Part shown: one piece after another, positions 1 through 46,644 of the stretch
Position numbering within the stretch: position 1 is the stretch's first letter
How the letters are laid out: each line of letters begins with the position of its first letter
Source: Bacteroidota bacterium
GTDB lineage: Bacteria; Bacteroidota; Ignavibacteria; UBA10030; SZUA-254
Assembly: GCA_020056225.1 (NCBI GenBank)
Contig: JAGVIE010000060.1
Span: 1 to 46,644, forward strand
Reading direction: 5' to 3'
DNA length: 46,644 nucleotides
Made by a program: the position numbers and the translations under genes
The notes under the pieces: model-generated
What the model was told of the DNA's origin: nothing
Database searches by the model: none
What the model saw: the letters and a program-made list of their open reading frames with translations, nothing else

Positions 1-31
1 ATCTTCTTCTTCTGACTTGTTCTGCTTCCAT
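1..31 (-). CDS. Putative transposase OrfA, first codons only
   Basis: An ATG at 31 on the minus strand follows AAGGAG about nine bases upstream and reads MEAEQVRRRR up to the window edge. The identical start is at 46615 on the plus strand. Short basic N-termini like this are usual for the first reading frame of IS3-type elements. Only ten residues are visible, so the product is inferred from position inside the element. Confidence 0.5.
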   Translation of the reverse strand, partial: MEAEQVRRRR

Positions 32-97
32 TTCGGACTTCTCCTTTTCTCTAATATACTGGCTTTTCTCTCTGTCCGAAAATTAGGGGGAAGATCA
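1..97 (-). mobile_element. Left end of an IS3-family-like insertion sequence (truncated by window edge)
   Basis: Bases 2-97 are an exact reverse complement of 46549-46644, so the same element end lies at both window edges, reading outward. On the minus strand the element starts TGATCTTCCCCC and continues to a GGACAG motif. This resembles the TG-starting left inverted repeats of IS3-family elements, which often carry CCC and GGACA blocks. An AAGGAG ribosome-binding site and an ATG at 31 follow. The family assignment rests on end sequence and layout only, because the transposase body lies outside the window. Confidence 0.7.
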
Positions 98-291
98 CTT
101 ACTGCTTGAATACCTGGTTTCAGTTTTACTGCAATTTCTCGATCCACATATTGCACCTTTTGATTATTCCAGATAGTTGTTTTAATCTCTTTTCCTGCAA
201 TGAGATTTTGAGTAAAGCATGTATCTGATAATACAGTTAAATATACTGCGAATAATAAAACGCAGCCCAGTAAAATTTTATATGTCTTCAT
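98..291 (-). pseudogene. Secreted protein gene, N-terminal part, interrupted by the IS
   Basis: An ATG at 291 with AAAGGAG about seven bases upstream opens a frame of about 65 codons before the IS end at 97. The first 28 residues form a signal peptide (MKTYKILLGCVLLFAVYLTV, then a stretch ending near FTQ). The mature part contains VQYVDREIAVKLKPGIQ, which resembles the N-terminal prodomain of fervidolysin/subtilisin-like proteases, where 'GEILVKFKPG'-type sequence is common. The frame stays open through the IS end to the window edge, but codons below 98 come from the element. I infer a secreted protease precursor broken by insertion. The family call is weak; the truncation is clear. Confidence 0.5.
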
Positions 292-300
292 GACTTTAAC

Positions 301-330
301 TCCTTTTTGTCAAATTCCTTTTTGTCAAAT
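301..330. repeat. Tandem duplication of a 15-mer
   Basis: TCCTTTTTGTCAAAT occurs twice back to back at 301-315 and 316-330. The copy nearer the gene supplies the AAAGGAG ribosome-binding site for the ATG at 291, so the duplication sits in that gene's 5' leader. Nothing else is visible between 331 and 527; the plus-strand frame starting at 307 has no ribosome-binding site or recognisable family. Confidence 0.8.
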
Positions 331-527
331 TGTGATATATGTTGTTTATTAAAATTGAATTTTATAACTTTATACAAAAAGGAAAGCGCCCACAATGGGG
401 AAAACATTACACATCGAATGTATATCCTTGGCTGGGTTCTTCGATGGTGTAATGACCTTGCGAGCGCTTTTAATTTTAAGGCGGTGACCGATACCTTTTC
501 ATGTAATGGGTTTTTATTGTAACAAAA

Positions 528-1676
528 TTAATCCTGGATTCTTCTAACATATATTCCACCAATTTCCATACTTTTCGTACGACCTGCCAATAAAAAATTT
601 TCATTTCTATAAAATTCAATAGTATTTAACGATTTATACATAAAACCTTCTAATCCTTCGTTTAAATAATACCAATTGGAATTATCTCCTCTCTTCATCA
701 AACAACCTCTTGTTGTAGCCAAAAAAATTGAACCCGGTTGTATCTTGCTAAATAAAATTGAGACAACTCCTATTATAGTATCGGGCAATTGTTCTTTCTC
801 CCATGTAATGCCGCCGTCATTCGAGAGAAAAAATCCCTCAAACCTGACACTAGCATAGACTTTATTACTATTAAATGGAGAAACAGCCACAGCATCAAAC
901 ATACTGTTTGTTGTTCCTAACCCAGTTAAAATCCAGGTATCTCCACCATCTGTTGTTTTCCATAAACGTCCGGCATCAGCAGTGCCAGCATAAAGAACAT
1001 TTGAGTTGTTAGGATCGATTGCGATACTCACAACACCCTCTCTTAGAGTATCGCCTCGTGAAATATCCTTCCAGTTCTCACCTCCATCAGTCGATTTAAA
1101 GAATCTACCACCATAAAATCCACCTGTTCCAGCATAAAGGATATCATGATTTTGAGGATCAATGGCAAAAGAGCTTACACGTGTTTCCCAATTTATTATC
1201 ATACCATTAGTAATCTCAAACCAACTCTTTCCACCATTTGTACTTTTCAATACAGGTAATGGAATTGTATATACTATCTCAGGGTGACATTGATCTATAA
1301 CAATATCCCTAAACATAAAAAGTGGTGAACCGATTATCAATGTATCCCACGCTCTGCCGGAATTGGTACTTTTAAATAGTTTACCCATGTGTCCCGCACT
1401 GAAATCATATTGGCTTCCTGCATATATTATATTTTCATTTGTTGGATGTACTGCAATGGCAGTGACGGTCTCACTTGCAAGTCCTAGAAACCGCCATTGT
1501 TCAAATGTGCTTACCTCTACCGGTCCTTCTTTTTTACATCCGGTAATAATGAAGATTATCAGAAGAGCAACAAAAATGCTCGCTGCCTTAAACACAAAAA
1601 CCCACCTCATTCCTTTATTCATGGAATGCAAGTGGGTTGTTTTCACTTGTTTTATAATTACACGTTCCTCTGTCAT
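528..1676 (-). CDS. Lipoprotein with sortilin/BNR-type beta-propeller repeats
   Basis: A 382-residue protein. A hydrophobic segment (about residues 29-46) ends in the lipobox IITGC, predicting a lipid-anchored mature protein starting at Cys47. The mature part has repeated Asp-box/BNR motifs (KSTNGGKSW, KSTDGGENW, KTTDGGDTW, LSNDGGITW), each followed by a YAG-type strand. This is the pattern of sortilin/VPS10-like and YCF48-like propellers. The ATG at 1676 has AGAGGTG about seven bases upstream and is the annotated start. An internal ATG at 1622 would give a more ordinary signal peptide, so the first 18 residues are uncertain. Such proteins usually act as periplasmic or surface assembly or binding scaffolds; no catalytic site is visible. 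It appears to be monocistronic. Confidence 0.8.
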   Translation of the reverse strand: MTEERVIIKQVKTTHLHSMNKGMRWVFVFKAASIFVALLIIFIITGCKKEGPVEVSTFEQWRFLGLASETVTAIAVHPTNENIIYAGSQYDFSAGHMGKLFKSTNSGRAWDTLIIGSPLFMFRDIVIDQCHPEIVYTIPLPVLKSTNGGKSWFEITNGMIINWETRVSSFAIDPQNHDILYAGTGGFYGGRFFKSTDGGENWKDISRGDTLREGVVSIAIDPNNSNVLYAGTADAGRLWKTTDGGDTWILTGLGTTNSMFDAVAVSPFNSNKVYASVRFEGFFLSNDGGITWEKEQLPDTIIGVVSILFSKIQPGSIFLATTRGCLMKRGDNSNWYYLNEGLEGFMYKSLNTIEFYRNENFLLAGRTKSMEIGGIYVRRIQD

Positions 1677-2229
1677 TTTATGACACCTCTTTGTGTGATA
1701 ATAATTATTCTATATTTTTCTTCTCAACGAGTTGTCGAGAATTATCAATTTAGTTTTCTATCTTACTTTTACTATCCTCAATTCTGGTATTAGTATGGGG
1801 GAATGAACAGTAGCAATTTATATCTTATTTTTTTGAAAAACAAATCAGCTAAGAAATTCGACGCCCTGTAACACCTTGCACCACAATGAGTTATACGTGC
1901 TAACGGGGGGGGGGGTATTTTTATGTGAATAGATGACGAATAATTTTTTTGTGATTCTGAAATCTTTGTATATCGTATCGATAGAATAATGCAGTGAATT
2001 AAAGAACGTTTATCCAACTTTAGCGATTTAGTCAACCTCCACTTTTGCAACGGGCTGCATTGATTCCGGTGCAATTTGCATGATAGCACGAAATGAATGA
2101 TATGGAACTCAAAAATAACACTGATACAATTGTGTAAATCATTTTGTTCTTCATACGTTGTTCATCTCTGCGTGGGTTTTCTTCGTTTTAATCCTAAATT
2201 CTTTTTACCTTCAAATAGTAAAAGCAGTA
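1677..2229. other. Intergenic region with an 11-G tract
   Basis: About 550 bases with no convincing gene. It holds an uninterrupted run of 11 G at 1905-1915. A 99-codon minus-strand frame (1790-2089) crosses the tract but has no ribosome-binding site, domain or coding-like composition. The part next to 2229 is the untranslated tail of the alpha-mannosidase operon; I see no clear hairpin terminator there. Confidence 0.5.
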
Positions 2230-5200
2230 TTAAAACCACACCTTCACCGTGACCACCTGATTCTTCTTCGTCTTCATCCTAACAACATTTTTCTCGAACG
2301 GTACCGCACTTCCATCCTGCTCTAAAAAATTCGAAGTAAAAACTTTTTTCGGTACCTGCGGAAGTCTCAACACTGCATCGCTCTCTTCACCCTTTGCATC
2401 GTACCATTGGAAAATCCATGCGTCAGAGTCCTCGGCTTTTTTAATCGTTGTGAGAATAAGATTGGACGGCTCCAATTTCACAATCGAGTTAGTAGTTCCA
2501 AGTTTTCCCTTGTGTTTATCACTCATCACCGCAATCAGCGGGTTGTTATACTCATATCCTCTCTGAGTTGTGCCCGCCTGTTGCCAGCTATTATTATGCG
2601 GATAGAGTGCGTACTGAATCGAATGCTTGCCGCGGTCGGCGGTCGGGTCGGGCCACTTAGGTGAACGGAGAAGCGAGAGCCGCATAACGTTTCCTTTGAT
2701 ATCGTAACCGTACTTGGAAGCATTCAACAAACTTACGCCATAATCGTTTTGAGAGAGATCAGCCCACCGCTGGGCAGGAACTTCAACCTTAGCGCTGTCC
2801 CAGCTATCCTTCCATTGAGTCGAACGCTGAACCGAACCGTAGGGTATTTCGTACGTTGCTATCGGGTTGCTCACTGAAACCGGGAACGCGACCTTAAGCA
2901 TAGTTTTATCTTCCCACCAATCTACATCAGTTTTGAAATCTATGTAATCGATTCCATCATACAAAGAGATGTCTTGTGTAAAGAAAGTAGTCGGATAATC
3001 TTGCGTCGGCGCTTCTTTTTTCATTCCGGGTGTAAGGTAATCGCGTGTTACCCGCACCGTTGCGCGCACCGGTCCATTTTCTACAATTTCAACTTTCCGC
3101 AAAGTTGTTGGATATTTAACGCCCGTCAATCCAATGTTCCATGCATCCCAAGCAGACGGTTTGTCTTCGAGCATCTGAAGCTCGTTTCCGTATCCCGAAA
3201 GAATTTCCCTTCCGTTCCGTTTATCAATGATGCTTTTCATCCAACCGGTTACCGGATCGATATTGATGCTAAAGAATTCATTCTCCAACGATGTTTGAGA
3301 TATTTTTAGATTTTTCCCAACCATCGATGATTTATGTTTCCTCAATTCGTATGTCTTATATCCGAGGGATGGAACATTATCAGCTTTGAAGAGAATTTCA
3401 CGATGGTATTTATCCGTCCGGATTATTTGTGAAGAAATTTCTTTTCCCCCAACTTCAAAGACACTGTATTCATTGTTATCGGCTTCGGGAAGCTGGAGAG
3501 TAACTACGTTGGTTCGTTCCCACGATAGCGGATTGAATACAATCACCGGCTCGCCTTTTTTGACGGCTGAAGTACCGATTTGCTTCGTCAGGTAGGCAAG
3601 AGATTTCTTCAACTCAAAAGTGCCTATGGCTTCCGATTGTTTATACCGTTCAGGCGCATCGATATATACTTCACGAATACTGGAACCGGGAAGAATATCG
3701 TGAAACTGATTGAACAAAATATCCTTCCACGCTTCTTCGAGATCGGCAGAGTTGTATTTATAACCGAACATAGCGGCAAGTGAAGAAAATTTTTCGGCGT
3801 TGGTAAGAAGAACCTCGCTCTTGCGGTTCGATTCTTTCCCGTTTGCCTGTGTTGTGTATGTTCCCTGATGATATTCAAGATAAAGCTCATCTTTCCATAC
3901 TGGAAGCGTGGAAAGATTCTGTTTCTTCAGCCAGTCGAGGTATTGTGTTGTAGTGCCGTACTCGATGCTCGGATAAATATCGAGCGTTTTAAGATGTTCG
4001 ATACGGTCGATCATATCATCGGATGGTCCTCCGCCGTGGTCGCCGACTCCGAACAGAATCATCATCTTCGTGAAACTGGTATTCGCATCGAACTGTCTCG
4101 TCCAATCCACTAATCGGTATGGGTCATCGACTGTGTTCACATAATCGAAGGGGAAGTAGCTGAGAACTTTTGAACCATCGGGACTTTCCCACCAGAAAAC
4201 ACGGTACGGAAAAACATTCGTCTCATTCCACCCGATCTTTTGCGTGATGAAAGCATCTATGCCTGCATTAAGGTAGAACTGCGGCATGTTCCAGTTATAA
4301 CCGAACGAATCTGGATTCCAGCCAATCTTCACATCCACACCGAATTTTTCTTTGAAGTAGCGTTTTGCATAAAGCAGCTGCCTCATCCACGATTCACCGC
4401 TCGGTAAGTTGCAATCCGGCTCGATCCACATACCACCGATGATTTCCCATCTGCCATCTTTTATTCTGGGAATCATTCGTTTGAAGATATCCGGATAAAT
4501 TTTCTCCATCCAATCATAGTAAGCGGCTGAGCTTTGTGTGTAGGTGAAGTCGGGGCGGTAATCCATCATGTTAAGTACAGATGTAAATGTGTTTTTGCAA
4601 ACTTCGACTGTCTCACGTTCCCGCCATAACCAAGCCGCATCGATGTGCGCATTGGCATCGAAGAAAAGCGTGTAGCGTTTTGCGAACTCGTTGATAGGTT
4701 TTAACTGCTCACGGATTTTTGCAAGAGAAGCGGTAAACTTATCCAGCGCGCCGGAAGCGAGAGCTTGCAGATCAACTTCTCCGGCAAGTTTCTGGAGAAG
4801 AGCGTTCAATCTGATTTTTTCATCCCGATCCATCGATGATTTATCGGTGCCGGGATCCTGTTTTCTCCGTGCATTGGTCTGATAGGTATCGAAACTCAAC
4901 AGCTTCTGTCCGACCCGCATGCTTGTAGAAAAATCACGAACCATCAGACTTACCTGTTTTGATTTTTCCGATTCAAGCTCTGCGCGAATCAGACGCAGCG
5001 GTCCACCGGTATTAATTGCTTTGATTGCGATGAGAAATTTCTGCCCAGGTTTGGCATCATTTGTCAGCTCGAACTCACCATCCCATGGAAAATATCCTTT
5101 ACTCTCACCATTCACCCAGAGATATCCGTAATCATCCACAGAGACATGCAGCTTTACAGTTCCGCTCAGCGATTGACCGAGAATCATTTGCGGCAAGACG

Positions 5201-5454
5201 ATTTCCTTTCTGATCCAGCAGGAATCGGGATAGATGCGCTGATCGAGTTTTAAGTTGTCCCACTTTGAATCATCGAATCCGGGTTTTGTAGGATCGCCGT
5301 TGATGGATTGTTTCAGATCGGGACCGGATTTCCAGTCCGTGAATGAAACGGTTCCAAGAGAATCGAGTGACCGCACAAGTTTATCGACATTGGTTTGAGC
5401 AAGCAAGCCAAACGGCAACAAGAAAAATAATAAAACAGGTATAAAGGATTTCAT
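2230..5454 (-). CDS. Secreted GH38 alpha-mannosidase
   Basis: Hydrolyses terminal alpha-linked mannose from glycans. The first 20 residues are a signal peptide (MKSFIPVLLFFLLPFGLLAQ), so the enzyme is exported, probably to the periplasm. GH38 hallmarks are the zinc ligands in AHIDAAW (about His270 and Asp272), the nucleophile Asp in WNPDSFG (about Asp382), and the later zinc His in GDHGGGP. A lectin-like N-terminal domain precedes the catalytic barrel (about 255-560), followed by the usual beta-sandwich half. At 1074 residues the length suits the family. I chose the ATG at 5454 because AAAGGA lies six bases upstream; an ATG five codons earlier lacks a good site. It is the last gene of the sugar-transport operon, suggesting that the transported sugar is mannose or short mannosides released by this enzyme. 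Confidence 0.92.
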   Translation of the reverse strand: MKSFIPVLLFFLLPFGLLAQTNVDKLVRSLDSLGTVSFTDWKSGPDLKQSINGDPTKPGFDDSKWDNLKLDQRIYPDSCWIRKEIVLPQMILGQSLSGTVKLHVSVDDYGYLWVNGESKGYFPWDGEFELTNDAKPGQKFLIAIKAINTGGPLRLIRAELESEKSKQVSLMVRDFSTSMRVGQKLLSFDTYQTNARRKQDPGTDKSSMDRDEKIRLNALLQKLAGEVDLQALASGALDKFTASLAKIREQLKPINEFAKRYTLFFDANAHIDAAWLWRERETVEVCKNTFTSVLNMMDYRPDFTYTQSSAAYYDWMEKIYPDIFKRMIPRIKDGRWEIIGGMWIEPDCNLPSGESWMRQLLYAKRYFKEKFGVDVKIGWNPDSFGYNWNMPQFYLNAGIDAFITQKIGWNETNVFPYRVFWWESPDGSKVLSYFPFDYVNTVDDPYRLVDWTRQFDANTSFTKMMILFGVGDHGGGPSDDMIDRIEHLKTLDIYPSIEYGTTTQYLDWLKKQNLSTLPVWKDELYLEYHQGTYTTQANGKESNRKSEVLLTNAEKFSSLAAMFGYKYNSADLEEAWKDILFNQFHDILPGSSIREVYIDAPERYKQSEAIGTFELKKSLAYLTKQIGTSAVKKGEPVIVFNPLSWERTNVVTLQLPEADNNEYSVFEVGGKEISSQIIRTDKYHREILFKADNVPSLGYKTYELRKHKSSMVGKNLKISQTSLENEFFSINIDPVTGWMKSIIDKRNGREILSGYGNELQMLEDKPSAWDAWNIGLTGVKYPTTLRKVEIVENGPVRATVRVTRDYLTPGMKKEAPTQDYPTTFFTQDISLYDGIDYIDFKTDVDWWEDKTMLKVAFPVSVSNPIATYEIPYGSVQRSTQWKDSWDSAKVEVPAQRWADLSQNDYGVSLLNASKYGYDIKGNVMRLSLLRSPKWPDPTADRGKHSIQYALYPHNNSWQQAGTTQRGYEYNNPLIAVMSDKHKGKLGTTNSIVKLEPSNLILTTIKKAEDSDAWIFQWYDAKGEESDAVLRLPQVPKKVFTSNFLEQDGSAVPFEKNVVRMKTKKNQVVTVKVWF

Positions 5455-5504
5455 AACAAGTCCTTTCATAAGTAAAACAGTGAGATAATTTTTATTTCAA
5501 CGAA

Positions 5505-6098
5505 CTAAAACAAAAACAAATGAACACCGAGAACAAGTCTAATACCGCCATAATCGCCATAGAGTTCTTTTTGACGTGAACGGCGATAATCGTAGATGAC
5601 ATCTCCGAACAGCGACGAGCGTCCCTCGGCATCTAACGGCTGTTCAAATCCAACTCCACCAAAATATCCCAGCCGTTTATCCGTGTTTTGTGAGCTCTCC
5701 GACGATCGGGAGCTGGAGGTTGTTTGTTTGATCGAAATATAACTTACCCCCCCCGATAACCGGAGAAAGATACTGCCGCCTAAAAATTGCTTACTTAATA
5801 TTCCGACATGTATGAATCGTTCCGACAATTCCATAGTACTGTCATAAGATTGATCCATGATAGCTTTCGAACTAAAGAAAGAAATATCGCCTGCTGCAAA
5901 AATTGGAGCGCGCACAGGAAGACAAATACCCACGCCCCAAATAAGATCGGAAGACGATTGATAAGTTGCTCTGAATTCTGGGTGAGCCGGAAAAAATAGT
6001 CCGCCATAAAGTGTAAAGATGAACGGTTGTTCTTGCGCCAATACCGGCGGCGCTAACGATATAAGAATTGCATAGACAACGAATCGAATAATTTTCAT
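5505..6098 (-). CDS. Small outer-membrane beta-barrel protein
   Basis: A 197-residue protein with a signal peptide (MKIIRFVVYAILISLAPPVLA). The remainder alternates short amphipathic strands rich in Gly and aromatic residues and ends in HLFLF, the C-terminal Phe typical of outer-membrane barrels recognised by BamA. The size fits an eight-stranded OmpX/OmpA-like barrel. A low-complexity Ser/Thr loop (about 125-140) probably faces outward. Its ATG overlaps the stop of the upstream permease gene (ATGA at 6095-6098), and GAGG sits just upstream, so translation is probably coupled. Placement between permease and mannosidase suggests a role in sugar or glycan entry, but it matches no named transporter family that I recognise. 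Confidence 0.72.
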   Translation of the reverse strand: MKIIRFVVYAILISLAPPVLAQEQPFIFTLYGGLFFPAHPEFRATYQSSSDLIWGVGICLPVRAPIFAAGDISFFSSKAIMDQSYDSTMELSERFIHVGILSKQFLGGSIFLRLSGGVSYISIKQTTSSSRSSESSQNTDKRLGYFGGVGFEQPLDAEGRSSLFGDVIYDYRRSRQKELYGDYGGIRLVLGVHLFLF

Positions 6099-7057
6099 TT
6101 CATCCTCATTTGATCCAACAAAACTGCAAAAAGAATTACAACACCAAGCACTACCATCTGCACATACGAACCGACATTAAGAAGATTTAAACCGTTACGC
6201 AGTATGCCGATGAGCATCGCACCTAAAAATGTACCAACGATTGTACCCCGACCGCCAAACAAACTCGTACTACCAACAACCACAGCGGCTATCACGTCCA
6301 TCTCGTACATCAATCCGGCATTCGGTTGCCCGGAGTTCATTCGTGATGCCAGCAGAATTCCGCTGATTGCGGAAAGAACACCGCTGATAATATAAACAGA
6401 TAACAACGTGCGGTTTACGTTTATACCCGCTAATCGGGCTGCCTCTTTATTGCCGCCGACAGCATAAACATATCTGCCAAACTTAGTATGCTTCAGGATT
6501 GTGTATGCAACAATGTAGACACATATCATTATAATAGTTGGAATCGGAATACCGAAAACTCTTCCGCTTCCAAGAAAACTAAATTCTTCTGGGAATCCCC
6601 AAATCGGTCTGCCGTCTGTATACATATATGATGATCCGCGCCAGATCGTCATTAGTGAGAGCGTAACGATGAACGGAGTGATGTTGAATCGCGTAACAAA
6701 TAATCCCGCAAGAGATCCAGAAAATATTCCAACTGCTAATCCTGCAAGAAGTGCTAGTGGAAATGAAATAGAAAATGGTAAATCAAGTTTCAACACACTT
6801 GTTGCAATTACTCCGCTGAATGCAACCATCGCACCCACCGAGAGATCAATTCCCGCTGTGATAATTACAAACGTCATTCCCGCCGCAATAATTGCAGTAA
6901 TGGAAGTTTGTAATGTTACATTCAAAATATTATCAGCAGTAAAGAAATACGGCGAAAGTGAAGAAAATAAAGCGATTTCGGCGAGAAGAGCGATCGTAAT
7001 TCCAAATTCACCGATGATGGTTTTGATTTTTTTTGATCGTGGTAATTGCTCAACCAT
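6095..7057 (-). CDS. RbsC-like sugar ABC transporter permease (second copy)
   Basis: An integral-membrane subunit of a CUT2-type (ribose/galactose family) ABC importer. It has about ten hydrophobic segments. Family motifs include GIDLSVGAMVAFSGV after the third helix, GGNKEAARLAGI in the cytoplasmic coupling region, and FGGRGTIVGTFLGAMLIG near the C-terminus. The ATG at 7057 has GGAG seven bases upstream and overlaps the ATPase stop by eight bases. The open frame extends ten codons further upstream but without a ribosome-binding site. The product is 320 residues, normal for RbsC. It is similar in layout to the permease at 13576-14589, and the two may form a heterodimeric channel. Confidence 0.93.
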   Translation of the reverse strand: MVEQLPRSKKIKTIIGEFGITIALLAEIALFSSLSPYFFTADNILNVTLQTSITAIIAAGMTFVIITAGIDLSVGAMVAFSGVIATSVLKLDLPFSISFPLALLAGLAVGIFSGSLAGLFVTRFNITPFIVTLSLMTIWRGSSYMYTDGRPIWGFPEEFSFLGSGRVFGIPIPTIIMICVYIVAYTILKHTKFGRYVYAVGGNKEAARLAGINVNRTLLSVYIISGVLSAISGILLASRMNSGQPNAGLMYEMDVIAAVVVGSTSLFGGRGTIVGTFLGAMLIGILRNGLNLLNVGSYVQMVVLGVVILFAVLLDQMRMK

Positions 7058-8555
7058 GTGCTGTCTCCAAGTTGCCGCCGGTAGCAAGCGTCATGATTTT
7101 TTCCTGTGTCGCCTCTGAACGAGATAAAACTCCAGTTAGTTTTCCCTCACACATTACTGCAACTCGATCGCTAATGCCGAGAAGCTCCGGAAGGTCTGAA
7201 GAAATCACGATCACGCCGATTCCATCTTTCGCTAATTGGTTGATGAGATTGTAGATTTCGTATTTTACACCGACATCGATTCCGACTGTTGGTTCATCAA
7301 AGATAAGCAGTTTTGATTTCGTGAAAAGCCATCGGGCAAGCACAACTTTTTGCCGATTGCCGCCGCTTAAGTTTTTAACTTCCTGCTCAATTGACGGTGT
7401 TTTTATCCTCAGGTCATTTGTAAATTTATCCGCCACCGAATTTTCTTTTGAACGATTTATAAATAATCCTTTTACAACATCGTGGAGATTTGAAAGGGAT
7501 ATATTCTCTCTCACGTTCATCTGCATAATTAGACCATATTTGTTCCGATCTTCTGTAAGAAGTCCAATTCCTAGATCGATAGCTTCGCGAGGAGATTTAG
7601 GATAAATTTCTTTTCCTTCTAAATAAATCGAGCCGCTTTCTTTTCGATCAGCACCGAAGATTATACGGGCAAGCTCGCTCCTTCCGGCGCCTACAAGTCC
7701 GGAAAATCCCAAAATTTCTCCGCGGTAGACATTCAGATTGATATCTTTTAAAATACCGGCATTGAGATTTTCGATTCGAAGTATTTCCTCTCCGCGTTTC
7801 AATTCAATCTTTGGATATTCCTGTTCAAGCTCACGCCCGACCATCCATCCAACCAAACTTCTACGATCTGATTCTGCGACATTGCAGCTATGAATAAATT
7901 TTCCGTCACGCAACACAGTTAATCGATCACCAATCTCGAAAATTTCTTCAAGCCGGTGCGATATATAAATTATTCCAACGCCGTCCTGTTTTAATTTTTT
8001 AATGACCGCGAACAGATTTTTCAATTCATTTTCGGTAAGCGCTGCTGACGGTTCATCCATTGCAATTATTCTTACTTTTTTCGATAGTGCTTTTGCAATT
8101 TCAACTATTTGTCGTTTCGCAACACTCAGCGAACTGATAATTGCCGTCGGTGATATTTCTTCGCCAAGCTGAGCAAGCGATGCTCGTGCAATATCATTCA
8201 TCTTCTTGTAGTCAACAAACGGAGATTTCCCTTTGGTCGGTTCATTGCCCAGAAGAATATTCTCAGCCACAGAAAGTTCCGGTACAAGTTTAAAATCCTG
8301 ATAAATCATTCCGATTCCGGCTTTTTGGGAATCTGCCGGTGAGTGGAAATCGACTTCGTTTCCGTCTATTAAAATTACGCCGCTATCTTTTTTAATTGCT
8401 CCGGAAAGAACTTTCATCAGCGTGGATTTACCCGCGCCGTTTTCACCGAGAAGACAATGCACTTCACCGGCACGAAGATCAAAATTCACATCCGACAACG
8501 CCAGCACGCCGGGGTACTGCTTACGGATGTTTTGCATTTGGAGAAGAGGTGTCAC
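7050..8555 (-). CDS. RbsA/MglA-like double ATPase of sugar ABC transporter
   Basis: A 501-residue energising subunit with two fused ABC domains, as in RbsA, MglA and XylG. Domain 1 has Walker A GENGAGKST (about 36-44), a signature region (SSLSVAKRQ) and Walker B IIAMDEPSAAL. Domain 2 has the degenerate Walker A GLVGAGRSEL, signature LSGGNRQK and Walker B LLIFDEPTVGID, the usual asymmetry of this family. The start codon is GTG at 8555; an in-frame ATG six codons later lacks a ribosome-binding site. It overlaps the following permease gene by eight bases. It is the only ATPase in the operon and presumably serves both permeases. Confidence 0.95.
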   Translation of the reverse strand: MTPLLQMQNIRKQYPGVLALSDVNFDLRAGEVHCLLGENGAGKSTLMKVLSGAIKKDSGVILIDGNEVDFHSPADSQKAGIGMIYQDFKLVPELSVAENILLGNEPTKGKSPFVDYKKMNDIARASLAQLGEEISPTAIISSLSVAKRQIVEIAKALSKKVRIIAMDEPSAALTENELKNLFAVIKKLKQDGVGIIYISHRLEEIFEIGDRLTVLRDGKFIHSCNVAESDRRSLVGWMVGRELEQEYPKIELKRGEEILRIENLNAGILKDINLNVYRGEILGFSGLVGAGRSELARIIFGADRKESGSIYLEGKEIYPKSPREAIDLGIGLLTEDRNKYGLIMQMNVRENISLSNLHDVVKGLFINRSKENSVADKFTNDLRIKTPSIEQEVKNLSGGNRQKVVLARWLFTKSKLLIFDEPTVGIDVGVKYEIYNLINQLAKDGIGVIVISSDLPELLGISDRVAVMCEGKLTGVLSRSEATQEKIMTLATGGNLETAHG

Positions 8556-8565
8556 AGTTTTAATC

Positions 8566-8617
8566 GACCCCCTCTTTTATTCTCTCCCTTAACAAGGGGA
8601 GGATTGCAGGAGGGGTC
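8566..8617. repeat. Nested imperfect palindrome between operon genes (REP-like)
   Basis: GACCCCCTC at 8566-8574 pairs with GAGGGGTC at 8610-8617. Between them, CTCTCCCTT and AAGGGGAGG form an inner, imperfect stem. The element fills most of the gap between the binding-protein stop and the ATPase start, so the operon mRNA would carry a hairpin there. Such G/C-rich palindromes are often multi-copy in genomes of this type. It could tune the high binding-protein to low ATPase ratio by stabilising upstream mRNA, which is inference. Confidence 0.5.
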
Positions 8618-8643
8618 ATATTTAAACACAAATTCAACTTCAT

Positions 8644-9564
8644 TTACTTCACTGATGCATTTTGTAACGCTTCCTTATCTACTATACCAACTTCCACAGG
8701 CACAACTTTCGGCACTGATACACCGGAGAAATATTCTTTGATTTTCTGGATTGTTGTTTCACCGATTTTCTTCGGATTTTGAATAACATCGGCTTTCAAA
8801 GGAGTATCTTTCAATATGGCGTCGCGCGCCGGTGGTGTTGCATCGTAACCGACAATTTTAACATTGAGACGTTTGTATTGCATCACTGCATCCAAAGCAC
8901 CGAGGGCGGAATCGTCGTTGATGCCGAAGATTCCATCAAGATCGGGATGTGCCTGCAAAACATCAGATGTAATCTGCATTGCTTTATCGCGCACACCCTC
9001 GGCATTTAAGTCGGCAACGATTTTGATATCGGGATATTTTGCAATGACGTCTTTGAATCCTTGTGTTCTATCCAGCACCGATGTTACTGTCGGTTGACCG
9101 ATGATTGCGACCTTTCCCTTACCATTCAAAACTTTTGCAAGATATTCTCCCGCTAATCTTCCGCCCGCAACATTATCCGAAGCGATATGGCTGACGATCT
9201 CACCTTCCTGCGAGGCAATATCAGCAGTGAAGACAGGAATCTTCGCATCATTTGCTTTCTTGATTGCCGGACCGACACCGCGCGAATCTACTGGACATAC
9301 GATGATGGCATCAACCTTTCGCGTGATGAAGTCTTCGATTTGATTGCTTTGTTTTCCGAGATCGAAGTCACCGGCAGTGACAATTAATTCGTAACCATTC
9401 TCCGCGGCTTCGGTCTTCAGACCTTCTTCTAAATCTTTGTAGAAGACATGCGCGCGAGTAAGAAGCGTTACGCCGATGGTTTTTGTGGATTTGGTTTCTT
9501 CTTTTTTGCCACAAGAAACGATCAACAGGCAGAACACTAAGATTGTTGTTACCACATTTCTCAT
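8644..9564 (-). CDS. RbsB-like periplasmic sugar-binding lipoprotein
   Basis: A 306-residue solute-binding protein of the ribose/galactose type. Lipobox LIVSCGKK places the lipid-anchored Cys at 18. The rest matches the periplasmic-binding fold: an N-terminal lobe starting KTIGVTLLTRAHVFYKDLEEG, the segment DFITRKVDAIIVCPVDS, the lobe-crossing region HIASDNVAGGRLAGEYL, and GIFGINDDSALGALDA followed by VGYDATPPARDAI near the ligand hinge. AAGGA lies seven bases upstream of the ATG at 9564. It follows a second binding protein (9593-10546) by about 28 bases in the same operon. The ligand cannot be read from sequence; a hexose or pentose is expected. Confidence 0.93.
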   Translation of the reverse strand: MRNVVTTILVFCLLIVSCGKKEETKSTKTIGVTLLTRAHVFYKDLEEGLKTEAAENGYELIVTAGDFDLGKQSNQIEDFITRKVDAIIVCPVDSRGVGPAIKKANDAKIPVFTADIASQEGEIVSHIASDNVAGGRLAGEYLAKVLNGKGKVAIIGQPTVTSVLDRTQGFKDVIAKYPDIKIVADLNAEGVRDKAMQITSDVLQAHPDLDGIFGINDDSALGALDAVMQYKRLNVKIVGYDATPPARDAILKDTPLKADVIQNPKKIGETTIQKIKEYFSGVSVPKVVPVEVGIVDKEALQNASVK

Positions 9565-9592
9565 ACAATTTCCTTTTTAATTTTTAATTGAT

Positions 9593-10546
9593 TCAGAATT
9601 TCCCCGTCTTCCACTTCTGTGCGTACTCTTCAACATTTTCTTTTGTTATGATATCGAGACCCGAGTCAATTACGGGTTGTGCTGGTATTTTACCTTCTTT
9701 AAACTCTTTCAACAGTCTTATACTTTCATAACCCCAGCCCCATAGTTTTTGTCCCATTAAAACTTGCACGTATCCTTGCCGAATGTAATCAAGTTGCTCG
9801 GGCAATGCATCTATAGAAACGACAAACAGATCGCCCGGTTTCTTCGCTGCAAACGGACCCGGCGGCGGTGTGAAGAGCGCCCAAGCACCGGGTAATATCC
9901 AACCTTTAAGATCGGGATGTGCTTGAATTGCCGCTTCCATAACACTTACACCTTTGTTCACATCATCGTAACAATATTCTGTCGCAACAACTTTAATATC
10001 GGGATAAGTTTTGAAGTACTCAAGAATTCCCTGGCGGCGTTCTTCGAGATTCGGCGCGCCCGGCGTTCCCATCAGCATTGCTACATTTCCTTTTGTTCCC
10101 ATCAGCTTCACAAGATGCTCTGCCATCTGTTTGCCGCTTGGGAAGTTGGCTGTTCCGTAGTAAGCAAATCGTTTGCTCTTTGGAGCGTCCGAATCGAAGC
10201 AAACAACCGGAATTCCCGCATCTACAGCTTTGTTAATTGACTCAGTAAGTGCATCGGCATCGTTGACGGAAACTGCGATACCATCGACTTTCTTCTCGAT
10301 TAAGCTCTCGATGATTTGTGCCTGTTCGACTGCATCAGACTTTACCGGCGCGAAACGTTGAACTTCTATTTTTCCGTTACCTAAATCTTTTGCAGCCGCT
10401 TGAGCCGCAGTCCATGCAAGCTGAAAGACAGGGTTATCCAAAAGTTTTGGAACAAAAGCGAAAACTAATGTCTTCTCATCTTGTTTTTTGCCGCAACCGG
10501 AGAGAAGAAGTATGACTGCAACAACGATAGATAAATATTTTTTCAT
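9593..10546 (-). CDS. Second periplasmic sugar-binding lipoprotein (CUT2 type)
   Basis: Lipobox LLLSGCGKK anchors the mature protein at about Cys18. The chain continues LVFAFVPKLLDNPVFQLAWTA, then LIEKKVDGIAVSVNDADALT and IPVVCFDSDAPKSKRFAYYGT, typical of rhamnose/autoinducer-2/ribose binding proteins. It is only distantly similar to the binding protein encoded next, so it is not a recent tandem copy. GAGG precedes the ATG at 10546 by eight bases; an ATG two codons upstream is too close to that site. The 5' end overlaps the stop of a 52-codon frame that bridges from the ROCO-TIR gene. Two binding proteins with one ATPase suggest two ligands or affinities feeding one importer. Confidence 0.92.
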   Translation of the reverse strand: MKKYLSIVVAVILLLSGCGKKQDEKTLVFAFVPKLLDNPVFQLAWTAAQAAAKDLGNGKIEVQRFAPVKSDAVEQAQIIESLIEKKVDGIAVSVNDADALTESINKAVDAGIPVVCFDSDAPKSKRFAYYGTANFPSGKQMAEHLVKLMGTKGNVAMLMGTPGAPNLEERRQGILEYFKTYPDIKVVATEYCYDDVNKGVSVMEAAIQAHPDLKGWILPGAWALFTPPPGPFAAKKPGDLFVVSIDALPEQLDYIRQGYVQVLMGQKLWGWGYESIRLLKEFKEGKIPAQPVIDSGLDIITKENVEEYAQKWKTGKF

Positions 10547-10701
10547 TTGCATTTCCTCAAGTTATTATTTGAATTTTTTTGTTTGACCTCCTGTACCGAT
10601 ACCCCTTCGACTTCACTCGGGTTGAAATAGGAACAACCCTCTCCTGCTTCGGTAAGGAGATTATAGGATAAGTGTTTATGTGATATTGTTTGACAGATCA
10701 T
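10543..10701 (-). pseudogene. Kinase-start remnant fused to REP-like sequence, bridging two operon genes
   Basis: A 52-codon frame begins MICQTISH, matching the first eight residues of the kinases at 28109 and 30442. Its ATG overlaps the ROCO-TIR stop (ATGA, 10698-10701), the junction type seen between the two intact kinases. After the His codon the sequence becomes CCTATAATCTCC...GGAGAGGGTT, the REP-like repeat also found beside the fragment at 30456-30548. Its TGA overlaps the binding-protein ATG at 10546. Most likely a decayed kinase 5' end; the preserved frame could pass ribosomes on to the binding-protein gene, but there is no sign of a functional peptide. Confidence 0.6.
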
Positions 10702-13454
10702 GAGAGAATCTCAGTTTTTGCGTTCGCCGAACTGTCGCGATTCTTTCGAAGTTCCTCAACGACTTGCTCGATACCTTCCGAAACGTTGCTCCATGCTGCA
10801 TCTCGGTCTTTCCATGTTTTGACAGGTTTACCTTCTTTCGGCAACCCTTGCAGCTTACCAAGTGGCGACGTGGTCCATTTAACTTTTCGGACAATCACCG
10901 GTATCACCCTCGCATCGCTGCTATCATGCCGTTCCAATGCCCGTTTCATTTCTACGTCGTAGCAGTAATCGGAAGCGATAAAATCTGCGCTGATAAGCAA
11001 GAGAATTATATCCGCTCGTTCAAGATTCTCGTCGATCTTATCTCTCCATTCCTCACTCGGATTAATCTTCCTATCATGCCAAATCTCGATCAGTCCATTC
11101 CGCTTCAAGAGTTTTAAATGTATTTCCAGCTGCTCTCGATACCGTTCATCCTTGTGGGAGTAGCTGATAAACACGCGAACTGGTCGAGCGATTGATGGTG
11201 TCCCCAAGATGTCACGGAGCTTTAAAACTTCAACATACTGTCGAATTTTGAGCGCACCTTCTAAATCAACATCTGTGAGCATTCTGCTTACATCAAGATC
11301 GACAACATCGTTACCGACAACCTTTTGAGTGGTATCGATACCATTCTGCGCCATCACCATGAGCTCTTTATGTGAAACGACCACGTTGGGATGATCGGGA
11401 AGAGGAACCATTTCAAGCGGCTGGAGATTTCGGATATCCTGATGAATCCGTTCAAAGTCGGACCGGATGATCGCAAGCAAACGGCGCCGCCCTTCGGGTT
11501 TACCGGAAACGGATATCAAGACCTTTTTTTCTTGAGGATCTGCTTTGACAAGAGCCCTACTTTCCTCAAACTGCAGTATGACTCCCGTACGCCAGCGCGG
11601 AGAATTTTCGCTTAGCACATGTGTCCGCACGATAAATCTCGGTAACAATCCTTCAGGAAGAATTGGATAATGATACTGAAAATTAAGGCATTCGGTTGGG
11701 TTGAACTCACGGGACGCTTTCGGTTCCTGTTTGTCGAGAAGCTCCGGGATAAGATAGCGACCGTCGGATTCCGGAAAAGTGAAGCAAAGCTCGAACCTCT
11801 TCATCAAGTCCAGAAGGAACCCTCTCATCTTTGGAGGATAGGTCTTGCTGTCCAATACTTTTGATATATCCTTACTATGGATTTCCCCTTTTTGTTTCTC
11901 AAGTTTCTTGGAGTTCAGAATTTTATAAATTCCGGTGGTTACCCAGTGAGGGTTCAGCACGTGCGTATCGTTCAATCGTGGATCGTCTTTGTAGTTCAAG
12001 GCGATTCCTAACTCGTGGAGGAAACCAGCAAGCTGGTCTTGTGCTTTTTCGTCTTTCTCCCCATGTTTCGCGCAGAATTCCCGGAATTCCTTGTAGCTCA
12101 GGAAATCCTTTTTGGACTCCGGGAGCTTCCTCTTGATTTCGAACCATGTTGCCGGGAACGATGCCCTCAGGTTTTCTAATCTCGAGGTTTCTCGCTCGAT
12201 GATTGCGCGAAGCTGCTCGATCCCACTACCTGTCTCACAGTCGGTCTTGACAAAGTCTTTGATTGATGGATACTTCTCCTGAAGAGCCCTGCGGTTGAGG
12301 TCGAAAGGATGTTCTTTGATCTTGTTCAGAACAATAATGATGGGAGAATTTCCACCGAATGCTGCGATAAGCTTGAGCCAGTATTCCGCATCCGCATCCT
12401 CACCTCCCTCTCTGCCGTTGAGCACGAGCAGGTACAAACTCCGCTGGCTCAGGAAGAACTGGTGAGTGGCGTGCATAATCTCCTGGCCCCCGAAATCCCA
12501 AATGTTGAGCTTTACATTTCTCTTGCGTTTCAGCGTAAGCGGCCATTCAGTAATCTTAATTCCTTCAGTTTTTCTCTCCCGTTTACTGAACTTTTTGTAG
12601 ACAAGTCTGTTAACGAGTGACGTCTTGCCGACTGCGCCACGGCCAACCAAAATAAGCTTCGCCTCATTGAGCGGTCTCTTCCCACCACGAGTCCGGAAGT
12701 AATAGTCGAGGATGTCTGCGGGTTTTGTGAGATTAGATTTATCGTCGAAATCAGATGAACCCAATACTTCAGGTGGCAAACCGAGCGCATCGTTGCCATG
12801 CAGGTAAAGCTCTTCTAGCATTGAAAGCCTACGGAGCGATTCAGGTAATGCAATCAGGCGATTATTTTCTGCCTTAAGTTTCCTTAACTGGCTCAACTGC
12901 CCAAGCGATTCCGGCAAAGTAGTTATTTGGTTATCTTCAATATAGATACTTTCGAGTTTATGAAGGGATCCAATTGAATCTGGAAGAGCCACTAGTTTGT
13001 TACCCCAGACGCATAAGATTCGAAGTTCCTTAAGTACTCCTAAAGAATTAGGCAGCGATTGGAAATTGTTGCTTTGAAAATAAATTTGCCTAAGTTGACT
13101 TAGTTGACTGATCCACTCTGGAAAAACTTCCAATTGGTTAGCCACAGCCGAAAGAACCTGTAATTCATTCAATTTGCCGATGCTTCTTTCAAGAATAAGC
13201 TGCGGAATAAAGTTGAGTTCTAGTTCTCGAAGGTGGTTCAATTGACCGATGCTCTCCGGCAAGCTCGTCAGTTGATTGTTAGACAGAAACAATTTCTGCA
13301 GCCGGGACAACTGTCCGATACTCTCCGGCAGTTCGGTTAAACCGAGACCTCCCAAATCCAATTCCGTCGCACCTGTCTTGAGAGCTTTCTGGATGCGCTT
13401 CTCGGCTTCAGCGAAAGCTTCTTCAGGTGTGCGTTTTTTCTTTTGTTTGCTCAT
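10698..13454 (-). CDS. LRR-ROC-COR-TIR (ROCO family) signalling protein
   Basis: A 918-residue, probably cytoplasmic protein. Residues about 30-235 are about nine 23-residue leucine-rich repeats of the LTxLPESIGQLxxLxxLxLxxN type. A Roc GTPase domain follows, with P-loop GRGAVGKTS (271-279), switch II WDFGGQE (319-325) and base-recognition motif NKIK (377-380). A COR-like region spans about 440-740. The C-terminal 160 residues are a TIR domain starting VRVFISYSHKDE; the acidic residue in ASDYCYDVEMKRAL (about Glu835) sits where NAD-cleaving TIR enzymes have their catalytic Glu. AGGAGG lies about 12 bases before the ATG. The LRR presumably senses, Roc-COR switches and TIR acts, either as an NADase or a protein-interaction module. 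It interrupts a sugar-transport operon and is flanked by kinase-start fragments, suggesting recent arrival. Confidence 0.9.
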   Translation of the reverse strand: MSKQKKKRTPEEAFAEAEKRIQKALKTGATELDLGGLGLTELPESIGQLSRLQKLFLSNNQLTSLPESIGQLNHLRELELNFIPQLILERSIGKLNELQVLSAVANQLEVFPEWISQLSQLRQIYFQSNNFQSLPNSLGVLKELRILCVWGNKLVALPDSIGSLHKLESIYIEDNQITTLPESLGQLSQLRKLKAENNRLIALPESLRRLSMLEELYLHGNDALGLPPEVLGSSDFDDKSNLTKPADILDYYFRTRGGKRPLNEAKLILVGRGAVGKTSLVNRLVYKKFSKRERKTEGIKITEWPLTLKRKRNVKLNIWDFGGQEIMHATHQFFLSQRSLYLLVLNGREGGEDADAEYWLKLIAAFGGNSPIIIVLNKIKEHPFDLNRRALQEKYPSIKDFVKTDCETGSGIEQLRAIIERETSRLENLRASFPATWFEIKRKLPESKKDFLSYKEFREFCAKHGEKDEKAQDQLAGFLHELGIALNYKDDPRLNDTHVLNPHWVTTGIYKILNSKKLEKQKGEIHSKDISKVLDSKTYPPKMRGFLLDLMKRFELCFTFPESDGRYLIPELLDKQEPKASREFNPTECLNFQYHYPILPEGLLPRFIVRTHVLSENSPRWRTGVILQFEESRALVKADPQEKKVLISVSGKPEGRRRLLAIIRSDFERIHQDIRNLQPLEMVPLPDHPNVVVSHKELMVMAQNGIDTTQKVVGNDVVDLDVSRMLTDVDLEGALKIRQYVEVLKLRDILGTPSIARPVRVFISYSHKDERYREQLEIHLKLLKRNGLIEIWHDRKINPSEEWRDKIDENLERADIILLLISADFIASDYCYDVEMKRALERHDSSDARVIPVIVRKVKWTTSPLGKLQGLPKEGKPVKTWKDRDAAWSNVSEGIEQVVEELRKNRDSSANAKTEILS

Positions 13455-13470
13455 GGTTGTGTAATTCCTC

Positions 13471-13509
13471 CTAAAGAATCCGATAATGTGATATTTTTTG
13501 TCCGATCAT
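13471..13509 (-). pseudogene. Twelve-codon kinase-start mini-ORF upstream of the ROCO-TIR gene
   Basis: ATG at 13509 reads MIGQKISHYRIL and then stops at TAG (13471-13473). This is the start of the Ser/Thr kinase family (MIGQTISHYKIL in the intact gene at 28109) cut by a stop codon. The stop overlaps the AGGAGG ribosome-binding site of the ROCO-TIR gene, whose ATG lies 17 bases further on, so terminating ribosomes would be delivered at that site. It may be a mere remnant or may have been kept as a coupling leader. Confidence 0.6.
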
Positions 13510-13511
13510 AG

Positions 13512-13568
13512 TTAATCCTAAACTAACCCTCTCTCGAACAGGGATAGTTATTATAGAGTGAGGATTTA
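13512..13568 (-). repeat. REP-like intergenic repeat
   Basis: Read on the minus strand this is CCTCACTCTATAAT...GAGAGAGGGTTAG...GGATTAACT, running directly into the kinase-start mini-ORF. The same order of blocks (CCTCACCCTATAAT...GAGAGGGTAG...GGGTTAACT) lies upstream of the kinase start at 30442. It fills the gap between the permease stop and the ROCO-TIR leader. Confidence 0.5.
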
Positions 13569-13575
13569 TTAGATA

Positions 13576-14589
13576 TCATCGTTTCGTTTTCCTATCCAAT
13601 ATAACAGCTAACAAAATTACAAGTCCGATTGCGACCTGCTGCCAGTAAGCAGAGACATTCAGAAGAACCAAACCATTCCGCAGAATGCCCATCAGCAATG
13701 AACCTACAATCACGCCGAGAATCGTTCCCCGTCCGCCGCTCAAACTTACACCGCCAATCACAGCCGCCGCAATAACATCGAGTTCATAACCAAGACCTGA
13801 TGTCGATTGACCGACACCGAAACGCGCTGTAAATAAAACTCCGGCAATCCCTGCCGCAAGCCCGCATAAAGTATAAACCAAAATTTTCATTCTTCCAACA
13901 TTTACCCCGCTGAAGTATGACGCTTCTTCGTTTCCGCCGATTGCATAAATATATCGTCCCCATTTTGTAGATTTGAGAAAGTACCCGATAGCGATAGCGA
14001 AGATTATCAGGATTAATATTGGAATTGGAATATTAAAGATAGCCCCTTGCCCGATAGCAATAAATTCCGGCGGAAGGTTTCTTATTGTTTCTCCACCTGT
14101 CAATGCAAATGCAAGTCCGCGGGCAATGCTCATCATTCCTAATGTTGCAATGAACGGAGGTAATATTGCTTCGGTGACTAATATTCCGTTAACAAATCCA
14201 CTAAGTAATCCGACGGCAAGACCCGCAATCGATGCGGAGAAAATATCTATACCATTATTCAAAAGAACAGCGGTAACAACACCGGAGAAGCCGAGAATAG
14301 AGCCGACCGATAAATCAATACCGCCCGAAATAATTACAGGCGCTACGCCAATTGCCATTATCGCGATGAATGAAAGAGCGCGAATGACCTGAGAAATATT
14401 AGACCAGTTTAGAAAAGTAGAATCGAACGAACCATTACTTCCGAAGGAAGAGGTGAGAATCGTTAAAAGGAGCACTTCTACGATCAGGGCGAGCCAGATG
14501 CCGAGATGTTTGGATTTCAAGAGCTTTAATTCGTTAATTCGACTACTTATGAGTTGCAATATGTTACAAATAAAAGAGGGAAAAATCAA
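13576..14589 (-). CDS. RbsC-like sugar ABC transporter permease (first gene of operon)
   Basis: About 337 residues with about ten hydrophobic helices. CUT2 permease motifs are GGIDLSVGSILGFSGV, IYAIGGNEEASYFSGV and LSGGRGTILGVIVGSLLMGILRNG. It ends in basic DRKTKR at the cytoplasmic face. The only upstream start candidate is TTG at 14589, as an in-frame stop lies five codons further upstream; later TTG codons at about 14559 and 14520 are also possible, so the N-terminus is uncertain. It is separated from its partner genes by the ROCO-TIR gene, yet clearly belongs with the RbsA/RbsB/RbsC set downstream. It is divergent from the cytochrome gene at 14725. Confidence 0.88.
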   Translation of the reverse strand: MIFPSFICNILQLISSRINELKLLKSKHLGIWLALIVEVLLLTILTSSFGSNGSFDSTFLNWSNISQVIRALSFIAIMAIGVAPVIISGGIDLSVGSILGFSGVVTAVLLNNGIDIFSASIAGLAVGLLSGFVNGILVTEAILPPFIATLGMMSIARGLAFALTGGETIRNLPPEFIAIGQGAIFNIPIPILILIIFAIAIGYFLKSTKWGRYIYAIGGNEEASYFSGVNVGRMKILVYTLCGLAAGIAGVLFTARFGVGQSTSGLGYELDVIAAAVIGGVSLSGGRGTILGVIVGSLLMGILRNGLVLLNVSAYWQQVAIGLVILLAVILDRKTKR

Positions 14590-14724
14590 TTGATGAAAAG
14601 ATTAAATTATTTGCTTTTGGTGTTGTTTCATGCTAAATTTATACACGGTTTATGAAAAAGATTTTTTTCTTAATCTGCCCGCTGTTAACATTCATTCAAC
14701 AATATTTTCATGGAGGATTATTCT
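14590..14724. promoter_or_regulatory. Divergent promoter region
   Basis: This 135-base AT-rich gap separates the minus-strand sugar operon from the plus-strand cytochrome operon, so promoters for both should lie here. GGAGG at 14712-14716 is the ribosome-binding site for the cytochrome ATG at 14725. I cannot assign -10/-33 elements with confidence and see no obvious operator palindrome. Confidence 0.45.
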
Positions 14725-16098
14725 ATGAAACTTTCTACCATTTACACTAAACTGTTCTTCATACTCCTGCTTTTCACGTTGATCACCGTAATAACCGTGG
14801 TTGCACAGACTCCAAAAACAGGTGATGATGCGCTTGGTACGAAGAAGTATGATGATTTTGAAAAACCGGAAGTTTGCGGTGCCTCGTGCCACGTGGATTT
14901 CTATCAACAGTGGAAGCAAGCAATGATGTCGCAGGCGTACACTCATCATTGGGATGAAATCGAGTATTTCAAGTTGGCGGTTCCACATGCTGAAAAAGAC
15001 CCGAAGGTTGCCAGTGTGAAAGCTGGCTGCAACGGATGCCATACACCTATCGCATTCCTCGCAGGCGATGTTCCGCCGCCGAAGCCGGAGGCAAACAGCC
15101 GCGCGAACGAAGCAGTCTCGTGCGATGTGTGCCATACGATTACCGGTTTTTCAGGAGATACACCGTTCAACTTCAATTATATTTCTGAACCGGGTAATGT
15201 AAAATATGGACCGCGCGAAGCGGCTAATTCGCCGGCTCATAAAACAAAATACTCGGCGTTTCACAAGACTGCCGAATTTTGCGGTATGTGTCATAACGAA
15301 AAAGATCCATACGGCATTTGGGTTAAATCTACGCATCTCGAATGGAAAGAAGGACCATACGCAAAAGAAGGCGTACTCTGTCAATCGTGTCATATGACAT
15401 TCGCTAAAGGACACAATGCCTCGATGGGACCTGAGCTGCCTGATGTAGCACAACATCTTTTCCATGGTGCGCACGATCCGGGAAAAGTACGCGGCGTTGT
15501 TGAGCTTCGCATCCATCCGGATATACGGGATGTCGAACCGGGGCAAGCTGTAAAACTCACGGTCGCACTCTTCAACCAAAAAACCGGTCATAAATTTCCT
15601 ACAGGTTCTGCCGAAGAACGAATGCTTTGGCTGCATGTAGAAGCAACCGACTCGAAAGGAACCGTTTATCATCTGTCTGTTGATAAGAAAGGATTCCCCG
15701 GCGAAGAATATACAATTGCTGCCAATACTCTTGCATATCAGGATATGGGAATTGCTTTGAACCAACCCGACTTCAAAGGTGTTCAACGCGATGGTGTGCC
15801 TGAAGGAGATAGAATTTTCAGATTGCCGTATCTCGATCCGCAAGGAAGAATGACAATACAACAATGGAACACAGCATCTCAATCCACAGATTACCGTATA
15901 GGTCCGCGCGAAACAAAACTTGAGACATTCACTTGGACGGTGCCTGTAAACGCGGCGCCGGGACCGATGAAAGTAAAGGCGGTTCTGAACTATCAGAAAC
16001 TACCGACCCCGATTGTAGAATTTCTTGGCGTGCCGAAAGATGAAGCCGAGACAATCGAAGTCAATTTTCACGAGACAAACATAAACATTACACAATAA
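14725..16098 (+). CDS. Periplasmic multihaem (five-motif) cytochrome c
   Basis: A 457-residue exported cytochrome with a signal peptide ending near VVAQ (28). Five haem-attachment motifs: CGASCH (51-56, an unusual CX3CH), CNGCH (102-106), CDVCH (133-137), CGMCH (186-190) and CQSCH (219-223). The segment after the first motif (VDFYQQWKQAMMSQAY) resembles the cytochrome c554/c' family pattern, where WxxSxHA follows the first haem. Residues about 245-457 contain no haem motif and look like a beta-rich domain (for example VKLTVALFNQKTGHKFPTGS), common in this family. I chose the ATG at 14725 because of GGAGG eight bases upstream. The porin-cytochrome gene follows 15 bases after its stop. The likely role is electron transfer across the periplasm; donor and acceptor are unknown. 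Confidence 0.88.
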   Translation: MKLSTIYTKLFFILLLFTLITVITVVAQTPKTGDDALGTKKYDDFEKPEVCGASCHVDFYQQWKQAMMSQAYTHHWDEIEYFKLAVPHAEKDPKVASVKAGCNGCHTPIAFLAGDVPPPKPEANSRANEAVSCDVCHTITGFSGDTPFNFNYISEPGNVKYGPREAANSPAHKTKYSAFHKTAEFCGMCHNEKDPYGIWVKSTHLEWKEGPYAKEGVLCQSCHMTFAKGHNASMGPELPDVAQHLFHGAHDPGKVRGVVELRIHPDIRDVEPGQAVKLTVALFNQKTGHKFPTGSAEERMLWLHVEATDSKGTVYHLSVDKKGFPGEEYTIAANTLAYQDMGIALNQPDFKGVQRDGVPEGDRIFRLPYLDPQGRMTIQQWNTASQSTDYRIGPRETKLETFTWTVPVNAAPGPMKVKAVLNYQKLPTPIVEFLGVPKDEAETIEVNFHETNINITQ

Positions 16099-16113
16099 TA
16101 AGGAGGATATATC

Positions 16114-17289
16114 ATGAAGAATATTATTTTTTCATTTGTAATTCTTTTTGTCTTCATCTCAATCGCCGCAGATCAGGCATCGGCAATTCCGGCATATGCG
16201 CGGAAGTACGATATGTCGTGCAATGTTTGTCATTCACCGATCCCAAAACTCAAACCTTACGGCGACGAATTTGCGGCGAACGGCTACCAACTGAAGGACA
16301 AAGAACCGCCACGCTTTGTACGGGAGACGGGAGACGATAAACTTTTATTGATGCGTGAACTGCCCCTATCGGTTCGGTTCGACGGAGCTTTTCGGATGCG
16401 TCCGGGTAAAGATTCCGTAAATGCGAAGACCGATATAGAATGGCCCTTCGTAATGAAAATCTTATCCAGCGGTCAGGTTGCAAAAGATGTTTCGTACTTT
16501 TTTTATTTCCTGATGAATGAAAAAGGATCGCTCGTCGGAGTTGAAGACGCGTTTCTGTATTTCAACAATGTTGGTAATATTGATTTCGATATAATGGCGG
16601 GTCAGTATCAGATATGCGATCCGATATTCAAACGAGAGCTTAGACCGATGTATGAAGATTACGAAATCTATAAAGCAAAACCCGGGAGTTCGATGGCAGA
16701 TCTGACATACGATCGCGGGTTAATGCTCAGTTACACTTTGCCGACAGAAACGGATATTATAGCATCAGTCTCAAACGGAAACGGTATTAAACCGGGTGAA
16801 GATTTTATGTTCGATACCGATCCCTATAAAAATTTCTTCTTCCGTGTCGCTCAACCGATCGATTCAAATTTTTCAATCGGCGGTCTTGGTTATTATGGTA
16901 AAGAAGTAGTAGGAGACACTATCACAAGCAAGAGTAATATCGGGATGGGTGGGATCGATGCTACTATTTCCTATGATCAAGTTGAGTTGTGCGGACAGTT
17001 CATGTACCGAGAAGATTCGAATCCAAACCCAGATGAAAACAAGGGAAAAATAATAACACGCGGCGGTTTTGCTCAACTGATGTTCGCCCCGCAACTTGAT
17101 AAAAGTGATTGGTATATCTTCTTGATGTACAACCGTATAGATTCGGATCAGGAAGATTTGAAATACCATGCCGTTGCCGGTAACTTTACGTACTTGTTGG
17201 CGCGCAACCTGAAACTAATGGGCGAGTTTGGGTATGATCTGGAGCGTAAACAACCGAAGTTAACATTTGGTTTTACAACTGCATTTTGA
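16114..17289 (+). CDS. Outer-membrane beta-barrel with N-terminal monohaem motif
   Basis: A 391-residue protein: signal peptide (to about residue 24, QASA), then one haem motif CNVCH (36-40) in the context MSCNVCHSPIPKLKPYGDEF. The rest is a barrel-like protein with alternating strands, many aromatic girdle residues and a C-terminal Phe (GFTTAF). This organisation recalls porin-cytochrome proteins that place a haem at the periplasmic mouth of an outer-membrane channel. GGAGG lies seven bases upstream of the ATG. It immediately follows the pentahaem cytochrome, so the two probably pass electrons to or from the outer membrane. Direction and substrate are not visible; no extracellular multihaem protein is encoded nearby. 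Confidence 0.82.
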   Translation: MKNIIFSFVILFVFISIAADQASAIPAYARKYDMSCNVCHSPIPKLKPYGDEFAANGYQLKDKEPPRFVRETGDDKLLLMRELPLSVRFDGAFRMRPGKDSVNAKTDIEWPFVMKILSSGQVAKDVSYFFYFLMNEKGSLVGVEDAFLYFNNVGNIDFDIMAGQYQICDPIFKRELRPMYEDYEIYKAKPGSSMADLTYDRGLMLSYTLPTETDIIASVSNGNGIKPGEDFMFDTDPYKNFFFRVAQPIDSNFSIGGLGYYGKEVVGDTITSKSNIGMGGIDATISYDQVELCGQFMYREDSNPNPDENKGKIITRGGFAQLMFAPQLDKSDWYIFLMYNRIDSDQEDLKYHAVAGNFTYLLARNLKLMGEFGYDLERKQPKLTFGFTTAF

Positions 17290-17319
17290 TTGTTGGATGT
17301 ATCTGAATTTTTCCCGTTT

Positions 17320-17366
17320 AAACTCCGAGATCTGAACATAAATAGCTCGTTTAGATGTCGGAGTTT
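17320..17366 (+). terminator. Hairpin terminator after the cytochrome operon
   Basis: AAACTCCGAGATCTGAAC at 17320-17337 pairs with GTTTAGATGTCGGAGTTT at 17349-17366 (16 of 18 positions), leaving an 11-base loop. A T-rich stretch (ATATTTTATT) follows on the plus strand. The convergent gene ends at 17445, so the hairpin may serve both directions, though the T-run favours the plus strand. Confidence 0.75.
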
Positions 17367-17444
17367 ATATTTTATTACCTGTAATATAAATAAATGGTGG
17401 AAAAATCAATAAACCAAAAACGAACTTATCCATGTTTTCCCGCC

Positions 17445-19451
17445 TCAATACACCCTGATCGGTAATATGACTACCGGTGTTCCCTGCTGGTAAAACTTTC
17501 GCTGGATTGCAAATACGGTATAATTGTGAAGCCAGCGCGCGAAGAAAGATTCTTTTCCGAATACAAGTTGTCCGCCGAAAAAGATTGCCTGCGGATATTT
17601 CTCAAGAATTTTTTCAGAGAGCTGTGAAACCTCGTCGACCACATCAATGCCCACTGCCGTAAAACCTTCGGCATAATATCCGTTTTTCCTCATGTAATTT
17701 TTATAGCGGTCAACATCCGCTTTAACCGCCGCTTGCAGTCGATCGACTTCCGTTACGCCTTTGTAATTACCTGCGTCAAATATTCCGACTTCCACGAAAA
17801 TATAATTCTTGTACATGTCTCCAAACAATCTGATCACGCTGAACAGCGTATGCAAACCCAATCCGTTGAAGCCATTCACCATTATTACGGCTGTTTTGGA
17901 TTTAGGATTGTATGCTGCTTCTGGTTTTGGATTCTTGATATCTTCGGGAGTAATCGGATTGTCGACCGATTCTACGACATTGACAAGAGAGTTCAATCGT
18001 CCGAGAAGTTTTTGTGTTTGAGTATAATGACGTCGTATAAGTAAAACAATTCCGGCAAGCCCGCCTGTTACTAACAGCGTAACCCAACCGCCCTCGAAAA
18101 ATTTAAGAACAACAATTGAAACGAGCACGAAGGATGTCAATATAAGTCCAATACCGTTAATGATGATTTTTTTCTTCCAGTATTTCTGCTGTCCTCGTGA
18201 AATCCACCAATGGCGCACCATTCCAAGCTGTGAAAGTACGAAATCGATAAACACATTTATACTGTAAAGAACTACAAGAAAACGCACGGAACCTTGCGTC
18301 GTAATCATCAAAATAAATGCGGCAACACCCATGATCAGAATACCATTTTGTGTTACGAGGCGGTCGCTAAGTGTTGCAAACCTTGTTGGCATCCAGCGGT
18401 CCAGCGCCATATTTGATAAGACTCGGGGACCATCGATAAAGCCGGTCTGTGCCGCAATAGTAAGCAGTGCCGCCTCGGAAATCAGTGTAATCAATACTAT
18501 ATAATATCCCCAATCGCTGCCCCAACCAGCAGTGATATTTTGGAAGAGAATTGCATTTAGTGTTTTACCCGGTTGCGGCTTCACTCCATAAAGCAGATAG
18601 GCGAACATTAATCCCAGAACTAAGAGTGCAAGTGAAATTGCCATGTACCGCATTGTACGTTTCGCCGTTTCAACCTTTGGTTCTCGTAAGATGGGAAGAC
18701 CGTTACATACAGCTTCGATCCCTGTGAAGGTTCCTGCGCCCATACTATATGCGCGGAGGATAAGCAAAATAACGCCGATCATTCCTAATTCTGAAACAGA
18801 ATTCTGAAGATCTATTTTTGTTGTCTCGATTACAACAGGGAGATCAAATAAATGCGATCCAAGAGCATAACCGATAAGTAAAACGTGAGTTAAAACGAAA
18901 ACGATAAAAATCGGGATAAGGGGTATAATAGATTCTTTAATGCCCCGAAGATTTAGAATGATGAGAAGAAGAAGCACAAAAACGGCAAACTCAAGTCTGA
19001 AGTGGTACCATCCCGACGGCAGAAAACTAAACAAGGCATCTGCACCACTGGCAACCGATAGTGTAATTGTAAGTACATAATCGATAAGAAGCGCACAGCC
19101 GGAGATCATTCCAACCTTAGGCGACAACAGTTTGCTTGCTACTAAGTAACCGCCACCGCCGGTTGGAAACAATTGTATAATCTGATAGTAACTTGTGCTA
19201 ACAATAAATATTGTGAACGCGCTTCCAAGTGCAACAAACAAACTTAAGGTGGGATGTCCTTCAAGTACACGGAATGCTTCTTCGGGTCCATAACTCGATG
19301 AAGACATACCATCGGCACCGAGGGCAACCCACGCAAAGAATGCAATGAGGGATATTTTATGAAACAGAGCCTTATCTTGAGGATTGCGTGAAGAGCCGAT
19401 AAATAGCTTCCTCAGCTTCTTCCCAAAACTTAATCCTTCGTTTTCTTCCAT
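17445..19451 (-). CDS. APC-superfamily transporter, KimA-like potassium importer candidate
   Basis: A 668-residue membrane protein with about 12 hydrophobic helices (about 35-480) and a C-terminal cytoplasmic domain of about 180 residues. The start of helix 1, ALGADGMSSSSYGPEEAF, and FPTGGGGYLVASKLL in helix 2 resemble the APC-type K+ transporter KimA/YdaO rather than amino-acid permeases. The C-terminal domain (KTAVIMVNGFNGLGLHTLFS...) looks like the universal-stress-protein-like dimerisation domain of KimA. I chose the ATG at 19451; the frame extends to a TTG three codons earlier. The substrate remains inference: the family also contains amino-acid carriers. It is monocistronic and convergent with the cytochrome operon. 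Confidence 0.75.
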   Translation of the reverse strand: MEENEGLSFGKKLRKLFIGSSRNPQDKALFHKISLIAFFAWVALGADGMSSSSYGPEEAFRVLEGHPTLSLFVALGSAFTIFIVSTSYYQIIQLFPTGGGGYLVASKLLSPKVGMISGCALLIDYVLTITLSVASGADALFSFLPSGWYHFRLEFAVFVLLLLIILNLRGIKESIIPLIPIFIVFVLTHVLLIGYALGSHLFDLPVVIETTKIDLQNSVSELGMIGVILLILRAYSMGAGTFTGIEAVCNGLPILREPKVETAKRTMRYMAISLALLVLGLMFAYLLYGVKPQPGKTLNAILFQNITAGWGSDWGYYIVLITLISEAALLTIAAQTGFIDGPRVLSNMALDRWMPTRFATLSDRLVTQNGILIMGVAAFILMITTQGSVRFLVVLYSINVFIDFVLSQLGMVRHWWISRGQQKYWKKKIIINGIGLILTSFVLVSIVVLKFFEGGWVTLLVTGGLAGIVLLIRRHYTQTQKLLGRLNSLVNVVESVDNPITPEDIKNPKPEAAYNPKSKTAVIMVNGFNGLGLHTLFSVIRLFGDMYKNYIFVEVGIFDAGNYKGVTEVDRLQAAVKADVDRYKNYMRKNGYYAEGFTAVGIDVVDEVSQLSEKILEKYPQAIFFGGQLVFGKESFFARWLHNYTVFAIQRKFYQQGTPVVILPIRVY

Positions 19452-19627
19452 AATAATCAAAATACCTAAATAAAAACCGATGCAAATATCTACAAAAAAG
19501 AGTTTAGAAGCAATTCCAGGAAATGGAGATTACGTAATCAGAAGAGTTTGAAAATAACAACCGCGCCGGACCAAATTTATCGGCGTTAGGGTTGCCAAAC
19601 GCATATATTTTTTTATTCATGGATTTT

Positions 19628-21487
19628 TTACTTAGTCAGCAGCATTTTTTTGACGTCAGAATATCCTCCGGCATACAGGCGATAGAAATAAACACCGCTC
19701 GCAAGCTGACTTGCATTCCAACTGACAATTTTTCTACCTGCTTCCTGAACATCATCAACAAGCGTTACAACCTCCTGGCCAAGAATGTTATAAATTGTTA
19801 GAGTTACTTTTGATTGAGAAGGTATATCGTAGCGTATTATTGTAACCGGATTGAACGGGTTCGGATAATTCTGGTAAAGTTCATATGCCTTCGCTAATCC
19901 ATACGTGTGCAATGCGACTTCCGTTGGGTCACCGATCATCGGTAATTCAATATAGGATGGGTGGGTTGCGTCAGCGATAATTGTTGCGCTCGCTTGCGCA
20001 AACATCGGCACCACAAACGGAAACTCTCCGAGAAGCTGACGATTTGTTTTATCGATATTGGTAATTTCTACCCGAATCCTGCTGCCGCGAGAAAATTGAT
20101 GAGCATGTTCGGTCCCTTCTATTTCTATCCATCCGCTCGTTCCCGGTATCCAATGCCTTGCAGTAAAATTAATCCGGTTGATGAAATATTTTCTGCCCGT
20201 GTTATCTATTTCGTACATCTGGGCATGCAATGGAAAATTTTCATAGTTTGATTTCACGAAAACTTTCATTTTGGGCGCGCCCACCCAAAAGATTTCATCC
20301 CACAAAACAGGGGAAGTAAAAGCAATTGTCTGTTTTGGTAAAAGAATATCAAACCGGTTTCCTTTGAACCCCTCTATGTACGCAGTATCGAATGTATAGG
20401 CAGGATTGAGATAATTATTTGAGAGCGTGAACGAATCGCTATGTATGGAAGGTGAAAATAACAACATCGAATCTCTCGACAGATAAAATTTCCGGAACTC
20501 AACACCGGCTGGGGGCCATGTTTGTTCACCCACATGTGTCCAATTATAATAACCCATAGTATCCATATGCAAACTGCTATAGGCATATGTGTATTCAGGT
20601 TCGTCGAGAATGCCCGTTGAATCTTGTTTTAGAAAATTTCTAAACCACCGAAATATTAGATCGGATTGAAACCATCGTTCAGACTCTGATTCATCTGACC
20701 AATGCCCGACTGTTCCTAAGTATACTTTCTTGGTTGCTGTTTGATTTCGTAGAAACTCTATCCCGTTCGCGGCTGTGAAATAATGATCCTGCCATTTCAA
20801 TAACGTCATCATCGGAATTGCCGACTGTAGCAAAGAACTTGCTTCAACATCGCGCGCTCGTGGAAATTTCGATAATAAACTATCGTATGAATCCGTGCGG
20901 ACTAATTCCCAAAGGTCGTCGCGGCCCTTATAATATCGGACCGAGTTTGTTCTTAATAAGTTAAGCAATGTTCTACGAATACATCCGTTTGCAAGCATAT
21001 CCGATGCCCAGCGAGGAACGATAACATCGGCAACAATTGCCTTAAGTGGAATTTGATCAGCGGCAGCCCATAAACCATGCAATCCCCCCTGTGAACCGCC
21101 AATAATACCGATATTATTAGTGTCAATATTCGGCAGACTCTTTAAATATTGAAAAACATACTGCAGGTCAGAGCGCTCATCAACAGACATTATAGTCGAC
21201 AAACCGGATGATTGACCATGCCCTCTCACTGTATATGCAATTGTGACGAAACCATTGGCGGCATATGTAGAACAAAATGGAATCCGTGATTCTTTTGTCG
21301 ATCCAAATCCATGCACCGTTATGATTGCCGGATATCCTTCCTGCGGCGGTGATTCGGCGGGATAGTAATAAACCGCATCAACACTATCATTGTGTGTAAC
21401 GCTGATGAACGTATCATATCGCGTTTGCGACAACGATGTACTGGCAATCATCAATAAGATTCCAGCAGATAGTATCTTCTTCGTCAT
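19628..21487 (-). CDS. Secreted CocE/S15-like alpha/beta hydrolase with T9SS sorting domain
   Basis: About 619 residues. The signal peptide MTKKILSAGILLMIASTSLS is followed by an alpha/beta hydrolase: oxyanion region TVHGFGSTKES and nucleophile elbow GGSQGG (about Ser132). The downstream region (about 330-500) resembles the PepX_C jelly roll of S15/CocE enzymes (MKVFVKSNYENFPLHAQMYEID). The last 85 residues are a type-A sorting domain (ELYQNYPNPFNPVTIIRYDI ... KKMLLTK), predicting export across the outer membrane by the type IX system and surface attachment or release. The frame is open to a GTG at 21544, but the ATG at 21487 begins a clean signal peptide; neither has a strong ribosome-binding site. 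It follows the CotH gene by a short gap and is probably co-transcribed. The substrate is unknown: peptide or ester. Confidence 0.82.
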   Translation of the reverse strand: MTKKILSAGILLMIASTSLSQTRYDTFISVTHNDSVDAVYYYPAESPPQEGYPAIITVHGFGSTKESRIPFCSTYAANGFVTIAYTVRGHGQSSGLSTIMSVDERSDLQYVFQYLKSLPNIDTNNIGIIGGSQGGLHGLWAAADQIPLKAIVADVIVPRWASDMLANGCIRRTLLNLLRTNSVRYYKGRDDLWELVRTDSYDSLLSKFPRARDVEASSLLQSAIPMMTLLKWQDHYFTAANGIEFLRNQTATKKVYLGTVGHWSDESESERWFQSDLIFRWFRNFLKQDSTGILDEPEYTYAYSSLHMDTMGYYNWTHVGEQTWPPAGVEFRKFYLSRDSMLLFSPSIHSDSFTLSNNYLNPAYTFDTAYIEGFKGNRFDILLPKQTIAFTSPVLWDEIFWVGAPKMKVFVKSNYENFPLHAQMYEIDNTGRKYFINRINFTARHWIPGTSGWIEIEGTEHAHQFSRGSRIRVEITNIDKTNRQLLGEFPFVVPMFAQASATIIADATHPSYIELPMIGDPTEVALHTYGLAKAYELYQNYPNPFNPVTIIRYDIPSQSKVTLTIYNILGQEVVTLVDDVQEAGRKIVSWNASQLASGVYFYRLYAGGYSDVKKMLLTK

Positions 21488-21555
21488 GCGTGATATCAAC
21501 AAACAATAATTATCACAATGTTCAAGCACGTCTATCTTTTTCACTATGGCAGCTT

Positions 21556-24336
21556 TTATCTGATGAGCAGCATCTTTTTTACGCTCGTAGATATACCTGT
21601 GCTTAACTGGTAGAAATATATGCCGCTCGCAAGACAGCCTGCATTCCAGCTTATACTTTTTGCACCAGCTTCCTGAACCGCATCAACCAGTGTTTCGACT
21701 TCCTGTCCAAGTATATTATAAATCTTCAGGGTCACTTTTGTCTGAGAAGGTAAATCATATCGGATGATTGTAACCGGGTTGAACGGATTAGGATAGTTTT
21801 GATAAAGTTTGAATTCGTTCGGCAGAGCTGAAAGATTATCTTTCATTTGGGTTACAGTTCCGGTCGATTTTGTCACAAGAACTGTCCCGCCGTTTCCGAT
21901 TGCATATCCATGTGAACTATCTGTAAATGCCAGCGCGTATAAATCGTGTGAGTCGGCTGTGTACTGAGAATACCAGTCCGCTCCACTGTTTGTTGAATAA
22001 TAAATTTTCCCGCCATCGCCAGCAACATACATTTCACCACTGTTGAGAAATGCCATGTCGCGTAATGTCACCGATGTCCCTACACTGCGGTCGATAATGT
22101 CTCCATACATAGGCACACAAATAACTGTTCCATTTTCACCTACGATCCAGTGGGATATTCCATCAGATTTGACACGAGTAATTCTCTTGTTTAATCCAGC
22201 TGAACCCATAAGCCATGTTAGCCCTTCATCGTTTGAATAAGCATAATTTCCATCTTCAAAATATACATTCAACAAATTTTGACCTTTTCTTACGATTCCA
22301 ATTATATTTTTCAGGCTATCTAATGAAGATAATAACCAAGTCGAACCACCATTTGTTGTCTGCATCAACAGTGAACTATCACCGTACAGCCAACCTTTTT
22401 GAGCTGTTTCGAAAATGATGCCTCGGATATTTTCTGTTTGCATAAGTAAAAATCGCGACCAGCTCTTACCTGTATCACCGCTGTGAAATAAGAATCCATT
22501 CTCTCCACCGATAAAGATATTATTTACGGACGAGATACCAATGGTGGTTAAGGAAAGCGCCATCCCGGCATAACTTTCCAACCATGTTGATCCGCCGTCG
22601 GTAGTTCGTAAGATTGTTCCATGATCTCCAACAATAAATCCTGTGAGAGAGTCGATAAATTTAACGTCATACCATCGCTGCCAATAATTCAACGGCTGGC
22701 GGAACCACATCTGCGTATAAGTTTCCGGCATCATCAGCGCGAAATGTTTACCCGCTCCGCAATCATTTTGAGTGACTGAGTCTGCTGTTACAAAATTTCC
22801 AAAATAATTAACCTTCGACAATAAACTATTCCAGTTACTTCCATCATAAACATAACAACGAAGAAGTCGTTCATCCTGAACTTCGGCGCCCACTTCCCGA
22901 TCGAGCGAGGAGACGTCGCTGTACATCCATTGAAGTTTTGCCGTGAACTGCGCTGTCGATGGATACGGTATAATCTCGACCCATCGTTTAACGAATTTTT
23001 CATCAGTTGGGTTTAGAACGCCCGGCGGTGTTGACTCGGGATGAACTCGCACAAGAATGCTGTCCAAATCTTGAAATTCCTTGAACCAGAGGGTGGCAAT
23101 CTGTCTGCCGTCAAATGCGACAAAATGATATGGCACATTGGTTTGAGTTATAGGAAGTGTTACTTTATTATATTCTCCGCTCGGTGGATTAATGAAAGTT
23201 TTCTTCAGATAATTTCTGCGGGTAGTAATATAATATTTCAAACCTTCTACATGATCGTAGAAATCCTGTGTCGTTCCCCATTTCTGCTGATCGATAGCGG
23301 CATCATTCTCAACCAGCGCAAACATACTATCAATGCGCGGATAAAGATGTTCTTCGTTAAAAATTGTGTTGAGTGAAGAATCAACATGTAGGCGTAATTC
23401 TTCCCATAAAGAAGGATTAGTCATCCAACGGTCTTTGAGAACATTTGAAGGACCGGACAGAGGCGGAAAAGTGTACGCAAAACCATCATTGAGTAACGAT
23501 GCCGGATATGGAATGGCGAGATCACCGCTTCGTCCGAATGATAAATCGTAATCCCACGGAATAACCGTCCACTGCTGAATAACTTTCGACGTATCACGAT
23601 ACAGCAGGTAATTCTTATTATAACTATCGCCCATCATCGTTAGGATGTTGCCGGTAAACCAATTGAGCACGCTGTTGACATCGAAGTATTTGTAAACCGT
23701 ATCCCTGAACGATCCATCCGGCGCAGAGTTGATCGCCGATATCAATTGTGCGAGGTCGGAATAATCTGTTGCACTGCCGATTTCTTTATCATAATACATC
23801 TTAAGCACACTGTCGGGTTGGACTGTCAGATCGGCGCTGATGTATGTATCGTTAGCTTCGTACATGGGAGCTACAATGCGTCCGTGGTTCGGAAGAAAAT
23901 ATTTATCAACCTTCTCGATGAAAAGATACAAACCCTCTTTACCATTCAACGAAAAACGTGCATGGTGGGCACGGGGCGCGAGTTGATGAAGCTCGTCGTA
24001 CATTTCCCATGCAATCTTTTCCCGTAAAAAAGATTTATCGGTATACATCGCGTTGAAATTGACGCTTTGCATATTCTGAAACAGATGCGATTTATTGAAT
24101 TTCACCCGATATGATTTCTTCGGATAATAACGGGTGGAGTGTCCTTTGAAACGAATTTGCGCGTCGTTCCAATAGTTTCCCTGATATTCGAACGATGCGG
24201 GTATGAGCGAATCACTGAATATATCGCGTGTAAAAAGAAGTTGATAATCGGATGACTGCATGTTGACGGTATATCGGGGCAATTGAGCGTATGCGCTTAC
24301 AGTCAACATGAATATGAAAATCGTAAACAAGCGCAT
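21556..24336 (-). CDS. Secreted CotH-like kinase with YCF48 propeller and T9SS sorting domain
   Basis: A 926-residue protein. The signal peptide ends near SAYAQ (18). Residues about 40-300 are CotH-kinase-like: IRFKGHSTRYYPKKSYRVKF, DKSFLREKIAWEMYDEL, YNKNYLLYRD and the acidic motif IPWDYDLSFGR. Known CotH proteins are secreted protein kinases (spore coat CotH) or host-binding invasins. Residues about 550-830 hold YCF48/BNR repeats (ILRTTDGGSTWLE, MQTTNGGSTWLL, YYSTNSGADWYS), as in photosystem-assembly and surface proteins. The last 85 residues are a T9SS type-A sorting domain nearly identical to that of the next gene. AAAGGA precedes the ATG by seven bases. The arrangement suggests a surface-displayed enzyme with a propeller scaffold; kinase activity is not proven. 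Confidence 0.85.
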   Translation of the reverse strand: MRLFTIFIFMLTVSAYAQLPRYTVNMQSSDYQLLFTRDIFSDSLIPASFEYQGNYWNDAQIRFKGHSTRYYPKKSYRVKFNKSHLFQNMQSVNFNAMYTDKSFLREKIAWEMYDELHQLAPRAHHARFSLNGKEGLYLFIEKVDKYFLPNHGRIVAPMYEANDTYISADLTVQPDSVLKMYYDKEIGSATDYSDLAQLISAINSAPDGSFRDTVYKYFDVNSVLNWFTGNILTMMGDSYNKNYLLYRDTSKVIQQWTVIPWDYDLSFGRSGDLAIPYPASLLNDGFAYTFPPLSGPSNVLKDRWMTNPSLWEELRLHVDSSLNTIFNEEHLYPRIDSMFALVENDAAIDQQKWGTTQDFYDHVEGLKYYITTRRNYLKKTFINPPSGEYNKVTLPITQTNVPYHFVAFDGRQIATLWFKEFQDLDSILVRVHPESTPPGVLNPTDEKFVKRWVEIIPYPSTAQFTAKLQWMYSDVSSLDREVGAEVQDERLLRCYVYDGSNWNSLLSKVNYFGNFVTADSVTQNDCGAGKHFALMMPETYTQMWFRQPLNYWQRWYDVKFIDSLTGFIVGDHGTILRTTDGGSTWLESYAGMALSLTTIGISSVNNIFIGGENGFLFHSGDTGKSWSRFLLMQTENIRGIIFETAQKGWLYGDSSLLMQTTNGGSTWLLSSLDSLKNIIGIVRKGQNLLNVYFEDGNYAYSNDEGLTWLMGSAGLNKRITRVKSDGISHWIVGENGTVICVPMYGDIIDRSVGTSVTLRDMAFLNSGEMYVAGDGGKIYYSTNSGADWYSQYTADSHDLYALAFTDSSHGYAIGNGGTVLVTKSTGTVTQMKDNLSALPNEFKLYQNYPNPFNPVTIIRYDLPSQTKVTLKIYNILGQEVETLVDAVQEAGAKSISWNAGCLASGIYFYQLSTGISTSVKKMLLIR

Positions 24337-24502
24337 TGGATGTTCCTTTCGGCTAATATTCCTGATAAATTTTTTTATACGGTCGTAATATACCGATTGA
24401 GTTGCCGATATTCAAACATCTATATCACAAATATCACTTTTCCGAATTTGTCCGGGATTCTTTATATTTAATGAGAATTTTAAACTTATAAGAGAACAGC
24501 TT

Positions 24503-24988
24503 ATGCAAGAAACCACAGTAACTGCAATCCAGGCAATCCAGGCGATCCTCGCGCCAGCCCTCGGTATTTCTGCCGTCGGCTTACTGCTATTAAGCTTAAG
24601 CAACCGTTATTCTACCATCATTAACCGGATCCGATTGTTGAACGACGAGAGACGAAAATTCTCACGACAGCTTGGCGAGAAAGGTGATCTGGCATATCCA
24701 GACAATATTCGGTTCATGAGTATAACAAAACAAAGGCAGGAACTTTTACTTCGCAGCAGATATGTACGGAATGCGATTCTTTCAATGCTTGCCGCAGTTG
24801 GTCTATTTGTGCTCAGCTCGGTTACGATCGCATTCAATTTGTTTGTGAGTAATGATCTTTTTCGTGCGATACCTTTAATAATTTTTATTGTCGGAATGAT
24901 TAGTGTGTTTGTTGGAATTGTTTTCTACGGTATGGAGGTCCTCCGCTCGTTCAAGATTATACTTCTGGAAGTAAAAGGGGAAGATTAA
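24503..24988 (+). CDS. DUF2721 family membrane protein
   Basis: A 161-residue protein with three hydrophobic segments (about 10-33, 88-112, 117-142). The N-terminal IQAILAPALGISAVGLLLLSL followed by NRYSTIINRIRLLNDERR is the characteristic core of the DUF2721 family. Function is unknown across the family. A cytoplasmic loop with many Arg/Lys residues lies between helices 1 and 2. It is alone on the plus strand, divergent from the CotH gene, with a 166-base gap that must hold both promoters. The ribosome-binding site (AAGAGAAC) is weak. Confidence 0.8.
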   Translation: MQETTVTAIQAIQAILAPALGISAVGLLLLSLSNRYSTIINRIRLLNDERRKFSRQLGEKGDLAYPDNIRFMSITKQRQELLLRSRYVRNAILSMLAAVGLFVLSSVTIAFNLFVSNDLFRAIPLIIFIVGMISVFVGIVFYGMEVLRSFKIILLEVKGED

Positions 24989-25014
24989 GAACGGGTGCGG
25001 TACTGAACGATGAG

Positions 25015-25128
25015 CTAAAGCTCCGTATCATTGCGAAGTTTTGAGCTTTCAGCTTGCAACACCACGCCTATTCCACTCTGACCCGGCTTCCGAAGAATCT
25101 TGTAGTGTGATATTGTTTGGCTGATCAT
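25015..25128 (-). pseudogene. Decayed 5' fragment of a Ser/Thr kinase gene
   Basis: ATG at 25128 opens 37 codons that align without gaps to the first 37 residues of the kinases at 28109 and 30442. It begins MISQTISHYKILRKPGQSG against MIGQTISHYKILEKLGEGG; further matches are GVV, A, KL, D and L at the corresponding places. The P-loop glycines are partly lost, and a TAG follows. The fragment starts 57 bases after the stop of the intact kinase gene in the same orientation, so it is the leftover of a further gene in the array. Confidence 0.8.
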
Positions 25129-25184
25129 CACTATTTAATATAAATTCATAGACTTTTATTCATCTGTTAAATATCATTTCACCT

Positions 25185-28109
25185 TCATCTCGTTGCTACT
25201 TCTTCGAGTTTTGCCAAACGTTTCTTTGCATCAATATAATCGGGTAAATCTTTATCGGCATTTTTCCAGAGGTTCAAAAATATCCTGTAATTTTCTATCG
25301 CTTGTTTTTTATCTAATTTCTTCTCGTAAACTTTACCTAAAAGATAGAAACTCTTAGGATAAAAAATGGATCTCGACCCGACCAAGTTATCAAAATCGTG
25401 GAGCGATTGTAATTTCTTTAATGATAAAACCGCCTTATCTAAATATCCGGCATCATACTGGCACTCCGCCAATGGATAAAGAACAAATATCTGTGCAAAT
25501 TGACCACTAATCTTTAGCGCTGAATCAGCAAGTGATTCGGCATTAGCACAATTATGCTTCGCACTTTGAATCATTGAAAGCAGGCATACGCGCCACCAGA
25601 TAACCTCCGTTTTACTAATACTGTCAACTAGTGCATAATCACCATGATATACTTGGAGCAATGATAGCCCTCCCAAATAATTACCATTTGCAATTTTATC
25701 CATATTAGGAAATGTTTTTTCGGCTTCCTTCCACGCGTCCTCAATATTTTTCCATCCATTATACATAATCATTGCTTTGAACATCCTATTAGTTTCAGCA
25801 TTTGAAGTATCCTTTAACTGCAAATATAATTCGATGCATTTATCAGACGCAAGCATTGCTTCTTTATACTTTCCAATATATGGATAAAATAAAGCAAGAC
25901 CTCCGTAACCTGTACGTTTAGCTCTTATAGTTTGATTCTCATTTGTAAGTGCTTTCAATTCCTTTTCTGCAGCATCATACTGTCCTTTATACGCGTATAA
26001 ACATGACAATAATCTTACGACATAATAATTATCCGGCATTATTTCTTTGTCAGTTTTCAATTTAGTAATTGCCAGATCGATTTTCCCCAATAAGAGGTAA
26101 GCTTCAACAACAAGTTGGTATGCCTCGGACGATCCAGAAACTGATACGTAACGCTGCGCAACCTCAGCCATCTTGTCATATCGTTTTATACTTCGATATG
26201 CCCATGATAAATGTTGAAGAGCACGTTCAAAGTTAGGATCCATTGACAATACTTTTTCAAGATATTTGACCGCATCATCGTACTTGTCCAAATGCCACGA
26301 ATAATCTCCGATGAGGTATGTCATTTCTTTATCGGTGGGATAAATTTTTTCCATCTCTCTTAATATTGCCAGAGAAGCTTCCATGCTTCCCTGAATGCGA
26401 ATAAATTCCGAACGGGCAAGATATCTTTCGCGTTCAGGAATCCGATCAATCAGCGTAATTGCCTTACGCATCGGTCCTTTTGCAAGCTCTTCGCGTCCGA
26501 TATTCCAAGCGATAGCGTAAGCAAGACGATAATAAGCAAGTCCAAAGAGAGAATCAATTGCAATGGCTTTTTCAAATTCTTCGGTTGCTTCTTTAAATTT
26601 CAGCTTATTTATTAAATCTTCTCCGAGGAAATAATGCTGATATGCTTCAAGATTGGTGGTGGTGATATCTGCAATTTTCTTATTGCTTTCTTGAATTTTT
26701 TCAGATGATTCCTGCAGTCCCGTTCTGGTTCTTTCTGCTACCTCGTCAATAAGCGACGGGATAGACTCTTTCCCTTTTTTGTCTGCCTTCGCCGCAAAGA
26801 CATGCTTTCCTGTTTTTATGTCGATTACTTTCAAATCGACTGTGTACATATCACCAAATTTCTTAACAGTTCCAACAGCCATCAAATTTATATTAGAGCT
26901 TGCACAGATTGCTTTTCCTTTTTCCTCATCTATATGATCGACATCTCGCATATTCAATTGATTTAGAATATCAAACATTCTCGATCGGGTCAACACTTCG
27001 AGTCGTCGCGATTGTTCAAGGTCGGTTATTAACAAACCGGATAGTCCATCCAATTCTTTATCGGCTGTTTCATTAATAAAATCTATAACAGCTATAGGAA
27101 TTTTCGTTCCGCTTTCGGCTGCTTGCCTGAAAAAGAATAGATATGCTGCCAACAACAGAATCAATACACTCACAACGATTCCACCATACTTGAAATATTT
27201 TTTCTTTTCTTTCGATTGAGTTTCAGCGATACTTTCACCGGCAAGTGGAGTTGTAGCATAGGTTGCCTTGGCATACTCGAGTTTCTTCCGCTCACGTCTT
27301 AAATCAGAAAGCAAATCATCGATATGTTGATATCTGTCATCTCTGTCCTTCTCCAATGCTTTCGAGATGATATGCTGAAGTTCATCTGTTACTTTCTCGT
27401 TATAGCGGGTAAGTGGCTGGGGTTCTTCGTTCAAGATCGAGTATTGAATTGCTGCAATGTGTTCTCCACGGAAAGGTAAGTGTATTGTTAACATTTCGTA
27501 TAGTACTACACCAAACGAAAATATATCGGAGCGATGATCAACTTCTTCCCCACGCGCTTGCTCCGGCGACATATATGCGGCTGTTCCCAATGTTGAGCCA
27601 GCTTTCGTTAATTTCGTTCCGCCCTTTAGCTTGGCAAGTCCGAAGTCGGTGATCTTCGCTTGCCCCTTCGAGGTAACGATAATGTTCTCGGGTTTGATGT
27701 CGCGGTGGACGACACCTTTCTCGTGGGCTACTGCAAGTCCTTCACAAATCTGAATACCAATTTCGAGGACTTTCTTAATCGATGGTGGCTCTGCTCCGAT
27801 GAATTGTTTAAGTGTTTTCCCCTCTACATACTCCATTGCTATGAATACCTGCTTGCCCGCTCCGGCGGGATTATCGTGTTCACCGATCTCATGGACGACA
27901 GCGATGTTCTGATGTGTTAGAGCAGCGGCTGCGCGCGCTTCATGGTAGAAGCGTTCTTTCTCGCTCGGATCGCTTGTGAGATAATGTGGAAGGAACTTCA
28001 GCGCAACATCTCGATCGAGCTTGGTGTCGTGGGCTTTATAGACGATGCCCATGCCACCTTCGCCTAACTTTTCTAAAATTTTATAATGCGATATTGTTTG
28101 TCCGATCAT
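25185..28109 (-). CDS. Receptor-type Ser/Thr protein kinase with FlgO/CsgG-like and TPR domains
   Basis: A 974-residue protein. The cytoplasmic kinase domain (about 8-275) is complete: P-loop GEGGMG (16-21), VAIK-type Lys38, catalytic HRD at 135-137, DFG at 155-157, APE-equivalent SPEQ. One transmembrane helix (about 309-327) leads to an extracytoplasmic half. This begins with a FlgO/TolB-N-like domain (IPIAVIDFINETADKELDGL..., with LLITDLEQSRRLEVL) and continues with about ten TPR-like helical repeats to the C-terminus. The ATG overlaps the upstream kinase stop as ATGA. The layout suggests that periplasmic binding or assembly status is relayed to cytoplasmic phosphorylation, probably opposed by the PP2C-type phosphatase encoded upstream. 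Confidence 0.9.
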   Translation of the reverse strand: MIGQTISHYKILEKLGEGGMGIVYKAHDTKLDRDVALKFLPHYLTSDPSEKERFYHEARAAAALTHQNIAVVHEIGEHDNPAGAGKQVFIAMEYVEGKTLKQFIGAEPPSIKKVLEIGIQICEGLAVAHEKGVVHRDIKPENIIVTSKGQAKITDFGLAKLKGGTKLTKAGSTLGTAAYMSPEQARGEEVDHRSDIFSFGVVLYEMLTIHLPFRGEHIAAIQYSILNEEPQPLTRYNEKVTDELQHIISKALEKDRDDRYQHIDDLLSDLRRERKKLEYAKATYATTPLAGESIAETQSKEKKKYFKYGGIVVSVLILLLAAYLFFFRQAAESGTKIPIAVIDFINETADKELDGLSGLLITDLEQSRRLEVLTRSRMFDILNQLNMRDVDHIDEEKGKAICASSNINLMAVGTVKKFGDMYTVDLKVIDIKTGKHVFAAKADKKGKESIPSLIDEVAERTRTGLQESSEKIQESNKKIADITTTNLEAYQHYFLGEDLINKLKFKEATEEFEKAIAIDSLFGLAYYRLAYAIAWNIGREELAKGPMRKAITLIDRIPERERYLARSEFIRIQGSMEASLAILREMEKIYPTDKEMTYLIGDYSWHLDKYDDAVKYLEKVLSMDPNFERALQHLSWAYRSIKRYDKMAEVAQRYVSVSGSSEAYQLVVEAYLLLGKIDLAITKLKTDKEIMPDNYYVVRLLSCLYAYKGQYDAAEKELKALTNENQTIRAKRTGYGGLALFYPYIGKYKEAMLASDKCIELYLQLKDTSNAETNRMFKAMIMYNGWKNIEDAWKEAEKTFPNMDKIANGNYLGGLSLLQVYHGDYALVDSISKTEVIWWRVCLLSMIQSAKHNCANAESLADSALKISGQFAQIFVLYPLAECQYDAGYLDKAVLSLKKLQSLHDFDNLVGSRSIFYPKSFYLLGKVYEKKLDKKQAIENYRIFLNLWKNADKDLPDYIDAKKRLAKLEEVATR

Positions 28110-30442
28110 TTCTCCAATCCTATCTTTTTCAGCAATGCGATATACCTCGGGTCCGAACGAAGGTCATCCAAAAGCGGTTCCGATTTCAAATACAATAGCC
28201 AAATGGCTCGTTCTTTGTACGCTTTCTCGAGCCAATCGAAAGCTTTGTCTTTATCCCCAAGTCCATAATAGACAAAAGCAATGTGAATAGACACCGAATA
28301 GCCGTGCTTCGAGAATTCAAACAATTCATTAAGGACCCTCGAAGCTTCCTTCTTTTTTCCTGCCCGTGCATAAGCATACCCAAGGTGCGATAATCCAAAT
28401 GGACTATTGACAGTGAGTGATCTAACTTTTTGAAACTCTGTGATAGCTTTGTCGAATTTACCCTGCGCTGCATATACCGAGCCTAAATTGATATGGGCAC
28501 TCGGGAAGTTTGGATCGAGAGCAATTGTTTTATGTAATTGATCTATTGCTTTATCATACTGCCGCATCCAGTGATACGTGAGTCCAATATTCGCCCCTAT
28601 GATTAGTGAAAGCGGATCAAGCTCATCTGCTCGCTTGATTTCTGCTAGACTTTCTTCAAATCTACCAAGATAGCGTAATTGAATGCTATACCATTGATGT
28701 GTAGTTGGATAACTCGGATTAAGCTCGATTGCTTTCTTGTACTCACTTTCGGCACCTTGCCAATCCCAAACATAATGAGTTTTAACCAATCCTAAGACGG
28801 CATGAGCTTCTGCAAGTGTTGTGTCAAGTTCCAATGCTTTGTTTGCCAAAGTTTCTGCTTTAGAATAAATTTCTCTTGATTTTCGTTCGGAGTATTGAGG
28901 AAGTGTAACATACACTGAAGCCAAACCCGCATATGCAAGAGCATAGTTTGTATCAATCGTGATAGCTTGATTGTAATAATTCAATGCTGTTTGTAGATCA
29001 GCCGATGTGCGCCTGTTCCAATGATAACGCCCTTTTAGGAAGAGTTGGTATGCATTTGTATTTTCAGTCTGCTTTTTTTCGATACGTTTTTTTTCTTCTG
29101 GGGAGAATTTCGCTTTCAATGCAGAAGCAATTTCCTTCGCTACATCGCTTTGAATTGCAAAAACATCTTTCATCTCCCTGTCATATGTCTCAGCCCAGAG
29201 GTGTCGGTCTGTTTCCGCATCAATCAACTGGCTTGCAATCCTGATACGATTGCCCGAGTGTCTGACGCTTCCTTCAAGGACAACGCCCGCATTTAGCTCT
29301 TTGCCAATTTCTTTCAAAGATTTCTTTGTATCCTTATACTGGATCATCGTTGTTCGTGAGATGACGTTGAGGTCGGCGATCTTCGACAATTGAATCAGGA
29401 TATCTTCCATTATGCCATCACTAAAGTATTCATCTTCCTGATCACCGCTCAAGTTGTTGAATGGAAGCACGGCGATGGTTTTATTGTTGGTTAAAATTGA
29501 GGTTGTTTTGGGATAGAATATATATATGACAATCGAGATAAGAACCACTGTAACAGTGGCGGCTATCCATTGTATATTTTTTGAGCGTTCTTTGTTGGAT
29601 TTTCCTATATGAGATAAATCATACTCAACAGATTTCAATTCCATCAAAATTTCATCTACGTTCTGATACCGTTTCGTTTTATCCTTTTCTAAACAACGAT
29701 TGATAATTTGTTCAAACGCTTGAGGCACATTTCGTCTTAATGATTTTACAGGAGATGGATTTTCGTTCAGAATCGAATAACTCAAAGCTGCTTCAAACTC
29801 ACCTTTGAACGGTAGATGTGATGTTATAAGCTCGTACAACACGACTCCAAGTGAAAAGATATCAGTCCGATGGTCAACATCTTCACCTCGTATCTGTTCC
29901 GGCGACATATAAGCTGCAGTCCCAAGAGTGCTGCCTGTTTTCGTAAGCTGTGTGCCACCACGAAGTTTTGCCAAGCCAAAATCTGTAAGCTTTACTTTTC
30001 CATCCTCCGTCAGCATCATGTTGTCTGTTTTTACGTCCCTATGGATAATTTGATGCCGGTGAGCATGAGCCAATGCTTCAGCCATTTGTATACCGTAATT
30101 AAAGACTTCACTAATCGGAAACTCCTTGTCTTCCGATTTCAGTTGCTTCAATTTAGACTTCAGCGTACCACCAGAGATGTATTCAAGCACAAGATACTTC
30201 TGTCCGCTGAACTCATCGACATCATAGATTGTAGCAATGTTGGGATGATTTAATGCGGAGATTGTCCTGGCTTCCTGCTCGAATCGTTGCACATCTTCAA
30301 AAGATGCTGTAAGATTGGTCGGTAAAAACTTCAGTGCAACGTCACGGTCGAGCTTGGTGTCGTGGGCTTTGTACACCACGCCCATGCCACCTTCGCCTAA
30401 CTTTTCCAGTATCTTATAGTGCGAAACAGTTTGACCTATCAT
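28106..30442 (-). CDS. Receptor-type Ser/Thr protein kinase with TolB-N/FlgO-like and TPR domains
   Basis: A 778-residue paralogue of the next gene. Kinase motifs: GEGGMG (16-21), Lys38 in DVALKFL, HRD at 134-136, DFG at 154-156, SPEQ at 180-183. A transmembrane helix (about 291-310) precedes a domain beginning IAVLPFNNLSGDQEDEYFSDG, typical of proteins that link a kinase or adenylate cyclase to TPRs (TolB-N/FlgO-like). Several TPR units follow (for example AWDW...AESEYKKAIELNPSYP and AIDQLHKTIALDPNFPSAH). The kinase half is close to its neighbour's while the sensor half differs, so the pair probably arose by duplication with replacement of the sensor. GAAGGG six bases upstream serves as ribosome-binding site. 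Confidence 0.9.
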   Translation of the reverse strand: MIGQTVSHYKILEKLGEGGMGVVYKAHDTKLDRDVALKFLPTNLTASFEDVQRFEQEARTISALNHPNIATIYDVDEFSGQKYLVLEYISGGTLKSKLKQLKSEDKEFPISEVFNYGIQMAEALAHAHRHQIIHRDVKTDNMMLTEDGKVKLTDFGLAKLRGGTQLTKTGSTLGTAAYMSPEQIRGEDVDHRTDIFSLGVVLYELITSHLPFKGEFEAALSYSILNENPSPVKSLRRNVPQAFEQIINRCLEKDKTKRYQNVDEILMELKSVEYDLSHIGKSNKERSKNIQWIAATVTVVLISIVIYIFYPKTTSILTNNKTIAVLPFNNLSGDQEDEYFSDGIMEDILIQLSKIADLNVISRTTMIQYKDTKKSLKEIGKELNAGVVLEGSVRHSGNRIRIASQLIDAETDRHLWAETYDREMKDVFAIQSDVAKEIASALKAKFSPEEKKRIEKKQTENTNAYQLFLKGRYHWNRRTSADLQTALNYYNQAITIDTNYALAYAGLASVYVTLPQYSERKSREIYSKAETLANKALELDTTLAEAHAVLGLVKTHYVWDWQGAESEYKKAIELNPSYPTTHQWYSIQLRYLGRFEESLAEIKRADELDPLSLIIGANIGLTYHWMRQYDKAIDQLHKTIALDPNFPSAHINLGSVYAAQGKFDKAITEFQKVRSLTVNSPFGLSHLGYAYARAGKKKEASRVLNELFEFSKHGYSVSIHIAFVYYGLGDKDKAFDWLEKAYKERAIWLLYLKSEPLLDDLRSDPRYIALLKKIGLEK

Positions 30443-30455
30443 AGTTAACCCTTCG

Positions 30456-30548
30456 CTACCCTCTCCCTGTCACCTGCGTGACATTCCTCTCCCAATTTGG
30501 GAGAGGGATTATAGGGTGAGGGTCATGTGAAATAGTTTGTCCGATCAT
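30456..30548 (-). pseudogene. Kinase-start remnant fused to REP-like palindrome
   Basis: ATG at 30548 reads MIGQTISH, identical to the first eight residues of the kinase at 28109. It then passes into CACCCTATAATCCC and a palindromic repeat, ending at TAG after 30 codons. The intact kinase ATG at 30442 follows 13 bases later, and the phosphatase stop lies 11 bases before. It looks like the surviving first codons of a lost kinase gene, with the same fusion point as at 10701. Confidence 0.65.
30459..30524. repeat. REP-like element with two perfect palindromes
   Basis: CCTCTCCCAATTTGGGAGAGG (30486-30506) is a perfect 21-base inverted repeat, and TGTCAC-ctgc-GTGACA (30468-30483) is a second stem. 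Outer blocks CCCTCTCCC and GGGTGAGGG flank them. This style of TATAGGGTGAGGG / CCCTCTCCC intergenic repeat is typically present in many copies in a genome. It could form a hairpin in the mRNA between the phosphatase and kinase genes. Confidence 0.65.
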
Positions 30549-30559
30549 AATAATTTATT

Positions 30560-31840
30560 TTATATAGCTTTGATAATTAATAGTGTAATATCGTCAGATT
30601 GACTGACACCTTTCGAAAAAAGCTTTACTTCCTCAATAATTTTCTGAAGAAGAAGGTCGGCAGTCCCCTGAGCATGCCGTTGTACAACATTCATCAATCG
30701 GTCGACACCGAAAAATTCTTGCGTAATGCTTTGAGCTTCGTCAACTCCATCGCTGTATAAAATGAGACAATCGTCCGGTTCCATAGCAATCGCTTTTACC
30801 TCACACTGATGCGCCTCGGTAAGATTCAGGGCGAATCCTTTAACCTGAACAATATCTACTGTCTGGGAATTATTCCTGAAGAGCAGCGGATAACAGTGCC
30901 CGGCGTTCGCTATGGTTACAGTCCGCGATTTCGGCTCTACCGCGGCGAGCAATAGCGTGATGAAAGATTTATGCGGAATGCTTCCCCGTAAAATTTGATT
31001 GCTTAGCTTCAGTTGTGTGACAAGCGAATTATGTTGGATGGCTTGCGAACAGAGAACGCCTTTCCCCAGCGTTGCAAGAAGTGCGGCTGGCAGTCCCTTG
31101 CCCGCGACATCTGCTACTATTATCTCGTAGACATCGTCATGTACTCTTACGATATCGTAAAAATCACCGCCGATTTCTTTTGCCGGTATTGTTGTCGCGG
31201 CAAACTGAAAGTTCGCAATCTGCGGTAAGCTTTTAGGCAAGAGATTCATCTGAACTTCGCGGGCGGCTATCAGCTCTTTATCCATCGCTATTTTTTTCTG
31301 CTCTAATTCATATAGCCGTGCGTTATCCAAAACTTGCGCAGACTGCGATCCGATAATAGACAGCAGTCGCGTATCATCATCGGTGAAAATTCCGCTTTCC
31401 TTTTTGTTGAAAGTCGCCAGAATACCGATCAATCTATTCTTGATTAACAATGGAACGCAGACGAGTGATTTGACATCCCCCTCGACTTTCACACCGGAAA
31501 ATCGGGAGTCGGCAGAAAAATCATTCGAGATAAGAGGTTTTTTATTGATCATCATCCACCCGAGTATATTTTGGTTGAGGTGGAACTGTTGATGATTCGA
31601 TGTGGAATCGAGTGTACGGATAAGTGTGAACATCGAATTGGGGGTAATCTCATCGACCAGAGTGATCATACCCTGATGGCAATGCACGGCTTTCACCGCA
31701 CGCTTGATGATGTTGTCTATGATGACATCAAGGCTCATCGTTGAACCGATTACCCTTGAAAGATCATTTAGAATCGAAAGCTCTTCAACAGCCTTTCGCA
31801 ACTGGTTGTTTTCTTCTTTCAGATTTGAAAGCTGATCCAT
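30560..31840 (-). CDS. GAF domain PP2C-type (RsbU/SpoIIE) serine phosphatase
   Basis: A 426-residue protein. After a short coiled coil (MDQLSNLKEENNQLRKAVEE) comes a GAF sensor domain (about 25-175) and then a SpoIIE/RsbU phosphatase domain (about 205-425). The phosphatase motifs are intact: LLPKSLPQ linker, GGDFYD, VADVAGKGLPAALLA, NAGHCYPLL, ILYSDGVDEA and QSDDITLL, supplying the metal-binding Asp residues. I chose the ATG at 31840 because GGAG lies six bases upstream; the frame extends to a TTG at 31963 without such a site. It is likely a partner-switching phosphatase acting on an anti-sigma antagonist, or directly opposing the two kinases encoded downstream in the same orientation. Confidence 0.9.
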   Translation of the reverse strand: MDQLSNLKEENNQLRKAVEELSILNDLSRVIGSTMSLDVIIDNIIKRAVKAVHCHQGMITLVDEITPNSMFTLIRTLDSTSNHQQFHLNQNILGWMMINKKPLISNDFSADSRFSGVKVEGDVKSLVCVPLLIKNRLIGILATFNKKESGIFTDDDTRLLSIIGSQSAQVLDNARLYELEQKKIAMDKELIAAREVQMNLLPKSLPQIANFQFAATTIPAKEIGGDFYDIVRVHDDVYEIIVADVAGKGLPAALLATLGKGVLCSQAIQHNSLVTQLKLSNQILRGSIPHKSFITLLLAAVEPKSRTVTIANAGHCYPLLFRNNSQTVDIVQVKGFALNLTEAHQCEVKAIAMEPDDCLILYSDGVDEAQSITQEFFGVDRLMNVVQRHAQGTADLLLQKIIEEVKLFSKGVSQSDDITLLIIKAI

Positions 31841-32026
31841 CGTACTCTCCGCTTGATACAAGAACAGCGATATTAAAGCCTTATTTGTCTGGAATTTATC
31901 GAATAACTTTTCAAAATACAAACGAAAGAAAGAACTACCCGAAATTACAAAATCTACCAGCAATGCGATAAAATAAAAGCGCTTGCTTGATACCTCTATC
32001 TCTTCGGATCATTCACTTCCCCTGGG

Positions 32027-32824
32027 TTACATATTATTATGAGGCAACCGGTATTGTGACGGCTTCCGCCCATTAAGTAAATGATTATACTCGGTTGCAA
32101 GCTTATTGTCTGCTGCCGATAAATCAATATCGATTACTGTAATCCCTGGTTCATTATCCCCGAGCCGTGTGAGTATCTCTCCGCGTGGTGATACTATTTC
32201 ACTCTTGCCAATAAATTTAAGATCGATGCCGCCGCGATCTTCGCACCCGACCCGATTAACCGTTGCAGTAAAAATCCGATTTTCCAGGCACCGTGTCACC
32301 ATCGCATCTGGACAGTACGGAAGAACGAGATTCGACGGGTGTGCTATAAGCTGTGCCCCTTTGAGCGTTAGTGTTCGTGCGGCTTCCGGATAAATCCAAT
32401 CGAAGCAAATCATCATTCCAATTTTTCCTATTGGCAGATCGAATACCGGAAACCCTAAATTACCTTCAGCAAAAAATAAATGTTCTCTGTAAAAGAGATG
32501 CACTTTGTGGTAAACACCGATAAGTCCGCCGGGACCTACAATAGCAGATGAATTATAAATCTTTTCCGTCTGCTCAGCAAATCCGAAAACAACATAACAT
32601 GATTTTCTTTTTGCGAACACCGACATCTCTTTGACTGTGAAGCCCGAAGATGTTTCTGCAAGACAGGTTAATTCCTTCCCGTCAATAAAATTATAACCGG
32701 TGTTGAAAAGCTCTGGCAGCACATACAGATCCGCATTAACACTCTCCATCATTTCAAGAGCATTTTGAATATTCAATTTAACTTCGGAAAATACAGGGTT
32801 GGTTTGGACAATTGCAGTTTTCAT
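32027..32824 (-). CDS. Carbon-nitrogen hydrolase (nitrilase superfamily)
   Basis: A 265-residue cytoplasmic amidohydrolase. The catalytic triad is visible: Glu38 in VLPELFNTGY, Lys107 in YHKVHLF and Cys140 in MMICFDWIYPEAAR. The fold-typical C-terminal GKSEIVSPRGEIL and EPGITVIDIDL segments are present. Closest in feel to the omega-amidase / beta-ureidopropionase-like or N-carbamoylputrescine amidase branches, but the substrate cannot be read from sequence. It is monocistronic; there is no strong ribosome-binding site before the ATG at 32824. Confidence 0.9.
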   Translation of the reverse strand: MKTAIVQTNPVFSEVKLNIQNALEMMESVNADLYVLPELFNTGYNFIDGKELTCLAETSSGFTVKEMSVFAKRKSCYVVFGFAEQTEKIYNSSAIVGPGGLIGVYHKVHLFYREHLFFAEGNLGFPVFDLPIGKIGMMICFDWIYPEAARTLTLKGAQLIAHPSNLVLPYCPDAMVTRCLENRIFTATVNRVGCEDRGGIDLKFIGKSEIVSPRGEILTRLGDNEPGITVIDIDLSAADNKLATEYNHLLNGRKPSQYRLPHNNM

Positions 32825-32912
32825 ACTTTTTTATTATAAAATACTACTTCCGTCGAGCAGATTCAAGCTTTTATTAATTAAATAGCGAAAATATTATCTA
32901 TATTGACTTCAA

Positions 32913-34487
32913 ATGATTAATGATACTGAGTTTAGTACAACACCGCATATTCAGACCAAACAAACTAACAACAAATCTCTTACTCGGTTATTTGAGATCA
33001 TAGTGTTTATATGCTGGTTTGTTCATCTGGCATTGCTTTGGATATACAGGTTCGTACCCTCGATCGACTATCCGGATTGGCTGCTGCAAGCTAACATTCT
33101 TGTGCACTACGGTGATTTTTTTCAGTCGTACGAAATTCTTGCCATTCCTATTCCTAATGCCGGATTTGTTTTGCCAACAGCCGTACTTGCCGTTTATTTA
33201 CCAATTGAAATCGCAGGCAAGATCGTCCTGTCGATATATGTAATCTGGCTGCCGCTTGCTGTTCGTTCATTTTATCGGGCAATCAATAATCGATCAATCT
33301 TTTGGATGATCGGCATTCTTCTGTTGTTCAATGTCTCCTTCATATTCGGAAACTTTGCATTTCTGATAGGTTTATGTTTTTTGTTAACCACGCTCTCAGT
33401 TTGGGAAAATAACCGAAAGCAATTCAGCACTCCGGCAATTCTAATTTCATTGTTTTTAACAACGATTTTGTTTTTCTTACACGCAGTTTGTGCAATTGTA
33501 TTTTTGATATATCTAATTATACTCTTGACTTTTCACAACCCGGGAAAAAGAGGAAACGCTATCTATGCAATTAATATTATTATTCTGATTTCCCTCGGAT
33601 CGTGGTACTACTTTGCGCATACTTCAGATAAATTTACAAACGATATTATCTGGGGGTTTATCCCTCGTTCGCGGGCAAGCCTGCTTTTAAAATCTTTCAT
33701 TGCCGGATGGTCATTTCCTCCCTATGAATTTTCATTCTTGCGAACAACCGGCACATTCCTGATGCTGGTTGGAACAATTGCTATCGGCTACATTAGCTTA
33801 CGAAAAGCAATACCTTTTACAAATAAGTCTCCAATAGCTAAATTAATAATTGCCATTCTTGTTTTAATGGTCATTGCCCCGAATGTCGTTATGGGAAATA
33901 CAGAAATGCCGCAACGACTTGCTATTATCTGTTTTATTTTACTCTCAGTTTATTTTTTACCTTTTCGAACAAATAGAATTCATGTGCTGGCTCCATTGGC
34001 AATATTCATAGCATTCGTTACAATAATCAGATGGCAGGATTATAAAAACTCTAGTTTGATGATAGAGCGTCGACATCAATTTTTGCAGGCGTTTATTACT
34101 TCTCCAAGTTCGATATTAACTTTCGATGATGACCTTGGCGCTAATAAATCAGCAATCTTCCATTTAGTACCCAAAGGGATGCATTTTATCTTTCAAAGCG
34201 ATTACCTTGTAATGGATGCCGGCTATACACCATTGACATTTCGCTCTGGATTCGTGATCCCGCGCGATAATTTTTTCCATACATTGGATAGTTTGACTGA
34301 AAGGTGCACGCCGGAAGGGATGATAAAATTAAGCTGTAGTGATATACCCCCTAAAATAGACTTTATAATATTAGATGGATCTTCAGACTGGATCAAATCG
34401 ATGGCAAGGAATTTTCAGCCAATATTTATGGAAACAGCGAAAAGGGAGCTTGAGAGGGGCATTTTCACTATTATTTTAAAGAAATAA
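32913..34487 (+). CDS. Polytopic membrane protein of unknown function
   Basis: A 524-residue protein with roughly ten hydrophobic helices across residues 28-370 and a soluble C-terminal part of about 140 residues (from about RRHQFLQAFITSP). The general shape, with the acidic stretch SIDYPDWLLQANIL soon after helix 1, recalls GT-C-type glycosyltransferases or O-antigen-type membrane enzymes, which carry acidic residues in the first extracytoplasmic loop. No family motif is strong enough to name it. It is divergent from the nitrilase gene with an 88-base gap. The ATG has no clear ribosome-binding site. Confidence 0.7.
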   Translation: MINDTEFSTTPHIQTKQTNNKSLTRLFEIIVFICWFVHLALLWIYRFVPSIDYPDWLLQANILVHYGDFFQSYEILAIPIPNAGFVLPTAVLAVYLPIEIAGKIVLSIYVIWLPLAVRSFYRAINNRSIFWMIGILLLFNVSFIFGNFAFLIGLCFLLTTLSVWENNRKQFSTPAILISLFLTTILFFLHAVCAIVFLIYLIILLTFHNPGKRGNAIYAINIIILISLGSWYYFAHTSDKFTNDIIWGFIPRSRASLLLKSFIAGWSFPPYEFSFLRTTGTFLMLVGTIAIGYISLRKAIPFTNKSPIAKLIIAILVLMVIAPNVVMGNTEMPQRLAIICFILLSVYFLPFRTNRIHVLAPLAIFIAFVTIIRWQDYKNSSLMIERRHQFLQAFITSPSSILTFDDDLGANKSAIFHLVPKGMHFIFQSDYLVMDAGYTPLTFRSGFVIPRDNFFHTLDSLTERCTPEGMIKLSCSDIPPKIDFIILDGSSDWIKSMARNFQPIFMETAKRELERGIFTIILKK

Positions 34488-34765
34488 GGATAATTACGTG
34501 GGAATACTTTTTAGTCTTGCTATTGATTTTTATTCTGTGTAAATTTAAAACGCAATCAACAGTACACCGTTGTTTCGCTTTTAAGATCGTGCTGATGTAC
34601 CGTACCATCCTTTTTTGGTGAGAGTCGCCAGCAACAAAGAATCGCTGCGAATGGTGTTAAGGGAAGCCATGAACAGCGATTTCGTGTTTTAAGAGCACCA
34701 AGTAGTCTCGGCGTACAAAGTCCCAGCTATAAGGGATAACACCAATAATAAGAAAGGATAGTTCC
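34488..34765 (+). promoter_or_regulatory. Long 5' leader region of the cold-shock gene
   Basis: No reading frame of interest lies in these 278 bases. The stretch has mixed composition with several short self-complementary patches and ends in AGAAAGGATAGTTCC just before the csp ATG. Cold-shock genes often have long structured leaders that refold at low temperature, so some of this is probably transcribed leader. The transcription start is not determined. Confidence 0.4.
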
Positions 34766-34969
34766 ATGGAAAAAGGAACAGTCAAATGGTTCAACGGAGC
34801 CAAAGGTTACGGTTTCATTTCACGACAAGGTGGCGAAGATGTTTTCGTGCACTTTAAAGCCATCTCCGGCGACGGTTACAAGTCGCTGAATGAAGGCGAT
34901 CAGGTTGAGTTTGAAATCGAACGCGGTCCGAAAGGATTGCAGGCGGCGAACGTTTCAAAAGTTCAATAA
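34766..34969 (+). CDS. Cold-shock domain protein (CspA family)
   Basis: A 67-residue single cold-shock domain, the standard length. RNP1-type KGYGFIS (13-19) and RNP2-type DVFVHF (25-30) are both intact; these aromatic residues bind single-stranded RNA and DNA. It begins [17 protein letters not shown], the classic pattern. AAAGGA eight bases upstream is the ribosome-binding site. It is monocistronic, with a long leader and its own hairpin terminator. Probably an RNA chaperone or antiterminator; whether it is cold-induced or constitutive cannot be told. Confidence 0.96.
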
Positions 34970-34983
34970 TACTTTCTGAACCA

Positions 34984-35022
34984 AAAAAAATCCCGTTCTC
35001 GAAAGAGGACGGGATTTTTTAT
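34984..35022 (+). terminator. Rho-independent terminator of the cold-shock gene
   Basis: TCCCGTTCTC (34991-35000) pairs with GAGGACGGGA (35005-35014) around a GAAA tetraloop, with one G-U pair. A run of A precedes and TTTTTT follows, so it can work in both directions. The convergent M6 protease gene ends at 35093. Confidence 0.92.
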
Positions 35023-35092
35023 TTATACTGTTGATATAAATAAGTTTGAATTTCTCCGCTATCGTTCAGTCTTAAATCTCATTCCACCTAAA

Positions 35093-38000
35093 TTATCTTA
35101 GCAGCAACATTTTCTTGACTTCTACATATTTCCGGTCCGATTGTTTTCCCTGAAGATCAGAAGTATAAGTAGCTGTCAACCTGTAAAGATAGAGACCGGA
35201 CGCAAGATTTCCCGGTTCAAACACAACGTCTTTCATTCCCTCATTCATCACCTTATCGTCTATTATTACGGCAACTTCTTGGCCAATTGAATTATAAATT
35301 TTTAAAGTTACAATTGCTTCCATCGGTAGGGTAAATCTAATCGCTGTTGCGGGATTGAACGGGTTGGGGAAATTTTGTTCTAAGAGAAACCTGTCCACCA
35401 CACTCGATGATATCTCCCTCCGAAGTACGAGAGAGGCAATGCGTGGATCGGTCACTATGATAGTAGCAGAATCTTTAAGCGCGAAGGTGTGCCTTTCTTT
35501 GCCGTCAATCATTTCAGTAAGAAAGAATTTATCTTGCCTGCCTATCTCATTATTCCATCTAAATGATATAGGATAAGATGCCGATGATATCATAATGATA
35601 AACTCTTCTATTTGCGAACAGTTATCACCAATATATTGCGCCCGTGTCCCGTTAGAATTCTTTGTCTTCGGAGCAAATCTGACATCAAATATACCGTCCG
35701 GCGGCAATGGTGGCAATTCTGATTTTTGAAACTTTATATCGTTATCAACAATATTGAGTAATAAAATTTGAGATTTACCGGTTGCATCACGTACTTCTAT
35801 AGAACCGGCAATTTCTATCTTCACATCGTTATTTTTTTCCGTAAGTATAGTCGGAGAAAGATAATTGTGTTTTAATATAAGCTGTCCTTTTTCCTTAACC
35901 TGTACCCAATAACCTTTTCCTGGGGATAAGGTATCAACAGCACAATAACTTTTTTGATATCCAAAAAAAGAGGACGCTATATTTCCGACTGGATTTTCTA
36001 TGATCTCCTTAACCGGTATAGCTGACGAAATTGTGCCGATTAAATTCCAACCAGATTCTACATCGACTACCATACTATCAATAATATTTCCACTTAATTT
36101 GCATTCCTTGATAGAATCAAATCGAACCCAGTAGCCACGGCCGGGTATTATCACATTACTGCTTTGATATCCTAAGTTTGGGGTGTAATTATAAAAATCG
36201 GATGCTGAAGTCGGGAAAGCATTACTCGCGATGCTGTCCTTAGCAACAATCGGATTCGATACAATATTCCACCCGTCAATCAAATTGAAAGATACTTCCT
36301 GCGATGGTACCACATTTTTAACGGCCATAATTACCGGAATGTGAATAATACTCCGAAGTGAATCATTGCTTTTCAGATATATCTCAGATTGATAAGTACC
36401 TTCCGTGAGACCGTAAGAATTCATCATAAGCAAAATCACTTTGCTTGTCCCGGGAATAACGCGTCCAATGTCCGGTGTAACGCGCAGCCATGTGGTTAGC
36501 GAATCATTACAAATTTGAAAATCCAAATTTTCCGAACCCTTATTCTGAATGGAAATCGATTGCAGTGAAGAATCACCTGAATTGAGATTCACAATAACCG
36601 AGAGACGACTAACTTCGATACGAGGAGAAGGGCGCAGTATATCAATACTTGCAAGAATGTTTTTATTTGATTGGAGTATATTTGTTATGCTGAGATTCGT
36701 TGTCTCGTGATTGTAATTTTCACTGTTTGGATTTGAGGTCCCATTAAACACTTTGTTATTCGATATACCGGGATAAGGATCGCCGGCATCACCCGCATTA
36801 TTATTATGCTCTATGTTCCAGAGACCATCTGCTTGTTCCAAAGCAACTTTGTAATGACCATTATCTGTATATTCGGGATACCATTGATTACAATTATCAG
36901 GCTGGCTTTCATCGATATGATAAATTAGAAGTCCTTCACCTCTCAACTGTTTATCAAAACCGATTTTTTGTCTGTTCTCAAGAAGGAAATATTCGTTTAT
37001 TTTATTTTGATCCGGAATATATTTTAATATCATCGCGCTATCTTCAACAGGATAGAACTCATTATCGATCAGATCGCTTGTTATTACTATTGGGGAGATA
37101 AACCCCATTTGCACCCTCGACCACGGATCGGGATGTGCAGGTGAATCTCCCAAATTTCCATTCCAACTTCCCGATGCCATTAAGCTCCACCGACCAAGAC
37201 CCTTCGAATCCTTACCATAATCATATAGGTCTGGGAGTCCAAAAATAGCATGAGCTATTTCATGCGCATATACACCACATGTCATATCGCCCGGTGAGAT
37301 CCAGTATTCAGGCTCGATTGTGTACGAATAAATATTTACTCCATCCTTTGCCATCGGTGAATATGTCGTCCACTGGTGTGACCAAATATCGTTTGATCTT
37401 CCTGTATACTCAGCCCCGGATCCGGCATGAATAATAAATAGAGCATCTACATATCCGTCTCCGTCATTATCATATTGTGCAAAGTCTACAAGGCTATCGA
37501 CCTCTTCAATTGCATCCTCCACCATCTTTTGCGCGTTGCGTGGGTACGCTCCGAATCCATTTTGTCCATTAACATAATAATCATATGTTTGCGGCAGATT
37601 TGACCATCCTATCGAACTAGGTAAATTAATAGTAACAATATCCATTCGGTCGTAAGATATTTCCTGATAATAATGTCTCAACGTATTACTACCATTTGAG
37701 AATAGCAGCGAATCGAAGAATTCACCCCTGACTTTCGCAGGTTTATCGGAAAATTGAATTAAGATAGCCAGAGAGTTGAATGTTCTAGTAAAATAATTTT
37801 GTTTTCTATGACGTTCTTCAACGAAGGGACAGATAATCCCTGCATTGATGCCCCTCTTTTTCATTATGGAATAATTGGCTAAGTAATATGGGGTTAAAAT
37901 TTTGCCTGTTTTTATTTTTTGTTCAATACGTGGATGAGGAGGGATTGAACAAATCGCCCTTGTTGGATAAATTAGAATATAAATTACAGCTAAACTCAAT

Positions 38001-38098
38001 AAAACATATCTGAAATTCAGAGGTAAAGAAAAATGAACAGTTACTATTTGAGCCCAGTTGAGTACATTTTCGATTATCGTGGTATGTTTATATGGCAT
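35093..38098 (-). CDS. Secreted M6-family metalloprotease with T9SS sorting domain
   Basis: A 1001-residue protein. A hydrophobic segment (about 29-48) acts as signal sequence. The peptidase domain (about 105-490) carries the zinc motif HEIAHAIFGLPD (His279, Glu280, His283, third ligand region to Asp290) and Met-turn WSLMASGSW (Met307), as in immune-inhibitor-A-type M6 proteases. A DNDGDGYVD loop (210-218) looks like a calcium site. Beta-rich modules follow, and the last 85 residues form a type-A sorting domain (LEQNFPNPFNPATAIRFTLP ... EVKKMLLLR), predicting T9SS export. The start is uncertain: ATG at 38098 has no ribosome-binding site and gives an unusually long n-region. It probably degrades extracellular protein for nutrition. 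Confidence 0.9.
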   Translation of the reverse strand: MPYKHTTIIENVLNWAQIVTVHFSLPLNFRYVLLSLAVIYILIYPTRAICSIPPHPRIEQKIKTGKILTPYYLANYSIMKKRGINAGIICPFVEERHRKQNYFTRTFNSLAILIQFSDKPAKVRGEFFDSLLFSNGSNTLRHYYQEISYDRMDIVTINLPSSIGWSNLPQTYDYYVNGQNGFGAYPRNAQKMVEDAIEEVDSLVDFAQYDNDGDGYVDALFIIHAGSGAEYTGRSNDIWSHQWTTYSPMAKDGVNIYSYTIEPEYWISPGDMTCGVYAHEIAHAIFGLPDLYDYGKDSKGLGRWSLMASGSWNGNLGDSPAHPDPWSRVQMGFISPIVITSDLIDNEFYPVEDSAMILKYIPDQNKINEYFLLENRQKIGFDKQLRGEGLLIYHIDESQPDNCNQWYPEYTDNGHYKVALEQADGLWNIEHNNNAGDAGDPYPGISNNKVFNGTSNPNSENYNHETTNLSITNILQSNKNILASIDILRPSPRIEVSRLSVIVNLNSGDSSLQSISIQNKGSENLDFQICNDSLTTWLRVTPDIGRVIPGTSKVILLMMNSYGLTEGTYQSEIYLKSNDSLRSIIHIPVIMAVKNVVPSQEVSFNLIDGWNIVSNPIVAKDSIASNAFPTSASDFYNYTPNLGYQSSNVIIPGRGYWVRFDSIKECKLSGNIIDSMVVDVESGWNLIGTISSAIPVKEIIENPVGNIASSFFGYQKSYCAVDTLSPGKGYWVQVKEKGQLILKHNYLSPTILTEKNNDVKIEIAGSIEVRDATGKSQILLLNIVDNDIKFQKSELPPLPPDGIFDVRFAPKTKNSNGTRAQYIGDNCSQIEEFIIMISSASYPISFRWNNEIGRQDKFFLTEMIDGKERHTFALKDSATIIVTDPRIASLVLRREISSSVVDRFLLEQNFPNPFNPATAIRFTLPMEAIVTLKIYNSIGQEVAVIIDDKVMNEGMKDVVFEPGNLASGLYLYRLTATYTSDLQGKQSDRKYVEVKKMLLLR

Positions 38099-38320
38099 AA
38101 TAACATGTCAAATACCCAAAGCATATGCCATTATGAGAAATCAAGCGAAGCAGGTGAAAGATGCCACAATCTGTATATTATTACACTATAGGGAGGGATG
38201 AAATGATTACTTTCCCAAATTGGGAAAGAACTACAAGAATATTTGTAGAATTTACATGGGGAAAGATTCTAAGCAATCCCAGCGAAGGATTTAGCCGGGA
38301 TTGCTCAGAAAGTAAATCGT
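38099..38320. other. Short intergenic region with two palindromes
   Basis: TTTCCCAAATTGGGAAA (38211-38227) is a perfect palindrome around a central A. AGCAATCCC (38272-38280) pairs with GGGATTGCT (38297-38305). The second hairpin lies 16 bases past the stop of the giant gene on the minus strand and may end its transcript, although the T-run after it is weak. The first resembles the core of the palindrome at 30486-30506. A 61-codon plus-strand frame here (38161-38346) runs into the giant gene and is not convincing. Confidence 0.5.
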
Positions 38321-41300
38321 CTACTTCAATAGTATCATTTTTTTGATCATTAGAAAATTTTCGCCTCGTGGGATATTATCTTCATCAGATAATCCTTCGG
38401 CGGTAATCTTATAGAAATATACTCCCGATGGAATATCATTGGCTGGGAATTCAACTTCCTGATATCCGCCATCCAATACTTCATGATCGAATATTGTCGT
38501 AATTTCCTGACCGAGAATATTGTAAATTTTCAATGTAACCAATGCAGAAACCGGAAGATCAAAACCGATAGTCGTCGTGGGATTAAAGGGATTCGGATAG
38601 TTTTGATATAATGTAAATACTTGCGGCAACTCGGGCGTGACGTTTCCATCAGGAATTATTCTCATGGGAATCGCACTCTGATTGGGCTTCAAATAAGACA
38701 CATCCATCAATGTACGAACGCCTTTGAATTTCAGGGAAGTCGCGAAGCTTATTGTATCGAGCGCACCCTCAAATGCAGAATTGATCTTTCGCACTGTTCT
38801 ATCGAGATTGTTAAATACAGATGTGTCTGCAAATTTATGAATCCCGCCCTCATAATATCCCATCATAATTGAATCTCCATAGGTTTCAATCTGGATTATT
38901 GCTTTATCATTTAAGACATTACTCATACCATCGTTATAAATCAATTCTCTGAAACCTAATGGAGTAATTTCCAGCTGGCTTGCAGCTATGTTTACTTTAA
39001 GCGCAACCAGATCTGCCAACAGTTTGTTATTTTGTTTAGTCGGTGGGATTGATTTTTGTCTGCCTTTTATCGGTCGGTGACTCGATGTAAAATTACCAAA
39101 CCCTTGCGGATCGCCAGTGTGCATTCCGAATCTTTTGCTGTAAAGGGTTTTTAAGACATCTGTATACGATGTTGCAAGCATCCAGCCGAATTGTTGCGGC
39201 GCATCATTGCGTGCTTCACCCACCAATAAACCGCCATCGTCTCTAAAGCCGTTGAGCTTGAACGATTCATAAAGTGCGTTTACCCTGTTCGGCATCGGAT
39301 AACGAAGCTGATTCATCGTGAATGTTGTTGGAAGATGCGGACCTGCTACGTGTTCACGCCATGAGTAAGTAGATGTCATTAATTTACCTCTGGATCCCCA
39401 TCCATGAATTTCAACCGAATCGCCATCAGGTATACCGGCATCAAAAATAAATTTAATAAAACCTTTCGTGTAATAAATTGTTTGGCTGGGTACAGGATGA
39501 ATCGTAAATGGGTATTTGATATTATCCAAGATTAATATCGGAGAAAAATGAAAATGTACATCATTTAGAATTTTTCCGGTATTATTGTGAACAACACAAT
39601 TGAATTCTACCTTATCCGGTTTTCTCTGTACGAATTTATTAATGATATTTTTGTTGTCTCTATCCAAAGCAAGCGATTCGGCTGTGAAGCTGCGGTAATT
39701 TTTCAAATACAAAGAATCGGGAATAAATGCTGCACCGATGTTCTTGTCTCCATCCATCGTTACTGATAATGGATTTATTGATCCGCCTGCATCGCCGCTC
39801 CATACTGAGAATTTCCAACTCAGGTCTTGCGGGATTGCCGTCAGTTGGACAAGAGATCCATAACCGTATTCCGGTAAGTTGGGAGATCTGGCAACGCTAC
39901 CGCTTCCGTTGATAGTTATGCTCAAAGTATAAGTATCAATCGAAAAAGTTGCGCGAATAGTATGGTTTGCATGAATGTCCATAAATGAATAATTACTTGT
40001 CGTTGTAACTAACAATCCATCAACATACAAACTGTCTATATGATAATGTGGATCGGGTGTTATTGTGAATAACTGGCTTTCGCCTTCGTCCACTGTAATA
40101 TTGCCGGATGGGAATATAGAACCATTTGATCCAGTACTTGCAGATATCACATATGTAGGAATAGTTGGATTAACCCCGATATATGCTTTGATAGTATGAT
40201 TTGCTTGAACATTTGTGAATGTATATCCAAAAATTACCCCTCTATTTTCTCCGTCGACAACAACACTATCAAGATGATGACCCGGATTCGCTGAAATAGT
40301 AAACGATTGGTTTGCTCCGTAATTGACATTCACGTCACCAGACGGTGTAATCGTTCCATTCCCGGTCACCGATGAGGAGATCGTAAATGTGATAATAGCA
40401 AAGTCTGCCGTGATCGTTCTATCCTGATTCATAATAACGGTTAGCGGATTATCCAGATTGTGTCCCGCAGGAAAATCTCCTGTCCAATTATTAAAATGAT
40501 AACCCACTGCCGCTGCGGGTATCAACTGCACCGAAGTACCGTAATCGTAAGACAGTTGATCCGGAATTTTTTGAACCGTACCATGAGCGGAATTTATTGT
40601 CAGCGTAAATATGTTGATTGCAAAATTTCCGGTAATAGTTCTATTCTGATCCATCACTACGCTTAAAGGATTATCAGTTTCATGCCCGGTTGTCACATCT
40701 CCACTCCAATTTGTGAAATGATATCCCTCGTTTGGATTAGGCACGAGTTGAACCGTTGCACCATGATTGTAAGTTGTTTGATTTGGAATTTTCTCAATCG
40801 TACCATTAGCTGCGTAAACGGTCAGAGTATATATAGAGAGATTGGTTTTTCCGGCATCGAGGTACCATGGATTGTAATCGATAAAAGATGAAACCGAATC
40901 ACCGATTCCTGTCGGGTTATCATAATTCGGAATGCCCGGTAATGATTTTGGATCTGCCGGTCCCGTCGATGATCCCCACCAATTTTCTTTTGCATCCTGC
41001 AAAACTCCGGTTTGATCGAGCACTCCGAATTTATTGCCGGTAATGGAATTTCTTCGGAGTGTGCAATTAAGTGTTGCGTCTGTTTCTTTATAAAGAACAA
41101 AGCCGGTACCCCAGTTGGAAACTGAATTTTCATTCGCGCTGAAATTCAATGTCTCAGTTCCTAATGCATCTGCCTCAATACCCACACCGTTAACCCCATC
41201 TCCGATAACAGTATTACTATCAACCGCTGTTGTAAGGGCTGTTATAGATAAAACAGCACGCGTTGGTTTTTCAACTGACTCAGTTATCATATCGAATGGC

Positions 41301-44300
41301 TGAACATTTAATCTTTGTTTATCGCCCGGATCAGCAACTATGCCCCAAAAAGTGGTAGTGCCTACGCCTGCGGCGGAAGCGGTTATGTTATTATGTTTTA
41401 TTTCTCCGCCAACATTTATATAATTGATGCCGACCTGAGTGTTTGAAACAATATTGTTCCGCGTTTGAATAGTACCGCCGGATTGATACAACAACATTCC
41501 GCAAGAAACATCTGTGCTCGGTGTGTAAGATACATTGCTTATATTATTATTGGTAAAAGAACCTGTTGCACCGAAACCAATCTGCAAACAATTCTGTGCG
41601 ATGAAATTCACCGCGCCCGCACCGGTTATGGCGTTATTGTCGGCAATTGCTGTTAAATTCGGTCCATTGAAAGCGGTTCCATTCTTCTGGAATCCATAAA
41701 TTGTATTTCCGGAAACATATAAAGTTCGGGCAGTTCCATTATCCGCATACGCATAAATGCCAACGCCGTGCTGCATGCCGTTAATGGGGGTTTCACGAAT
41801 ATCTTTTATTATGCAACCGTCAACTTTACCGCCGGCGTTTCTGAAACCAATTCCCTGAAATCTATAATTTCCGTTCCCTCGACCTGCACCATCAATTGTA
41901 AAATTACTTATCTCCGGTGAACCGATATCGTGCAGATAAATAATCGGATAATTATTAACCGATGTTGTGAAATACTTCGTAAGTGTGACGGGAGATTTTA
42001 TAATTGTTCCAGCCATTGATTCGCCACGAAGATTTATATCTTTGGTGATCTCAACCTGCTCTTCATATATTTCATTCGAGACAAGCACACTGTCACCTGT
42101 AAGTGCGGCATCAACTGCACCCTGAATATTCGCACGCACCACGATAAAATCTCCCCACGGAAACGATTCAACACGATAATTGCCGGCATTTCTGATTACA
42201 ACTTTCTTGGTAAATATATTCGATGCGATTACAGCGTCGACATCGACACCGGACAAAGTATTAGCAGAGATATTGTTAACTACCCCCTGGAAATAATTTC
42301 CTGTAATCGTATTATTCGCTAACTGACTCAATCCAAGTCCGGCGGCGCCTTGGAAATAATTCCCCGAAATCTCGCCGTCTTTTGAACTAAGTGATAAACC
42401 GCCGACGGTGGAAACAAAAGTGTTGCCGATGAAATCAATATTGGTCGAATGAACGCTGACATCAGCAAAACCATTCACATAAACCAAAAAGCGCGGCGCT
42501 GCCATGCCGTCGAAAATATTGTTTATAAAAGTTTGATTGGTTTGTCCGCCATCTGTGAGAAGCGCATGACTCTCGTTATTCCCCGGATCTCTTGCGGCGG
42601 CAACAAATTTATTTTCTTCGATTCTAATATTATCCCTCGCTCCGCTAATGTAACAGGCCGCAAGCATAACACCGATCGTACTTGTTTTACTGTTGAATGT
42701 AAATCCTTTGCCTGACCCGCCAACCGTAACATTTGAAGAATTAATTCTCAATGCGCCGCCACCCCAGCCCTCGGTCTGTCCGTTAACGATAGTATTTAAT
42801 CTCCCCTGTGTTGAGAATAAATTTAATCCTTTAGTAATAACAACATCTTCGTTGTATGTTCCCTTAGCCACGAGTATTGTCCCGCCTGTAACAACACGGG
42901 GAATAGCAGGTGTGATTGTTTGATACGGTTTAGTTGGTGTGCCATCACCTCCTGCAATCGCGCTTGAATCGACATAAACAAATGTAAGAACACGAACAGT
43001 TGGGCGCTGATCTTCGATGTTCGCCTGATTGTTGGCGTTACTCATTGCTATAATATCAGTGTAATACGCCGGATTCACTGTGGCAAGAATAGCGATATCA
43101 AGATAGTTCGCAGAGGAGCCAGTTCCCCATGTGTTTCCTGTAAAATTGAAATTCCCATCTTCGATCACCCAGCCGCGGGTTCCGTATACAAAGTTGTTGG
43201 TGATGCTTCCAAACGAATTACTAAAATATGCCGGCTGACGAAGAGCATAGATTGTGTTTCCTTCAACAGTTAAACCGGTTAGTCCGCCTGCCACTACCAT
43301 TGCCCGGCTCACATCTCCATCACCCATAACATACTTTCCCCAGATCAGATTATCTCTTATTGTTACATTGCTTGCGTTCACAAAAATAATATCTTGAACA
43401 CCCGTTTTATCTGTCTTTTCGACTTGGAGATTTTCGATTATTGTTCCGCTTCCGGTTATACTGAAAAGATTACCGACCGGTTGTGATGTTTTAATTATGG
43501 TCGAGGAAGTGCCGGCACCTTGCAATGTGATGTTTGTTTTGTTCAACAAGATTGTACTTGTTGGTGTATATGTTCCGGGTCCGATAAAAACTGTATTGCC
43601 AGACGAAGCAAGGTTATAACCTTGTTGAATTCCTAAATTATTCGGAGTAACAATGATAGATCCCGATTTGATTGCTATAAAGCCCGTTGCATTATCATCC
43701 ATTTTATGATCGATCTTATCTTCCAGTGTCGCTAATTGTTCAAGCGTAGCACCCGACGGATTTATTCCATCAAAAATATTATTATCCGTTGCCATAACAG
43801 CTCCAGTACCCATTGAAGCGAGATAACGCTGAACTCCGGTAAATATCGTATTGGAAATCGTAACTGCGTCTCCACTTGAAATAATTCCTGAAGCGGTCGT
43901 CCCTGAAATCGCATATTCAAGATTTGAGATTGTTGTTCCGTTAACCGAGCCGCCAACATGTCCACCGCTACGGTTCCAAAATAGAATACCGTTTTGCGCA
44001 ATTGCTGAAGTTGATCCGGCACCTGAGATTGTTCCACCTGTTACATTTACAGTGATGTTTCCTGGATTTCCTGTGAGTGAATTTCCATCAACAGCATCTA
44101 TTGCGTTTTTCTGATACCCGTCGATGTTTGTGTTTTCAACATCGAGTGTTGTGGTTTGTCCTAATCCTGCATCAACCGCTAAACCTTGTCCGGTTTGACA
44201 ACCGCTTATAGTGTATGTTCCGTGAATTGAACAATTATTGATTGTACCGGTGGATGCATTCCAAAAGACAATTGCATTAGGCGTTCCCGCTCCGCATGGC

Positions 44301-45523
44301 GTTACACCGTTGTCTTCGATCTTCATATTTTGGATCGTGACGTTGGTAGAATTATTTACGAAGACAGAAACCGACATATTCGCATCATATTTATGTCCAA
44401 CACCTGTGCTTATAAGAGATGTTGGATGTATGAGAGTTGTATTTCCTGCACCTCTAATTGTTAGATTTGTTTTGCCTGATACCGTAAAACCTTCGTAGGT
44501 TCCTTCTGCCACATTGATTGTATCTCCATCTGCCGCGGCATTGATTGCTTCTTGAAGCGTCCAGTAAAAGCCGCCGTTCGTTGCATAACCGATTGAGTAG
44601 ACACCTGTGGCACTCAAACCTGTGTAGTACATTTTCCAATCGAAATTATCTTGAATAACAAATGGTGTGTATGTTCGGCTGGTTCGCCACGCAGGCGGTG
44701 TACCGCTTGTTGAGAAAATTGGATTGGCATCACTCTTGGTAAAATTTTGTCCGTCTGTTGAGGTTGCCAAACCTATTCCTTGATTACTGAGCGTTCCACC
44801 GCTTCCATAAAACATTATATAAGTATTTTGGATTTTGAAAACATGCGGTGATGTATAATCAGACTCCCATGATTGCATGATTGGTCGGAGAATATCATGA
44901 GCAACACCCGTCCAGTTGAGACCGTCGGTCGACGTCCAATACTCCACATCACCCGAGCCGTTGTCGGCGTATGCTTTCCATGTTGTAGCATTTTCGTAGA
45001 CAACATCGAAATTGTAAACAGACAGATTCGATGAATAAGAGTTCACACCTGTGCAGGCACCAATATCTGTCCACGCATCTCCATCAGCAGAATGCACCAC
45101 ACGCGGCGCAACATTCCAGTCGCTTCCTGTTGTAGAGTACATAAGAAACGGACCCGCATAATAATTTCCACCTATAGTCCAGCCGCTCGCGTTATACAAT
45201 ACTCGAGGATGATAGGCACCCGCAGTTAATCCTGAAACTGTTGGCGCCGGAAATGTTACATCGCTGAAATTCGGAAGTGTACTTGTCGCATGCCTTGTAT
45301 TCTGTCCGTCTCCATACCAGAGGTGGTATGCGGTTCCGACTTTTATTACGATTGGATAGTATGCTCTATTGATCCCGCTTGTTGTACCTCCGAAAAGCGG
45401 ATTCGAGATGTTCTCTGTCCATAGATTTGTATCGTCAACCGGAATTGTTGATTGTGCAAAGACTGTCGCAAAGCTCAGAGCTATGAACAACAAGATACCG
45501 AAAAATCGTATGTGTGTTTTCAT
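38321..45523 (-). CDS. Giant surface protein: propeller, four beta-helix modules, InlB-type repeats, T9SS sorting domain
   Basis: A 2400-residue protein. Signal peptide (MKTHIRFFGILLFIALSFAT...FAQ). Residues about 30-315 look like a GH43/levanase-type beta-propeller (HLWYGDGQNTRHAT, FKIQNTYIMFYGSGG). Four parallel beta-helix modules follow, each opening with a pectin-lyase-like phrase of the AINAAADGDTINVAEGTYEG type, near residues 318, 626, 863 and 1129. At about 1565-1935 are five tandem InlB-B/Listeria-Bacteroides-like repeats (GYHFTNWSGDV ... DQNRTITGNFA) in an A-A-B-B-A order. A non-repetitive region (to about 2310) and a type-A sorting domain (LYQNYPNPFNPTTTIGFDLP ... MIKKMILLK) end it. 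GAGAGGG precedes the ATG. Probably a polysaccharide-binding or lyase-like adhesin; no catalytic site can be assigned. Confidence 0.88.
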   Translation of the reverse strand: MKTHIRFFGILLFIALSFATVFAQSTIPVDDTNLWTENISNPLFGGTTSGINRAYYPIVIKVGTAYHLWYGDGQNTRHATSTLPNFSDVTFPAPTVSGLTAGAYHPRVLYNASGWTIGGNYYAGPFLMYSTTGSDWNVAPRVVHSADGDAWTDIGACTGVNSYSSNLSVYNFDVVYENATTWKAYADNGSGDVEYWTSTDGLNWTGVAHDILRPIMQSWESDYTSPHVFKIQNTYIMFYGSGGTLSNQGIGLATSTDGQNFTKSDANPIFSTSGTPPAWRTSRTYTPFVIQDNFDWKMYYTGLSATGVYSIGYATNGGFYWTLQEAINAAADGDTINVAEGTYEGFTVSGKTNLTIRGAGNTTLIHPTSLISTGVGHKYDANMSVSVFVNNSTNVTIQNMKIEDNGVTPCGAGTPNAIVFWNASTGTINNCSIHGTYTISGCQTGQGLAVDAGLGQTTTLDVENTNIDGYQKNAIDAVDGNSLTGNPGNITVNVTGGTISGAGSTSAIAQNGILFWNRSGGHVGGSVNGTTISNLEYAISGTTASGIISSGDAVTISNTIFTGVQRYLASMGTGAVMATDNNIFDGINPSGATLEQLATLEDKIDHKMDDNATGFIAIKSGSIIVTPNNLGIQQGYNLASSGNTVFIGPGTYTPTSTILLNKTNITLQGAGTSSTIIKTSQPVGNLFSITGSGTIIENLQVEKTDKTGVQDIIFVNASNVTIRDNLIWGKYVMGDGDVSRAMVVAGGLTGLTVEGNTIYALRQPAYFSNSFGSITNNFVYGTRGWVIEDGNFNFTGNTWGTGSSANYLDIAILATVNPAYYTDIIAMSNANNQANIEDQRPTVRVLTFVYVDSSAIAGGDGTPTKPYQTITPAIPRVVTGGTILVAKGTYNEDVVITKGLNLFSTQGRLNTIVNGQTEGWGGGALRINSSNVTVGGSGKGFTFNSKTSTIGVMLAACYISGARDNIRIEENKFVAAARDPGNNESHALLTDGGQTNQTFINNIFDGMAAPRFLVYVNGFADVSVHSTNIDFIGNTFVSTVGGLSLSSKDGEISGNYFQGAAGLGLSQLANNTITGNYFQGVVNNISANTLSGVDVDAVIASNIFTKKVVIRNAGNYRVESFPWGDFIVVRANIQGAVDAALTGDSVLVSNEIYEEQVEITKDINLRGESMAGTIIKSPVTLTKYFTTSVNNYPIIYLHDIGSPEISNFTIDGAGRGNGNYRFQGIGFRNAGGKVDGCIIKDIRETPINGMQHGVGIYAYADNGTARTLYVSGNTIYGFQKNGTAFNGPNLTAIADNNAITGAGAVNFIAQNCLQIGFGATGSFTNNNISNVSYTPSTDVSCGMLLYQSGGTIQTRNNIVSNTQVGINYINVGGEIKHNNITASAAGVGTTTFWGIVADPGDKQRLNVQPFDMITESVEKPTRAVLSITALTTAVDSNTVIGDGVNGVGIEADALGTETLNFSANENSVSNWGTGFVLYKETDATLNCTLRRNSITGNKFGVLDQTGVLQDAKENWWGSSTGPADPKSLPGIPNYDNPTGIGDSVSSFIDYNPWYLDAGKTNLSIYTLTVYAANGTIEKIPNQTTYNHGATVQLVPNPNEGYHFTNWSGDVTTGHETDNPLSVVMDQNRTITGNFAINIFTLTINSAHGTVQKIPDQLSYDYGTSVQLIPAAAVGYHFNNWTGDFPAGHNLDNPLTVIMNQDRTITADFAIITFTISSSVTGNGTITPSGDVNVNYGANQSFTISANPGHHLDSVVVDGENRGVIFGYTFTNVQANHTIKAYIGVNPTIPTYVISASTGSNGSIFPSGNITVDEGESQLFTITPDPHYHIDSLYVDGLLVTTTSNYSFMDIHANHTIRATFSIDTYTLSITINGSGSVARSPNLPEYGYGSLVQLTAIPQDLSWKFSVWSGDAGGSINPLSVTMDGDKNIGAAFIPDSLYLKNYRSFTAESLALDRDNKNIINKFVQRKPDKVEFNCVVHNNTGKILNDVHFHFSPILILDNIKYPFTIHPVPSQTIYYTKGFIKFIFDAGIPDGDSVEIHGWGSRGKLMTSTYSWREHVAGPHLPTTFTMNQLRYPMPNRVNALYESFKLNGFRDDGGLLVGEARNDAPQQFGWMLATSYTDVLKTLYSKRFGMHTGDPQGFGNFTSSHRPIKGRQKSIPPTKQNNKLLADLVALKVNIAASQLEITPLGFRELIYNDGMSNVLNDKAIIQIETYGDSIMMGYYEGGIHKFADTSVFNNLDRTVRKINSAFEGALDTISFATSLKFKGVRTLMDVSYLKPNQSAIPMRIIPDGNVTPELPQVFTLYQNYPNPFNPTTTIGFDLPVSALVTLKIYNILGQEITTIFDHEVLDGGYQEVEFPANDIPSGVYFYKITAEGLSDEDNIPRGENFLMIKKMILLK

Positions 45524-45900
45524 TTTACTACCCTCTCATGTATAATTGGAAGATTGTTATTTTCCAAAAAAGTTGCGTGATAAAATAGAAAAAAATCGTA
45601 TCCAAGGTTCAGCACGAATTCGAGAAATAAATACTCAGAATAGAAAAGATATTATTTGTATTATATCAATTAACCTAGGAAAAGGCGGGGATTTCAGTTT
45701 TATTCCAATACATCAATAATCAGGATCAGGTCATCGAATCAGCGCAAACGTTATGGTGTTAATATACTAAAGGAGTATGCGATTGTCAACTGAAATATCG
45801 CTTTCGAGGTGTAATCCCGACTACATAAAAGCTGTTTTTGATTCAGATTTAACAATTCCCTAGCATAACATCATGCTATCAGCATTAGTACTGTAGAGGA
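45524..45900. other. Gene-free region upstream of the giant gene
   Basis: AT-rich sequence that should contain the promoter of the giant surface-protein gene near 45540-45640. I can see no convincing promoter boxes, repeats or RNA. An in-frame TAG at 45886-45888 closes the frame of the endonuclease III remnant to the right. Confidence 0.4.
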
Positions 45901-46140
45901 ATGGAGGGTGTGATTGTTGATCTTCATGTGCTGCGTGTGGCGCCACGCCTCGGCATTGCACAAGGAATAAACCCGTTAAAAGTAGAGAAACAGTTGATGG
46001 AAAAAATTCTACGAAAGTATTGGAGAACTCTTGGGATAAGTTTGACGCACCTTGGGAGAGAAATTTGCCGACCGACAAATCCGAAATGCCATGAGTGTCC
46101 GGTAAATAGAGCGTGTACATATTGCCACAAGAAAAAATAA
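45901..46140 (+). pseudogene. nth: Endonuclease III, 3' remnant
   Basis: Seventy-nine codons correspond to the C-terminal third of endonuclease III, the base-excision repair glycosylase. The block VDLHVLRVAPRLGI keeps the catalytic-Asp motif (VDTHV in the family). LGISLTHLGREICRP leads into the iron-sulphur loop C-x6-C-x2-C-x5-C (CRPTNPKCHECPVNRAC), fully intact. The N-terminal two thirds, including the helix-hairpin-helix with its catalytic Lys (GVGRKTA), are missing, and the frame is closed by TAG 12 bases upstream. It cannot encode a working glycosylase. It presumably lost its 5' part by deletion near the insertion-sequence-rich edge. Confidence 0.85.
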
Positions 46141-46310
46141 TATTATATTGATGGCGGTTATAAAAAATTTCTCTCGCTTTGCAGGATCTCTAAGATTCAG
46201 TTGAATTGGGACTGGCAACGACCGGATTTTATCCCGCCTCAGGCGAGACTCCCATGCAGTTACCCATATAGTACCATTGGCCATGCAAGACCTTCAACCG
46301 AGAATTATTA
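46141..46310. other. Gene-free stretch between two gene remnants
   Basis: About 170 bases between the nth remnant and the DUF2971-like gene tail, which end convergently. No frame, hairpin or repeat stands out. Confidence 0.4.
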
Positions 46311-46548
46311 TCACTTTTCTTTAATTTCTGATCGAACTACGGGGAAATTAAACTGGAACCTTTCCACAACTATTTGCTTTACTAATTCAAAAAACCAATT
46401 ATCAGACATCGGGGATACATAGACACTTTCGATCAGTTTATTTAAGTCTACCCTTACTCCTATTCCTTTGTCAAACTTTGGTTCGCCACCAAACGTTTTG
46501 TACTGATTGAATATAGCTACTCTCAATTCTTTTTCAAAAGTATAAAAC
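46311..46548 (-). pseudogene. C-terminal fragment of a DUF2971-like protein, adjacent to the IS
   Basis: A minus-strand frame runs out of the IS end at 46548 and continues 79 codons to a stop at 46311. Visible segments are FYTFEKELRVAIFNQYK, FDKGIGVRVDLNKLIESVYV and SPMSDNWFFELVKQIV. The order 'VxVDLNxLIExIxxSP ... WFxxLVKxxV ... VxRS' resembles the C-terminus of DUF2971 proteins, a family of unknown function often found in defence and accessory regions. The 5' part is missing; either the gene was cut by insertion or it resumes on the far side of the element. The family call is tentative. Confidence 0.5.
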
Positions 46549-46644
46549 TGATCTTCCCCCTAATTTTCGGACAGAGAGAAAAGCCAGTATATTAGAGAAA
46601 AGGAGAAGTCCGAAATGGAAGCAGAACAAGTCAGAAGAAGAAGA
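46549..46644 (+). mobile_element. Left end of the same IS3-family-like element (truncated by window edge)
   Basis: An exact inverted copy of bases 2-97. It begins TGATCTTCCCCC, contains GGACAG, then AAGGAG and ATG at 46615. As at the other edge, the element is oriented outward, so the two copies flank the 46.4-kb segment in opposite directions. This is most simply an assembly ending at multi-copy elements, though such a pair could also invert or mobilise the segment. Confidence 0.7.
46615..46644 (+). CDS. Putative transposase OrfA, first codons only
   Basis: Reads MEAEQVRRRR from an ATG preceded by AAGGAG and is cut by the window edge. Identical to the start on the minus strand at 31. Confidence 0.5.
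   Translation, partial: MEAEQVRRRR

What the first reader, a model, noticed from the sequence alone, without database searches (positions are those of the whole stretch)
10543..13509. ROCO-TIR gene is exactly bracketed by kinase-start fragments: a transplanted kinase-array member?
Upstream of the LRR-ROC-COR-TIR gene, MIGQKISHYRIL-stop ends on its ribosome-binding site. Downstream, an ATGATC kinase start overlaps its TGA exactly as the intact kinases overlap at 28106-28109. Inference: the gene came from a tandem array of kinase-type genes and was inserted into a sugar operon together with the edges of its former neighbours.
Basis: partly seen in the sequence, partly recalled or inferred. Interest (0 to 1): 0.75.

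Follow-up and report, generated by a model that had tools for sequence, protein, structure and literature searches.

The report
Defence-like gene bracketed by kinase starts
A gene for a sensor protein of the Parkinson-LRRK2 type with a TIR domain sits inside a sugar-uptake operon between two copied beginnings of protein-kinase genes, and the same kinase-beginning stubs recur in related bacteria, where they look like tiny stepping-stone genes that lead ribosomes over inserted DNA to the next gene.

Summary
The LRR-Roc-COR-TIR gene (10698-13454, minus strand) has a kinase-start stub on each side: MIGQKISHYRIL-stop ends in its ribosome-binding site, and ATGATCTGTCAAACAATATCACAT overlaps its TGA. 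The second stub also opens a 52-codon ORF that ends, again as ATGA, on the start of the sugar-binding-protein gene. In the six family relatives where permease and binding protein could be seen side by side, ROCO gene and stubs are absent; three have a REP-like palindrome there, which survives beside the block here. So the block is an insertion. Stubs are not unique to it: in 11 of 15 family genomes I found 41 "kinase stub - insert - next kinase start" units; inserts are palindromes, RAYT-like transposase genes, a GIY-YIG gene. In 24 of 41 the stub ORF stops exactly on the next start (ATGA). Best reading: stubs are 5' remnants of array kinases, kept because they relay translation, and the ROCO gene entered the operon with two of them and REP edges. 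Not shown: that ROCO genes elsewhere live in kinase arrays (none seen at 88 loci), how stubs arise, or that they are translated. Partly supported; new variant of a known kind (coupling leader ORFs).

The parts
13576..14589 (-). sugar ABC permease (BPD_transp_2), upstream neighbour; its TGA (13578-13576) overlaps an ATG (ATGA) of an 18-codon ORF (ORF read by eye)
13510..13563 (-). REP1: degenerate REP-like palindrome whose right end (GGATTAACT) abuts the first stub
   Evidence: 66 nt tested: score 36 against 30443-30524, shuffle maximum 27, 0 of 1000; weaker against two of three relatives' gaps
13471..13509 (-). stub 1: kinase start MIGQKISHYRIL-stop; stop overlaps the ROCO ribosome-binding site
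10698..13454 (-). LRR-Roc-COR-TIR (ROCO) gene, 918 aa, intact
10678..10701 (-). stub 2: kinase start MICQTISH, ATGA overlap with ROCO stop
10543..10701 (-). 52-codon ORF begun by stub 2, read through REP2, stop overlaps the binding-protein ATG (10546)
10552..10677 (-). REP2 and leader, orthologous to the permease/binding-protein gap of relatives
   Evidence: score 75 against G007, shuffle maximum 43, 0 of 1000
9593..10546 (-). periplasmic sugar-binding protein (Peripla_BP_4); start proposed at 10546 rather than 10552
30525..30548 (-). stub 3: kinase start, followed directly by a REP-like palindrome
30443..30524 (-). REP-like palindrome between stub 3 and the intact kinase start
28106..30442 (-). 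intact TPR Ser/Thr kinase, MIGQTVSHYKILEKLGEGG start
25185..28109 (-). intact TPR Ser/Thr kinase, MIGQTISHYKILEKLGEGG start, ATGA overlap with the preceding kinase
25015..25128 (-). decayed kinase start (MISQTISHYKILRKPGQSGIGVVLQAESSK...) after the array

Best explanation
The ROCO-TIR gene was inserted between the permease and binding-protein genes of a sugar operon as a block REP - kinase stub - ROCO - kinase stub, joined at the REP-like palindrome that already lay there. The stubs belong to a family-wide class: the first 7-19 or so codons of MIGQTISHYKILEKLGEGG kinases, left from array kinases that lost their bodies to inserts and deletions. They persist because each works as a tiny leader cistron: ribosomes start on the stub, read through the insert and stop on or next to the start codon of the next gene, which they then translate. 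Shown: insertion, stubs, their recurrence, frame and ATGA bias. Inferred: loss of kinase bodies as origin, REP recombination as the route into the operon, ribosome relay as the reason for retention.
For: Insertion: permease and binding protein lie about 105-135 nt apart in five family genomes and about 650 nt apart in a sixth, none with ROCO or stub; REP2 is orthologous to the gap of relatives. Array edges: TTAACT|ATG and CACAT|palindrome junctions match 30443 and 30525. Recurrence: 41 units in 11 of 15 genomes. Coupling: stub stop overlaps next start as ATGA in 24 of 41; distance is in the coupling frame in 27 of 41 (binomial 2e-5); counting similar inserts once, 12 of 17 (p 0.0019). Stub in coupling frame, units under 260 nt: that frame open in 24 of 25; other frames of the same inserts open in 2 and 1 of 25. 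Remnant origin: stubs are no closer to the adjacent start than to other kinases of the genome (36 units, mean 6.08 and 5.95 differences in 24); L200:785 looks like a kinase with start and C-terminal end but no body, ending in ATGA (by eye).
Against: No ROCO relative is seen near a MIGQ kinase (88 loci). Stub 1 breaks at codon 12, not at the two common break zones. The coupling frame is open in 7 of 12 short units whose stub is in another frame and in 42 of 93 kinase starts without a stub, so part of the openness may belong to the inserts or to ordinary overlapping genes. Ten of the 41 stub ORFs stop 12 nt or more before the next start, and one reads past it by 95 nt. Shine-Dalgarno-like sequences stand before many of the next starts (by eye), so the relay may be unnecessary. 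Two genomes with many kinases (G008, G012) have no unit. REP1 is a weak match: 24 and 4 of 1000 shuffles reach its score against G011 and G007.
Confidence: 0.55

Rival explanations
1. Passive debris: stubs are only the surviving 5' ends of dead kinases; ATGA overlaps are inherited from overlapping array genes and have no present role. The ROCO block carries two such scraps.
For: Stubs without coupling exist (25128; L150:5398; L151:6558). Intact kinase starts overlap the preceding gene by ATGA in 18 of 121, so overlaps are common. 7 of 12 out-of-frame short units still have an open coupling frame.
Against: Among the 11 REP-type units seven keep the coupling frame although their lengths differ (107, 107, 110, 116, 128, 146, 146 nt; the other four are 106, 123, 123 and 150). 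Positions 1 and 2 of stub codons differ from intact kinases about as little as intact kinases differ among themselves (1.53 against 1.31 per pair; the search pattern favours this).
Confidence: 0.27
2. Target-site duplication: mobile elements insert at the kinase start and copy 24 nt of it, so that each insert, the ROCO gene included, is flanked by direct repeats.
For: Breaks cluster at codons 7-9 and 17-19. L148 (1 of 24 differences) and L160 (2 of 24) have stubs very like the adjacent start.
Against: Across 36 units the stub is no closer to the adjacent start than to other kinases of the genome. In 12 loci with REPs elsewhere in this genome no copy of the downstream gene start was found upstream of the REP (best 11-14 of 24 matches, below each shuffle maximum; 19 for the kinase at 30442). 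Unrelated kinds of insert share the site.
Confidence: 0.08
3. The kinase start is a captured expression module: stub plus cargo travels as a unit, like an integron cassette behind attI1 ORF-11, and the ROCO gene is a cargo gene.
For: Cargo includes RAYT-like genes fused in frame to a MIGQTISH-type stub in three genera (L225, L226, L227; L233 has an altered stub and L234 one out of frame), GIY-YIG ORFs (L162, L219) and ROCO. Four stubs with four different inserts stand in tandem in G004 (L149).
Against: No recombinase or recombination site was identified or searched for; the RAYT cases share one junction and may be one event; the five other RAYT-like genes found show no stub (one, L230, is truncated).
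Confidence: 0.1

Closest known systems
attI1 ORF-11 of class 1 integrons
   Same: Short ORF with a good initiation region at a recombination site that raises translation of the inserted cassette by coupling; stop codon supplied by the cassette (PMC8876359, passages read).
   Different: Here the short ORF is the 5' end of a kinase gene and occurs at many places; integrase and attC sites were not searched for.
Termination-reinitiation at ATGA overlaps
   Same: Stop and start overlap by 4 nt (PMC6728339, abstract and passages).
   Different: There the upstream partner is a full gene; here it is a remnant that runs through a palindrome.
Rickettsia palindromic elements
   Same: Palindromic elements that stay readable inside coding sequence (PMC10969869, passages).
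   Different: Those give in-frame fusions within proteins; these lie between a stub and a fresh start.
REP/REPIN elements with RAYT transposases
   Same: REP-like palindromes and a RAYT-like gene (NCBIfam REP_Tyr_transpos E 1.8e-16, 60 bits, below the 80-bit cut-off).
   Different: No proof that this RAYT moves these palindromes; no title or abstract start in the listings I saw describes the pairing with kinase stubs.
Prokaryotic Roco proteins (CtRoco, LRRK2 relatives)
   Same: LRR-Roc-COR-A-COR-B order.
   Different: Ends in a TIR domain; the tails of CtRoco and LRRK2 are recalled, not tested.

Membership tests
Roco protein family | Roc GTPase followed by COR | tested here: met
   Pfam Roc 1.3e-30, COR-A 2.1e-44, COR-B 6.3e-33; P-loop and WDFGGQ[ED] conserved among the 28 aligned sequences
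TIR-domain effector | TIR fold with the conserved glutamate of NADase-type TIRs (role of the residue recalled) | tested here: met
   TIR_2 9.2e-18; E835 identical in 28 of 28 aligned sequences, the window's own included; activity not tested
Thoeris defence | ThsB TIR together with ThsA (recalled) | tested here: inconclusive
   Only the TIR part matches a ThsB model (6.1e-59); no search for ThsA was made
Coupled leader ORF (attI1 ORF-11-like in function) | Short ORF ending on or just before the next start | tested here: met
   24 of 41 at ATGA, 5 more ending 3-4 nt before the start; stub 2 ends on 10546
Coupled leader ORF (attI1 ORF-11-like in function) | Leader is translated and raises downstream expression | not testable with these tools
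   needs expression data
Integron cassette | attC sites and integrase | not tested
   no search made
Transposon with target-site duplication | flanking copies alike because copied from one target | tested here: not met
   36 units: mean 6.08 differences to the adjacent start, 5.95 to others; two units are close (L148, L160)
REP/RAYT system | RAYT gene flanked by the REPs it moves | tested here: inconclusive
   RAYT-like genes sit in the stub slot; flanking REPs not analysed

The most novel reading that the evidence does not exclude
Kinase gene starts in this bacterial family act as a portable translation-start slot: DNA that lands behind the first 8-19 codons and ends on another start (palindromes, a transposase gene, a GIY-YIG gene, a ROCO-TIR immune-type gene) becomes a ribosome-coupled cassette, so that operons can take up cargo without losing expression of the genes behind it.
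Probability: 0.25. Interest if true: 0.75.

Novelty: new variant of a known kind. Interest (0 to 1): 0.55.

Why it matters
Insertions between operon genes can cut the downstream genes off. If gene stubs serve as ribosome relays across palindromes and cargo, dead genes gain a simple role, and there is a concrete route by which a defence-type gene can enter a housekeeping operon without silencing it. The idea is testable with a two-gene reporter. For annotation, it would explain tiny 'truncated kinase' ORFs in this family.

Tried and rejected
Target-site duplication as the general cause: rejected on 36 units. Start duplication as a by-product of any REP insertion: not seen at 12 REP loci elsewhere in the genome (the downstream starts there are first-ATG/GTG/TTG guesses). 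Codon use as proof of foreign origin: ROCO z 6.2, but the alpha-mannosidase gene 6.1. ROCO as a standing partner of MIGQ kinases: none at 88 loci with a ROCO or TIR relative (protein pattern, one loose non-kinase match in L013; that pattern misses stubs broken at codon 8, so one search repeated the test on DNA: 6 loose matches, reversed control 0, none with a MIGQ-ISH reading; kinase bodies behind them were not looked for). Flanks there are at most 4 kb, and L010, L017 and L020 are one contig. A strict two-start pattern in 98 genomes of the order hit 3 genomes, all of this family; it is insensitive, since 11 family genomes carry units. Breakpoint at codon 8 as a mere effect of the 24-nt probe: a 12-nt probe upstream of intact starts found 24 matches, of which 22 keep about 7 codons or more. 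Papers with the literal kinase start: none. The first script that listed stubs stopped with an error after its useful output. Dropped before counts: two chance matches (window 4019, L007:4492); 6 kinase starts near the end of a fetched stretch are counted neither as intact nor as stubs. Of the 59 stubs, five keep 26 or more codons and are rather truncated or frameshifted kinases. For one search, 28 of 82 sequences passed my filter (over 45% identity, reaching residue 850); L010 and L020 among them are the same gene.

Full report
Check of the observation. The ROCO gene is an intact 918-codon ORF on the minus strand, 13454 to 10698, with LRR, Roc, COR-A, COR-B and TIR domains. Upstream, 13509-13471 reads ATGATCGGACAAAAAATATCACATTATCGGATTCTTTAG, MIGQKISHYRIL-stop, and the TAG runs into the GGAGGA of the ROCO leader. 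Downstream, ATGATCTGTCAAACAATATCACAT starts at 10701 and overlaps the ROCO TGA as ATGA. The two intact kinases overlap by ATGA at 28106-28109. A kinase-start pattern of 13 bases matches 8 times in the window (expected 1.52; 0 of 100 shuffles reach 8). In the whole genome a 26-base degenerate pattern with up to three mismatches matches 15 times and its reversed control 0.

More at the site. The downstream stub opens a 52-codon ORF that runs through a REP-like palindrome and stops with TGA at 10545-10543, overlapping an ATG at 10546. That ATG begins MKKYLS..., and the relatives' genes start with ATGAA(A/G)AA at that place too, so I place the binding-protein start at 10546 instead of 10552. The chain reads: permease, REP1, stub 1, ROCO, stub 2 with REP2, binding protein, with ATGA contacts at ROCO/stub 2 and stub 2/binding protein.

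The ROCO gene is an insertion. Fourteen of 15 family genomes have a relative of the binding protein; eight besides the own genome have one of at least 74% identity. In six of the eight the permease lies just upstream in the fetched stretch (L099, L100, L101, L103, L105, L106) and none has ROCO or a stub between them; in the other two (L102, L104) no permease was in the fetched flank, so they are uninformative. The gap is about 105-135 nt in five and about 650 nt in G001, where by eye it holds a remnant that looks like an IS200-type transposase. Three gaps (G010, G011, G007) hold a REP-like palindrome; those of G004 and G003 do not, by eye. REP2 with its right flank is the orthologue of that gap: alignment score 75 against G007 with a maximum of 43 in 1000 shuffles, 66 against G011 (48) and 54 against G010 (42). 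Against the palindrome at 30443-30524 it scores 39 (1 of 1000 shuffles reaches that). REP1 matches the palindrome at 30443-30524 (36, maximum 27) and the G010 gap (39, maximum 31), but not convincingly the G011 and G007 gaps (24 and 4 of 1000 shuffles reach the score). The junction of REP1 with stub 1 (GGATTAACT|ATG) resembles that at 30443 (GGGTTAACT|ATG) and the junction of stub 2 with REP2 (CACAT|) that at 30525. So the edges of the block are of the kind seen in the kinase array of the same contig. A match to the ROCO protein occurs in 5 of 15 family genomes, most of them TIR only; the one near relative, 60% identical, is in G001 on a 3907-nt contig. A contig of the same length, L020, is titled Bacteroidetes bacterium FW602_bin.19, and the aligned parts are identical, so I take them as one. 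Relatives of 45-65% identity are scattered over many phyla (best 80 of 296), which fits horizontal spread.

The stubs are a family-wide feature. A 24-base degenerate pattern with up to 2 mismatches matches in 14 of 15 family genomes, 170 times by adding up the table. I fetched the stretches around the listed matches and those of G014 with up to 2 mismatches (the 3-mismatch matches outside those stretches were left out). In them a rule-based count gave 188 starts: 121 intact, 6 near the end of a stretch, 61 not intact, of which two were chance and dropped. Forty-one stubs in 11 genomes are followed by another kinase start within 900 nt; none of these is in G001, G002, G008 or G012. The inserts fall into 17 groups: REP-like palindromes (11 units), a second palindrome, mostly after GEGGM (7), and others, including RAYT-like genes (L160, L161) and a GIY-YIG ORF (L162:4203-4466, Pfam 1.3e-16). 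Of the stubs without a kinase start behind them two carry a RAYT-like gene (L001, L165:12901) and one a GIY-YIG ORF (L219, 1e-07). For the own-genome RAYT, Pfam gives Y1_Tnp 1.6e-06 and NCBIfam REP_Tyr_transpos 1.8e-16, below its cut-off; Pfam gave nothing for the G010 copy. In G004 four stubs with four different inserts stand in tandem before one kinase (L149).

Signs of translational coupling. In 24 of 41 units the stub ORF ends with a TGA that overlaps the next ATG; one overlaps by 7 nt, five end 3-4 nt before it, ten end 12 nt or more before it (three of these more than 250 nt), and one reads 95 nt past it. The stub-to-start distance is in the required frame in 27 of 41 (8 and 6 in the other two; p 2e-5). 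With similar inserts counted once the figure is 12 of 17 groups (p 0.0019). Among 37 units shorter than 260 nt, the coupling frame is open in 24 of 25 whose stub is in it, against 2 and 1 of 25 for the other two frames of the same inserts. Against this: it is also open in 7 of 12 units whose stub is in another frame, and in 42 of 93 kinase starts without a stub, where real overlapping genes contribute (other frames there: 13 and 16 of 93). Of six stretches folded, two REP units have strong hairpins between stub and start (z -4.3 and -4.4); the other four are weaker (z -2.0 to -0.2), REP2 with -1.3.

Where stubs come from. They are not recent target-site copies: 36 testable units differ from the adjacent start at 6.08 of 24 positions on average and from other intact kinases of the genome at 5.95, with two close exceptions (L148, L160). 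The kinase part ends mostly at codons 7-9 (23 of 59) and 17-19 (14 of 59) by a crude rule, and a shorter probe shows that this is not only a detection limit. At REP places elsewhere in the genome the REP lies within 2 nt of the upstream stop codon at 7 of 13, and no copy of the downstream start precedes it at 12 loci tested. L200:785 in G013 keeps a kinase start and a kinase-like C-terminal end with nothing between, ending in ATGA; I read it as a body deletion, by eye. I therefore favour remnants of array kinases, kept when coupling is preserved. Why the break zones exist I cannot say.

The ROCO protein. P-loop, WDFGGQ[ED] and the TIR glutamate E835 are conserved in the 28 aligned sequences (E835 in 28 of 28; one has D for E after GGQ). 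The TIR part matches a ThsB model of PADLOC (6.1e-59). A defence role is plausible by analogy and untested. A search for papers joining Roco, TIR, NADase and anti-phage listed 8 papers, none with the word Roco; an earlier search listed one that holds 'Roco protein' and 'TIR domain' (PMC7159879), whose passages place COR domains in prokaryotic conflict systems.

Known context. The nearest functional parallel is ORF-11 in the attI1 site of class 1 integrons, a short ORF that boosts translation of the inserted cassette by coupling and takes its stop codon from the cassette (PMC8876359, passages). ATGA coupling by termination-reinitiation is established (PMC6728339, abstract and passages), and palindromes that stay readable in genes are known as Rickettsia palindromic elements (PMC10969869, passages). 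I found no report of kinase-start stubs in the searches made (listings only; most subscription papers are not held).

Verdict. Insertion of the ROCO block is well supported; its origin in a kinase array is likely from its edges but not shown by any relative; the relay role is a good hypothesis with statistical support and no experiment.

Noticed in passing
window 2-100 and 46546-46644: The two contig ends are inverted copies of one 99-nt sequence (99%), probably an assembly break at a repeat.
   Followed up: no
L001:8490-9821 (own genome, contig 41): A 443-aa ORF made of repeated (M/R)KYVPAENQKYILEAA units, two genes after a sigma-factor-like ORF in the kinase cluster.
   Followed up: no
L225, L226: The RAYT-like gene fused to MIGQTISH is followed by the same RsbW-like gene in two genera, so this insertion may be old or repeated.
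   Followed up: partly
window 30548 and L165:15698: After what looks like the same RsbU-like gene end, two genera have a kinase stub broken near codon 8 by two different palindromes.
   Followed up: partly
L155:773: A short palindrome sits between codons 9 and 10 of a kinase start without any copied start: a possible first step towards a stub.
   Followed up: no
L009 (own genome, contig 33): A second TIR domain, 48% identical to that of the ROCO protein, in a 380-codon frame.
   Followed up: no
L238-L249: REP-like palindromes of this genome often begin within 2 nt of a stop codon, some supplying its last base.
   Followed up: partly
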